From Isoetes taiwanensis (taxonomy: Eukaryota; Streptophyta; Lycopodiopsida; Isoetales; Isoetaceae), in assembly GCA_021234155.1 (NCBI GenBank), contig JAJEKV010000054.1, positions 5,193,962-5,257,961 on the forward strand: a stretch of DNA of 64,000 bases. Direction: 5' to 3'. The notes beneath the pieces are model-generated. The model saw only the letters and a program-made list of their open reading frames with translations. It ran no database searches and was not told where the DNA came from. Positions 1-64,000 of this stretch are shown here, piece by piece. Numbering within the stretch: the stretch's first letter is position 1; each line of letters begins with the position of its first letter. The position numbers were made by a program, and so were the translations under genes.

Positions 1-92
1 CATTCAATTTAACATTTGTAGTTATTGAGATATTATAAAAGTACCCAGTACCCAGTGTTGGGTACTTTTTTAGGTAGTTTTATGGTTCCTAA

Positions 93-475
93 ATGGTACT
101 TTTTTTGATAGGGTGTAGCATGCTTATGCCCTGCTGGGACACTTCCATAAGATTGCGTGTAGCAGCAGGCTGGAAAGCACTTTATGCAATGCAGAACAAT
201 AACCACAGAGCAGAATTGTATGATTGGGGACATCAGACACATCTATTCTTTTGTACGGGGTTGAAGTCTGGGGCCCAATGGTGTCCCTTGCTACTTGGAG
301 CGACTTAGAACGGGTGCAGAAGGCCTTCTTAGCTAGTGTTGTCTCTAATTTTTTTCTAGCCTTTGAATATGAAAACATTTTGGCGAATATTTGTGAAATG
401 AGAATAGCCAAATTGGCGAAAGTCCAAGCAATCTCAAGGAATTCTATAATTCACCAGGCGAATCTTAATTGAAGG
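93..475 (+). pseudogene. LINE reverse transcriptase C-terminal fragment
   Basis: This is a remnant of a non-LTR retrotransposon ORF2. One frame reads RVAAGWKALYAMQNN..HRAELYDWG and a second, overlapping frame continues SILLYGVEVWG...TWSDLERVQKAFL. This is the usual end of a LINE reverse transcriptase (the LLYG-x-EVWG motif followed by a W..+E..Q+.FL helix). The two halves are in different frames, so a frameshift lies near position 240. No N-terminal RT motifs are present upstream within the window, and the frame ends at a stop at 472. The family may be the same as the LINE fragment at 27.4-28.3 kb, whose C-terminal sequence would follow on from this one. The call as LINE debris is secure; the clade is not. 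Confidence 0.75.
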
Positions 476-1485
476 CTTGCATTAACACCAAATGCGTGAA
501 ATTTTAAGTCACTATGCATATGTGAACACACGCATTTGAAATGCTAAGCCCTAATGAGTATTTATTGAGAATATAATTTACTTAACAGACAACATCTGCT
601 CATTCTTTGCTAAGAAGACGCATCATAGGCATGCCTAAAAGTCAGATATGACAATACATGCATGATCACGAATTGGAACATTGAACTTCGCTTTGCATTT
701 TGTGCAAACATGGAACAAATATTCCCAAAGGAATACTAGCAGTAGGGCAGGCATAGGGCAAAGGGTTGGTTTGAAAAATTTGATGCTTTGTCACTGCGAC
801 ATTGTGGTTTTCTCCTCGTGTGCCCCAAGAGATACATGTATCAAAGTTACTGTCTACACTACTATTAATAGGAGCTCTGTGTTGGTGGGCATACTAGCAT
901 CGGACTATGTAGGGACATGGGGTACGTCATGTGTGCAAACAAGTGGTGACTTATTCAAGGGCAAAAAGCCATTGCATAAAGAATTTTGAATTAGACCTAA
1001 TTGTTGGAAATTACATTACGTTTGTTTTTAAGATAGGTCGCCTTAGACAAAAGCTAAGCACAAAAACTTCGTGTTTCTTTGCTCCTTATTTATGCATGTA
1101 AATATGATGATTTCTCCAGATATCATCCATAAAACCACCTAAAATAGCAGCCAAAGGACTATGAAAACGTGCAAATGATGGATTGGCAACCAAGGATAAC
1201 GATAGGCTTCCAGATTGTTTATATTTATCATTTGGCTAATATTAACCAATTTGCATGTTTTTTTCCTTTTTCTGCAATTGGGCTTCATAACTTGCGTAAG
1301 TTCGAGGGATTTTTATTAGAGGGTTTTTTTCATGATGGCAAAGAGGGTTAAATACCGAAAAAAAAAGTTAAAATTTATAAATTTGCACCTCACAACTTAG
1401 AATGAATAAGCATTTCATGAGACATAGTGCACACTTCGCTTAATAATTAATATTTGTTCAGATGAAAAACCAGTCATTCAATTCT
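476..1485. other. gene-free stretch
   Basis: AT-rich sequence with only short open frames lacking recognisable motifs. I see no repeat, promoter or RNA gene here that I can support. Confidence 0.5.
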
Positions 1486-1868
1486 TTATGCATAGCCCAG
1501 GGCAAACTCCAGTGGATCGACCTGCACCATATGGAAGACTGTCTCAAGCTCATCAAGATCCAAAGGGGTGTGGATCATGAATTGCAGCATGATTTCCGAA
1601 GTTATGTCGAAGTGCTCTTCCCATTTGGCAGCAAAATGAATCTTGAGATCATTCCACCACCACAGATCTTCATACTCCAGAATGACCCCAAGAGCCGTTG
1701 AGCCCAAATGTGCTGCTTCAGAGTAATCATTTTGGCTTTGATTTGTTCCCTTGTCCACTGCTCAAAAGTCGGCTTCGGATAATATCTCCCCCGTCCAGGG
1801 GGGATGACCATGTCATAGTGCTCGGTCACAAAATCTGTCATTGTCAACATCAGCATCAGTAATGCCAT
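1486..1868 (-). pseudogene. unrecognised minus-strand ORF fragments
   Basis: Two overlapping minus-strand open frames (1868 down to 1602, and 1758 down to 1486) read as one protein broken by a frameshift near 1700. The first half contains PPGRGRYYPKPTFEQW followed by a charged helix. The second is tryptophan-rich (YEDLWWWNDLKIHF) and acidic (TPLDLDELETVF). Its composition is protein-like and unlike the AT-rich surroundings, but I do not recognise a family. It may be a fragment of a retroelement-associated or host ORF. No start context, splice sites or partner gene can be supported. Confidence 0.3.
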
Positions 1869-4800
1869 GGTTCTATTGTGACAGCAATAGAACCGACATT
1901 CCTTGGATGGGGACGTTCTCCTTCACGTCTCCTATTTATTCAGCCTCTTGTCTCATTTCCAGTCATCGGCATTCTCTTGAGCTCCCTTTCCTGTTCTCTC
2001 TTCTTTGGCTCCTCAAGTTTCATCCCATCCCACGACCATAAAACTATTCTCCTACCTACTACCTAAGTTACCTTTTGCGTGATTGCTTCCGAGGTGCTGC
2101 TGTCTTGCTCGGGTTCTTTGGCTTTTCGAAGGTTCTTTGGCTTTCAAAGGTTAGTTCGTTCTGATGACTTGGTGTGTTCTTTTTCTGAAGGTTACGGTTA
2201 CAAGTAGGTTTGATTCGAGTTGTTTGTTTTGATCTGGTTCGAGTGGTTCTTCTGGATCGTTTACTTCCAGTTCTTCCTTTTGGATCGTTTGCTTCCAGTT
2301 CGTCTGTTTGATCTGGTTCAAGTGGTTTTTCTAGATCGTTGCTTCCGGTTCTTCCGCTTTTTCTTATGGGTCCCTCTTTGCCATATCTTCTTCCCGCCCT
2401 TGGTTTGGTCGTTTTTGCTTCTCTCTTTCCGGGTTTCCTGTTTTTTTCAGTTCTGTTCGATTCCTGAGGGTCCAGCTTGCATTCCAGTTTATCATCTATT
2501 TTCTCAGATATCTTGAAGTTCTAGATCCATATTTTATTTCTCTGTTTTCTGCCTTGGTCTCGATCCTATCAGCTCGCTTTGCTTCCTATTTTGCCAGATT
2601 CTGGGCCTTATTTACCTGATGAATCGGTTCTGAGGGTTGCAGCTTTCTCACCTGCATCGTACCACGGATCTATGCCCCTTTTCCGTCTCTTTAAGAATCC
2701 CCCCTTTCAGATTATCCCAGGTCTGCCGCAGCCTCCGCCTGAGTTCGTCTCGTACTAATTTGATCGAGTTTTTTCTGTTCCTTACTCTCTTGATGGGTCG
2801 TTCTTGGCGATTGCGGCATCCTCACCTGCATCTGGCCTCAGATTCGACATGCATCTGGCACCCCTGGCCGATTCGCCACCGCTTCTTTCAGACTGTTTTG
2901 TACTTCCTATCTTAGGCAGGGATACCAGGCGTCGGTTATCCTTGCCCCCTCTATGGGATTACATCACTTTCATTTTAAGTTTATTTGTGAATTTTGTAGG
3001 GTTTGTCTTGCTATATTCCTGTTAGGCGTGTTTTGCTTTTGTCGGGTCTAGTGGCCCTGTTCTTTGAATTTTTCTTTGTCTTGCTCGTAAATCTCTTTGG
3101 GCTTTATAGCTTCTAAGTGCTAACAGTATGTGAAAGTATTAGTTATTGCATGTGAAACTCGTGCACATACACTTCGTGATGCCCCATATTACGCAACACC
3201 TCAGGGTTGGCTCAACATGGCAGATTATGTAAGGATGTCAATTTTCGTATGATTAGAGAACAGATCGTCTTGTGATAGAAGTTCTTGTCATCATTATGGT
3301 TGTGGTATAACATTAGATGTAAGTGAATTATCATAATTGATCTTAGAGTGCTTTAAGACCAACAAGTGTATATCTAGGTTTTATGTTATACCCTAGAGCT
3401 CATAGGACTTTGAAGATGCCACGTGGTATGTCTTTGCTAGGCAGTTTTTGTCTTGGCAACTTGTCTGCCGCGAGTTATTTTATGTTTCTTATCCTTATAA
3501 ATTTGGTCGCGTTGGTTGTATACATGGTTTATATCTGCGAGATTATTTTCTTAGGTCTTGTAGGGCTAGTTCCCTTAGGAAGGTTGTTGGCAAGTAAGTT
3601 GTGGTCTTGAAATTGACTTATTTTGGTGTGAAACGTGTGATTTTGCTATACAACCATGGTGCAACAAGCATGTTTTTTCAACCACGAAATGTTTAGCACT
3701 ATCGGCATCAGCTTGGCAGGTGACCTTTGCATCAACACAAGGGACTTGAACATGGTACGTAGGTTCTTTCTAATATTTTTGCACTGTTGTTGTAACTATT
3801 CCCCCTTCTTGTTGCGTGTAATTCTTTAGTCCGATTTGAGTCGAGTAGAGTCATTTTCCTCCTCCTCGATATCTTTTAGTGTTGGAAGTTTTCATGCATA
3901 GGTGCTAAAGCTTTACATCTATGCGTATGCATGATATTTCCTACGATACATGTGTTGCCCTTTGTTCGTTAGGTGCCCTTTAGCTGCTATCTATATGTGT
4001 ATATGCTTTTTTGTCATATATGAGAGTTACTTATTTTACTTCTGTTTGTCCCTTTGATTCACATGATTCTGCATACGATCTTCTGGTATGTTCTCCTGAG
4101 CTCATTCGGTTGAGATTTTATTGCATTGTTTTTTGTAACTCGAATCATCAATTTCATGAGAACGGTTTGCCATGTACATTTGTCATGTTGCACCCCCGGG
4201 CTCCGAGAGATTGTGCATTGCGTAATTTCCAAGTTTTTAGGCCATGCGTTGATTGCCATATCTCTTTCTCTAGACCATTTATTTGGCGCTCGATGTTCAC
4301 ATTAAATTCATCTTGGGGTTTTCTATGGTTTTATTTATACAGTTTCTTTTGCTCTCCGACTTTCTATACTGTATGTTTGATGCATTTTAGGCATATATAT
4401 CTATAGATGATATGTGCATGGCATGGTTTCTGTTGCCTTTGGGAACATTGTGCATTGCGTGAGTCCAGTCAGGTTCGTTATTACTATGCTTGTTCTATAT
4501 GTCATGCAATTTCCTTTCTTTTGAACTCATATTCATACATTCCATTTCACTTATTGCTATGATTAAGTCGGGATAGACCAGGGCATGTTCATTTATCTTT
4601 CTTTTTTCATGTCTCTAATTACGCGGGAATGCTGTGAATGTCCATATAGTTATTTTGAATTACTCGTTGGTTCTTTAGTTTAATCCATGTGATCCCCATT
4701 GTTGCCTGGCTATAGCAGGCAACATATAAAAGATTTGAAGGCTAAGGTTTGAAGACCAAAGATGCTGATGAAGAACCCAAAGGATGACTTTAAGTCAAGA

Positions 4801-7241
4801 CACAAGTTCACAACTCAAACTCCAAGGATTGAATGCATTCTCTAGCTCTGAAGGCACTTGTGAAGATTGGAAGACCCCATGAAGATGGCAAGCTATGATA
4901 TGGTATTTATCTTTCTCATATTGTGATAACTCTCTATTTGCCTTTTGTTTCATCATACCATCATCCTTTATCCTATTTTTTCACCTTCCTTGCCTTTTCA
5001 CATCCTATACCATCATGTATCACATATGTAGCCATTTGTTTTATAGTTGACCTACCATTACCTAGGGCACATTTTCCATAAAAGTTGCCTAGCATCAAGT
5101 TCTATATCATCATTTTCATCTCATGCTTTGCCATTCCATTATCACACACTTCATACCAAGTAGCTAAAGCAAAAAAAAAACATATGTGCTAAGCACAAAA
5201 AACACAAAAAAGCACAAAAATGCCTAGTCACCATCTCTAAGTGACATGGCGTGATGACTAGACATACATGTCATCACCTCCAAAGCCACTTTGGTCCACT
5301 CATCATTGCCACTTTCATGTCTCATTCATCATGATGCCACCTAAGCACCAAATTTCCACATCATCACATCACTCCACATCATCAAATGATGACTAGGCAA
5401 GTTTTGACCAAACTCAAAATTGGTCAACCTAATGATCAAATTACCTTGGGAAGTGAACCTACTAGCCTTGTTTACCCTAGTTGACCCATTTTCACCTTTC
5501 TACTACATCTTCACCTATTGCCACCTTTTTTTAACCTATTACCATCCCACCTCAAGCCCCACTATACCCAAAAAGAAAAAAACAATGTGCTCTATTCATC
5601 AAGATGAAGCTTTCATGTCATAAAGCACGAAAAAATATGTCCTCTTGACCTTTGAAAATCCAAAAAAGACCTTGTTTTGACCTAGATATTGAAGACATTG
5701 GGAAGCGTGCCTCATTGAAAAAATTGGCAAAACCTACCTACATCTACCCCCCCATCTATCTACCCTCTCATCCTCTGCCAAGTGGCGTCCCCCCTGGCAT
5801 GCCAAGTCGAAACACGAGCCGAGCTTGGCGTGGGAGGAGACCACGTAATCAAGAAAATAGAAAATGGATCTGTATTTATACCTTGACATATTTTTTCATT
5901 CAGGCCTGTGGGATATATCGGACTGAACCCTAAAATTTGAATTTGCCAAGAAACCTCCATTCTGTTGAGCCAAACGAGGTAATCATTGCCTCTGTTGGTC
6001 GATTTTGTCCTACTCCACCTAAAGAACAGTTGAATTAAACCAAAACCGTAGCCTTGATTGCGAATTTGCCAAGATCCGGCCGGAGACAAGGGATTTTAAA
6101 AAGGGGTTTGTTCTACTGAAATTTTTCGAGGGCCATAAGCGGATTTGAAGACCAGGAACGTGAAGTCGTGACGTCTACAGAGCTTGCAGAAGATCCTCCT
6201 GCTTCGGAAATCAAGATCTGAGGCATATATGATGAAATATCCTTGAATCTTTTTGAAACTTGAAGTTTATTTTGATTGAGTTATCCTTGAGTGATCTAGT
6301 CGGACATTCTTGAATACCTTGTGCTGTGAATTTGTTGTTTTGACTTAATGAAAATCGGAATTTGGGAAAAGACAGTGTAAAACAATGATTGAACTCATTT
6401 TGCTCTGCATTGTCATTTACAATTAAGCATAAAGGAATTGAGCAGAATGCAACTAGTGTTTGTTTGAGTCATTGTTAGAAAATAGAATTGAGATGACTTG
6501 CAGAGTATATGTCCTATGAAAAAGACTAAAAATAGATCTTTTCTTCGAATCATCTGTTAGTTGTAGGCGTTTCTAGCATCCAAGCAACCATTAGAAACAT
6601 CAGTAGTGAATGTTAAGAGCAAAGAAAACAAAAGAAAGGGGATTGACAATTAGAGTGCAAAGGCTGTTGCAGATATTGCCATGGAAACTCTGGCAATGCA
6701 TGTTACAGCAGGAATTTAAGCTTTGGTTGAGCCAAGTGAGCATATGCACGTGACCTACAGGAGTATACCCAAGTGTGGGAATTTGTCTCTACCATAGAAA
6801 ATCATTGTTTAGCATTTGGCAAAATCGAGCTCGCTGTCCAGGCCATTGACCAAAAATTGACCCAGTCAGGAAGTTGATTTGTGAGAAATCTGTAAGCTCT
6901 TTGCCTGTAGACTTTACACAACAGTTTTCTGGAGTTGGCTAGCATACTTTGGTAAAGATTTCAAGTGCTTTTGAAATAGATGCATGGTTTGGTGAATGTT
7001 TGAGTGCTGTTAGTTTTTTTTGCTTTAGGGATTCTAGTGGATTTAGTATTTCCTTGCAAATTCAGAGATGTCTTGCAGTGCAGATTGATCACCTCAAGTG
7101 ATCTGGAGGTCCTGACCATCAAAACACCTTTGTAAGGCCCCAGTTGGAGACCACCCAGGATAATCTCCAACATTTTGGAGGTCCTACCGAGATTATCCCT
7201 CCTGGAAACCAAGAACTCACCTGGAAATAGAAAAAAAAAAC
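1869..7241. other. long noncoding stretch with pyrimidine-rich minisatellite
   Basis: No credible gene. Positions 2060-2900 are strongly T/C-rich on the plus strand. Between about 2220 and 2360 a motif of the type TTTGATCTGGTTC..GTGGTT...TCTGGATCGTT..CTTCC recurs in degenerate tandem form. At 5168-5220 there are A-rich runs around AAGCACAAAA. The last 1.2 kb, upstream of the gag at 7242, may be the leader or a degraded 5' LTR of element 1, but I could not find a matching copy downstream. Confidence 0.45.
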
Positions 7242-8290
7242 ATGCCTCCAAGTAGGAGAAGTGAGCAGACTGAAGCTCCAGAACCTACTGATCCCATTGG
7301 AATGCCCAGTTCAAGCAATATGCCTCCTAATTTGACTCTGCCTCCTATTTTTGAACTGAACCTGTCAATTACTCCTCCTATTTTCAAGCCCAGCATGAAT
7401 GCCAATCAATTCTTGAAGACATTTGAAGACTACTACAAAGATTATGGTAATAAAAAAGGTTGTAAGTTCTCTGAATTTGTGAAATGTATGAAATCTAGTG
7501 AACCTGAAGCATGGTGTGAACATGTTACTACTGTTATGGGTACTAACACTTATGAGAGTCTTGTGGAGCAGTTCTTGAGCAGGTTTGGAAAGTCGTCGGC
7601 ACCACAAGAGCTTGCCAATGAGCTTCAAACTTTTTCGCATTCAAGTGGCGAGAGCATCAACCAATATGTTGAAAGATTCAGGTGCCTACCTTAGAAAGTG
7701 CCAAAAGAGTCATATCCCTACTCCATCTCTCTTCTTTGTAGTTGCTTTTATCAAAGGTCTAGTTCCTAGGCCAAGAATTCACAAGAAAATGCTTAGGATC
7801 CAAAACCAAGAAGGTTTTGATTCTATACACAAAGCCTTTGCCAAAGCTACTTCTATATCTCTGAGAACTATCTTTCCTACGACACTTGCCACACACATGT
7901 CTCGGATCCTTTCTATCGATTATGAACAAGAGCACGTGTGTATCTTTGTGAAGGAAAAAAGAAAAAGCCAAGGTTGAGGAAGAAGCTCAACCCAATGAAT
8001 CAAAAATTTGAGATGGTCAAGATGGTTGAAACTATAGCGAGTTGACTAAGCAACTCATGGAGATGAAAAATAGCATAAAAACTTATCCACCCTCGCATTC
8101 ATTGCACCAAGAATACTCACCCTAGTGACATTTGTTATTCTGAGGGGCTTGCTTGAAGTGTGGAAAGAAAGGTCATTATGGAAAGGTTTGCCCGGTGTGC
8201 AAGTTACGCAAAGAGATTGGCCATTATGAGGATAGATGCTTGGTGAAGGAGTATTTGGAGAAACAAGAACAAGGAAAAAATTTGAAACTA
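7242..8290 (+). pseudogene. gag: Gag (capsid/nucleocapsid) of element 1, frameshifted
   Basis: The ORF starts at the ATG at 7242 after an A-rich leader and opens with a proline- and charge-rich N-terminus. A retrotransposon gag domain follows (NANQFLKTFEDYYKDYG through LVEQFLSRFGKSSAPQEL to ESINQYVERFR). The frame stops at 7694 and continues in another frame with a helical segment around FIKGLVPRPRIHKKML. A CCHC zinc knuckle (C-x2-C-x4-H-x4-C: CLKCGKKGHYGKVC) lies at about 8150-8191, followed by a further Cys/His-rich segment ending HYEDRC. Function by family: it forms the virus-like particle and binds element RNA. At least two frameshifts separate the parts, so it is probably inactive. Confidence 0.8.
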
Positions 8291-8559
8291 GTGCATCAGT
8301 AAGATTCTTGGAAGAAGAAGCATTCCAGAAGCGATCATGGCAAAGTACAAACTAGAGCTATGGTGAGAACAAGAAGGATGCAAACTCAGTCGAGTACCAA
8401 GAGAAAGAAATTCAAAGAGAAGATCAAGCTTATTCTTAAGAATTCTAAGGTGACTTTAGATTTATTAACTCTGTTGAGGATTGCTCCTAGCTATAGGCAG
8501 AAAGTAATCAACTCCATGTAGTGTAGAAACAGTTTCTTTTGCTTACGAAATCATTACTA

Positions 8560-9045
8560 ACTTTCGGGAAGAGGAAGACCACGGTGCCTTTACATGTTCG
8601 GCAAAAATTGGTGCTCATCAACTTCCTAGAGTTCTGTTAGATGGTGGTTCTTCTTTGAATGTGATGCCTCAGCATATAATGCAAAGATGTGGTTTGAAGA
8701 TCACAAAACCTTCATCTATGGTGTTAAGATCATTTTCTAATGCTAAAATCATGCCTTTAGGTGTTGTTCTGAGATGTGCCGATGGAAACCGGAAGGGATT
8801 GTGGTTCAAGCCGTTTTTTTTTGTGGTTGCTTTTCGAGTTTGGCAACAACACTCACCGACATCTATGACTTGTTACTTGGGCGAAGATGGATGTCTACAG
8901 TTGATGCCGGACTGTATGGTCAAAAGGAGAGTGTACCATATCGATGGAGTCAAAAGACAACTCTCTACAACAAGTCGGGGAGTACTAATATCGTAGTTTT
9001 TGGAAGAAGAAATGCTCGAACAAAGCACCATGGGATTCTATAAAC
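8560..9045 (+). pseudogene. aspartic protease (retropepsin) of element 1
   Basis: A retropepsin-like domain with the catalytic loop VLLDGGSSLNVMP (DGGS in place of the usual D[ST]G) at about 8632-8668, followed by the flap-side segment PSSMVLRSFSNAKIMPLG. After a frameshift near 8800 the second half reads LTDIYDLLLGRRW, matching the conserved YDLLLGR-x-W of plant gypsy proteases. In the family this enzyme matures the Gag-Pol polyprotein. The frame break makes an active product unlikely if the sequence is accurate. Confidence 0.75.
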
Positions 9046-9109
9046 TACCTTTAGCTATGGATCTTCTAGATGAACTAGTACCCTCTTACTCTTCTAACTC
9101 GGTAGATCA

Positions 9110-9485
9110 CAAGAATTACGGTGTCATCGGTTTGATGGTGGAATATCTGTTAAGCTAGGAGTGGCATCTTCTTCTGCTATAATCAAAGATTGTGCTAATG
9201 TGATTGCTTTCAAAAAGTTGGCGAGAATACATGTTGGCATAACCTCCAACATGGTGAGTCTGAGCCCGGCTTGCAAGAAGCTATTTCATTAGGACTAACA
9301 GAAGTAACCATTTATGGTGACTCTCAATTGATATCTTGCAGGTAAATGGTGAGTATCAAGCCAAAAACCAAGAAATGCGATTCTTTGAAAGAAGAAGCCT
9401 TGATTTGGTGAACAAATTTAACAAATGGAGTTTGAATTACATACCAAGGGATGAAAATTGTGAAGCGGATGCCCTATCGTGAAGT
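9110..9485 (+). pseudogene. archaeal-type RNase H-like domain upstream of RT
   Basis: Across several frames the plus strand reads as an RVT_3-type RNase H. The parts are RFDGGISVK (first catalytic Asp), ESEPGLQEAISLGLTEV (the Glu-bearing helix, degenerate), IYGDSQLI (second Asp), VNGEYQAKNQEMRFF and YIPRDENCEADALS (final Asp). This order and spacing matches the extra RNase H that plant Tat-like gypsy elements carry besides their own RT-linked RNase H. Here it lies between protease and RT, and a separate RT-linked RNase H remnant is present at 10.7-11.0 kb. At least three frame breaks occur. The domain identity is well supported by the four motifs; the family position is inference. Confidence 0.7.
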
Positions 9486-9832
9486 GTGTTGCTGGATTAC
9501 CTTCTTTGAAGGAGCTATCAAAGAGGAAGAGTTGGAACATGAAGAGATTGCACAACTACATCCCATTACGGTAATAGATGCTCAAAGAAGAGAAAGAGGT
9601 AAAGGAACCGACTATTACCAAGAATGATGAGATTAGAACTTCTGTTTCTAGGAGACATGTTTAAGACTCGAGAAAGAAGCATCATTACAAGAATTTTTGA
9701 AGAATGGAAAGATGTGTTTGCATGGGATTACACGTGAGTTGGTAGGTGTAAAAACCGAGATATGTGAATTTGAAATAAAGATGAAAGAAGGAACTAAACT
9801 GTCATGCAAAACCGAGAAAGATAAATAGGTCC

Positions 9833-10470
9833 TTGCTAACTTTGATCAGAGAGGAATTATTAAAGATGAAAGAAGCTGAAGTTATCACTGAGATAACAAA
9901 CCCTGAATGGCTGTCATGCATAGTACCTGTTGAAAAAAAGAACAAAACCATACGCATATGCATAGATTATAGAGACCTTAATAAGGCTCTTGTAAAAGGC
10001 ATTATCCACTCCCCTTTCTAGAAGAGGTACTTCATGCAACTGGCTGGTAAAGAGATTTATTCATTTCTAGATGGATTTTCGGGTTTTAATCGATTAAAAT
10101 CAAGGAAGCGAGACCAAGCTAAGACCTCCTTCATAACCCCTTGGGGAACCTTTGCCATGCAAAAAATGCCCTTTGGATTGATGAATGCATCTGCTACATT
10201 CCAAAGGGCTATGGATAAAATCTTTCAAAGCTTGCCTCTTGATAAATTTAGGGCGTTTCTTGATGACCTTTGCCTAGGAACAACGATAGAGCAACACATG
10301 AAACTTCCATTTGTGATTATGAGTCAATGCGGGGAAAGTGGTGTATGTTTAAATCCAAAGAAGTGTATTTTTCTATGTTCAAAAGGTGAACTATTAGGTC
10401 ATGAAGTATCCGCTCAAGGAATCAAAGTCTCGGAGAAGGTAAGATGGAAGCACTCAAGAAAGTAGTACCA
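9833..10470 (+). pseudogene. pol: reverse transcriptase of element 1
   Basis: RT motifs appear in order: EVITEITNPEWLSCIVPV, IRICIDYRDLNKAL, then after a stop at 10019 YSFLDGFSGFN, FITPWGTFAMQKMPFGLMNASATFQRAM, and the catalytic FLDD in FRAFLDDLCLG. These are followed by the thumb-side segment VCLNPKKCIFLCSKGELLGHEV. The polymerase aspartates are retained, but the in-frame stop between the fingers and palm and a break after 10465 separate it from the RNase H. Family role: copies element RNA into DNA inside the particle. Confidence 0.85.
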
Positions 10471-10679
10471 CCTAAGACTCGAGGCAAGTGAAGAGCTTTA
10501 TGGGACTTACTAGTTTTTAAGAATCTATGTGCCTAATTTCTCACATATTATGGGTCCTATAGCAAATCGACAAGAGTAGGCAAGTCTGACAAATATGAGA
10601 GCAAACATATGTAAGTAAATTGGACACGAGTGCCAGTCGCTTTTGAGTTGCTCATCACTCGAATTTCTCAATCGAAGCT

Positions 10680-11020
10680 TTAAAACCACCTGATCATAAT
10701 CTTCCTTTTAAAGTTTATATAAGTATCACTAACAAGGCTGTTGGCATTACTCTACTACAGGATCATGGCATAATAGCCTTTACAAGCAAGATATGGTCGG
10801 AACCACGTAAATGAGGTATGCTAGATTGGAAAAAAGTCTTTGCGAGGAATAATGTGGTTCCTACAAAGACTTGGACATATTGTCCAACACAATGAGATAA
10901 AGGTGCTCATGCACCAAAATCCCCCCTTCCATTATTATTTCGAGAAAAGTCAAAGCAAAGCCAAGTTATGTGGGTGGGCTGCAAAATTCAAGATTATAAT
11001 CTTAGTGTCAAAACAGTCAA
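10680..11020 (+). pseudogene. RT-linked RNase H of element 1
   Basis: Degenerate RNase H following RT. PFKVYISITNKAVGITLLQDHGIIAFTSK is the first strand pair, with an N where the catalytic Asp normally sits. Then, across a frame change, come YARLEKSLCEE and [23 protein letters not shown], matching the helix and strand that carry the later catalytic residues in gypsy elements. Several stops are present. The loss of the first Asp together with the stops argues for an inactive remnant. Confidence 0.65.
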
Positions 11021-11039
11021 AACCATTAAGAGCCCTAGT

Positions 11040-12435
11040 GATTATCTTACAGAGAGAGCTTTTGAATTTGAGGATTTTGAAGGATTGCAGGACATGGAAA
11101 TACCTCAGGAGACTGGAGACTCTACTAACCTTGTTTTGTCTAGCAAGATGAATGAGGATTGGCAATTTGACCTTATTGAATTTTTGCAGAATGGAGAGCT
11201 GCCTAAAAGCATGGATACTAAGCAAACCAGAAGATTTAGAGCTAAAGCTAAAACATTCAAGATGGTAGGAGATGTGTTGTGCAAGATTGATCATAATGGG
11301 GTGCTTTTAAGATGTGTCAACAGATCTGAAGCTGAGCTGATTGTGGAGGCATGTCATGAAGGCATTTGTGGTGGGCATTTTGCAGCTGAGACCACTGCAA
11401 AAAAGATCATCAGATCAGGCTACTTCTGGCCAAGTTTGTTCAAAGATTGTTATGAGACAATCAAAAGATGCCATAAATGTCAAATTCATGGTAGAAGAAT
11501 CCTTCAACCTGCTGCTCTCACTGGTATTGTATCTCCTGGTCCTTTTCAAATTTGGGGATTGGATTTTATAGGGCCTATATTTCCTGAATCTCAAGGTAGG
11601 CATGAATACATCCTAGTTGCTACAGATTATTTTACTAAATGGGTGGAAGCAACTCCTCTTAGACAGGCAAATGCTGACAACTGCTAGATTCTTACATGAG
11701 AACATATGCACTAGGTTTGGCATTCCTTTCAAAATTGTATCTGATAGGGGAACACAGTTCATAAATGATGTCATTAGTAATTTACTGAAAGCATTAAAGG
11801 TCAAACATGTGAAAAGTTCTGCCTATTATCCTCAAGGCAATGGACAAGCTGAGTCAACAAATAAAGTATTGAAAAGCATTCTAAAAAAAACAGTTGAAGT
11901 TCATAAAAAGGATTGGCATATTAAACTGCATGATGCATTGTGGGCATATAGGACCACTGTGAAAAATGCTACTAACCATACACCTTTTAGCCTTGTCTAT
12001 GGTGTTGAAGCTGTAGTGCCAGTTGAGCTAGAGTTGCCATCACTCAGGTTGGCAATGAAGATTCAGATGCAGCTAGAGGATGCCTACAAAGACAGATATG
12101 ATAAGTTGCTGATGCTTGAAGAAGAGAGGTTGGAAGCTGAGAATGTGAACTTGAGGAAAAAAGCTAAGGATGTAGCAGCATTCAAAGCTGCACACAAGTT
12201 ACAAGGAAGTTTCAAAGTAGATGAATTGGTGCTCAAATGGAATAAAGCAAAGGAAGATTCAGCAGGTAAATTTGATGGCCTATGGGAAGGTCCTTTCAAG
12301 ATCCATGCAATTGCAGGTACAAGTTCTTATCTTTTGCAAGAAATTGGTACAGGGAGATTGCTAGCTAATCCTATAAACACATTGCATTTGAAAAGGTATT
12401 GGGAGCAGCATATCTGCCTGATCTTATTTGAGTAA
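11040..12435 (+). pseudogene. integrase of element 1, one frameshift
   Basis: This is the best preserved part of the element. The N-terminal HHCC zinc finger is seen as HEGICGGH and CHKC. The catalytic core has D in [10 protein letters not shown] in VSDRGTQFIND and E in GQAESTNKVLKS, so the DDE triad is intact. A frameshift near 11675 (after [10 protein letters not shown]) splits the first Asp from the rest. Downstream come HTPFSLVYGVEAVVPVE, a long charged helix, and a C-terminal domain (LWEGPFKIHAIAGTSSYLL). No chromodomain follows before the stop at 12435. Family role: inserts the cDNA into the genome. Confidence 0.85.
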
Positions 12436-12596
12436 ACATGTTGAAGTGCTTTTAGTTAGGTAGTATATGATAATTCTGAGCAATAGTTGTCAAAGTCTTT
12501 GTTAGTATTTCAAATTTAAAATGACAAAAGACATAAAAAAGAAAAACATATGGAAATAATTTCAAAGAGATGTGTTACGTGGGACTAAACAGGACA

Positions 12597-13230
12597 TCAA
12601 CGAAGGATTAAGCGTAGGACATCATCTGTGATCACAGGTTGGATGACGTCTAAATGCAATCTAGGGTCATGGTTCAATATCTTGGCTAGAACAAACATTA
12701 AATGTTTGCATGGAGTATATTGTTGTTTTGCTGTTCTAGCCAAGAAATCTGCACATGTGCACTCTGGATATTTGCAGATTCTCACTTTGTAAGTTTCATT
12801 CGGTCTTCTAATACAGTATTCGACATCTAACTCAGGTGTGATGACTTTCATTGTGACATTCGAATTGCAGAGCTTGTTCAAGTCTGACTTCTGCTTCCTT
12901 CCCCAACTTTGTTCTTTTATTCATACGTTTTCCAAACCGCACTATAACTGTCATTGAGTTACTCGCCTTGGTGGATTCATTTTGCATGCAAGGATTGCCT
13001 GGGTTGATCCCTCTAATTGAGTAGTTCCCCCTCTCTAATACTCCCAACTCTTCACTGCTTAGTTTGACCCCAGTACTGACTGGAGCTGGTCTAGCTGGCA
13101 CATGTAATATGTTAGTAGATGGATACCAAGTGTGTTGCACATGTTCAGGACAAAACCAAAACTTTTGCACGACTTCCCTTCCATTCGCTGTCCTTGCCCC
13201 TGTAAAACATGGTGCTGCCGTTGATCTAGT
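12597..13230 (-). pseudogene. SWIM-type zinc finger protein fragment
   Basis: On the minus strand two overlapping frames (about 13170 to 12832 and 12881 to 12597) join into one protein with a frameshift near 12870. The C-terminal frame carries a SWIM zinc finger, with ligands in ECTCADFL...QYTPCKHLMF (C-x-C...C-x-H). Upstream lies KFWFCPEHVQHTW and a hydrophilic linker with FGKRMNKRTKLGKEAEV. SWIM domains occur in plant FAR1/MULE-derived proteins and other nucleic-acid or protein-binding factors; I cannot say which this is. A start codon and splice sites were not established, so it could be a terminal exon of a host gene or transposase debris. Confidence 0.5.
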
Positions 13231-13486
13231 AATGATCTTATTGATAAAGGAGTTGCACTTCCTACCATTTGGTCCTAATTTTCTCTGGCACAGAGCTATT
13301 ATAAAGGGGCTGGAACCTTTTTCTCATACCATCTTTTCACATCCTGAAAACTAACAACAAAAGTCATAGATAAATCACCATTGATTTAGGTTGGAACCAA
13401 CAATTTTAAGCTCATTAATAGATCTCACTAGGTTAAGCCTTTCATATATACAAAAAATGCTCATTTTACATGCCCAAAGATAAAGG

Positions 13487-13582
13487 GACTCATAGATCCC
13501 GCTGTGTACTTACTGCCAAATGGCTACGTCATCTGACTCATAGATCCAGCTGTGTACTTACTGCCAAATGGCTACGCCATCT
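13487..13582. repeat. 48-bp tandem duplication
   Basis: Two adjacent 48-bp copies (13487-13534 and 13535-13582), each starting GACTCATAGATCC and ending GCTACG(T/C)CATCT, differing at two positions. It sits between the SWIM fragment and the PPR pseudogene. Confidence 0.9.
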
Positions 13583-13641
13583 GAAAACCATATTGATATT
13601 TCCTTTTGCATTGTCAACTGAATCACTTCCATGGATGACAT

Positions 13642-14890
13642 TTATGTAAAGCATACCAGACCCTTTTGAGCAACTAAATTATGTATTCCTCGACCTGTTT
13701 CTAAGGCTCGAATGTTACCACATGCTTTCAAAGTGCATAGAAATGTCACAGCATCTACAGACACACCCTCCACTTGCATCTGTTGAAATAATGCCAGTGC
13801 TTCTTGATTAAGACCATTTGCAGCATATCCTGCAATTAGTGCATTCCATGACACAACGTCTCGAGCTTGCAGATTGTCAAACACTTTACGTGCATCTGTT
13901 GGTGCACCACAATTAACATACATGTGGAACAAGCTGCTGCAAATTAAAGGATCATTTTCAAGACCCTTTTGTGCAATCTCGGTATGTATTTTCCAGCCCT
14001 CATCTATGGCTCCAGTGCTACCACAAGCTTTTAAGCTGCAAACAAATGTGATAGCATCTCCAGGCACACCATCTTGTTGCATTTGTCTAAAACATTCTAA
14101 TGCTTCTTGATGAAGTCCATTTTCCATGTAACCTGTAATTAGTGTTGTCCAGCAGACGATGTCTCGAGCTGGCACATTATGAAGGACTTCACGTGCCTCT
14201 GCAAACAAGCCACACTTTGCATACATGTCCACCAAGGTGCTACCACACATAGTTGTCCATTTGAAGTTTTTAAAGTCTAATTTCAACATGTATTTCTCTA
14301 CCCTTCCCGATGGCTCTTATACTGCCACACGCTTTCAAGATGCAAACAAATGTGAAAGCATCAGGAATTAAGCCAGTCAGCCGCATCTGTTCAAAACAAT
14401 TCAGTGCTTCCTGACCAAATTTGCCTTCGGAGTACCCAGCAATAAGTACATTCCATAATATAACATCTCGAAATGGCAGGCTGTCAAAGACTAGCTGTGC
14501 CTCTGCAAAGGAACCACATTTCACATACATGTCCACTAAAGCACTGCCAACATGAGGGTCCTTCTCATATCCACTTTCTGCAATCTCTTTGTGGATTTCT
14601 CAGCCCTTGTCTATGGCCCCAATGGTACCACAGGCCTTCAAGCTGCACTTAAATGTAGCAGCATTTGGCAATATGCCTTCTAGTTGCATTTGTCCTAGAC
14701 ATTTCAGTGCTTCTTGACCACCACATGTTCAACATATCCTGCAATTAACGTTGTCCAAGACACAACGTTCCTAACAGGCAAATTGTTGAAAACTTCCTGT
14801 GCCTCTACAAGTGAGCCACATTTTGCATACATGTCAAGCAAAGTACTGCTGACGAAAAGATCACTTTCAACCCTCTGCTTTTGCTGTAGA
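13642..14890 (-). pseudogene. PPR protein (PLS-type repeats), truncated and frameshifted
   Basis: On the minus strand about ten pentatricopeptide repeats are readable, with motifs such as LVDMYAKCGLFAEAREV, VCWTTLITGYMENGLHQEAL, FVCSLKACGS and VVSWNALIAGYAANGLNQEAL. The style is that of the very large plant organelle RNA-editing PPR family in ferns and lycophytes. The protein ends in a stop after KGLVCF at 13642 without E or DYW domains. Breaks include a frame change near 14280, an in-frame TGA near 14600 and a frameshift near 14730. A possible 3' splice site (CTCTACAG) precedes the first readable repeat at about 14890. Gypsy element 2 begins 190 bp further upstream. The PPR identity is certain; I infer a pseudogene. 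Confidence 0.9.
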
Positions 14891-15076
14891 GATTGGCATA
14901 ATGCTCCTCAGCACAATACACTCAATCGATATAAATTTCAATGCTACAATAATCAACATGTACAGTTAACACGCCAGCCACGTTAAAGTTCAAAACACAA
15001 AAAGCAACCTTTATGAAGAAAAGCAACCAACCTTTCAAGATAAAACGTTTCTTTTGATTGAAAGGATGTACCAATC

Positions 15077-15081
15077 TGTTA
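15077..15081. repeat. target site duplication TGTTA (5' copy)
   Basis: Five bases immediately before the 5' LTR match the five bases immediately after the 3' LTR (26155-26159), the size expected for Ty3/gypsy integration. Confidence 0.85.
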
Positions 15082-15645
15082 TGTTAGTCCTGTGCCTCCT
15101 GGTACAGGACTATTCATGCATACGACGGACCAGGTCAAGCTCAAGGATCCGCAGTCAACCACGGGTCAGCCATCCAAGGCCCCGCAGAAGACCAAGCAGC
15201 AGCCTATCAAGAGGCGCCGCTCAGACAAGTGAGGGGCCGTCACCGCCCGCGTCAGCGTCTGCGTGATTCTAGGCACTTCAAGAGGCACCGCCAACATTCC
15301 TGCAAATCAGGCCTCCTTCCAGGAGTCGGCACCGAGATCAGTCAGAGTGTCTATATTGGGCCAAAGGCCATTGTACTATATATATGAGTAGAGCTAGCAT
15401 ATGAGGGCTAGATGAGTTTTGAGTCTTGTCTCTCTTCAGTCTTCTCTCGATTGCGAGAGCTCATGTATGTTCATCATTGATATCAAGAAGCATATCATTT
15501 TCCTCTCATTGTTCTTTTCTGTTCCATTTTCTTCTTCTTGTTCTTTTCTTGCAAATCCCGTGACATAGTCCCCGGATTCTCTGTTAGATCCAAGGGTCCT
15601 CACAGAGGGCTGTCTTGCGAGGAGTTCGAACCCGGACCCCAAACC
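15082..15645 (+). repeat. 5' LTR of element 2
   Basis: Starts TGTTAGTCC and ends at ...GACCCCAAAC followed by C where the 3' copy has A. It contains the run TACTATATATATGAG at about 15373-15387, a candidate TATA region absent in part from the 3' LTR, and a pyrimidine-rich 3' half. Small differences from the 3' LTR include indels in C runs. The sequence just inside (TTGTGCCGCCGCTGC) is where a primer binding site is expected, but I could not match it confidently to a tRNA. Confidence 0.9.
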
Positions 15646-15747
15646 TTGTGCCGCCGCTGCGGGTGCGATTCGTTTTCCCTTCTTACGCCGCCATAATGCG
15701 TCCGAAACTTCACGCCAGAAGAATTTCTTTCCCAGACGGCGTCTCGA

Positions 15748-17514
15748 TTGGAGCGCCATCATCGACGGGAAGCTGTTCGTGACATGTATGGATCTGCTTA
15801 TGACATTGAGGGAGGCCACATTCGGTCTAGGGCTCAGTCGGCGCCACCCACCCCTCGTGTCATGTCTCGTCCAAATTCTCCACCTCAAGCGTGCAAACAT
15901 TGCTCACAGCCTCAGTCTCCTCATCACTATCAGGAGCCCTATCCGGCTCCACCTGCTCAACCTTACTTTCATACCCCAGAACATGCCTTCATCCATCACT
16001 CTTCTGGCCATACGCCTCTGCCTTCACAACCATCATCTCCTACGGGTAGACAGGGATATCCACATGTCTCTTTTGCTCCTCCCCAGGATTTTCCCTTCCC
16101 TACCTTTTCCACCGCTCTTCCTGTTTACAATCTTACAGACCTCAAACCCAATGATCAGGCACCTCCAGTACCCCCACCTCAGCCACCCCTTGGCCGGGAT
16201 CTTTCCGGCCACCATACCCCTCCAACTCCACCTCAATATCCTCACTATCATGTTCGGTCCAGCCCAAAGCACTTTTACCTCTACCTTTCGGACCCTTAAG
16301 CTGACTTATCCCACCTTTGGCAACACGAAAAGGCAAACCTTTAGACCAAATTGCTCAGGCCCACATGGAAGAATTTGAGGCTCGGCTGTCTGAATGGTCA
16401 TGCGCAACCTCAACTGAAATTCCACATCTTTTCCACCACATTGCGTGGCTCCCCTCATCAATGGCTCATGTCCAACAAAAGCCTCTGGAAACAAGATTGG
16501 TCCAAAATGAAAACTGCTTTTCTTTCTCACTATGGGACCACGGATGAAGATCAACTTCATCTCAAGCAACTCAATGACCTTCAACAAGAGCCCCTGAGTC
16601 CGCGGGGGGTTTTTGCGGGACCGTCTTCACATTCTCGCCAAAGCAAACTCAAGGAGTACCCCACACGAGCGGATCTTGGTCGGTTTCTCCAAGGACTTCC
16701 TCCAGCTATCGGACTCATGACTAAATACTGCCATACCAAGACTTTGGAGCGGGCTATCGATCTTGTCAATCACACTCGATCAATGTTTCCTCGTGGCGTG
16801 GCTCTTCGGGAGCTCCCTTTCATTCCACCCGTCATGGTTCCCCGGGATCGCTGTTCAACCTCAACACGCCAATCCGCGGTAGCTGATCGGATCTGGTGCC
16901 ATATGCGCAAATATCAAGGCCACTTGGCGAATGAGTGCAACTCCACCAATGGCCCGCCTCATTGTAAACGCTGCAACATGTGCAATCATGCCACGGAAGA
17001 ATGCACTCGCATTCATCCTACACCTTTCCGCAACAAGATGGTTTATCAAGTGCAAACAACACCTCGGCACCAATCGCCATATCGCAGACCACCGCTGCGG
17101 CGCAACCCAATCAACTCTATCGCCAACGGGAGCAACAACGGGGACCCAACACACGTTCTCCTTTTTAATCCTCAAAGCTTCGGTGTTATCACCGTCAAGA
17201 ATGGGGTCATACCACCACGGCGTGTCCTCAACTTCCCCAAGTTCAGGTGCAGCTTCCTGGCACTAATCAGACCACATCAGTCCGCCTCACGGCTTACCAA
17301 CTCTGGATTGCTAATGGCAAACAAGGCCCGCGTCCAGTTCTTTGGAAGCCACCTCGCGCGCCTCAGCAATCACGCTATCAACCTGCTCCTGCCAATCAAC
17401 CTCAGATGGATCAACAAGCACAGGAAGAAATTTTTCAGGCTCTTAATCCTCCAGTCCAGCCATCAAATTGGGTTGGTTTGGTTTCACGCCAGACCAGGGC
17501 GTCACGTCCCTTAA
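15748..17514 (+). pseudogene. gag: Gag of element 2
   Basis: Two consecutive frames. The first (15748-16299) is a proline-, histidine- and glutamine-rich N-terminal region (APPTPRVMSRPNSPPQ, HHTPPTPPQYPHY). The second (16351-17514) holds the gag capsid domain (LRGSPHQWLMSNKS through SKMKTAFLSHYGTTDEDQL, later YPTRADLGRFLQGLPPAI). Two zinc knuckles follow at about 16900-17005. The second is a full CCHC (CKRCNMCNHATEEC). The first reads CHMRKYQGHLANEC, with Arg where the second Cys should be. A stop at 16297 and a frame change separate the two parts. The long proline-rich leader before the capsid domain is larger than in most gypsy Gags. Role: particle formation and RNA packaging. Confidence 0.8.
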
Positions 17515-17599
17515 CCATTATTCCTAATGGCACGCAACCTGCCTTTTGCAATCGGCGCCATTCCTCATGCGAAGACAAAAGATCCATTTTGCACCGGAC

Positions 17600-18401
17600 T
17601 TGAGAAACTCATGCGAATGTCATGCCTAAAGTTCGCCAAAGCATTTTGAACCTCATGCAAGCCGCTGAAGGCGCGACGTTGGCTAATGTCCATGCCACCA
17701 CGAGCTCAACAACGACAAGACGCACCTTCCACGCCTCAACCTCCACGCCTCGGACATATCCCAATATCATTTGCGGAGGTTGACCTACTCAAAGAAGTTC
17801 TTCGCTTCCTTACCACGCACTCCCGCACCTGTGGATCCAGCCGATCCTTTTTCTCATGTGCCTCTGGAACTCCAAGAGGAGCTAGCCAAAATCAAAATTC
17901 CTTTAAGCTTGGCCACAATTTTGAAACTCTGTCCTGCTCTCAAGGACCAGTTACCACTCCCGACTGTTTTGGTTGGGGCTGTTGCTACCTCTACTCCCAC
18001 GGTACATGCCACGGTGGGCCATCAACAAGTCAATCATGTTCAAATTGACGGAGGTAGCGCGGTCAATCTCATCACGGATAAACTCCGCAAACAAATGGGC
18101 ATCAAACAACTCTATCGTGCCCCATATGACATCAAATTGGCCAATGGCCATATCACGAGACCTCAAGGCGTCACGCCTCTTCTTCACATCAACATAGGTG
18201 ATCTCAGATTCCCCTTGGAATTTGGTGTTTGGAAGGTGGAGAAGATCCGGTGATTATGAAATGTTGGTCGGCAGACCTTTTCTCTGCTGGGCCAAGAGCA
18301 TTCATTCTTTGGGCCACGGATCGTTAGTCATCACCGATGGTCACCTCAATGCCACCATGGACTTGGAAACCGGCAAAATCATTTCCGTCGACAATCTTTG
18401 A
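17600..18401 (+). pseudogene. aspartic protease of element 2
   Basis: The frame from 17771 gives a proline-rich linker, then VQIDGGSAVNLITDKLRKQ at about 18035-18095, the retropepsin active-site loop in DGGS form, followed by KLANGHITRPQGVTP. After a frameshift near 18240 the domain finishes as DYEMLVGRPFLCWAKS and LVITDGHLNATMDLETGKI. This is the typical beginning and end of a plant gypsy protease. It lies directly between the Gag zinc knuckles and RT, as expected for a Gag-Pol polyprotein. Confidence 0.75.
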
Positions 18402-18669
18402 ACCCTCTCTCTCCGACAATCGACTCGAGGGGCGCCCAGAATATTTATCAAGTTCGGGCTCCACCGCGAGTCACGCCTCTGTCATCCTACCCCGGAATAT
18501 GCCGATCCTTGGAGAGAAATGACTCTTGATCGGGACCAGCCGCGTGGCTGCTTTGCTTGACCCTTACCGCTCCTTGCAATCGCATCCAACGTGTTGATCA
18601 CTTTTTCGTGACGCCGAACCTCCCGCAGCTCCGGCCGATGTACACGCCGGCCATGAAGCAACCTCTCGC

Positions 18670-20476
18670 TTGAGGAAACTCAAAGAACCTCTCTTTTTCA
18701 CCACAGAAAGTGCCAAGCATCCTGTTATGCTTCAACCTCCTGCTCATATTGTCCAAGACACGGAAGTTATCCCCCATATTCAGACTCCGGAAGTCGAGAT
18801 TGTGGACGTAGGCAACAATCAGCCCGTCCGACTTGCTGCCAATCTTCCGACACCCTATCGTAACAGGGCAGTCACGCTCTTCAAAAAATTCAAACACATT
18901 TTCGCCTGGAGCTACAGAGATCTTCGGGGGATCAACAAAACCTTGGGGGAACTCACCATTCCTACCAAGTCTGATGCACGCCCAGTCTAGCAACGACATG
19001 CACACGCTCAACCCCAATTACGCGGATGGCGTCAAGGCAGAAATTGACAAACTCCTTGCTGCAGGTTTGATCTATGAGGTCAAACATTCTGAGTGGGTGA
19101 GCCCCATCGTCATTGCACTCAAACACAATGGTAAGATCCGCGTTTGTGTGGACTACCGAAAACTCAATCAGGCCACGGAGCGTGATCATTTTCCCCTTCC
19201 CTTCACAGACCAGGTTCTGGAAGAGGTTGCTGGACATGAGATGTACTCCTTCATGGATGGTTTTTCTGGCTACAATCAGATCTCAATCAAAGAATCTGAT
19301 CAACTCAAGACTACCTTCACCACCCCGTGGGGCACTTTTGCCTACAAGGTGGTTCCTTTTGGATTATCAAACTCTCCATCCACGTTTCAACGTATCATGC
19401 TCTCCGTTTTTCAGGATTTTATGAAGGAAAATCCCTTCTTGCAAAATTTTCAAGATGACTTCTCTGCCTACAGTTCCATGGCTGACCATTTGGATAAATT
19501 GGAACTTGTCTTTCAGAAATGTGATGAGTCCGGCATTAGTCTCAATCCCGAGAAATGCACCTTTTGTGTCACTTCAGGTGTTCTGTTGGGACATGTGGTC
19601 AGCAAAGCAGGTATCACCACGGATCCTGCCAAAATCAGCTGTGTGCTCAAGGCTCAAGCACCAGCCAATATAAAGGAAACACGCTCTTTCTTGGGTAAGG
19701 TCAATTATTACTCCACCTTCATTCCTGGACTCGCAGCCATTGCAGATCCCATTCATAAACTCACGGGAAATGAATCCACCTGGGCTTGGAATTCCCAGGC
19801 GGATGTTGCTTTCCAACAGTTGAAGCTCTTGCTTACTCAGGCCCCAGTTCTTGTTCCTCCTCAATGGGACAAGCCCTTTCATGTCCATGTCGATGTCTCG
19901 GCCTTTGCTATTGGAGCTGTTCTTTCTCAAGAATATGATGCGCACACTGACAAACCAAACCGCTACGCCAGCCGGAAACTCAATTCTGCTGAACGCAACT
20001 ACTCTGCCACAGAGCGAGAAGCCTTGGGTTTAATTTTCTGCGTCCAACGCTTCCGTCACTATCTTTTGGGCAGTCAAATCAAATTCTTTGTTGACCACCA
20101 GGCACTTCTTTACTTGATCAACAAATCCACGCCCACGGGCCGCATTGCACGTTGGGTCCTACTTCTGCAAGAATTTGCACCTTTTGAAATTGTTCACAAG
20201 GCCGGCAAATCTCATATTGTCCCGGATTATCTTTCACGCATCCACACAGATGATCCCTCTACTGGAGTCTCAGACGCCTTTCCTGATGCTCAACTCTTTA
20301 CGGTCACGGCAACATCACATTGGTTCCATGACTTTCAATATCTCCTCCTCACGGGTGCTCTTCCACGAGGAGGGGCCACGCCTCTCTCGGCCAGCGACAA
20401 TCCCGTCGACATCAATTTCTCCACAGGTCCGTGGACTACACCATGGTTGCGAGGCCATCTTTACAAAAAAGGGTAA
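18670..20476 (+). pseudogene. pol: reverse transcriptase-RNase H of element 2
   Basis: A pre-RT segment (FKKFKHIFAWSYRDLRGI) runs to 18990. After a frame change the RT proper is open to 20476. RT motifs: IRVCVDYRKLNQAT, YSFMDGFSGYNQI, VVPFGLSNSPSTFQRIM, and the polymerase aspartates in FQDDFSAYS, where Gln replaces the usual hydrophobic residue before DD. The thumb has SLNPEKCTF and the connection FLGKVNYYSTFIPGLA. The RNase H keeps D in HVDVSAFAIGAVLSQ, E in SATEREALGLIF and D in FFVDHQALLYL. Apart from the frameshift near 18965 this is a largely intact enzyme of about 500 residues. Confidence 0.9.
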
Positions 20477-21650
20477 GGATACCATTCTTCGACGCCGTGT
20501 GTTCTCCCTCATGAGGTCCCGTGATATTGTCGAGAAGCCCATGAAGGGCTCCGGTGGTGGTCATTTTCATGGTGACACTACGCGACGCATAAAATCCTTC
20601 TTGCTGGTTATTTTTGGCCCACGCTCTTCAAAGACGCTCACGCCCACGCCCGCACGTGTGATGCTTGCCAGCGTGTGGGACGGCCCACGGCCCGTGACGC
20701 TCTTCCCTTGACGCCGGTCGCCACGCCACTTCCCTTCAGCAAATGGGGAATGGATTTTGTGGGACCCATCGATCCTCCTGCGCGGCACACCCGTGCCCGC
20801 TACATTCTGGTTCTCACTGACTACGCTACCAAATGGGCGGAAGCTTGCGCACTTCCAGACAACACTGCGGCCAGCACAGCCAAGGTCCTCTATCAACAAA
20901 TCATCACGCGATTCGGCTGCCCCACACTGGAGGCTGGTGGGTGATCGTGGTGTCCATTTTATCAATCATACCATCAAGGAGCTGACGGATTATCTCCTGA
21001 TACATCATCACAAGAGCACACCTTACTATCCTCAAGGGAATGGTTTGGCAGAAAGCACAAACAAAACTCTGGTCACAATTCTCAAGAAAATTTGTGATGC
21101 TTCTCGCACTGATTGGCAAAACAAACTTCCTACTGTTCTTTGGGCTTACAATACTTGTTTCAAAATAGCTACAGGTCACACCCCTTTCAAATTGGTTTAT
21201 GGTCAAGAAGCTCTCATGCCGTTTGAATACATACTTCCAACACTCCGTTTTCAATCAAGCTCGCCCATAATCCGCCTTTCGCACTCAAAGAAAGGGTTTA
21301 TCAATTGGAACAGTTGGATGAACTTAGAAGAGATGCTTATATTCGTGTTCTTCATGGACAACAGTTGCAAAAATCCTTACATGACAAACGGCTGAAGACA
21401 AAAACATTCAAGGAAGGAGATTTGGTCCTTCTTTATAATTCTCTTTACAAAACTTTTAGGGTAAACTTAAGTTTAGTTGGCTTGGCCCTTATCAAATTGT
21501 TCAAGTGGTTCGACCAGCTTTTTCAACCGGCCGAGTTAGATGGCACTCCATTACCTACTTTGGTTAATGGCTTTTCGCCTCAAAACATTTCATACAACAG
21601 AAAGTGCACATCCACAAACAGATGCTGTTCCAGACACGCACACAACAGAT
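20440..21650 (+). pseudogene. integrase of element 2, frameshifted
   Basis: The zinc-binding part is readable as GGHFHGDTTRRI and, in another frame, CDACQRVGRPTAR. The core has D in WGMDFVGPIDPP, then after a frameshift near 20935 D in GDRGVHFINHTIKEL and E in GLAESTNKTLVTIL, so the DDE residues exist. GHTPFKLVYGQEALMPFEY and the C-terminal KTFKEGDLVLLYNS follow. At least three frame changes occur between 20.45 and 21.35 kb. No chromodomain is seen before the stop at 21650. Confidence 0.85.
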
Positions 21651-22592
21651 AGTGACTAAACCAGCGGCATATTTATATTATAGGTGGAATTTTTTACAAA
21701 ATGTGGGCGCAGCCCAGCTATTTCCGCTATGGGCACTGCCCTATATACAAAAACGGGCTCAGAGCCCTATCTACTAAGTCCTAAGAAAAAACCCTCTACT
21801 CCCGGTTTTGGGCAGAGGTGATGCGCAGATGTGGTAGAGGTTCTTTCGAGATCCCAGCGAAGGTGCAGAACCACCTCCATCCCGTTGGTCTTCGGGTCGG
21901 GATGTTCAGCCATCCCGGCACACCAGCCGTCCATTCTCACGCCACGATTGTGGCAGCGCCAGAGGTCCAGACAATTCATCTTGCAGGTAATCCACTCCTG
22001 ACAGTTCGTGGGCATAGTGCAGTCCTCGTTCAAACCAGCAGCAGCCATGCTGGCGCCATCGGATGCCCGCCGTTTACTCCCGGTTCGTCTTATATAGCCA
22101 AGCGAGGAAGTCCTTGTCGGCGTGGACCAATCACATAAATCGCCAGCGTGTTTGCAATGCAAAATTTGTTTCTAAACCGAGAATCTTTTCTCCCGCCGCA
22201 TATCTAGCCATGGTACCTTCGACACATTCCTTTTAATGATATCCCACCGAGTTGCGGCATTAAATGCCATTCCTTCTTTTCACGCCCGGTCGAACATTAA
22301 TGTGTGTCCTTTGGCCACTGTCACATCCCATCATTCTCTCACGCCTCATCTCCACCGTTCATTCCTTCTCCCTTTGTTGTTTGGGGACTTAGCCAAATTT
22401 TTGCCTCTCAATCACCTCCTTGGCATCTTTCGACACACGGCACCATCAAGCGGTTGCGGCCTCGCCCCTTATCATGCCCCTTCGCCCACCTTTCTTGGCG
22501 CCCTAAACCTTTTCGTCTCTCTGCGCCGTCCTCCGTTCTTTGCTTTTCGACCTCCGCCTTGGAATCACTGTTTTTTCCGCCAATCTTTTGCC
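21651..22592 (+). other. spacer between integrase and ORF3 of element 2
   Basis: About 940 bp with open frames but no motifs. The segment at 21700-21740 has a repeated GGGC..GCCC wording (GGGCGCAGCCCAGC, GGGCACTGCCC, CGGGCTCAGAGCCC) that could form small hairpins. Pyrimidine-rich sequence leads to the ATG of ORF3 and may act as its own promoter or leader; this is inference. Confidence 0.4.
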
Positions 22593-25344
22593 ATGGCTGC
22601 ACCAAAATTTTCTACACTTCAAGCTACTTTTGCTCCCGAGGGAACCGGCTCTTTTAGAGTCTGTCTCTTTCTTGGCGCCCACTTTCCGGCGGAAGCCCTT
22701 GTTGGCCCGAATCGATGCGGTCGCGAGCGAGAAACTCTACAATTCTCTCAAATGGAACTTTCGGCTCCAAATCGACCCGGTTAGGCGGTTCATCGCTAAC
22801 ATCGTCAACGGCCGCATGGATACACCACGATTGGTCGATGGCACCACCATTTTTTGACTCAACACCTAATTTCCGAGGTATTCCATATTCCTTTGCAAAC
22901 CCCTTGTTTATCTTGTTACGCCATACGGGATCTTGATGTCGAGTTTGGTGCTTTTGCTTATCATGCAAACGTGCATCGCCTCACAAATATTGACAAGCCC
23001 CATGAAACTTTTGTTAAGTTTACGTAGAAGCTAAGTACCTTGGGTATTCTATCAAGAACACCCATATCAATAAACCTTTCTATAATATCGTAGTCACTGC
23101 TACTCGCTCAACCCACCACATTGATTGGCCCCAATTGCTGTTCTACCGTCTTCTCCAAGAAGTAGACCGTCTTCGGGCTGCCACTTCTCCCTCTGAAACT
23201 TACGTGGGAGGCCATCTTCAAGCCCTCATCCATGCGTTACTTTCCTCCCACAAACTCTCATTCTCAAAATTCCACTCAGTGATCCCTTCCTAAGACTCAT
23301 CAAGTTGGCACTTCACGCCCTTCTTCTTCTGGTCATGTCAACCTTCAACACACGCATGTCACTGTCTCCTCCTCCTCTACAGAAACCAAGCACTCTAGTC
23401 CTCATCATGTGTCCCAAACGTCACAAACAAGGCAACAGCCGGCTCCACCACCACAGCACCCTCGTCAGCTGTTGTATCAGTATCAGCAGGATGCTCAAGC
23501 TGCTGTTCTAAAGTTACAAGAATCCCAAGAAGCTCTTATGAATGGGGTTCACACGGCCCTGACGGCCTCAGATGTGGTTGACCGTAACCTTCAAGCTGCA
23601 ACTGCACAAGTTCAAACTTTGGAAGCCCAACTTCAAGAAAAGCATGGGGCTCTCTTACAGGCCCGCATAGATCTCAAAAGTGCACAGGATCAGACCAGCC
23701 TACTTGCAGATCAACAGGCTCAGCTTCAATCCGAACTTCAGGCCTTATTGGAGCAACACAAGTCCAAAGACACCCTCCTTAGTGACAAGGAGAAAGATAT
23801 TGCTAAACTCAACGCTTTGTACTCCGAGCTTTGTGAAAATTACAGTACTCAAGTTCAACACCTTACAGAGCGTGACGCTCAGATTGCCTCTTTGACGGCT
23901 CAGCTCTCCACGCAGACTTCTCAGCTAACATCCCTCCAAGATCAGCTTACGGAGGTTCAGAAACAGAAACTTCTTGATGACGCGGAGATTGCCGTGCTTC
24001 GACTCAATGCCCCTGGGCAAGCCTCCTCACAGGTTAACACTTCTCAGAAACGGGTCCGTGACCAGACACGCCTTCTGTTAGAAAAGGACCACAGGATCCG
24101 TGACCTCGAACAACAGCTAGTGCAAACTATTCAGTCTGCTGATGAGGCTCAGACAAAACTTGAAGGCTACATTACCATTGCTCTCAACCTGCCTGTTGAC
24201 TACCCTATTCCTTCCAGTTATCTGGATTATGTGGTTGCCCGCCGCCACCTCTTTCTTTCCTCGAAGTGGCATACGGTGATGGTCCCGTTGATGTTCCCCT
24301 CACAAGACGCTAGGATTTTCTTCGGATCTGGCCTGAACTCTCTGTTGAAGACAAAAGTTTATTTTGTGCCCTTTTAGTCTTTGATCTCATTCACTGCGAC
24401 GATCCGGATATGATCACCTTCAGAGTTGTTCAGCCAATGGCATACGTTTTTCATGATTTCTATCTGGCAGATACACAGGACAAATTTCGAGATGGGCCAC
24501 ATCAGAACTTTCAGGGTGACCCCACACTTCAATGGTTGCTTTTGGATAACAACCCCTATCTGTCTAATCATGACCAGACACATGCTCTTCATCAAGAGTA
24601 CATGCCGGAGCTTGCTCATCATTTGCCTCTCTGGCAAGCTGAAGCGCTGCAACAAATAAGGAAGTATCTGGGACATCCCGAGGATCTTCCCTTTGCACAA
24701 GTTTACATGCAGCACCTGGCCGGTTACAATCAACTGCGTGCTCTTACGGATAGCAAGGCGGTTCCCGCGGGTTGGGATAGCCCTCCTGTTTACTCTCAGC
24801 TCCCTGCTTCCGAGTGGGATCGTTGGTGCAAGGCTCTAGATCCTGCCCTTGTCAGTGAATTCAGGGAGCAAGCTCAGCAGCCCACGCCCACAGGCTTGGC
24901 TCCCTCTCCGTATGCTTCTCTGGATGCCCCTCCACGCCCCAGGTTTCTTACTTCTGATTGGCGTCTTCCCTTCTGGACCAAGGTCATGGATGGCCACGCG
25001 GGATCCACTCCGCCTCAAATCTCGGCGGATCTCGGTGGGATCCCCCGTCGGGCGATCCGGCTTGGGAGGATAATGCCACCTTAGACACTACTGAAACACG
25101 GATCTATATTGCCAATGCGGCGTGGTTGGTAGCGACCGAGGATGCCATTTATGGCCTCGACACCTTCTTGCAGCATGCTGCCACCTCCCCTGACCCTTCA
25201 GTCCACCGTCAGGCGGGTTTCTGTGCTGCTCTCAAGAGCCTCCTGGTCAGCTCCTCAAATCGGCAGCGTCCCATCTTTTACTGCAATCCGAATGCCAGCG
25301 TCAGTGCTTTCGGTCTCCAGACTTGCCTCCTCATGGAGTGCTAG
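22593..25344 (+). pseudogene. ORF3 of element 2: large coiled-coil protein in the env-like position
   Basis: Begins at ATG 22593 in a good start context (GCCATGG) with MAAPKFSTLQATFAPEG. The N-terminal third (to about 23290) is an alpha/beta-looking domain containing KLYNSLKWNFRLQIDPVRRF, VNGRMDTPRLVDGTTI, LISEVFHIPLQT and HIDWPQLLFYRLLQEVDRL. From 23409 to about 24170 it is an uninterrupted, Gln/Leu/Ala-rich coiled coil of roughly 240 residues. A C-terminal globular part follows (DPDMITFRVVQPMAYVFHDFY, EWDRWCKALDPALVSEFREQ, ETRIYIANAAWLVATEDAIY) ending at 25344. Frame changes occur near 22665, 22855, 23030, 24375 and 25060. No signal peptide or membrane segment is visible, so it is not an obvious envelope protein. 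Function unknown. Confidence 0.7.
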
Positions 25345-25575
25345 TTTGTTTCTTCTGAAGCCCACGCGGCCCTTGAAGACATGGTGCGCTCTCATTTTCT
25401 CATTGACGCCGATCCTGCCCTTGGGCTCAACACTCCTCCTGCTCTTCAAAAACGCCAGGATCTCATTAGCAGTTACCATAATGGTGCCCGTCCTCACTCC
25501 CGTGAGGATCACTTTCAGAAAGAGGGCTTCCCGCCCTCAGAGACACTTCCTCCTTTTCTTCACCCGGAGTGTCGT

Positions 25576-25589
25576 TTGGTGGGGGGGAG
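25576..25589 (+). promoter_or_regulatory. polypurine tract of element 2
   Basis: GGTGGGGGGGAG lies directly against the 3' LTR start and is the expected primer for plus-strand DNA synthesis. Confidence 0.85.
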
Positions 25590-26154
25590 TGTTAGTCCTG
25601 TGCCTCCCTGCATGCGGGACTATTCATGCATACGACGGACCAGGTCAAGCTCAAGGATCCGCAGTCAACCACGGGTCAGCCATCCAAGGCCCCGCAGAAG
25701 ACCAAGCAGCAGCCTATCAAGAGGCGCCGCTCAGACAAGTGAGGGGCCGTCACCGCCCGCGTCAGCGTCTGCGTGATTCTAGGCACTTCAAGAGGCACCG
25801 CCAACATTCCTGCAAATCAGGCCTCCTTCCAGGAGTCGGCACCGAGATCAGTCAGAGTGTCTATATTGGGCCAAAGGCCATTATATATGAGTAGAGCTAG
25901 CATATGAGGGCTAGATGAGTTTTGAGTCTTGTCTCTCTTCAGTCTTCTCTCGATTGCGAGAGCTCATGTATGTTCATCATTGATATCAAGAAGCATATCA
26001 TTTTCCTCTCATTGTTCTTTTCTGTTCCGTTTTCTTCTTCTTGTTCTTTTCTTGCAAATCCCCCGTGACATAGTCCCCCCGGATTCTCCTGTTAGATCCA
26101 AGGGTCCTCACAGAGGGCTGTCTTGTAGGAGTTCCCGAACCCAGACCCCAAACA
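25590..26154 (+). repeat. 3' LTR of element 2
   Basis: Matches 15082-15645 nearly throughout, starts TGTTAGTCC and ends ...CCCCAAACA. It is followed by the target duplication TGTTA. Differences include a shortened TA run near 25880 and changed C-run lengths near 26065-26080. Confidence 0.92.
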
Positions 26155-26159
26155 TGTTA

Positions 26160-27365
26160 GTGGCACAAAAATAGAACTTTGAATAAGCAACAAAAGAACA
26201 GATTCTGCCATAATGCCTTTTGGTAAATTTGTTGCAGCAAAAAGAAGCCGAAGTGGCATCAGGCCTTTCTACTGCTGTTAAAAATGCCTAGGCACTACAA
26301 GAGGAGCAAACAGACCGAAGTGGCATCAGGCACTAGACATCTAGCCACATATTAATGAGCATTGCAAAACCAACAAGAGTAATGTACAAATATAAAACAT
26401 CTCTATTGCATAACCAAGCATCAATCAATGCAAAACAGCATATGCAGGTTATGCACTATCATAACAAGGTTATGCTAAGCATCCTAGAGAGCAAGGGAGT
26501 AAGCCACTAAAACCTAAGCATCTACGAGCACTTGCTCGGCCATTAATAATCATCAAATAATAGCATGGAGTATCTGTACCATCCTAAAAACACTAGAGCA
26601 AATTCCAAAAATCAAGCAAATTTAGCATTTGTAGCAGCCCTATATCAAAAGCCGGAGCATGCCACTGCACACATGATTCATATATTATTTCATCTGAAAA
26701 AGAATATTATATTCTGTTCATTTTTTTGTCTGTAAAATGGCCTAAAAAGCCTAAACAAGCATCCATATAGAGCTTTGCCATGGCCGGAAATATGCAGTAA
26801 GACCAAAACTCTTCAGTATTAAATATATACTTAATCTAACTTGATTTGAGGAGCGCCACTAATCATCCGTTGTCTAGCATCACCAGCATGTGGCTTCATG
26901 CTGAAATCGTTCTAGCTTGGGAAACACCACAATCTGTAATTTTTAAGATAACTCTAAGATTTTGAATCGGATTACCTGAATGGCTAGATCTGCATTCATT
27001 TTATAGTTAGTACCGGCATTTATAAAAATGTATGCAGGTATTCAAACACACATAAAAAATGCTTCAAATTTGTAGCTCAAAACCTCAAAGGCATACGATT
27101 TTGCTTTCAAAAAACTTCTGAAACTAAAGCTACAAAACTAATGAATGATAGAAGAGTGATAATGGCGAATCCGGAACCTGCGATCCTCAAGGGTGTTGAA
27201 AAGTTGGCTAAAGTCCCTCCAACACACTCCCCCGGGGAAGGCGAATTGTGACCTCGGGCGGGAGGATCCAAAAAAGTTATTGGCTAATATTTTTTTATTT
27301 TTTTATATTTTAAGCCTACCTAAGGTTCGTGCACTCTTTTTTTTTTAAATGGAATATTCGCCTTT
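26160..27365. other. gene-free flank of element 2
   Basis: AT-rich, no convincing gene. A short phrase (GACCGAAGTGGCATCAGGC or close variant) occurs twice near 26248 and 26312. No continuation of the PPR gene is visible on this side. Confidence 0.5.
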
Positions 27366-28300
27366 TGGCGAATATTCGCCCTTAGAGACAACACTACTTC
27401 TTAGCACAGGCACTCGGAGTGAAATCCACGGTCCCATATCAAATTTTGTTGCAGGAGACAGGTTTTCTGCCACTTCAGCGAGCGGCCCTTGATAGACACA
27501 TCGTCTATTTCCAGAAGGTGGTAAATATGGATGATGATCGTCTACCGCACTTGGCTTATGCAGTGGCAATGGGACCACAATGACTCAAGAATTGTTGGAA
27601 GGATAAAAGAGTGCAGTGGCTAACTAGATGGAATGTCCAGGAGCACATGTGCATCCAGGTAGAAACAGAGGGCGGTCGCGACGGACTGAGATGTTACCTT
27701 GATGCTTGTTTCTCCAATAAGCTTTGGGATTCCGGGCCACGGAGCAAGTCAAAACAAACACATTACAAGCGGCACATAAATCCCACATTAGAACGAGGCC
27801 CCTGGCGCTACCTACGTTCACATCACGCCCATGAAAAGCGTAGGCATATCGCCTCCATTACGCCGCGGTGCCCACCATCTCCGGATTGAGACAGTCGATG
27901 GATTGGGGAGCCACGTCGGGGATAGGGTTTGTTAGTCTTTGCCGGGCCGGGGGTTTGAGGATGAGTGTCACACTTTCCGGAGCTGCCGGCAAGATATGAT
28001 CGATTCGAACACGCTATGCTCGCGATTGATTAGACCGATGAGCCGCTACACATGATAATCATTTGGGCCGCGACTCCGGTCGCTCACTTTCGGATCATAC
28101 ATTCAAGAAGTACTGGACTTGAGGGCTCAGATATGCCCCCAGTCAACCATTTAATCGTTGTCAGCAGTCTTATTGCTGCCATGGTTTTTTCCTCGAAAAC
28201 CCTTCGGGGCGGGGGTTTTTTAATCCGGGGAGTAATGTGATTGCTGCGCTTTTTGTATTGGGTCCCATAGGCCGATTGGTCTCCGTGGACGATAAAAACA
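27366..28300 (+). pseudogene. LINE ORF2 C-terminal end plus 3' UTR
   Basis: Plus-strand frames read PYQILLQETGFLPLQRAALDRHIVYFQKVVNMDDDRLPHLAY, the helix region after the RT of LINEs. They continue WNVQEHMCIQVETEGGRDG, then RYLRSHHAHEKRRHIASI and EDECHTFRSC, which resemble the terminal SH.L.IE.GR and DEEH...C motifs. Stops and frame changes are frequent. The 3' UTR ends GTCCCATAGGCCGATTGG...TCCGTGGACGATAAAAA and runs into a pentanucleotide array. The same 3' end wording recurs at 32275-32320, so both belong to one LINE group. Confidence 0.65.
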
Positions 28301-28437
28301 ATTCTATTCTATTCTATTCTATTCTATTCTATTCTATTCTATTCTATTCTATTCTATTCTATTCTATTCTATTCTATTCTATTCTATTCTATTCTATTTT
28401 ATTCTATTCTATTCTATTCTATTCTATTCAATTCAAT
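28301..28437 (+). repeat. (ATTCT)n pentanucleotide array
   Basis: About 27 head-to-tail copies of ATTCT with a single ATTTT interruption near 28397 and degenerate last units. It follows the LINE 3' UTR directly, so it is best read as an expanded retroposon tail. Confidence 0.95.
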
Positions 28438-28654
28438 TGCAACAAATGAAGAATATTAAAGAAGCCATCCATTTTATACAACATTATATGAAATGCCTCT
28501 TACTATTTGTATTTCTTAATGGATTTTGAGTGGGGATGATGACCTGCCTTGTTAGTTGACACCTTATTAGTTGACATCCTTATTCTATTGCAACAAATGA
28601 AGAATGTTAAAGAAGCCATCCATTTTATACAACATTATGTTAAATGCCTCTTAC
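28436..28654. repeat. 68-bp direct repeat flanking a spacer
   Basis: The segment ATTGCAACAAATGAAG...AAATGCCTCTTAC at 28436-28503 recurs at 28587-28654 with a few changes, 151 bp downstream. The second copy is preceded by TATTCT, so the duplication includes part of the microsatellite edge. Confidence 0.85.
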
Positions 28655-30052
28655 GAATAGTTGTGACCATTGTTTTATAAGCTATATATAATCAATGTTT
28701 TGCAAGGAGATCACCACTAGGACAGGAACCGTGGGACTCTTGGCATGATGTATTTTTCAAGAGGCAATAATTATGTAATATCAATGGTTATGGAAAATGG
28801 AACCTTGCTACAACCATGCAATCTACTACAACATCGTCTCTGTTGAATTTAGCAATTATTTCAGTCATTCCAATCAAGTGTTTTGCATGTCATTAACAAC
28901 AATGCAACAATTGGGTCGGAATCTACAACTATTTAACTTCCATTGTTCCTTAATAGAACAAAAAAAATGGTCTTTACAACCGTAGCAAGGCAGTAGTTAT
29001 TCCATTGAGTTATTCCATTGTTTTTGGGATGCCCGATTAAAGCATTATACAACTGAAACATGTTAACCAAGCCTATATTGATATAGAGATTTTAGGCTTG
29101 AGTCTAATCCCAGCATCTCGTTTGTAATACAGGTATTACATTATAGCTTTCAGTATACATCTCGCAATATAATTTTTATATATAATCCACGTGGCATCTG
29201 CAATCAACTACACATGCAGGAAAGTGAAATTGGCCCTTCACAGTTTCGAAGCCGTTGATTCCTAGGAGGGCACACGACGATAGGAAAATAACATTGATTT
29301 CAGTATTTGCAGTTTGCATAAAGAAATGCGCTTGCATCAAGAAAATCTGGATGGCCTAAGCTTATACAGAATTAAAGTTAAAGTTCAGTTGAATAAGTTG
29401 AATAGCTGGTGGAAACCAAGTGCTTGCAAGCCAAATCAAAAGACAAAGAAGAAACATCTTGCTTGTTTGTGAATAACTGTCCTGCAAACAATTTAGCAGA
29501 ACAATCCTTGAAAGCCACCATAATAGCATTCCGACCACACCGCTCATCCTGTCAAACATGAAATTGAACCTCTGCTCATTTGCTCAAGGGTCGTGTTCAT
29601 GTTTATCCTGCATGAATGGAGAAGCGCCATGAGCCATCCATATTAAAAAGGTCTGAGGGAAATGACATTTTACCACAAAATGCATGAGATAAAAATCTCT
29701 TTATGAATATACGATTTAACAACAGGGATAAGAATCAACATACAGTAGAAACAAAATATTTGGATCACGGAGAAATTGGCCAGGAAGCTGCCACCTCAGA
29801 GGTTTCGCCAGCATCAACCTTCAGGTCGAAGTACCCACTAACCAAGCAGTATAAAAAATCTACCTTCAACAATCGACCTGCATGGATTTCCCTTGCATCT
29901 CTGAATTCAATGAGCCTTTTCTTCTGTTCAAAGATGTTAAGACCCTAAAAAGTTCAACAAAAAGTTCAGATATGACCTTCCAATGCTTCAAATACAGTTA
30001 CACGCAGTAATGGTGTTGTACCTATAGATCTTAATTGTGCATTATGCATTTC
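28655..30052. other. noncoding stretch, possible minus-strand exons
   Basis: Mostly AT-rich. On the minus strand two short stretches look exon-like: about 29880-29935 (after a TTTGAACAG acceptor: KKRLIEFRDAREIHAG) and about 29480-29555 (after TTTGACAG: DERCGRNAIMVAFKDCSAKLF). They might be exons of one host gene with the LINE insertion at 30.06 kb in an intron. I do not recognise the protein and the model is weak. Confidence 0.25.
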
Positions 30053-30061
30053 AATTATGTA

Positions 30062-30765
30062 GCTGGAACTTTGTTCAAGGTATTAAAGAAGGCAAGAAGC
30101 TAGTAAGTTCATGCTACAGATTGCTTACCTCCTCAAGTACTTTATCACCTTCTCGAAAATGGCACTTACAGACTTTGCCTTCTCAATGGCAATCCATCTG
30201 GAACCTTGTTTGGTCTAAATATAATCCTCCAAAGGTAAATCTTCTACTTTGGCAGGTGATTCATCGCTCTTTGAGGGTAAATCAGATGGTTTATTGTTTT
30301 AAGCCGGGAGTAAGCCCACTTTGCCCAATGTGTGAGCGGTGCATTGAAACATTGGAGCACTATTTATATTTGTGTGCAGAGCTGAGTAGGTCCTGGCTGC
30401 ATTCTCTTTTTGGAGTATCTTTGGATAGTCAGCACTTTCTTTTGGGTATTTATCCAAATCAGTGGACTGCTTCTAAAAGGATTGCATTTCACATGGCAAA
30501 GTCTTGGCTAATATGGAGTGTATGGAAGCGAAGGCGAAGAAAGGTCTTTTATGATAAGCGTATTTCTTCTCAGGTGGTGCTTCAAGAAATTCGTAAGAAG
30601 TTGTATAATTGCTTTCAGATCTCCAATTGGCCTGATCGTATTAAAATTCCAATATGGAGTGATCATCTAAAAGTGATTGATGCTTCAGGGACATTTCTTA
30701 CTTCTGGAAGTACTTTGTAATATTTTGAGTGTATAATATGAAGTAAAACACGTTCTTCAAAAACA
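30062..30765 (+). mobile_element. 5'-truncated LINE copy (zf-RVT end), copy A
   Basis: A plus-strand frame ending at the stop at 30720 encodes the RT zinc-binding (zf-RVT) tail of a LINE: KLVSSCYRLL, WQSIWNLVWSKYNPPKVNLLLWQ, then CPMCERCIETLEHYLYLC (the Cys/His cluster) and WLIWSVWKRRRRKVFYD. It is close to identical to copy B at 43961-44610. The 3' UTR ends in AAAAAC. AATTATGTA at 30053-30061 and 30766-30774 is a plausible 9-bp target duplication. Everything upstream of the zinc-binding region is missing, as is usual for 5'-truncated retroposons. Confidence 0.8.
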
Positions 30766-30774
30766 AATTATGTA

Positions 30775-31440
30775 AAGAACAAAAAAGGAGGACCATATGA
30801 TCAAATCCAGATAGAAATTTGTCAAATTACTCATTGCATATGAATGGATCTTGAACTGCACCATCCTTTAACCACGACCAGGATATATCTTTACACTGTT
30901 TGTGTAGACATCTTGCCGAAGGGAGGAGTTCAAGACTTACACAATCTGCAAATAAGTTGGCCTTTGGGTTCATTTGCATATAGCAAGCTTTAGTTTCTCC
31001 AACAGGACACATGATTGTATAAAAAATAAAATATCAACAGGATGAGATTCCTTGGCAACCATTTAACTGTGGGCAGACCTACACTTTGGTTTTAGACAAT
31101 TTTGAGAACATCTGAGATTTCTGGTTTGATTGACAAATTGAATTCCTTACCTGTATATCGAAATTACAAAACGCACCTTGATTATTCATCTGAATAGTAC
31201 ACATGATATCTAGAACATATTCTATATAAACTAATAGCCTACTAATAAGTGTAACTATCTCATGTCACCTCTACATAGAATTGATGGAAGATCGATTATG
31301 ATGCGGAAAAATGTGATGCAAATGATATGAAGCTATATTAAACTCGTTGCACGTGCTAGATAAAAAAAATAGAAGCTTAAAAAGAGTTCAAGTACCTCTT
31401 CGTTTATAGACCATTCTGGAAATTGCCTGCAGTATTATGT
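30775..31440. other. gene-free stretch with a possible minus-strand exon
   Basis: On the minus strand CPVGETKACYMQMNPK..LFADC (about 31012-30940) ends at a good donor-like GTAAGT. It could be an exon of the same uncertain host gene as the exon-like pieces near 29.5-29.9 kb. Nothing else is recognisable. Confidence 0.25.
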
Positions 31441-31474
31441 TGCTGTTAGTGAAGCACATGTATAAGACATCAAT

Positions 31475-32345
31475 GTGTCTATTGAGAGATGGACACACTT
31501 ATTACAGTTAATACATGCCTTCATTCCAGACCCTAAAGCCCAGTGTGTGGGCACAAGTGATGCCTCAGTACAGACACACAGAATTATAGCCACAGAAGAA
31601 GCATTGCTTGAAGTGGGAGTGCAGACATTGGAAAGGGAACATATTGAGGTGGGGAATACAGACATCTTCATAATCCCAAGGGGACCAGGAGTCGCAGCAT
31701 CGAGCTAGCAGCCAGGAGCAGGCGGCCTCAGTATCTTCTGTTACCAGGAGCCTGAACTTGTGTATTATAGGGGTTGCAGAGGCAGAAGATGATGCCCATT
31801 CTGATGTGGATGCGTCTTTGCATTTTCTAACTGATATCATGCATGTGAAGGTTGGTGGAGTTGTCTCCGCTACTAGGGTGGGAGCAGCAAGACCTAATCG
31901 GCTTCGCCATCTTTTGGTTCAGTTTCAAGATACTCTTAGCCGCTTACATGTTCTTCAGCATGGAAACCATCTCAGAGGGACTAGTTTCTCAGTACAGGAG
32001 GACCTCTCCCCTCTTCAATTGTGTAACCGTAAGGAGGAGCTCTGCAAAGTGAGGGTAGCCCGTCTGCAAAAGAAATGGGCAGTGTACAGGGGAGGCGCAG
32101 CAATTATTCTAGACCAATGACCTTCCAATCCTTGGATTGGCTATGTCTAGATAATTTTAGAAGCACAAAATTACCACTAGCATTAGCATTATCTTCTTCT
32201 TGGTAGTCTTTTAAGATTTGGTTATTGTGTTTGATGATGGGGCCTAGGCCCCAGGTCTTAGATGGGCTGTTGCCCTTGCATGTGCCGTCCCATAACTCGT
32301 TGGGTTCCCGTGGACGTAAAAATCCATCTTATCTTATCTTATCTT
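31475..32345 (+). mobile_element. ORF1-only LINE-derived retroposon
   Basis: The frame reads RASSQEQAASVSSVTRSL then LCIIGVAEAEDDAHSDVDASL, TDIMHVKVGGVVSATRVG, HLLVQFQDTLSRLHVLQHG, FSVQEDLSPLQLCNRKEEL and KKWAVYRGGAAIIL before a stop at 32120. This is the RRM-like and C-terminal domain of an L1-type ORF1 RNA-binding protein. A separate upstream frame (31475-31708) may carry its N-terminus. No endonuclease or RT follows. Instead about 200 bp of 3' UTR ends GTCCCATAACTCGTTGGG..CCGTGGACGTAAAAATCC and a (ATCTT)n tail. It therefore looks like an internal-deletion, non-autonomous derivative that would need a partner LINE. Confidence 0.65.
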
Positions 32346-32348
32346 ATT
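32323..32348 (+). repeat. (ATCTT)n retroposon tail
   Basis: Four to five copies of ATCTT terminate the ORF1-only element, parallel to the (ATTCT)n tail at 28301. Confidence 0.85.
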
Positions 32349-33175
32349 TTCCAAAGAGATTTTTCGACTCCATGAGATGCCACGAACCATTATTTCGATC
32401 TTGATCCTAAGTTTGTTAGTGCTTTTTGGAAGGATTTCTTTAGCACTATACAAACCAAGCTCGCCATGAGTACATTGTATCACCCTCAGACAGATGGTCA
32501 GTCAGAGCATACCAATCGCATTATTAAGGATGTGCTACGCAATTACGTCTGTAGTAAGCAATCTCAGTGGGCAGATTACATTCATTTAGTGGAATTTGCC
32601 TGTAATAGTACTAAACAGTAGTCTTCAAAGATATCTCCCTTTATGATTACCGATGGCTACCAATGCCTTACTTCAGACACGTGGCATAATCCAGTTTCCA
32701 AGGTGGCAGTCTCATAGCAGTTATACTGATATGCAAGCCTTGATAGAAGAAGTCCGCGGATATTTATTAGTAGCACAAAGTCGACAAAAGAGTCTAGCAG
32801 ACAAACACCGCATGCCGCGTGAAGATCAAGTTGGTTGAAGATCAAGGTTAAGCAGGCCAAGCTCAAGATTGGTAATTGCAAGAAACTGGTACTACGATGG
32901 GCGAGACCCTTTGAGATCATCGAATGAATAGGTCCTCAAGCCTATAAGTCGAACTTGCCCCCTCATCTCAAGGTCCATAAAGTTTTCCACGTAAGCCTTT
33001 GAAGAAGCACACCCTGAATCCTTATGAGATTCTTGATACGCCAACACTTCTGGAAAATGACAGACGAGCAGTTAGAGATTGTTTCAGAAGCTCTTCTCGA
33101 CAGATATTGCTGTACTTGGTTAAGTGGAAACACTTGCCAACCGAAGATGCCACTTGGGTCCTTAAATAAGACCCT
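32349..33175 (+). pseudogene. Ty3/gypsy chromovirus integrase and chromodomain relic
   Basis: Plus-strand frames give STLYHPQTDGQSEHTNRIIKDVL (the region of the third catalytic residue of integrase), then ADYIHLVEFACNST, RWARPFEIIE..GPQAYKSNLPPHLKVHKVFHV, and finally EILDTPTLLENDR...YLVKWKHLPTEDATW. The last is a chromodomain, the histone-reading module at the C-terminus of chromovirus integrases. Many stops are present. The first two catalytic aspartates and everything upstream are absent, cut off by the ORF1-only retroposon. The polypurine tract and LTR at 33.8 kb are its 3' end. Confidence 0.75.
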
Positions 33176-33813
33176 GATAAGGCTTACCCCGACTTTATGC
33201 GACAATGCCAGGGCCGGACTATCCACGATGCTATTGATTCCAACTCCAATGGTATGTAGAGTATTAGATCCGGCAGGGCTCATGCATAGGGGTTGGGGTA
33301 GATGCATCCTAGGATGGGGGATTTTCATATAGGCATATTAGGATGCAACCGTCTACGGGCTATAATGGGAACCTTACCATTCCTTATGCCGAGACGAATT
33401 GCAAGCCATAGGCATCATAGGATTCCCTCATTTTCATTTTATTTTCATTTTTCAAGGAGGTGGTCCCTTCAACCACAACTTTATATAATTATATTGAGTA
33501 TTGATGTACTGTAATCCTGCATGTGAGTAGTGCATATGGCGGCATCTGCAGTTCTTTGACGGTGCACTTTAGGGGCCATGTTGTGCTTTCTTATGTGTGT
33601 TCCTTATGGTCCACTGAGCACCTTGTATGCATCTTAACTTGTTCTTCTCTGTCTATAGTGTTGAAGGACTCGGGTCCAAAACTTTTGATCACTTATGATC
33701 TAGTTGTAATCTTCTCTATTATATGATAAAGTATCAATGTCTGTATTTTCATAATAATTATATTGCTCATAATGTTCAATGCTGAGGACAACGTTATTCC
33801 AAGGGGGTTAGAA
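33176..33813 (+). other. 3' untranslated part of the chromovirus relic
   Basis: Noncoding sequence between the chromodomain and the LTR. The phrase GGTGGT(T)CCCTT.CAACCA near 33460 also occurs near 60181 just before the LTR of element 3, linking the two as one family. AAGGGGGTTAGAA at 33801-33813 is the polypurine tract. Confidence 0.6.
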
Positions 33814-36206
33814 TGTGACGTTCCACATATTTATATGCTATATGTATAAATACTATGACACATCACCAAGTATGTTTGGATTATAATGGGGCGTTAGGAG
33901 TTAACATTAAAAGGGGTTTATTTTAGCTATACTAAATAATCATAGATTAGATAATTTAATTAAGCTAATTAGGCTAATTAATGTTATTAATTAGCCAATA
34001 GGGGAGCCACCTGGCCCAAATCGATTGGGCCAGAGGAGACTTGCTATTCTAAGGGGGCAAGCTGAGCCTCCACCCCTAACTCCTGCCCCAAATCGATTTG
34101 GGAAAGACTGAAGAAGGGAGGAGCTGCTTGAACACAATAGCTAGTCTTGAATCATGGGTGTTCTTCGTGATAATGGGTCCAGCCAAGAGACATGTTAGTC
34201 TTTAGGTAGTTTATGTTCTAATCTAACCCTTGTATGATTAGATGAATGATTAGACTCTCTTCTATGTTTTATTTGATATTATGATGGATGAATTGAATGT
34301 GATTGTTCTTTCCTTCTGTTCCTCCTGTGTGTATGGGGTTAAAGCGGGGTAGAGACCTAAAAGCTACCTAGGAATAGAGATGCTCCTAGCTAGAACCCTT
34401 TAAAACCCATTAAATGCAGCATATGCACAAGAGCCCTCCTGGCTGTCGATGGTATGGTGTGGTTGAGCACCAGACAAGGAGTATGGTGGTGAAGTGGATG
34501 TGGGACCTTGCCTAGCGTGGCTACAAGGCTCCCTACTGTGGCTAAGTCTATAGTCGGTCATTGCCTATGGGCCGAGTATGGATCTGACATCTCCTAGGTC
34601 GCGGGATAGGTGCCTATAGGGACGTCCTGGGCTCGATGGGTGTGTTGGGGCAGCCTATGGATTTTGGGAGGTTAAAGTCGGGTACGGATGCGTGGTTGCC
34701 TGATGGAACCACGATCCTCTAGCCACCATGGAAGCACCGTGCTCTAGAAAGGATTTTCCCTTTCCTGCCTCATCGGATAGGAGAGATGTAACAGGAGTAG
34801 TCTCATAGGGTGAATCCATGAGATTACATCTCCGGAAGGCTACAACCATGTCATAGCATGATTCATCCTATCTACAAAGTGTGCATAGGAGGTGGGGATG
34901 GAGTGGACTACCCTAGCCATTGTTCTATGACAGCCAACGCCATTGTCATGATTTCGTCTGTTGTTATAGCCTAGGCCGTCGGTTGATTCCCTGGAGTCTG
35001 AGCCTGGGTTAGAGCCTCATTTGATGCATTACATATGTTATATTGTTGTTGGGATGTTACTCGTATTGATGATGGATGGACCACCCTTCGTGGTGGTATG
35101 ATATTATATGTTTTGTGTGCTAGGTGCTAATTTGTACGTATGCTTCCGCTATAGATTCTCTTCTATGTTTTATTTGATATTGATTGTTCTTTCCTTCTGT
35201 TCCTCCTGTGTGTATGGGGTTAAAGGGGGGTAGAGACCTAAAAGCTACCTAGGAATAGAGATGCTCCTAGCTAGAACCCTTTAAAACCCATTAAATGCAG
35301 CCTGCGCACAAGAGCCCTCCTGGCTGTCGATGGTATGGTGTGGCTGAGCACCAGACAAGGAGTATGGTGGTGAAGTGGGTGTGGGACCTCACCTAGCGTG
35401 GCTACAAGGCTCCCTACTGTGGCTAGGTCTATAGTCGGTCATTGCCTATGGGCCGAGTATGGATCTAACACCTCCTAGGTCGCAGGATAGGTGCCTATAG
35501 GGACGTCCTGGGCTCGATGGGTGTGTTGGGGAAGCCTATGGATTTTGAGGGGTTAAAGTCGGGTACGGATGCGTGGTTGCCTGATGGAACCACGATCCTC
35601 TAGCCACCATGGAAGCACCATGCTCTAGAAAGGATTTTCCCTTTCCTGCCTCATCGGATAGGAGAGATGTAACACGGAGTAGTCTCATAGGGTGAATCCA
35701 TGAGATTACATCTCCGGAAGGCTACAACCATATCATAGCGTGATTCATCCTATCTACAAAGTGTGCATAGGAGGTGCGAATGGAGTGGACTACCCTAGCC
35801 ATTGTTCTACGACAGCCAACGCCATTGTCATGATTCCGTCTTTTGTTATTTGGAAGCCTAGGCCATCGGTTGATTCCCTGGAGTCTGAGCCTGGGTTAGA
35901 GCCTCATTTGATGCATTACATATGGGATGTTACTTGTATTGATGATGGATGGACCACCCTTCGTGGTGGTATGATATTATATGTTTTATGTGCTAGGTGC
36001 TAATTTGTACGTATGCTTCCGCTATATAGGGTTCCCATAGAAGGCGTGGGACGAATGACACCTCCCTGTCCTTCACCCGGGCACTTGGCCATCACAAGTG
36101 GTCCGAGGTAGACGGAGGGACTTTCTGTGGTGATGAGGTCACCATGGGAGGGGAATTTCCCGTACGTATACGATGGGAGCATCATATAGGTTCGGGGAGC
36201 GTCACA
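33814..36206 (+). repeat. 3' LTR of chromovirus relic (2.4 kb)
   Basis: Begins TGTGACG directly after a polypurine tract and ends CGTCACA, so the ends are 7-bp inverted repeats. Internal wording (GGGGTAGAGACCTAAAAGCT..., GATGCTCCTAGC, AAAGTGTGCA..GGAG..GGATGGAGTGGACTACCCTA) matches the LTRs of element 3, so the families are related. It contains a large tandem duplication (34252-35152 and 35154-36027) that makes it about 0.8 kb longer than those LTRs. No matching 5' LTR is present in the window. Confidence 0.85.
34252..36027 (+). repeat. 0.9-kb tandem duplication inside the LTR
   Basis: Unit 1 (34252-35152) and unit 2 (35154-36027) are almost identical. Both open with CTCTTCTATGTTTTATTTGATATT and close with GCTTCCGCTATA. 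Unit 2 lacks about 25 bp near its start. Differences include CAG against CACG near 34793 and 35673. Confidence 0.9.
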
Positions 36207-39489
<3,283 letters not shown>

Positions 39490-39490
39490 G

Positions 39491-39502
39491 TGGTATCAGA
39501 GC
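39491..39502 (+). promoter_or_regulatory. primer binding site (tRNA-iMet type)
   Basis: TGGTATCAGAGC, one base after the LTR end, is the standard plant LTR-retrotransposon primer site complementary to the 3' end of initiator methionine tRNA. Confidence 0.92.
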
Positions 39503-39707
39503 ATGATCTTGGCATCCAAGATCGAGCACTGGCCATTTTCCCTTTAGGACTAACAGTAGATTCGAGTCTTGGGGTATAGCCACCCAAGCAAGAGCTTCGA
39601 GCAATTGGGAAAATTTCCAATTTTTGGGTAGATTTTAGCTCCATGATAGATTGCTAGTGAAGTGTAGCATCTTTCCCAACCTAAATTGCCAAAAAAATAG
39701 GCCACCC

Positions 39708-39771
39708 CTCACAGAGTGCGCCCAGCACCATTCGGTTCGCAAACCGATTCCGCCCAGGCGCACTGTGTGAG
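39708..39771. repeat. nested hairpin repeat H1
   Basis: Outer arms CTCACAGAGTGCGCC and GGCGCACTGTGTGAG pair with one mismatch. Inside them TCGGTT and AACCGA pair around CGCA. The whole unit is 64 bp. Confidence 0.9.
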
Positions 39772-39921
39772 TGGTTGACCTCCGTTGACCTAGTTAGGTG
39801 TCCCAATTAATTAAGATAATGGTGTAGTTTGGCTTATTCCCTTAGTTCTGGATAGGTTTGTATATTATAACACTAAGAAACTCCCTGTAAATTGTAAAAT
39901 AGCCGCGGAAACAGTCGACCC

Positions 39922-39985
39922 CTCACAGAGTGCGCCCAGCACCATTCGGTTGGTAATCCGATCTGGCCCAGGCGCACTGTGTGAG
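39922..39985. repeat. nested hairpin repeat H2
   Basis: Same 64-bp unit with the same outer arms, 214 bp downstream of H1; the inner palindrome is imperfect (TCGGTTGGTAATCCGA). Confidence 0.9.
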
Positions 39986-40097
39986 TGGTGGGTGTTTTGG
40001 AGTATGGTGAGCCCAAATGAATGCCTCGTACCTTCGCTAATGCCCTAGTTGTTTTTTCCCCATATGAATTGGGTCCCAACCCTAAATTCCACCTCCC

Positions 40098-40105
40098 TAT
40101 AAATA
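40098..40105 (+). promoter_or_regulatory. TATA box of the H3-like gene
   Basis: TATAAATA in a CT-rich setting, 106 bp before the ATG of the histone-like ORF and about 110 bp after H2. AAAATTAGGG follows closely; the same phrase lies near the second cassette promoter. Confidence 0.6.
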
Positions 40106-40203
40106 CAAAATTAGGGTTCCCATTTTACCCCCACCTTTCGGGAGAACGGCTTCGCCCAAGAAGGCGATCTTCAGCCAAAGCTCAAAACCCGACAAACAAA
40201 AGC

Positions 40204-41396
40204 ATGGCACGGACGTAAAACAGACGCCTCAAGCAAGGTTATGCCACCCGGTTATGTGGCGTAGGGGAGCGAGCCGTCCTAATAAGGCGGGGCGGGAGGC
40301 AAGTGCACATCGGGGAAGAGGAGGGCACCGGTTGAACCACCTAACCCTAACCCCGAAGAGCAGGAGCGGTGTATCGGAGAACCCAGCGGGGAGGCGGGGA
40401 GGCGGGCGAGCTGCGAGGGAGCTTTGAGGGAGATCTTCCGGGGATAACGAAGAACCACAAAGGAACCAAGAAGAAGAAGAGGGAAAGAGAAGAAGGCGAG
40501 CCGAGGAAATCCAAGGGAAAGGCCGGGAGGGAAAAAAGAAGAGCTAAGAAAGAGGAGGGAGGAGAAGGAACGTAAGAGGGAAGAGAGGAGGAAGCGCAAA
40601 GAGGAGCGGAGAGGGTGAGAGCAGAGAAGGTAAGGACCCTGGTGCCGGGCGGAGAAGCCTAAGAAGAAGAAGACACCGCCGCGCAGAAGAACCATACAGA
40701 GCCGGATCTCCGAGAAGCTCCCCATCCCGTCCGACTCAAGAGGAGGGAGCGGGAGGACACGTAACCAGAGAAACTTCGGCCCTTCAAACCCAACACCTGG
40801 GAGGAAGAAGACCCCGCGGGCCAATGCACCGCCTCTATCCTAAATGGCCGTCCCAAGCACCCCCAAATGACAAAGACCAAGAAACCAAGGCCGCAGAGGG
40901 AGTCCTATATACCGGCCGGGACTTGCAAGATCGAAGGAGCTTAAGGAGTATACCGCTGCACATGAAAATGTATGAAGAATACTCCAAATACTACTTAAGA
41001 ACACAGAGTGAAGACCATTGAGGGAGGTCGGCCAACGAAGAAGAACACGTTGAAGAGGCCACTTAGGAGCGATAACCCCTCCGAAGAAGCCGATGAAAAG
41101 ACCGGCGGACTCCAAATTCGCGAGGGCGGCCCAAGAAATCAAGCACTTCCAGCAGAGCTATGGCTTCCTCATTCCCAGAGCCCCCTTTGCACGTTTAACG
41201 AGGGAGATTTTGCAGGAGTTCGACCCATCCAAACGGGTCACGGACGACATGTTGCTCGCGACTGCTAGAGGCGTCGGAGCAGCACATCGTACACTACTTC
41301 GAAGACTCTGTTGCGTGTGCTCAACACGCTAAGAGAGTGACTTGCATGCCCAAGGATATTAGACTAGCTCAGTTTATTAAGAAGGAGGGCCCCTGA
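40204..41396 (+). pseudogene. divergent histone H3-like protein with long basic linker
   Basis: The ATG at 40204 has a strong context (A at -3, G at +4) and starts Met-Ala-Arg-Thr. After a two-base discontinuity it continues Lys-Gln-Thr, reproducing the histone H3 amino terminus including K4. A long Lys/Arg/Glu-rich region follows (for example KPKKKKTPPRRR and GRKKTPRANAPP), broken over several frames. The C-terminal part (41135-41396) is an H3 histone fold: alphaN EIKHFQQSYGFLIPRAPF, alpha1 [11 protein letters not shown], loop 1 of canonical length, alpha2 [15 protein letters not shown], and C-terminus [19 protein letters not shown]3 has FED..LCAIHAKRVTIMPKDIQLA at this last point. One extra A before a CTG at 41261 shifts the frame inside alpha2. 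LIPRAPF recalls CENH3-type histones, but loop 1 is not extended. Normal H3 has 136 residues; here the linker adds roughly 280 codons, or hides introns. It could be a captured plant gene or of large-DNA-virus origin. Confidence 0.8.
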
Positions 41397-41542
41397 ACTA
41401 TTGTAAATGACCTTTTCTTTGGTATAAGTCTATAATTTTGATAAATAAATAAGTCGAATCGAGTTTAAATAGGGTGTATTGCCGAATTCTACATTTAGAA
41501 ATAGCAAAAATCGGAACAAACCAGGCATTTTGATCCCACCCC
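41397..41542 (+). other. 3' flank of the H3-like gene
   Basis: AT-rich sequence with GATAAATAAATAAG near 41437, a plausible polyadenylation region, directly before hairpin H3. Confidence 0.4.
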
Positions 41543-41605
41543 CTCACGAGTGCGCCCCGACCCATTCGGTTTGCAAACCGATCCTACCCTGGCGCACTGT
41601 GTGAG
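41543..41605. repeat. nested hairpin repeat H3
   Basis: Same unit; the left arm has lost one base (CTCACGAGTGCGCC), the right arm GGCGCACTGTGTGAG is intact, and the inner TCGGTTTGCAAACCGA is a perfect 16-bp palindrome. Confidence 0.9.
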
Positions 41606-41745
41606 TGGTTGAGCATGGTTTGGTGCCAAATCTTGCCTAAATGCAGAAAGTAGCTATACTATTCGACCTAACTCATCCTAGTTAGTAGGAATTGACCCCT
41701 AATCTGTCCAAATTGGCCAACGCCGAGTCAAATGGAGCTCCACCC

Positions 41746-41809
41746 CTCACAGAGTGCGCCCAGCACCATTCGGTTCGCAAACCGATTCCACCCTGGCGCA
41801 CTGTGTGAG
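41746..41809. repeat. nested hairpin repeat H4
   Basis: Same 64-bp unit, 203 bp after H3, with the same inner and outer arms as H1. Confidence 0.9.
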
Positions 41810-41950
41810 TGGTCGGACCCCAAACTCCACCACAACTTGCCCAAATAAGGCGAGTAAAGGCTCAATCCTATCTATCTCGATGAGATATCCAGGATTATGT
41901 CTTTAGTTCTCTAGTTTAGCATCATTAGTGACCTAAACAGCAGTCCACCC

Positions 41951-42014
41951 CTCACAGTGCGCTCCAACCAGATTCGGTTTGCAAACCCGATCCCACCTGG
42001 CGCCTTTGTGTGAG
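41951..42014. repeat. nested hairpin repeat H5
   Basis: Same unit, 205 bp after H4, more degenerate: left arm CTCACAGTGCGC, right arm GCGCCTTTGTGTGAG, inner TCGGTTTGCAAACCCGA. Confidence 0.85.
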
Positions 42015-42179
42015 TGGTCTCGTCCGAATTGATCCAAGTTGTCCTTAGACGAACCAAAATCATTGCTTAGGGACCCTTAGGAGCATTTCCAAGCTCAGTT
42101 AGCCTATAAATCATACCTCTAGACCTCGGAAAGTGGGAGAATTGTAAACCTAAAATTTTCCCAAAATTAGGGTTTTGCC

Positions 42180-42186
42180 TATAAAG
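42180..42186 (+). promoter_or_regulatory. TATA box of the second cassette ORF
   Basis: TATAAAG, preceded by AAAATTAGGG and lying 166 bp after H5 and 119 bp before the ATG at 42299. This arrangement mirrors the H3-like gene. Confidence 0.55.
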
Positions 42187-42298
42187 GGGAACCCAAGTGT
42201 CATTTGCACCTTCCAACCCGCTCTCTGCTCCAAGCCGATTTCTCGATCCTTAGGGCGCTTCAAGCATCTGCATCTGTCATCCCGGCTCCTCGGTGCTT

Positions 42299-43823
42299 AT
42301 GGCCACTTCTTCATTCAAGCGATGGTGCAGCGCCCGCGACTCATCTTGTTTGAAGTGACGACATCGAATCTGTCTTGAGTGTCTTCCCAAGGGAACTTGA
42401 CATTGAGGCCACCATCAACGCCACTCCCTTCTACCGGAACATCATATGCGAGTTCCATGCCAAGATAGGACCCTTTACGGTAGAACTCCCACCTTGTGTA
42501 GGGGGTATTTTGCACCTAACAACGCCCTCAAGTCAGATACGCAAGATATCCCAAATGTAGATAAGTACTTAGAGAATAAAAGATCCAGCCTTCCCAACTA
42601 TATGTCCATCTCTGTCAATAGGAGGAGGTACTTCTCCTATACAAAGCTTTGTAGCCATCTTTCTATCTCTTCGGGGTCAAACCCGGATAGGGGAACCCTC
42701 GGTCAGTGCACCTTTAGAAGTTGAACCCATAGCCATGGCGCAGCGAGAGGAGGAAGCGGATGCGACTCGAGTACGAGCAAGAAGAAGAGGAGGAGGATGA
42801 ATACGAATCAGACCGGAAGACTTGGATCTAGAGCGGGAGAGAGGCAAAGAAGCGAGCATCAGATCCAAAGCTTCGAAGAGGGCTCATGAGCAACAAGAAG
42901 AGCCCCACCACTCGGGCGGGGGCATTACAAGCTTGACACAGGTGTTCATAGCGGGCGAGGCATATCTAACCCTTCCGACATCAAGAATCTTCCACGCGGT
43001 GTCGCAGCAGAGGCCTTAGGGTGGATGAGATTTTACACCTTCTACGACAAGAAGCGGATCTCGACGACTTCATCGATCGAGAAGCCGGGACTTCCCTATC
43101 GGCATAAGAGAAGCCAAGACCTTCACCCGTGAGACATCATCGGATATAGAGGCTTTACGCGGGCATCGGGCGGATGATGGTTTAAAGCGGAATTGCCCTC
43201 GGAGGAGGAGTTCATGGCAATTCAGGAACAAATGGGCATCAAAGGCAAGTCCACATCAACATTATTACCGAGCTTCGCCAACACCCATCCCGGCAAACAT
43301 GGAGGCGATTATCAACCTAAGGAGGCTGGTGCACCAAGACTTCGAGAGAGCTAGAGGAGATACGGTGGATGACTTCGCGGGGAAGGCATGGGGGGCAACT
43401 TCCTCGTCTGCCAAGAAACAGGGGCATGATAAGGCGCCGGATACTACACCGCGTTCTTCTGGGGCGGAAGAATAGCGGTTATTCACCGCCAATTTAGCCC
43501 AAGAGGTGAAGAAGGGGTCTTTATGCTTATCGCCCTCTCAGGGTTTGGACACCATGCACGATTACCTCCAAATATCGACCATGTTGTCCTGATCAAGAGA
43601 GCGATTGCATTGACCATCTTCGACCGCCATCCCTTATAGGCGAGGGTTGGCGATTGGCAATTTTGCGTATACATCGGATAGGAGAATTCAAGACATGGAG
43701 GCAGTACTCCAAGGAGGAACGTCAACAAATATCCTCAGGAACTTAACAGGATCATTAGGTACGGCCCAAGTGAAGAAATTTTTGGAGGACCACCCTGATT
43801 ACCTCAAGAAGTTTGAAGAGTAA
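42299..43823 (+). pseudogene. unrecognised charged protein, second ORF of the cassette
   Basis: Candidate start MATSSFKRWCSARDSS at 42299. Across frame changes the plus strand then reads ESVLSVFPRELDIEATI, NATPFYRNIICEFHAKIG, PNVDKYLENKRSSLPNYM and SVNRRRYFSYTKLCSHLS. A highly charged stretch follows at about 42730-42870 (EEEADATRVRARRR, and EEDEYESDRKTW in another frame). Next come TSLTQVFIAGEAYLTLPTS, HLLRQEADLDDFIDREAG, NMEAIINLRRLVHQDFERA and finally TAQVKKFLEDHPDYLKKFEE with a stop at 43823. The composition is clearly protein-like in pieces, with at least six frame breaks. I do not recognise any domain. It shares promoter layout and hairpins with the H3-like gene, so the two probably form one unit. 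Confidence 0.5.
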
Positions 43824-43946
43824 AAGTTTATTAATTTGCATGTAAAAGCTTATTATATATGAATATAATATACAAGTATTTGTATTATGAGGGAGTATCA
43901 AGTCAGCTGGTAGCTTGCTAGGATGTCAAAGTCAAAGTAGTGCAAA

Positions 43947-43960
43947 ATTGAATGAAAGCT
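43947..43960. repeat. target site duplication of LINE copy B (left)
   Basis: ATTGAATGAAAGCT is repeated exactly at 44611-44624, on the other side of the LINE. Confidence 0.92.
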
Positions 43961-44610
43961 CCCCCAGTACTTTACCACCTTCTCGAAAATGGCACTTGCA
44001 GACTTTGCCTTCTCAATGGCAATCCATCTGGAACCTTGTTTGGTCTAAATATAATCCTCCAAAGGTAAATGTTCTACTTTGGCAGGTGATTCATCGCTCT
44101 TTGAGAGTTAATGAGATGGTTCATCGCTTTAAGCCGGGAGTAAGCCCACTTTGCCCAATGTGTGAGCAGTGCATTGAAACATTGCAGCACTGTTTATATT
44201 TGTGTGCAGAGCTGAGTAGTCTTAGGTCCTGGTTGCATTCTCTTTTTGGAGTATCTTTGGACAGTCAGCACTTTCTTTTGGGTATTTATCCAAATCAGTG
44301 GACTGCTTCTAAAAGGATTGCATTTCACATGGCAAAGTCTTGGCTAATATGGAGTGTATGGAAGCGAAGGCGAAGAAAGGTCTTTTATGATAAGCATATT
44401 TCTTCTCAGGTGGTGCTTCAAGAAATTCGTAAGAAGTTGTATAATTGCTTTCGGATCTCAATTGGCACGATCATTATTAAACTTCCAATATGGAGTGATC
44501 ATCTAAAAGTGATTGATGCTTCAGGGACATTTCTTATTTCTGGAAGTACTTTGTAATATTTTGAGTGTATAATATGAAGTAAAACACGTTCTTCAAAAAA
44601 AAAAAAAAAA
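43961..44610 (+). mobile_element. 5'-truncated LINE copy B with poly(A) and TSD
   Basis: A 650-bp insertion encoding the zf-RVT tail of a LINE ORF2 (IWNLVWSKYNPPKVNVLLWQ, CPMCEQCIETLQHCLYLC, WLIWSVWKRRRRKVFYD; stop at 44556), followed by 3' UTR and about 16 A. Exact 14-bp flanking duplications show target-primed insertion. It differs from copy A (30062-30765) at few positions and is truncated at nearly the same point, so the two are recent relatives. The insertion lies inside element 3 and is therefore younger than it. Confidence 0.92.
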
Positions 44611-44722
44611 ATTGAATGAAAGCTATAGCTTGGAAGTCAAAGTCAAAGTTGTAATCGTGATCAACACATGCACAAACTCTGAGTCATCTTATTGGTTCCA
44701 TTTTGCCAAACTTATAGTCAAA

Positions 44723-44995
44723 CCCTAGCCATAATGCCAGTCACATATTGTCAATGCTCTCTCGCAAGTCTTTGTTTGTTTCTTATACTTCCCAAAATTT
44801 GTCATTGGATTGCTCAACATTGGCTTTCATTAAAGTGGTCACTACATATATTCTTCAACCCCTAGCCATAATGCCAGTCACATATTGACAATGCTCTCTC
44901 GCAAATCTTTTTTGTTTTTTATACTTTCCAAAATTTGTCATTAGATTGCTCAACGTTGGCTTTCATTAAAGTGGTCACTACGTATATTCTTCAAC
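44723..44995. repeat. 137-bp tandem duplication
   Basis: Two copies beginning CCCTAGCCATAATGCC (44723-44859 and 44860-44995) with about 95 percent agreement by eye. Noncoding. Confidence 0.9.
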
Positions 44996-47900
44996 TACCC
45001 TGAAGGGAAAAAAAATTTGCCATGGTATTCGGGATTTGATAACCTTGAAACCTTGAAGATGTTAAATCAATTGAACATTTTCTAGAAGCAAAGAGTTATT
45101 GTTTCCTAAGATAAAGATGGTCCAATTTTTTCAAAACACAGGGACCATGCATTTGCTAAAGTAAGTATCATGCCCAATAAGGGCCCCAAGGACCATGCCC
45201 AATTAAGGTCGATCAATTACGGTGTGGCTTTATGTTAGATAAGTCAAATTCAATGTCTTATTTCATAAAGAAACCTCAACAAGTGTAAAGGTGAAAAATA
45301 ATTTAACAAATTAACTGACATTGATGGTGTTGTGCATTGCTATGAACCTTAGAGGAAAAAGTGGAACCATTAAGTTTAATTTGAATTGCATGTCGCCGTG
45401 TACATTCTTCAACTCCCATCCACACTAAAGATTTTGCCATGGTACTCAAAACTAGAAACAAATTCGAGTTCTTTTCTTCATATCATGCTTTGTTTCTACG
45501 CCATTTTAGTCATAAAAAATGTGAAACATTGCAAAGGATGCCCCTGAAGGAATGTCATTTTCTCATATGAAGCTTTCACCTTCCTTCTGATCATTTTTTG
45601 TTAGCTTCCAACTGGTAAATTGTTCCTATTTGGATAAATTCAATAATAAAGAAACATTGTCTACAATTTCTAATTCCATGCTGTCTTTCTAGTCATACTT
45701 GTCACATCTTACCAAAGTTTGGTTGTAGCAAATGTATTCAAAGTATATGGAGTCACTTTATTCCAGAATTGATGAGCAAAAAATGTGAGTTACACTTATG
45801 ATTTTCCAAAAATTCCAATTAATGAAGGTTATATTAAGTTTGCTTGAAAATTGAATTGACATCTATTAACGAGCTTCTCATTATAAAATGCCTTTCAATA
45901 TACCAAAAAAATGTTGACACTAATAGTATTCTCTTAGATTTCATTACTTAGAGATTTGTGTACATCACAATACCAAAGCTCCCTTTTAACTGTTTAGTTT
46001 TTCTTTTAATATCATCAATGGAGAATGCCCTTTCAATACGCCAAAAAAATGTTAAAACTAAGAGCAACAATCTAAGCCAATGTTGAGACTAGCCTAGAAA
46101 TTTATGGTTTGAGATTGGACTCTCCATGATTCCTGTTAGTAGATTCCCTCATGGCATCTTGGCATTGCCTAAGGTTATTTAAGATATTATGAAGATTCTT
46201 GAAGAGTCTCATTTCCCCAACATTTCTTAAAATTTTCCTAGATAACGCATAGGCATAAAGATATTGCATGCCTAACTTTTACAATCTAGATTAATATTTC
46301 ATTAATATTTCCTAACACTTATCAACACTCATGATAATATGCAATTTGAATAGTGTGCGGTTCACGCTCTAAGAAATTTGTGACATGTGAAATTGATAAA
46401 TCTGTTTGCATCACTATGAATTTCGAAGGCATTGTAGATGATAAAATCTAGGTGCAATTAACCTTATCCTTGAGCTGTGCCATATTATCACTAGAACCAA
46501 TTGTTATCACATATCTTTTGAATAATATGTTAGCAAAGCAAGTGGACATTCATTGACATTTTCAACACATCAGATTTTTAAGTAGTCAAGCTGTGACTTC
46601 AACTATTGCAATGTAAGAAGTGCAGAGTTGGGGCAAAGACGGACCTCAAACGAAATATCTTAAGGGCAAGATTATTTACATTCATAAGTGTTCTTGGTAT
46701 GGTGAACCAGTGTCAAAAGTACATGAGCAGGAATACCTGGATTAGTAGCTGGCCTATTCCAACCACTGCATCATTACATGTTGTATAATTAAAAAAAAAA
46801 AAAACAATGACTACATTCAGCAACAAAGCAAGCATAACTTGCAAAAACATGCCATGCACTAAAAGAACATGAGATATGAACGAAGTAACATAGACCTATA
46901 TTAGCATCTAACCCGGCAAGGATTTGCTTTTGGATAGTCGATCCAATCTAACAGTAGTTTGCTTAGGCAGACAAAAGGCATGATAGAAATTGTCATGGAT
47001 ACATGTGGCAACCACATCTAATTGAAGGACTATATCTGTAGGGCAAGAACAAAGATCGACATCAACGAAATCCAACTCTAGAAGATCACTTTTACGAAAG
47101 CAAAACAACGCAATTTCTGCAATTTCTTCAAACCCTGCCCTTCATGATATTTGTGGTAAATGAGAAATAGGCCATATACGATCGACCCCATGGACCATAA
47201 ACAATGAAGAACATGTATGCCAATGTATTATAAGGAAAGCTACTATTCGTATGACACAAACCTGAGTGCTATAATTGATAAGCCATATATGCATAAGTAT
47301 GGTTCATAACACTGCAACACTGGTCCTTAGCAAGGCCCAAGAAGATATTGCCTCATTAAATTTTAAGGTCTAGTTTAACAGTGCTTTAATAGAACTTATA
47401 ACATCGGTTTAGAATCTTTACGTTTGCTGCAGCATATAAGCTAGCACAACGATCAGTTCTGTCATCTTCAGAGAAAGGGACCTGCAAAGTAAATCCTAAG
47501 TTTACTAACTTCTTTAAACGACATCAAAATTAGCGCTCAGAAAACACTTTGAAGTGAAGCCATAAACACTAGTACATCATGCATAATAGCTGGCTATGGA
47601 TTGCAGTTCTAGCATAAGAAAAGCTCTGATACTAGTGCCACTGTATATTGCTAGAAACAAATACAATTGCACACATAAACATGCATGTTCTATACGTTAG
47701 ATCCATAGCCAAGAAAATTTAGCGCCTTAAAAACCAGAAGACCAGGCTATTCAGGGTATTTCAAAACGTCGTGTAAGAAATCACCATGACCTTTGGTGTT
47801 TCTAGACCTGCCAGCTCATTTTGTTGTCCAAATACATTGAGAATCTGGCATCTAAATCCATATAGATGATGCAAATGTAGAACAAATAAGAGGACATGCT

Positions 47901-50900
47901 ATTCAGAAATAGACAGCAGATAAAACACAAGCATGGTGTTCCTGTTTGTGTTGGCACAAGAGCATCCTAGGAAATTGAACTCACAAATATCAATTTCGAA
48001 AAATGGTTGTACAGCTGGAGCAGAAGAAAGCAGGTCCCAAACCACAACCGAGGAAACCAGGTCCTAAATCACAACCTGGAAACATAGTGTTAGCCAGATC
48101 CATGTTGCTTTGCATAACAGTGCGTTTGTACGCTGTGCAAATTATGCTGGCCTCAAACCAAAATGAAGGACATGATCCGAATACAGAAGCACAAACAATA
48201 TAAAAGAACATCCCATCGCAGGGCCACAAAACCACCATTCAATATGTAGCAAATTGATAACTGCATTAAGGAACCATCAAAGGCAATCTGCAGAGGGTAA
48301 TATGTTTCAATCAGTTCCAGTATGCAAACTTTTATCATTCCTGGACGTGCGCAGTCATGTGACAGTACTCGTGCTCTTGCGTATTTTGAAAACATGCAGC
48401 AATGTGTAAAACCAGTGGGAGCCACCTTTCTAAGAATTCAAGGAAAATGGAGAATTCGGTCAGCCGATCTCCATACAGGTTTAAGCTAGACAATAGAATG
48501 GCATGCTAGTCTTTTTTAAACTGGCACCCAGCTCTTACCTTTTCTTGCCTCTTTTTGCAGATGTCCAAAATGAAGAAAGAATTGCAAATTGGCATGGTAA
48601 CTTACAAATTGTTTAAGGTCAACAATTACAGTTCCCTTCCAACAACCCAACATGCTGCTCTGGAACATAAAACCCGACATGCTGCAAGAACAAAAACCAT
48701 ATGCATTGAACATCTCAAACAAAAGGGGTGCACGAAGGACCATAATTCCATAGATACATGGTCAATCGAACAAAAGACAGAAAGTCCAGAAAACATGTGG
48801 CCCAGCATTTGGAAAATATGCTGCACTGCAAAAACAGGCAGCAGCAGATGTAACACTTCATGAAAAAAATAAGTAGAGCGAACCCTAGATGCCTTAAAGA
48901 TATGGCCTATAGAACTGATCACCATTTGGAGAACGTGTTGCATTACAACTACAGGCAGAAGAAGCTGATGCAACGTTTTTTCATGAAGAAGCCTGGTTTA
49001 AATATAATTCGTGTAGCCCTAAAGGAGGCCCAGAGCTTAGATCTCGGCTCCCCTGCTCTCCTAAACGAAATGGAAATGGATCTGGACCCACATGCTGAAG
49101 CCTGCAACTTGAAATGCTGGATGGAGCTTAAGGCATGGAAACTGCAAAATAGTAGCAAGCTCTGGTTGCAATAAGAAATATTGTGGGGTATTTTGGCTTA
49201 TCCGTCTGGCAAAAATACCTGCAGATTATAACAATGGCGAGAAACAGGAAGCAATTGATCTTAACAACATCCATTTTGAATTGAAACGGAATCCTTTTAC
49301 TCAAGCATCGGAATCGAAAATGCAAAAGCCTCTTCCACCCTTAGCAAGAAAAGAATTAACCTTCATAACTGTTCCGGCTTTTAGCAGATCACATCGATGG
49401 AGTAAAAGAAACAGGAGCTGCAAGGAAACCAAGATTCCACGCCATGGCAACGGCCGTCGGAAAGCTGAAGAATCAACATCAATGGCTCAGAATTGATAAC
49501 TAATATGCGAAAAAATGGAGAATTATTGCTTAGAGCGTTTTTGAGCTTACAGAGGGCCTTCCACTCTGCCAGACGTTCAAGTGGCAGGGGGTTTGCCCAG
49601 GAGCAACTGCACAAAAAGATGAACACCAAAAGAGGGACATTGAAGAGAGCTTGTGTTCTTCCTTGGAATGCCAAGTTGTAGGAACCAGAGAGCAACTTCT
49701 TGGCAGCATGCTAAATTTTCAAACAATTCTGCAGCCTTGAACTTCAGCACTTGTTTTGTTCTCCCTCAGCCATAGATGGCAACAGTAAAGCACAAGGCAT
49801 TTAAGAAGCAGACCTTAAGACCTTAAGAAGCAGACCTTAAGACATGGAAAACATAGACATTTAAGGTTTCCATAAAAGCTGACTACACATAAGATGTTTA
49901 GGCATAGCAGACCTGTTCGTGCTGCTGAATGCATGTGGTTGCAGATACAAAAAACAGAAAAAGCATTATGTGATTCGCAACAAAAAATGTCTATTCAGTA
50001 ATCATATTAATACAAAAATGCACCACTTGGAACTTCCATGTGATCTCCACCTATAAGAGAAGTTTCATGCAGTGCCTACATATCTATTACCTAGAAAACC
50101 TTTGTTCGGTGTGCCTTCATCAATAGAAATTTATAAAGGACTTCTCAGCTGTGACTCTAGATTATTAAGGCGCTCCAAAACGTGCTTCTGTCTACTTCCC
50201 AGCACAAGTAACTTTTTTTGAAGAGTTGTCCGAGAATACGGACTGGTCAGCTATATTCCCATTATTATTAGGCTGAAGCACAGCAGCATATGGGCATGTA
50301 ATTCCTATTTTGAACTGCAATACAGAAGACTGAAAAGTAGCTTTCATTCCATATATAAAGCAGTATCATTTTCCTTCTTAAGAAAAATAGGAGGTATTTT
50401 TTCTGGGCTGAGCACAGCCCTGGGATTGACACGTACATTTTTTCTTCATTTTTTAAAATCTTTAAAAGAAAATATTGTACTGTTGACACGTGAATCTTCC
50501 CCTTTTCTTGCTCTGCAAGCAATCCATTCTTGCACTATTCCGACGTCCGCCATAGCCAGACCTGTGCTTGCCCCTGCATACAAATCCGATCCTTCATTTT
50601 TCGCCTCAATCGCCTTCATTCTTGCATCTTGGATATGAATCTGACCACTTGGGCTCCTCCGCCTTCTTCTTAGCTTCGCATGGATATCCTGTTCATAGCA
50701 TTTCGTCCATCCTAGCTTCTGCTTCGTTTTTTCTTCCACCAAGCTTCGATTAGAACCGTGTTTAATCTATGCTGTTTACTTTTGAGCCAAATGATTCATT
50801 CCTTTTTCTTGCTTTGCCAAAACAGGGATTCAAATGGCAACAAAAATCATTTGTGATCTTTATGGGACCAAAATGTGGACGACTCTTGCAGAAGAACGGG

Positions 50901-51125
50901 CAAATCCGTTGAACTGTATGCCCAGCGAAACAGCGAGGCCGATTGATTAGCATGCAGCCAGAAAAGCAGGGCTAAACCGCCCAGGGCTGGATCTGCAGGG
51001 CCAGGACCGCCCAGGAAAGCAAAAATAGAAGACATTTGAAGAAAGTAGGGCCGAATCATCAGCCCGGCCTTACCAAGAACAGGGTGATCTACATATATTG
51101 ATAAGTTTAAATTTTAGAATGGTTA
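44996..51125. other. AT-rich gene-poor block inside element 3
   Basis: Six kilobases of AT-rich DNA with A- and T-runs (for example 46791-46804) and no frame that I can assign. Short frames near 48.0-49.7 kb on both strands have protein-like spots (GPKPQPRKPGPKSQPG at about 48030) but no motif. It resembles host intergenic or intronic sequence more than retrotransposon coding DNA, and may be an insertion into or capture by the element. Confidence 0.45.
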
Positions 51126-52108
51126 TTGAAGTGCAGTAGTCTAGAGTTAGATAAATTACTGCAGATTAAGAATGTAGGAATGGCTGTGTGGAAGCACAGT
51201 GCAACATACATGAAGGACATAAATGAGAGGAAAAATATTGGAAATAGGATAGAATGGATAATTGCAGCTGTGATTTCCCTGTTTATACTACTAGAACAGG
51301 GATCAAGAAGCATGATGGTCCAAGCCATCTTAATATAAGATTTATTATTGCAGTTGCCCTTTAATACTCAGTCCTTATTACCCAAGAAACGCATATGCAG
51401 GGCCAAGGTTTCTAAAGGGTCAGATATGTAGCTGGATTCGCAACACTGCACTAAAATATGTCTGCCAAAAAATCCAAGCAGGGAAAAACCAAACAGAAGA
51501 TTTCATGAAAGAAGAAGAGGTCGGATTGCTGGCCCCGGAAGAAAGCCGGGTTGGTCTGATCAGCCCGCAACCAGAAAATATTAAGTCAGAAGGACAAATC
51601 AGAAGGGAAAAGATACAGAATACAGAATGGTACAGAAGAATTGATTCATGCTTTTATGTGAAAGCAAGGAAAGGACACATATGAAATAATATCTCCACCT
51701 CTAGGTATGGATATGGAAGGGGCCTTGCTTGCAAGTCCACCTGGTGCCCATTTTGCTTTAAGGCATTATTTGGATGACTGAAATGGAAGTTCTAGATGTG
51801 TACTGGGAAACACTTCCTAAGGTAAATCAGAACATTGAGAACATGCTCTTTAGACTACCATTTTCTTTGATTGTGTTTTTCAGTACCTTAGGTGTATTCT
51901 CTTGCAGAATGGTCGAGCATGCCTTGGAGAAATTCTATACAGAGGGCTGATCTCCGAGAACTTTTCTTCAGATGGCCTTCAGTCACAAGATGGCCTTCAG
52001 TCACAGTTAGATCTATCCACTGAACATGGAGTCTTAGAAATAGCCAATCGTATAGAATCTGCAATTCATGTATGGCAGAGAAAAGCTCAGAATAAACAGT
52101 CTTATTAA
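51126..52108 (+). other. possible exons of an unrecognised plus-strand gene
   Basis: Two exon-like pieces. The first is 51126-51338 (LDKLLQIKNVGMAVWKHSAT, NRIEWIIAAVISLFILLEQ), with a hydrophobic segment and a stop. The second pair is about 51783-51821 (MEVLDVYWETLPK, ending at a donor-like GTAAAT) and 51907-52108 after a TTCTCTTGCAG acceptor (NGRACLGEILYRGLISENF, IANRIESAIHVWQRKAQN, stop). The second junction keeps the frame, so a short GT-AG intron (51822-51906) is plausible. An 18-bp duplication (GATGGCCTTCAGTCACA) lies in the last exon. No family is recognised. Confidence 0.35.
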
Positions 52109-52116
52109 AATACAAA

Positions 52117-55100
52117 AGAGAAACATACTAGTAAACCTTCGTGGGAAAGGTCAGATACTATGTTGGGGATCTTGAGAGGAGGTCACTACTTGCCGAGATG
52201 TGTGAAACCTTCTTTTAAGCTTGAAGCAACGATTTCCAGGATTGCCACAGACTGTACTGGATATTTATAAGATTCAATATAACAAGGTATGCATCATTTT
52301 CATGCTCAGAACGAAGCCTTATTCGAGGTTTCACTTCTGTCTTGACAACTTATATATTATGCAGGATGTTGGTCAATCAATATTGGAAAGTTATTCGAAA
52401 GTATTGGAGAGCTTACCTCATTTTGTTTAATAATTTGTTGAGTTCTACTCGCCTAGAATGAATGCCCCATTTCTTGCTTCAAATCTCATGACCCTTTTTT
52501 TTTTTTTTTTTTTTTTACATTTTGCATTCCAGCAATCTTACACCCATTATACTAAGCCATTTCCCATCCAATAACCTTTCCCATGTGCTATGTCGGTACA
52601 TGTTCTACCCCTGTAATCCCTTCTGAAATGTTCTCCACATCCCATTTGTTTACTCTCTGTGTCAAACTTAGAGACACAGTACGCCTAATCCCTCAGTCGT
52701 TCTCAAACGACTTTGCTTTCTACCTGATTCCTTTATTAACTTAAGCACCTATCATATCCTTCCATTGAAATTAATCGATTTCACTTTAATTCTAAGGTTA
52801 AAAGTCTTAGCCTCTTTAGTGAGACCTTTTTTTTGTCAGTTTCATTACTGGCCTAGCTCATCTTTCCATATCTAACATGCTCCTTTGGACCACATTGTTG
52901 CTCTTCGCCATACACGGCAGTCCAGTTGTGCATTATGTGTAATATTATAATTGCAACTTCTATACTATGGCCACAAAATGGCAAAGGACAAATCACACCA
53001 GTGGCATGGTGGTTGCTTTGGGCCCTCCCCACCAACTTTCAGCAACCCATGCTCTGTCTAGGGGTGGTAAAACCCCTTCAAACTTGGAAGATTAGGAGAT
53101 GTAGTGTCTTCAATGAAAGGATATGGATAATGTATTGTAATTGAACACTTCATGTTTTGCTCCTTTGTGAAATCCATTTGTTTAGGACAGACGAAGATAT
53201 TGCAATTGCTAGTTTTAGAATATGGTAAGTTCAAATCCTGCATGTTCTTTCGCATCTCAAGGATGTCCAGAATTGAGACCTATTCGACTGAGCACAAAAC
53301 TTCTTTTGCAGCGAATTGGAAAAGAGAAAGTTTAGGAGTATTGTAAGTTCAAATCCTGCATGTTCTTTCGCATCTCAAGGATGTCGAATTGAGATCTATT
53401 CGATTTGAGCACAAAACTTCTTTTTGCAACGAATTGGAGAGAGAAATGTTTGGCGCGACATAAGGACCTCGCCGATAAATTTCTTGTAGTAGATAATGGA
53501 ACTACAATTTCTAAACCCATCCTTTTCCCCCTAATACCCATGCTTTGCAATAAGAACGTGCAGTGATAAAAACTGGCTGGTTCTAGGTAGATGCAAAAGC
53601 ATGGTAATAAACCTAAAGTTAACCTTCTCATGTATTTGGCAATCCTAGAGGCGTGACCCATGTCCATACGAGAACAATTGGATTTTTAGTTTGTTCACTT
53701 GAAATTAACCACGGATCCATTACATAATTATTCTATAACTTTCCAAATCGTTACCTTTGTGCCACGTGAATGCAATTATCGATTATGTCGGCCAGATTAG
53801 GGTGTACACGTGGCAATCTTGAACATATAACTAATGGGAAGAAAATATAGAGAAATCACTACACTATGTACCTTTGATCATCGAAGCTGAAGCTAGTTGC
53901 ACCCATCATCGGACATGCTAGTTAAGATCGGTTTCCAAACAAGAACCTAACAAATAAGAAAACTGAAATCATTAGATTGACAAAAATGCCAAAATGCACA
54001 AAGGCATTTCCGAAAAGCTGCAATAGGCGGACCTCGTTCAATATTGTTCCAGCTGCTACCTTCATGTTGCCGAGTGAGTCACCCCATAGTCTCATGGAAT
54101 ATAGCAAGCATTTCTCTCTAACACATCCTATACTTATTTAGCACAAGTTTTATAATTTGAAGGTCCAATTGTCTTAACTGTTTTTGACCTAAACATGCTA
54201 TGTGATATAGATTTAATTGAATCGCGCCAAATTCCATCTGAACAGAGTTATTGCTTAATCCATAGCCCAGCAGATGGGCTTCCCTATTCTCCTTTGCTAT
54301 ACTTCCCTACATTGAACAGCATAATAAGAACTTCAATGACTTGCCTATAAATTTTGTAGCGGACAAAGGTTTCACTTACATGCGCGAGTCCTCGCGATCG
54401 AGAACCCACTCATTGAACCTCGGTAACTTGCTTGTCAAATGCGGACTTTACCAGCGTGGCAGGAAGCGGTCGCTTTGTGCCATACCCAAAAGAGGCACAT
54501 AGTGTCTTTAGTCCGCTAAAAGCAAATGTCTTCACAAGTTTGCTCAAGCGAATATCTTACGCCTTCGCTTTAAATGCGGACAACGAAATAATCCTCGGTT
54601 TGTCGGATCTTCACATCCTGCAACAATGTTCCAATCTTGAGTTGATATAGAAAGTAGCATATGCAAAAGATCATTAAGCATGGAGGCAAAGTTAGACATC
54701 GTTTGACTGTACAATTTTGCAGGTTTATGGACTGGAGCAAAGCGTGAATACTTAAAAATCTTTCATGGTGCAAGACTACATAAGTAACGTCCTTCTCAAT
54801 ACTATGGTGGGTGCTCACTGTGGCTTTTATTTGCAAGCTTATGTACTTTCTCTCTAGTATCACTTTCAAGCCTTAAGATCAAACAAAATATTATGTGTAA
54901 TGCACAGATTGTGGACTGCAAAGGTGGATTATGTCTCCAACTATTCGTGATGCACAGATTGTAAATGCAAGAGGGATTATCCAAAAACAAAAAGTTCTGA
55001 TAAAAGCAAGCATACCTTACACATGAGGGTGGTTCTTGGCCCTGTATGAAGCTGCAATGCAAGTAAAAGGGCATCATAATTTGATCCTAAAAACTTTAAA

Positions 55101-55125
55101 ATGCTGTAACCTTCGATTCTTGAAA
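52117..55125. other. AT-rich stretch with T-run and minor repeats
   Basis: Gene-poor. Contains a 22-base T run at about 52495-52516. A possible minus-strand exon-like piece lies near 53995-54110 but lacks good splice sites. Confidence 0.4.
53225..53455. repeat. 118-bp tandem duplication
   Basis: Two copies starting GTAAGTTCAAATCCTGC (53225-53342 and 53343 to about 53455), diverged by small indels. Confidence 0.88.
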
Positions 55126-55882
55126 TTACGGTTTAATGGCACATTCGGCAATTGAGGAGCATGTAGCCGTGTCTGAGCTGGTTTTGCACCGGTTGAGCTC
55201 GGGACTACACCCAATTCGAGAATCCGAGAAGCCAGAATTTTTCCTCGACCTAAGCTTGAGAGTTCTTAGATTGAAGCCCAACCGGGGCTGCCATAACCTT
55301 TTTTCTTGGCGGCCCCATAATGATACAAACCCACACGCGGCGCACAAGAAACTTCCCGAAGCCATTAAATCTGCATAACCAGCTCTAGAAAGCCTAATTC
55401 CGGTTCCTAAAAGTGCCATAGTTGTGCGATCAAAAGAAAGACAAATCAAAAGACATATAATCAAGAACAGAGGTTTATTTACCTTTCATGAAGTTCTTTG
55501 CATTCCATGCCGTAGCCTGGAAGAAAAAAATGCATAGAAAATAGTTGATGCTCTGCTTTTTTTTGGAGGAATGCAAGAAAGAAATCTGAGGTACCATGGC
55601 AGAGAAAGACGAGGCCCTTAACTTCTTGGCTAATGGGAACCCAACGGCAAGTGAAGAGTCGGATTCCTCTGCTATTGTAGACAAAATCCTATGCAAAAAA
55701 CGCGAATCCAATAATGCCCACACAAAATAACCGAAATAAAAAGCGATCTGCATTAGGAAAATGAGAAAAACCCCACATGCCCATATGAGGGACAGTGCAA
55801 CAAAGGGCAACGATGATCCGGAGCTTGAACAGGTTCCCGCCTGAGAGGCTGCTATAGGAGACGAAATGTGGCCGTAACCCAA
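55126..55882 (-). CDS. predicted three-exon membrane protein, function unknown
   Basis: Minus-strand model with exon 1 at 55882-55595, exon 2 at 55516-55483 and exon 3 at 55406-55126. Both introns (78 and 76 bp) are GT-AG with pyrimidine-rich acceptors. The joined length is 603 bp, a complete 200-residue frame, which supports the model. Exon 1 starts MGYGHISSPIAASQAG and holds one or two membrane segments (FVALSLIWACGVFLIFLM, IAFYFGYFVWALL). The rest is basic and serine-rich (LGFNLRTLKLRSRKNSGFS). I recognise no family. It is divergent from the gag of element 3, with about 390 bp and a TA-rich possible shared promoter (56160-56240) between them. It may be a host gene trapped between parts of the element, or a chance model. 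Confidence 0.4.
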
Positions 55883-56268
55883 CCTAGATGGATCCGAATG
55901 CTACATAGCAGAAATCGAAGCTGGGCACGGATCAGGAACTGGACGAAGGCAGGGGATCATTTGGGGGTTTTAACGTGGGCCGTCCAGATCTGAGATGGAC
56001 GGCCAGGATTCCAAGATCTACATTCAATATAATCCAACGGCCTTAATCAAAAGCCCCAATTTAAGTGGGTTGCTTGGGAGGATGACGTGGCTTCCTCTCG
56101 GCCGTCGGATTTCACAATCTGGACCGTCCAGACGGCGACACCTCGGGTCGGAAACAAGGGGGCAGCTTATATAATTGTATATATATGATTGATATCTCTT
56201 TTTGTATATAATTGCTCCCTCAAATTGTATAAACAAGTAAAACAACGTAACACACAAAACAAGAACTA
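55883..56268. promoter_or_regulatory. intergenic region, possible divergent promoter
   Basis: Between the minus-strand spliced gene and gag of element 3. GC-richer up to 56150 with repeated GACGG/CCGTC wording (GGGCCGTCCAGATCTGAGATGGACGGCC at 55977-56004 could fold), then a TATATAATTGTATATATATG stretch at 56168-56187. GAGGGAG at 43890 and CTCCCTC at 56214 are opposed at the two ends of the 12-kb AT-rich block. Confidence 0.35.
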
Positions 56269-57560
56269 ATGATCAGAATATACTCTAATGTGCATGCAGC
56301 TAGAGTACCTAGAAACCTTGATGAACACAGGCAGCGAGAACAAGGACGTACCCCACCAAGGCGCTTCCAGCCGAGGAATTTGCGCCCAGAATTCGATGCG
56401 GTAACACCGGAGGAGGAGCTATCCCAAATCAGATCTGACATCCACGACATAAGGGCATTGCTAAAGCGTGGGCGCCAGCAGCAGGGGGGAGGACAGACCA
56501 TAATGTGCCCTTGCCGGAAACGCCACCGGGCCGAACAAAGGCAACGAAGGAAGAGAAGCGTAAGGAGAAGATCTCCTAGCGGGATCCTCAAGCTCCAAAC
56601 CGGATACGCACTGCATCGGAAGAGCAGGAAGAAGAGGCACGAGGTCACCTAAGCAGATCCAAACCGCGGATGGGGGACAGATCACGATCGACTACCGTAA
56701 GAAAGTTGACTCCGCCCTTAGTAATGTGTGGAAAGCCAGAAAGTTAGAGCAGTTTTCAGGGGAAAACAGATCCGGAATGGAAGCAGAGGCATGGCTGGAT
56801 GAGATGAGTGAGTATGGCAACGCCTATGGCATGAAAGATAAAGACAAAGGCGTGGTAGCAACAGCAGCAAACCTCAAGGGTGCAGCCTTTAATTTGGTGG
56901 AAGGGGTATGCCAAAGCACATAAAATTTGAAAGCGGGGGACGGTTGCAAATTCGGGAAGTTTGCCAAGGCGTTCAAACATCATTATGTACCAAGAGAACA
57001 TAAGTGCAACATGATGCAGCAGTTTTATAGGCTGCAATAGGGCAACAAATCAGTCCAGAAATACACGGAGGAATTCATGAGACTAAGGCTTTATGTGCCA
57101 AAGTTGAGCGAAAAGCATGCGGTGGAAGGCTATATTGAAGGCTTGAACGATGAGATCCATAAGCTTGTAAGGGCAATAAACCCGAAGTCAGGTCGAGGGC
57201 GAAGCAAAGGCCATAAGTTTGCAAGGGACAGGTCCACAAGAGCGGGCTTCAAAGGCAGTGATATTTCGGGATAAGGGGAAGAGCCGCGGGGGCTATAGCC
57301 CAAGGGCGGCAAGCCCAGTAGCTAGCAAGACGCGAAGACAATTCAAATTATGGGAAGCAAGGCAACACAAGTAGTGGCAAAGGAGGAAAAGCGGGTAAGC
57401 TTCAAGGAGCAAGGAGCCAAGTCTAACTACTCCCAAGCGGTGAGGCAATTTCTGCAGATCCATTCCCAAGGAAAAGAAGCGGGAATGTATAGAGAAGCGG
57501 TTGTGTTTCAGATGCTTCCGGCCGAGGGCATAGGACCAACAACCGCCCCTCGATTATGAA
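56269..57560 (+). pseudogene. gag: Gag of element 3, frameshifted
   Basis: Starts at ATG 56269. The N-terminal part has FDAVTPEEELSQIRSDIHDIRALL and then an Arg/Lys-rich tail. After frame changes the capsid domain reads FSGENRSGMEAEAWLDEMSEY, KGVVATAANLKGAAFNLVEG, then KSVQKYTEEFMRLRLYVP and AVEGYIEGLNDEIHKLV. This is the normal retrotransposon gag domain of the chromovirus group. No complete zinc knuckle could be read between 57280 and 57500. Several stops and shifts make it non-functional as read. Confidence 0.7.
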
Positions 57561-57689
57561 TGCGGCATTGGCGTAGCTGGGATGGGAGACACCATCGGGG
57601 ACTTGAGACGGCGACGGAAGCACCGGGATTACATCCATGGTGAGTGTCACATCTTTGCGGCTATTGATCTGAGGGAATGAAAAGTCAAG

Positions 57690-58260
57690 ATAAAGTGATC
57701 TCAACGGCCGGAAAAGCCCAAGAGAAATCCTTTATAGTATTGATAGACTCGAAGCGGTCATAATTTTGCATCCCCTAGGATGGTAAGCATGTTGAAGTTA
57801 AAGCCGTTAAAGTCCAAGCCCGGGCCGGTGGTGTTAGCCAATGGAGCAATTAGGCATACAAATGGGGAAGAGAATAAACTTCAATGTAGACTTGCGGTGT
57901 TAATGTTGCGTTGGGAGCGGAAGTCATGAATATAGGCAAGTATGATCTCATTATTGGAATGGAATATCTTGGACCAGCGGGAGCAATCATCGATTGTGGG
58001 AAACGTAAAGGTGACCTTAACAACGCCCAGAGGGCAAAGTCATCGAAATCACAGGGTAAAAAAGTAACCCCAATCATGCAATGCATGAGTAGCGAAAAAT
58101 TGCTTAAGTGCATAAGAAAGCGGCCGTGGTGGCCTATCTCCTTAAGCTTGAGCTCCAAGATCGAGAGAGCCGAGAGAAATAAAGAGATCAAAGAATCTAG
58201 CAAGCTTCCCGGGCCAATAGCAAAGTTGATCGAGGAATTTCACGACTTGTTCCCCCGATG
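57690..58260 (+). pseudogene. protease remnant of element 3
   Basis: IVLIDS at about 57735 is where the active-site loop should be, followed by garbled sequence. The end of the domain is clear: GAEVMNIGKYDLIIGMEYLG and AIIDCGKRKGDL. The linker to RT contains SSKIERAERNKEI and AKLIEEFHDLFP, the usual lead-in to gypsy RT. Confidence 0.65.
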
Positions 58261-58289
58261 AGATTAAGCGACTTAAGCCCTATAGAGGA

Positions 58290-59175
58290 GTCGAAAGTGT
58301 GAAATAGCACTTGAACACGGGACGAAGCCTACAAGCAAGCAAGGCACCTTATAGGATGTCAACCGAGGAGTTGACAGAGTTAAAAAGCGATTGCAAGAAT
58401 TGCTAGACTTAGGGTTCATAAGACCTAGTGTCTCCCCGTTCGAGCCCCTATTCTCTTTGTGAAGAAGAAGGATGGGAGCCTTAGGATGTGCATTGATTAC
58501 CGCCCGGTTAAATAAGCACACCATCAAAAATAAGTATGCCTTGCCTAGGTGAGATGACTTAATGGATCGATTTGCGGGGAACAAAGATCTTCTCCAAAAT
58601 AGATCTCGGATCGGGATATCACCAGATTAGGATCAAGGAGGAAGACATTCATAAGACGGCGTCAGGACAAGATATGGGCACTATGAGTTCCACGGTTATG
58701 CCCTTTGGATTGTCTAATGCACCAGCAACATTCATGAGATTAATGAACCACGGCGTCTCCGCGAATTTCTAGATTCCTTCATCATAGTCTTCTTCGATGA
58801 TATCTTGGTTTTTACAGCAAGTCGTGGAGGAGCACGCCCAACACTTGAGGAAGGTGCTTGAAAAGTTAAGAAGGCATCAACTCTTTGGGTTATCGGCGTG
58901 CCGCCGAACGGAAAGAGTGGAGTACTTGGGGCACGTGATCACGCCAGAAGGCATTTCCACGAGACCACGCGAAGATAGAAGCCGCGTGATCGGGCTGGCG
59001 GCACCAAAGAATACGATGAAGTCGGGGAGCTTCCTAGGGCTAGCAGGCTATTATAGAAGATTTGTCAAGAATTTTGCCAAGGTAGCGGCGCCATTAACGG
59101 ATCTCACAAAAGGTGGGAAGATAAAAGATTGGGCAGCCCATTGGCAAAACAAGGCCCGAGAAAGCATTTGAGACG
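58290..59175 (+). pseudogene. pol: reverse transcriptase remnant of element 3
   Basis: Motifs in several frames: [66 protein letters not shown], then IVFFDDILVFT with the catalytic DD at about 58795, EHAQHLRKVLEKLRRHQLF, VEYLGHVITPEGIS and FLGLAGYYRRFVKNFAKVAAPL. This is a chromovirus-type RT with all blocks present but at least four frame breaks. Confidence 0.8.
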
Positions 59176-59960
59176 CTTAAAGGAAGCTTTGACGACGGCG
59201 CCCGGTATTGGTCTTGCCGGATCCGACCAAAGATAAGCTTGTAGCAACCGATGCTAGCGGAGGATAGCGGCAGCGCAGATCCTCATGCAGGAGGAGGAAA
59301 GAGTAGTGGCCTATGATTCCAAGAAGTTGAACGCGCCGAAAGCAAATACTACCTAACGCATGATCAGGAGCTCCGGCTATAGTAAGGGCTTTAAGAATTT
59401 GGAGGCATTATTTATTGGGAAGAAAATTCCAGTTAGACCACAGATCATCAAAGCCTCCAATATATATTTCTGCTTGGCAGCTCCTTAATTTGAGGCAAAG
59501 GAGATGGATGGAATTCTTGGAAGAATATGACTTTGAAATAAGTTATAAGCCGGGGAAGCTCAATGTGGTTGGGCCCCTTTCGGGGAAGCCCTTGGCAACC
59601 AGAATTCATTGTAACGCCATATCAACACTTGTAAGTGAGTTTGGCAAGAAGATTGAGGAAGCATTGCCGACGGACTTCGACTTCAAGGAAGTTTGGGCGA
59701 GCCTTTCCAAAGAGGCCAGGACCGACAAGGAAAGGGAGATGTTCAGGCACTATAAGAAGGAAGGGAACTTGCTATATTATAAAAACAAATTGTGTGTACC
59801 AAAATCTTCGCAAGTTAGAAAGCTTATTTTGAATGATACACACAATAGTCCCATAGCAGGGCATGCAGGGTTCATGAAGACATATTTCAAGATTAGAAGT
59901 CTACTTCTGTCCCACGGAAGTAGACGACCTCGAGAGAAAGGAGGTCATTGAGAGATGCAT
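59176..59960 (+). pseudogene. RNase H and truncated integrase of element 3
   Basis: RNase H pieces VATDAS (first Asp), VVAYDSKKLN, FQLDHRSSKPP and LNLRQRRWMEFLEEYDFEISYKPGKLNVV. The integrase begins with YYKNKLCVPKSSQVRKLIL, HNSPIAGHAGFMKTYFKIR (His pair of the zinc finger) and a degraded VIERCID. No catalytic core (no DFIGP, DRG.QF or AES motif) follows. The integrase core has been deleted, so this copy could not integrate on its own. Confidence 0.75.
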
Positions 59961-60578
59961 TGATAGGAAAAGCACCTTTAGCCCCATATATGCTTTGATA
60001 GGAGGAATCTATCCTTCACGCCCCATATACGGGAAGGATATCCTCCACGTTGGGTAACTAGAGGTGTAGGCATGAGCGGCATATAGGCATATAGGCGCTA
60101 TCTTTTCGGCCAGGATGGGAGAAACATAATCTTCCTATGCCGAAGAGATATGCCTTGCATCCATATAATTGTATTTAATGGGTGGTTCCCTTACAACCAA
60201 CCCTTATAATAATAATTAAATATATACTAACGTAAGGTACATCCCTTGCAGCAACTAGAAGGACCGAAGGGAGGAGGGTAGCGCTACAAGAACTCACAAC
60301 GCATAGTTTTGCCATAATGTGTTGTGAGGAGGCTTAAGGAAGTTTTTTAGTTAAAACCTTAAAGCTATAATTGGCGTTAATTTTTTGTTATAGTCGATTA
60401 TGAAGTAGAGGACGGAAGAGCCTCTCACCATAGTACAATTACTGATAAACTATAAAAATTACACGGGGTGATTAATATAATATGGATATGTAAGTGTTGT
60501 AATTGCGGGATATATGCGGTACCCAAGGTGGGGGGAGGCGGCGTGATCCGAGGGCGCATCAAGTCAAGGTGGGGAGAA
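59961..60578 (+). other. 3' untranslated region and polypurine tract of element 3
   Basis: Noncoding, with CATATAGGCATATAGGCG and a conserved GGTGGTTCCCTTACAACCA shared with the chromovirus relic at 33.46 kb. AAGGTGGGGAGAA at 60566-60578 is the polypurine tract directly against the 3' LTR. Confidence 0.6.
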
Positions 60579-62176
60579 TGTGGCGTTCGGCATAATATAC
60601 GCCCCAATACGTATATTATACTGCCACGTCACACGTACATGTCACAAGTGACATGTACTTGAGAGTAGGACAACGTTGCACCTAGGAGCTAAAGGTTGCA
60701 CCTAGGGGGCAACCTTGGATGTTGGGTATGTAATTAAACATACACAACAAAAGGTTCCTTGTTCATCCATTTCCAAATGGCCTAAAGCCATTTGCCCATG
60801 TGGATGCCCTAACCTAGATAGGGTCTATATAAGGGCTAAAACCCTAGACCCTAGCTCTCCTTTCACTTTGCCAATTAGGGTTTTCTAGAGCTTCCTTTCT
60901 CTTTTCGCAATTAGGGCTTTTCTGGGCCAATTCGCCAAGGTAAGGCTCGAAAATCGCATTGCCAGCTCCGAAAAGTCGGATTTGCACAACAGGTTGCTGA
61001 GTAGCAGCTGTCTTCGGCAAGATCAGGAGCATGGACGCCTTCCAAGGATCAGGAGCAAGCCAAGGAGCAGGTATCTAGTTGTTCTGTTGTGCAAAACCGT
61101 CTTTAGGCATGGCAATATGCCGGGTTAGTATGTTAGATCATCTCTGGAAGCCTTGTAGATCCCTAGATCTGAGACTCTAACGAATGAACCTAACATTGGA
61201 TGTTAAGTAGATAGATTGATATGATTCTCTATCTCTGTTCTGTGATATTGCATGTATTCCACTCTATGATCTCCTTGTTGTGGGAAGGGGGGTAGAGACC
61301 TAAAGGCTGTGTAGAAGATGCTCCTAGCATAGCACCTTAGTTCCCACGTAAATGCGGCCCGTGCACAGGAGCCCACCTGGCTGTGGGTGAAGGGGCAAGG
61401 CCGGTTGATAAGGAGGAACTTGTCTCATCGCGGACTGACCCCTCTGGTAGTAAAGCCTATCGGGGGTCTTTGCTGGCTAGGCTTAATGGCTTGCCACTGC
61501 GTGTGGGCAAGGCATGAGCTCGACACTCGTGGGGTGGTGGATATGACCTTCCAGTGAGTTCAAGTCGAATAAGGGCAAAGTGGCCCTCTAGCTAGCGCTG
61601 CGATGAGCATGGATACCTCTGGAGGAGAGGCAGCTCTCTTCCGCCTCATCGGGGGTTGGGGAGATGCAACCCAACAGAAGTAGCCCCTCCGGCTATTCAC
61701 CCGGCGGGCCTACGGCCAAGTCCCAACACTTTTTCAGCCTACTCGCAAAGTGTGCAGGGGAGGGGCGGATGGAGTGGACTACCCTAAGCCATGTTCTATG
61801 CCGGCCAAATCCATTGCCATGAAGTGCATGCGCAATGAACTCGGAGGCCTAGCCGTCGGTCATCCCCCCTCGAAGTCCGAGCACAGGTAGGATCTTCCCT
61901 TTGTATTATTGTTATGAAGGTATTGGCTGACTCTGTGATGTTGCTATTGTTATGGTGATTATGTTGTATATTATTAGTTGTGCTCACGTTTGTTTGTTAC
62001 GCTTCGCAGATAGGTCGATCCGATGGAAGGCGGATGAATGACACATCCACTCTTCCCTTGCTGGCTCTGCCCCATGGGAGTGGAGTGGTGGATGGCCCTT
62101 GTCGCGCATTTGCCGGGGAATGCTCCTCCTTCGAGTGCGATGGCGGGCATCGTGATAAGGAGTAGGGGGCGTCACA
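60579..62176 (+). repeat. 3' LTR of element 3
   Basis: Begins TGTGGCGTTCGG and ends GGGCGTCACA. Collinear with the 5' LTR over its full length, with many small indels and CTG/ACG-type differences. TATATAAGG lies at 60826-60834. Confidence 0.92.
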
Positions 62177-62312
<136 letters not shown>

Positions 62313-62530
62313 ACGCCTGGATTTGGGTGCTAGGGTTTTACTAGCGGCTGTAACTTCAGAAAGCCATAGCTCTCACATACGGTGTCAGATTGCAACGGGG
62401 TTGGGCTCGTTGGAAAGCTTATTTCGAGCTCTTTCCAACGGTGTATAACATCAATACTTTTGATTCAGTTTGACAGTCTGTAATTGGCATTTTCCGGGAC
62501 TGTGTACAGGACAGCGGATAGTAGAACAAA

Positions 62531-63440
62531 TGGCAAAAAAGAAACGGACTGTAGATGGGACTGGCAGAAACAAAAAAGAGGGAACTGAGGATGCTGGGTC
62601 GTCATCAGACTCAGGTGCCAGGTGCCGGAACAGGGGGAGCCGGATGTATCAAGAAAACAGGGAACCTGGTTTTTTCCTCCACAGAATCGGAAGCTCCAGA
62701 GAAAACTGAGGGTACAGTGACCAAGCAAGATCTGTTAGATGCCGTTGGCCAGATGAGGGCAGCCATGGAATTCTCAACCCTGTCTATGAAGACATCAATG
62801 GAGGCCTCTGTCCAAAACATGGTAAGTGATTTGAAATCTTTCTTGTTAGCTCATGTGCAAGCAGAAGTGGAGAAATGTCAGCACAATATGATAATGGAAT
62901 TAGAGTAGTTCAAGACGGGGATTAAAGTAGAATTTGAAGCTTTCAAGCAAGAGGTTTTGAGTGAAGATAGTGATTGCGAAGATGATGTAGAAGAGCAGGA
63001 AGAAAAGGACATCTCTAGAATCCAAAAGCAATTATCAGCTTTTATAGAAGAGCAAGAAAGGAGAGAAAAAGCATTGAACATCCGTTTGATTGGCATACCG
63101 GAAGAGACCAGAGAAAAGACCAAAGACATTGTTCAAAGCTTTTGTGAAAATGAACTGGCGGTGATAGATTCGGGCATTACGGATGCATTTCGAATTGGCA
63201 AGCAAACTGATAGGGATCGTCACATTATTGTCAAATTCAGATCAAAGGAAGACAAGATTAATATCTTGAAAAAAGAAGACCATGCTCAAGGGAAAGAAGA
63301 TCCGGATCAATGATGATCTTACTAAGAACCGGTTTCAAGAGTACAAGGAACAAAAGAGATCCTCAAGGAAGCAAGGCAAGGGGAAAAAAAGCGCATCTTG
63401 GCGACGGGGGAAGGTCATGGTGGAAAATCCAGAAAATGCA
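62531..63440 (+). pseudogene. LINE ORF1 RNA-binding protein
   Basis: ATG at 62531 (MAKKKRTVDGTGRNKKEGTE). After a frame change the central part is a coiled coil (QDLLDAVGQMRAAMEFSTLS, AHVQAEVEKCQHNMIMELE) interrupted by TAG at 62907. The L1-type RRM follows (LNIRLIGIPEETREKTKDIV, ITDAFRIGKQTDRDRHIIVK, SKEDKINIL). Another frame change at about 63285 gives the C-terminal KIRINDDLTKNRFQEYKEQ. The family forms trimers that coat LINE RNA. Its wording matches the ORF1-only element at 31.7 kb in layout but not closely in sequence. Confidence 0.75.
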
Positions 63441-63464
63441 TAGGTATTTGAGACCACTAGGATA

Positions 63465-64000
63465 ATGTGTTGGAACATAAATTCTATTAGTCAGTATAAA
63501 ATAGATGTAGTAGATGATCTATTTTCAAATGTAGATGTTTTGTTCTTCTTAGAAACTTGTGAAAATGAAGAAAAAGGTTTACCGGACATACATGGGTTTA
63601 CTTTGTTGCACTCGTTTGGCACAATAAAGGCCGGGCGCCTAAAAGGACATGGCGGGATTGCATGCTATGTAAGGTCAGGCATGAAACACTTGGTGAAAAT
63701 AATGAATGAAAGAGGATCATTGCAGCATATCTGGGTGGAGTTACAAGGCCAGAAAGGTAAGATCTTTGTGGCGGGATGTTACTTTCCGCCCGAGAGAATC
63801 ACCGATTTATGACTCGGACCACGGATCGGGATGACCCCTTTTTAGCTTAGAACAGAATGTGCTTTCATTCTTTGCCGGATGGTGATGTTCTCTTATTAGG
63901 AGATTTCAACGGGCGCATTGCTACCAAACAAGCAGCTATCGCTAGCATGGAAGGGGATCCCGTATGGGTCGAGATGCTTGATGATAAGGAAGTATCCCAG
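63465..64000 (+). pseudogene. LINE ORF2 endonuclease domain (partial)
   Basis: Starts MCWNINSISQYKIDVV, then DVLFFLETCENEEKGLPDI, HSFGTIKAGRLKGHGGIACY and GSLQHIWVELQGQKGKIF. In the next frame GDFNGRIATKQAAIASME gives the D-x-N metal and substrate motif. These are the conserved blocks of the APE-type endonuclease that nicks target DNA for reverse transcription. A frame change lies near 63810-63900. The protein runs off the window end. Confidence 0.85.

Follow-up and report, generated by a model that had tools for sequence, protein, structure and literature searches.

Can an LTR retrotransposon carry a core histone as a gene of its own and, if so, of what use might that histone be to it? The question is raised by a 64,000-nt stretch of Isoetes taiwanensis DNA (contig JAJEKV010000054.1, positions 5,193,962-5,257,961 of the forward strand, assembly GCA_021234155.1), the whole of which is referred to here as the window. 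An initial annotation had described in it a divergent, tail-bearing histone H3 whose basic linker would span roughly 280 codons, lying between the primer binding site (39491) and gag (~56.2 kb) of an LTR retrotransposon; the layout is confirmed and the same anatomy is found in other copies. The host, there called a fern, is a lycophyte.

The window element and its histone reading frame

The window element is a decayed Ty3 LTR retrotransposon in which the H3 reading frame (hereafter, retro-H3) sits between the primer binding site and gag. Its features, with copy counts referring to the 20 fetched copies defined below, are as follows.

37893..39489, + strand: 5′ LTR; 92.8% identity to the 3′ LTR by blastn; LTR sequence in 20/20 copies
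39491..39502, + strand: primer binding site TGGTATCAGAGC, from sequence; exact match in the first 2.6 kb of 11/20 copies
39702..39775, + strand: leader hairpin 1, a 74-nt imperfect palindrome; fold z -6.6; repeat family D3
39916..39989, + strand: leader hairpin 2; fold z -4.9
40098..40105, + strand: TATAAATA box, 106 bp upstream of the H3 ATG
40204..41396, + strand: retro-H3 ORF, broken in the window; H3 tail start, charged linker, H3 fold
41090..41393, + strand: H3 histone fold, frame-shifted near 41260; PF00125 in both pieces, PDB H3
41537..41609, + strand: hairpin 3; fold z -5.5
41740..41813, + strand: hairpin 4; fold z -5.9
41945..42019, + strand: hairpin 5; fold z -2.3, weak
42180..42185, + strand: TATAAA box, 119 bp upstream of ORF-X; at -115 to -121 in 21/21 sequences
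42299..43823, + strand: ORF-X, located after the H3 ORF and before gag; broken, acidic, spanning ~500 codons
43873..56173, no strand assigned: nested 12.3-kb insertion, not in the block common to the other copies
56174..60578, + strand: gag-pol, decayed, the 3′ part of pol unrecognisable in the window
60579..62176, + strand: 3′ LTR, paired with the 5′ LTR, then (CT)n

The start of the 5′ LTR is approximate, falling within a (CT)n microsatellite, and both LTRs are bordered by (CT)n. As the two alignments of the LTR pair disagree (55 mismatches plus many gaps by blastn versus a K2P of 0.082 by mafft), no age is given for the element. The primer binding site TGGTATCAGAGC is of the initiator-Met tRNA type. 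The nested insertion splits the 5′ block from gag-pol, and 18 of the 20 copies run from 43872-like to ~56174-like sequence inside the fetched stretch. Rfam and tRNA scans of the 64-kb window gave no match.

Several other repeats lie in the window. The same 0.6-kb coding-like sequence, by eye the 3′ part of a non-LTR retrotransposon, occurs at 30129-30767 and at 43959-44603 (95-98% identical), the second copy close to one end of the nested insertion. Two direct copies ~0.88 kb apart (34284-36026, 95-98% alike) contain a 79-base stretch ~82% like the LTR of the window element and are perhaps related LTRs. The near-identical repeats at 15107-15559 and 25617-26062 (96-100%, separated by ~10.5 kb) enclose gag/pol-like frames and belong to another LTR element, probably younger. 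Frames at 13645-14599 (- strand) resemble, by eye, a pentatricopeptide repeat protein.

The window copy of retro-H3 is dead. At 40204 (+) it reads ATG GCA CGG ACG TAA, that is MART and then a stop, followed by AAA CAG ACG (KQT) in a shifted frame, exactly the interrupted tail that the initial annotation had seen; a further frame break lies near 41260, there are several breaks overall, and a TGA at 41394-41396 terminates the fold. Because of the frame shift, the fold was queried as two separate pieces, which matched the Pfam Histone family PF00125 with E = 5.4e-07 and 4.9e-09 (30.3 and 36.9 bits, against a Pfam cut-off of 26.4 bits) and PDB H3 chains with best E = 5.6e-05 and 2.1e-10, respectively. 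The histone fold proposed at ~41090-41393 is therefore real, and as the best PDB matches of the element histone are H3, it is a core histone H3 fold. An uninterrupted homologue of the window ORF, P0001 (397 aa), was found elsewhere in the genome.

Copies across the genome and selection on the H3 ORF

The genome searched comprised 1,658,258,908 bases in 1110 contigs; the published assembly is given as 1658.30 Mb in 204 scaffolds and 909 contigs, built from Nanopore reads polished with short reads (PMC8566536, assembly description), and errors of assembly may account for some of the frame breaks seen in repeats. With a 361-base H3 probe the best 40 of 471 candidates were scored, all at ≥89% identity and with the window included, and 20 of the 39 non-window places (ranks 2-21 by similarity to the window) were fetched. 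These copies therefore lean to close relatives and are all H3-selected. The order LTR, leader, H3 ORF, ORF-X is the same in every one of them, some with insertions or small deletions, and gag-like sequence follows within the fetched stretch in 18. An uninterrupted retro-H3 ORF of 390-397 aa is present in four (L015, L020, L027 and L028) and is interrupted in the other 16. The intact frames share an exact H3 tail start (MARTKQT), a charged linker of ~280 codons and a C-terminal H3 fold; since the linker is open in them, an intron between tail and fold was rejected. P0001 is the L027 ORF, which matches PF00125 with E = 4.7e-23 and has a linker in which K, R and E are abundant.

When P0001 was used as a protein query against the genome, the 104 candidates that were scored gave at least 110 matches, among which 20 are stop-free over residues 1 to at least 395, some of these as low as 56% identical; nine stop-free full-length copies of this family, termed family A, fall at 56-72% identity to P0001. 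First-look candidate counts in these searches are loose numbers, not copy numbers, and the 48431 obtained for P0001 are probably inflated by its low-complexity linker. An RT probe, independent of H3, gave 3946 candidates, of which the best 40 were scored (window included): for 25 of them a match from the H3 list lies upstream, on the same strand and no more than 25 kb away. The distance is 5.0-5.9 kb for 20 of the 25 and 24 kb for one, where the H3 probably belongs to a neighbouring copy. Among the 15 places without an H3-list match, C1028 has a P0001 match ~5.2 kb upstream. The initial annotation had asked whether other full-length copies lack the histone segment; they carry it throughout the H3-selected set, and the RT-probe places bear this out in part.

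In family A copies outside the window, Pfam searches identify Retrotrans_gag and Ty3_capsid in gag and, in pol, the Ty3 order of RVT_1, RNase H, integrase zinc-binding H2C2 and rve, ending in one copy (L067) with an SH3-like Tf2-1 domain and then a chromodomain (Chromo E = 7.8e-11, above the Pfam cut-off). The element is a Ty3/gypsy LTR retrotransposon by its LTR pair, primer binding site, gag and RT-RNase H-INT order, and family A is a chromovirus by its integrase C-terminal chromodomain in the one copy examined. It resembles plant chromoviruses in Gag, in the Ty3 order of RT-RNase H-INT and in the two domains at the pol end, but differs from them in having two extra ORFs 5′ of gag, one of them a histone H3.

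Pooled comparisons show strong purifying selection on the H3 core. Over 40 codons from its first half in family A (20/20 copies) the pooled dN/dS is 0.009, and over 37 C-terminal H3 codons (19/20 copies) it is 0.22; the segments were chosen by fuzzy protein match with at most ~33% substitutions and no stops, so intact segments are favoured. Over an 87-codon core in 14 open copies, pN/pS is 0.13, with 15, 8 and 29 variable columns at the three codon positions. For the whole ORF, the six pairs of the four uninterrupted copies give dN/dS of 0.17-0.44, which indicates that the linker is weakly constrained, less so than the core; some nonsynonymous differences in family A resemble local compensated frame shifts. 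A gag segment, with a pooled dN/dS of 0.25 (15/20 copies), is selected too, so that selection shows the protein to be used but not its purpose. The values for the H3 core, far below 1, together with the intact ORFs reject a host pseudogene in neutral decay, which the initial annotation had offered as an alternative.

Several features around the H3 ORF recur in the other copies. In a survey of 21 sequences including the window, the TATAAATA box lies 103-109 bp upstream of the H3 ATG in all 20 with a located ATG (that of L024 was not located), and an AATAAA follows the H3 stop in the same 20, in an AT-rich stretch where chance occurrence is possible. The five 74-nt hairpins of the window, two 5′ and three 3′ of the H3 ORF, fold better than shuffled sequences, the fifth weakly, and a pattern search found 2 to 5 in each other copy; these palindromes are possible regulatory or packaging signals. 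ORF-X (loci L011-L028) carries an acidic tract, EEEEEDEYESDPEDLDLE, and its own TATA box. Three pieces of it gave no Pfam match, and it is fully open in 0/20 fetched copies, the longest piece being 333 aa; pooled dN/dS in three segments is 0.02, 0.22 and 0.18 (10/20, 7/20 and 15/20 copies). That ORF-X might act in the manner of a histone chaperone is speculation.

A second family and the identity of the histone

A search of the genome with canonical H3 yielded 9022 candidates, and among the best 150, which were scored, 15 are host H3 (96-98%) and 135 are matches at 71-86% identity. Two from the latter group whose ORFs were read end to end, L059 and L060, encode proteins of 409 and 412 aa in which an N-terminal region of ~300 aa without a Pfam match is followed by a near-canonical H3 fold that shares 86% identity with host H3 (PF00125 E = 4.3e-41); L065 and L066, known from partial reads, are similar but broken. 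With the protein of this family B as the query, at least 102 matches were obtained from 11952 candidates at 75-100% identity, and of the 102 listed, 68 are without a stop and 61 are both full-length and without a stop. Its retroelement context was probed in three intervals past the L059 ORF (2.5-3.0, 4.2-4.7 and 5.9-6.4 kb downstream). The first piece is gag-like by eye, with no tblastn match at 1e-3. The second contains part of an RT; it shares 61% identity with the pol of family A (L043) and matches window 57968-58485, with no match to an RT model in Pfam. The third contains part of an integrase (Integrase_H2C2 E = 3.2e-18); it shares 75% identity with that of family A and matches window 59748-59900. 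In the ORF-X slot, family B has a different ORF start, MAAAADLAAWYHDGEK. Between L059 and L060 the H3 domain shows 14 synonymous and no nonsynonymous differences, and the full ORF has a dN/dS of 0.12. These data show family B to be a second, related family whose H3 ORF, with a different N-terminus, lies upstream of pol.

As a control, H4 was searched in the same genome: 69 candidates gave 43 matches. Of these, 16 span the full length at 99-100%, and the others are partial or diverged (one at 58% over residues 6-103). H4 is without such amplification, which is thus particular to H3 as against H4.

It is extremely improbable that retro-H3 is a captured host H3 copied along as a functionless passenger. 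LTR elements do transduce host genes (PMC7264820), and most of the fetched copies are interrupted; against this stand the dN/dS of 0.009-0.22 in the H3 segments, the frames that stay open at 56-70% protein identity, and the placement of the H3 ORF 5′ of pol in both families, between which the RT and integrase pieces share 61% and 75% identity. Gene conversion with host H3 as the source of the apparent selection is disfavoured, since family A is ~50% divergent. The retro-H3 ORF is shown to be an integral, selected gene of these elements.

Large DNA viruses can encode histones, and the initial annotation had also considered a fragment of such a virus, now endogenous, with the LTR element inserted into or beside it. 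The separate, TATA-led ORFs do look gene-like, but the H3 ORF follows the 5′ LTR in 20/20 fetched copies, a scan of viral contigs with P0001 (reaching close relatives only) found none, and the family B H3 ORF also has a retroelement pol downstream. With retroelement sequence around the ORF in 20 copies and a negative viral-contig scan, an origin from a DNA virus is refuted for practical purposes, and the probability left to it is negligible.

To establish which H3 the element carries, its core was compared with host H3 (L064) and with provisional reference sequences of two plant CENH3s and CENP-A. The family A core is 51% identical to host H3, 44-45% to the plant CENH3s and 41% to CENP-A, and its loop 1 has the length of host H3, without an insertion and two residues shorter than in the CENH3 references. 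The initial annotation had read the LIPRAPF wording as CENH3-like, and it does resemble the CENH3 motif LIPxAPF. The phylogeny called for there gave that reading some support, as FastTree (~100 residues) groups family A with the two plant CENH3s at 0.86 local support, yet on a long branch and with the higher identity to host H3. On loop 1 and identity, CENH3 identity was rejected for family A, and a centromeric mimic is a highly improbable account of it. The family B H3, judged on its sequence, is clearly canonical-like.

In standard H3 numbering, P0001 keeps R83, H113, K115, R116, T118, K122 and D123. Family A changes R49 to Q and R63 to P, both of which we take to be nucleosome contacts, and L071, the most divergent copy, is by eye altered at more core positions, including R72 to L, R83 to K and K122 to R; octamer formation is therefore not assured.

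Residue 9 of the tail and the possible use of an element-borne H3

The tail of P0001 reads MARTKQTARKV. Three stop-free divergent copies (L068, L069 and L070), picked by hand from the nine at 56-72% and 56, 62 and 64% identical overall, read MARTKQTARMV, MARTKQTVRIV and MARTKQTTRIV, so that ARTKQT is exact in all three and residue 9 is M or I in 3/3 divergent N-termini sampled. In 10 of the 20 close copies the protein begins MARTKQTARK; in the remaining 10 a frame shift or a change precedes residue 9. The family A tail thus keeps ARTKQT (with K4) and R8, has V for S10 in P0001 and the three divergent copies, and diverges from H3 past residue 9; in family B the ARTKQT tail is replaced by another region. 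As K9 is retained in the subfamily of the window, any reading based on K9M or K9I is limited to its divergent relatives.

H3K9 methylation is a transposon-silencing mark, and K9I probably acts like K9M. In fission yeast, H3K9M has a dominant blocking effect on H3K9 methylation and traps the Clr4 methyltransferase (PMC5030085); the term K9I does not occur in that text. With confidence somewhat short of even, we infer from the sequences that retro-H3 may counter H3K9-based silencing, through unsilenceable nucleosomes or trapped methyltransferases. Retro-H3 would be made from its own transcript, as the conserved TATA box and the AATAAA past the stop suggest, would join host H4 through its conserved H3 core, and would enter chromatin or act on its writers with a tail unable to bear the normal silencing code. 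Its nucleosomes, or tails of the K9M/K9I type that trap H3K9 methyltransferases, would then shield the element from silencing by H3K9 methylation, in trans or at the element's own copies. A point against the proposal is that a decoy peptide by itself could do without a conserved fold. Family B is without the ARTKQT tail, and a single mechanism for both families is therefore an extrapolation. A stronger form of the proposal, in which an H3 with K9M/K9I or a replaced tail is a natural oncohistone-like weapon that poisons H3K9 methylation or builds unsilenceable nucleosomes, read by the element's own type II chromodomain, is conceivable but on the unlikely side.

The chromodomain also bears on an alternative, integration targeting, in which retro-H3, placed in chosen chromatin or in the pre-integration complex, might be recognised by the type II chromodomain as a private insertion address. 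The chromodomain pol end (L067), L049 and the intact retro-H3 (L027) belong, judged by position, to the same copy. This domain lacks the first aromatic-cage residue, which by eye makes it type II, a class described in PMC6317226 as lacking identified partners; the exact ARTKQT of the three divergent tails would also suit such an address. Residue 9 is variable, however, and the methyl-lysine pocket looks incomplete, and we regard targeting as unlikely. Less probable again, and in our judgement improbable, is nucleoprotein packaging, in which the charged linker and H3 fold would condense element cDNA in particles or after nuclear entry. The K/R/E-rich linker and the analogy to the histones encoded by giant DNA viruses point that way; an H3 without co-encoded H4, H2A and H2B would, however, need host partners, and packaging leaves the exact ARTKQT tail unexplained.

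Counteraction of H3K9-based silencing is the reading that we tentatively prefer. The element itself has partial counterparts in known systems. Virus-encoded histones occur in giant viruses, and as H4 in bracoviruses, and are likewise cases of a selfish element with its own core histone; those are DNA viruses, whereas the quillwort element shows H3 only, with the exact start of the host tail. The dominant-negative H3K9M of fission yeast has the K9-to-M change of one divergent copy, but it was engineered in a host gene (PMC5030085), whereas here the change is natural, element-borne and known from sequence, and the window subfamily has K9.

Extra ORFs 5′ of gag as such are already known (PMC3485330, PMC7264820 and PMC6317226), and in one survey 21.4% of plant extra ORFs were similar to known domain types, itemised in its supplement (PMC6317226). 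The ORF0 of rice Retrosat2, RIRE3 and RIRE8 is, like retro-H3, an extra ORF kept by a family between the 5′ LTR and gag-pol, but it encodes hydrolase-like enzymes inferred by modelling, its role in transposition is called unclear, and the word histone occurs 0 times in the text (PMC3485330). LTR elements of bdelloid rotifers similarly maintain captured non-gag-pol ORFs within families; their ORF3, however, encodes an esterase, a DEDDy exonuclease or env and is placed after gag and pol, again with 0 occurrences of histone in the text (PMC5408684). Searches of the open-access PMC literature, covering the top 10-15 titles where results were many, turned up no retroelement-encoded histone, and the paper on the Isoetes genome does not use the word histone in its main text (PMC8566536). 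The I. taiwanensis repeat library was purged of repeats with BLASTx matches to plant proteins (PMC8566536, main text), so histone-bearing elements may be hidden from it and may sit among the annotated genes.

A core histone encoded by a mobile element and kept by purifying selection would give a direct way into an arms race over chromatin, with tail mimicry set against H3K9-based silencing. Retro-H3 is also a candidate for what the orphan type II chromodomains of chromoviruses bind, and, to judge from its divergent tails, it may offer a candidate natural system for inhibition of the K9M type.
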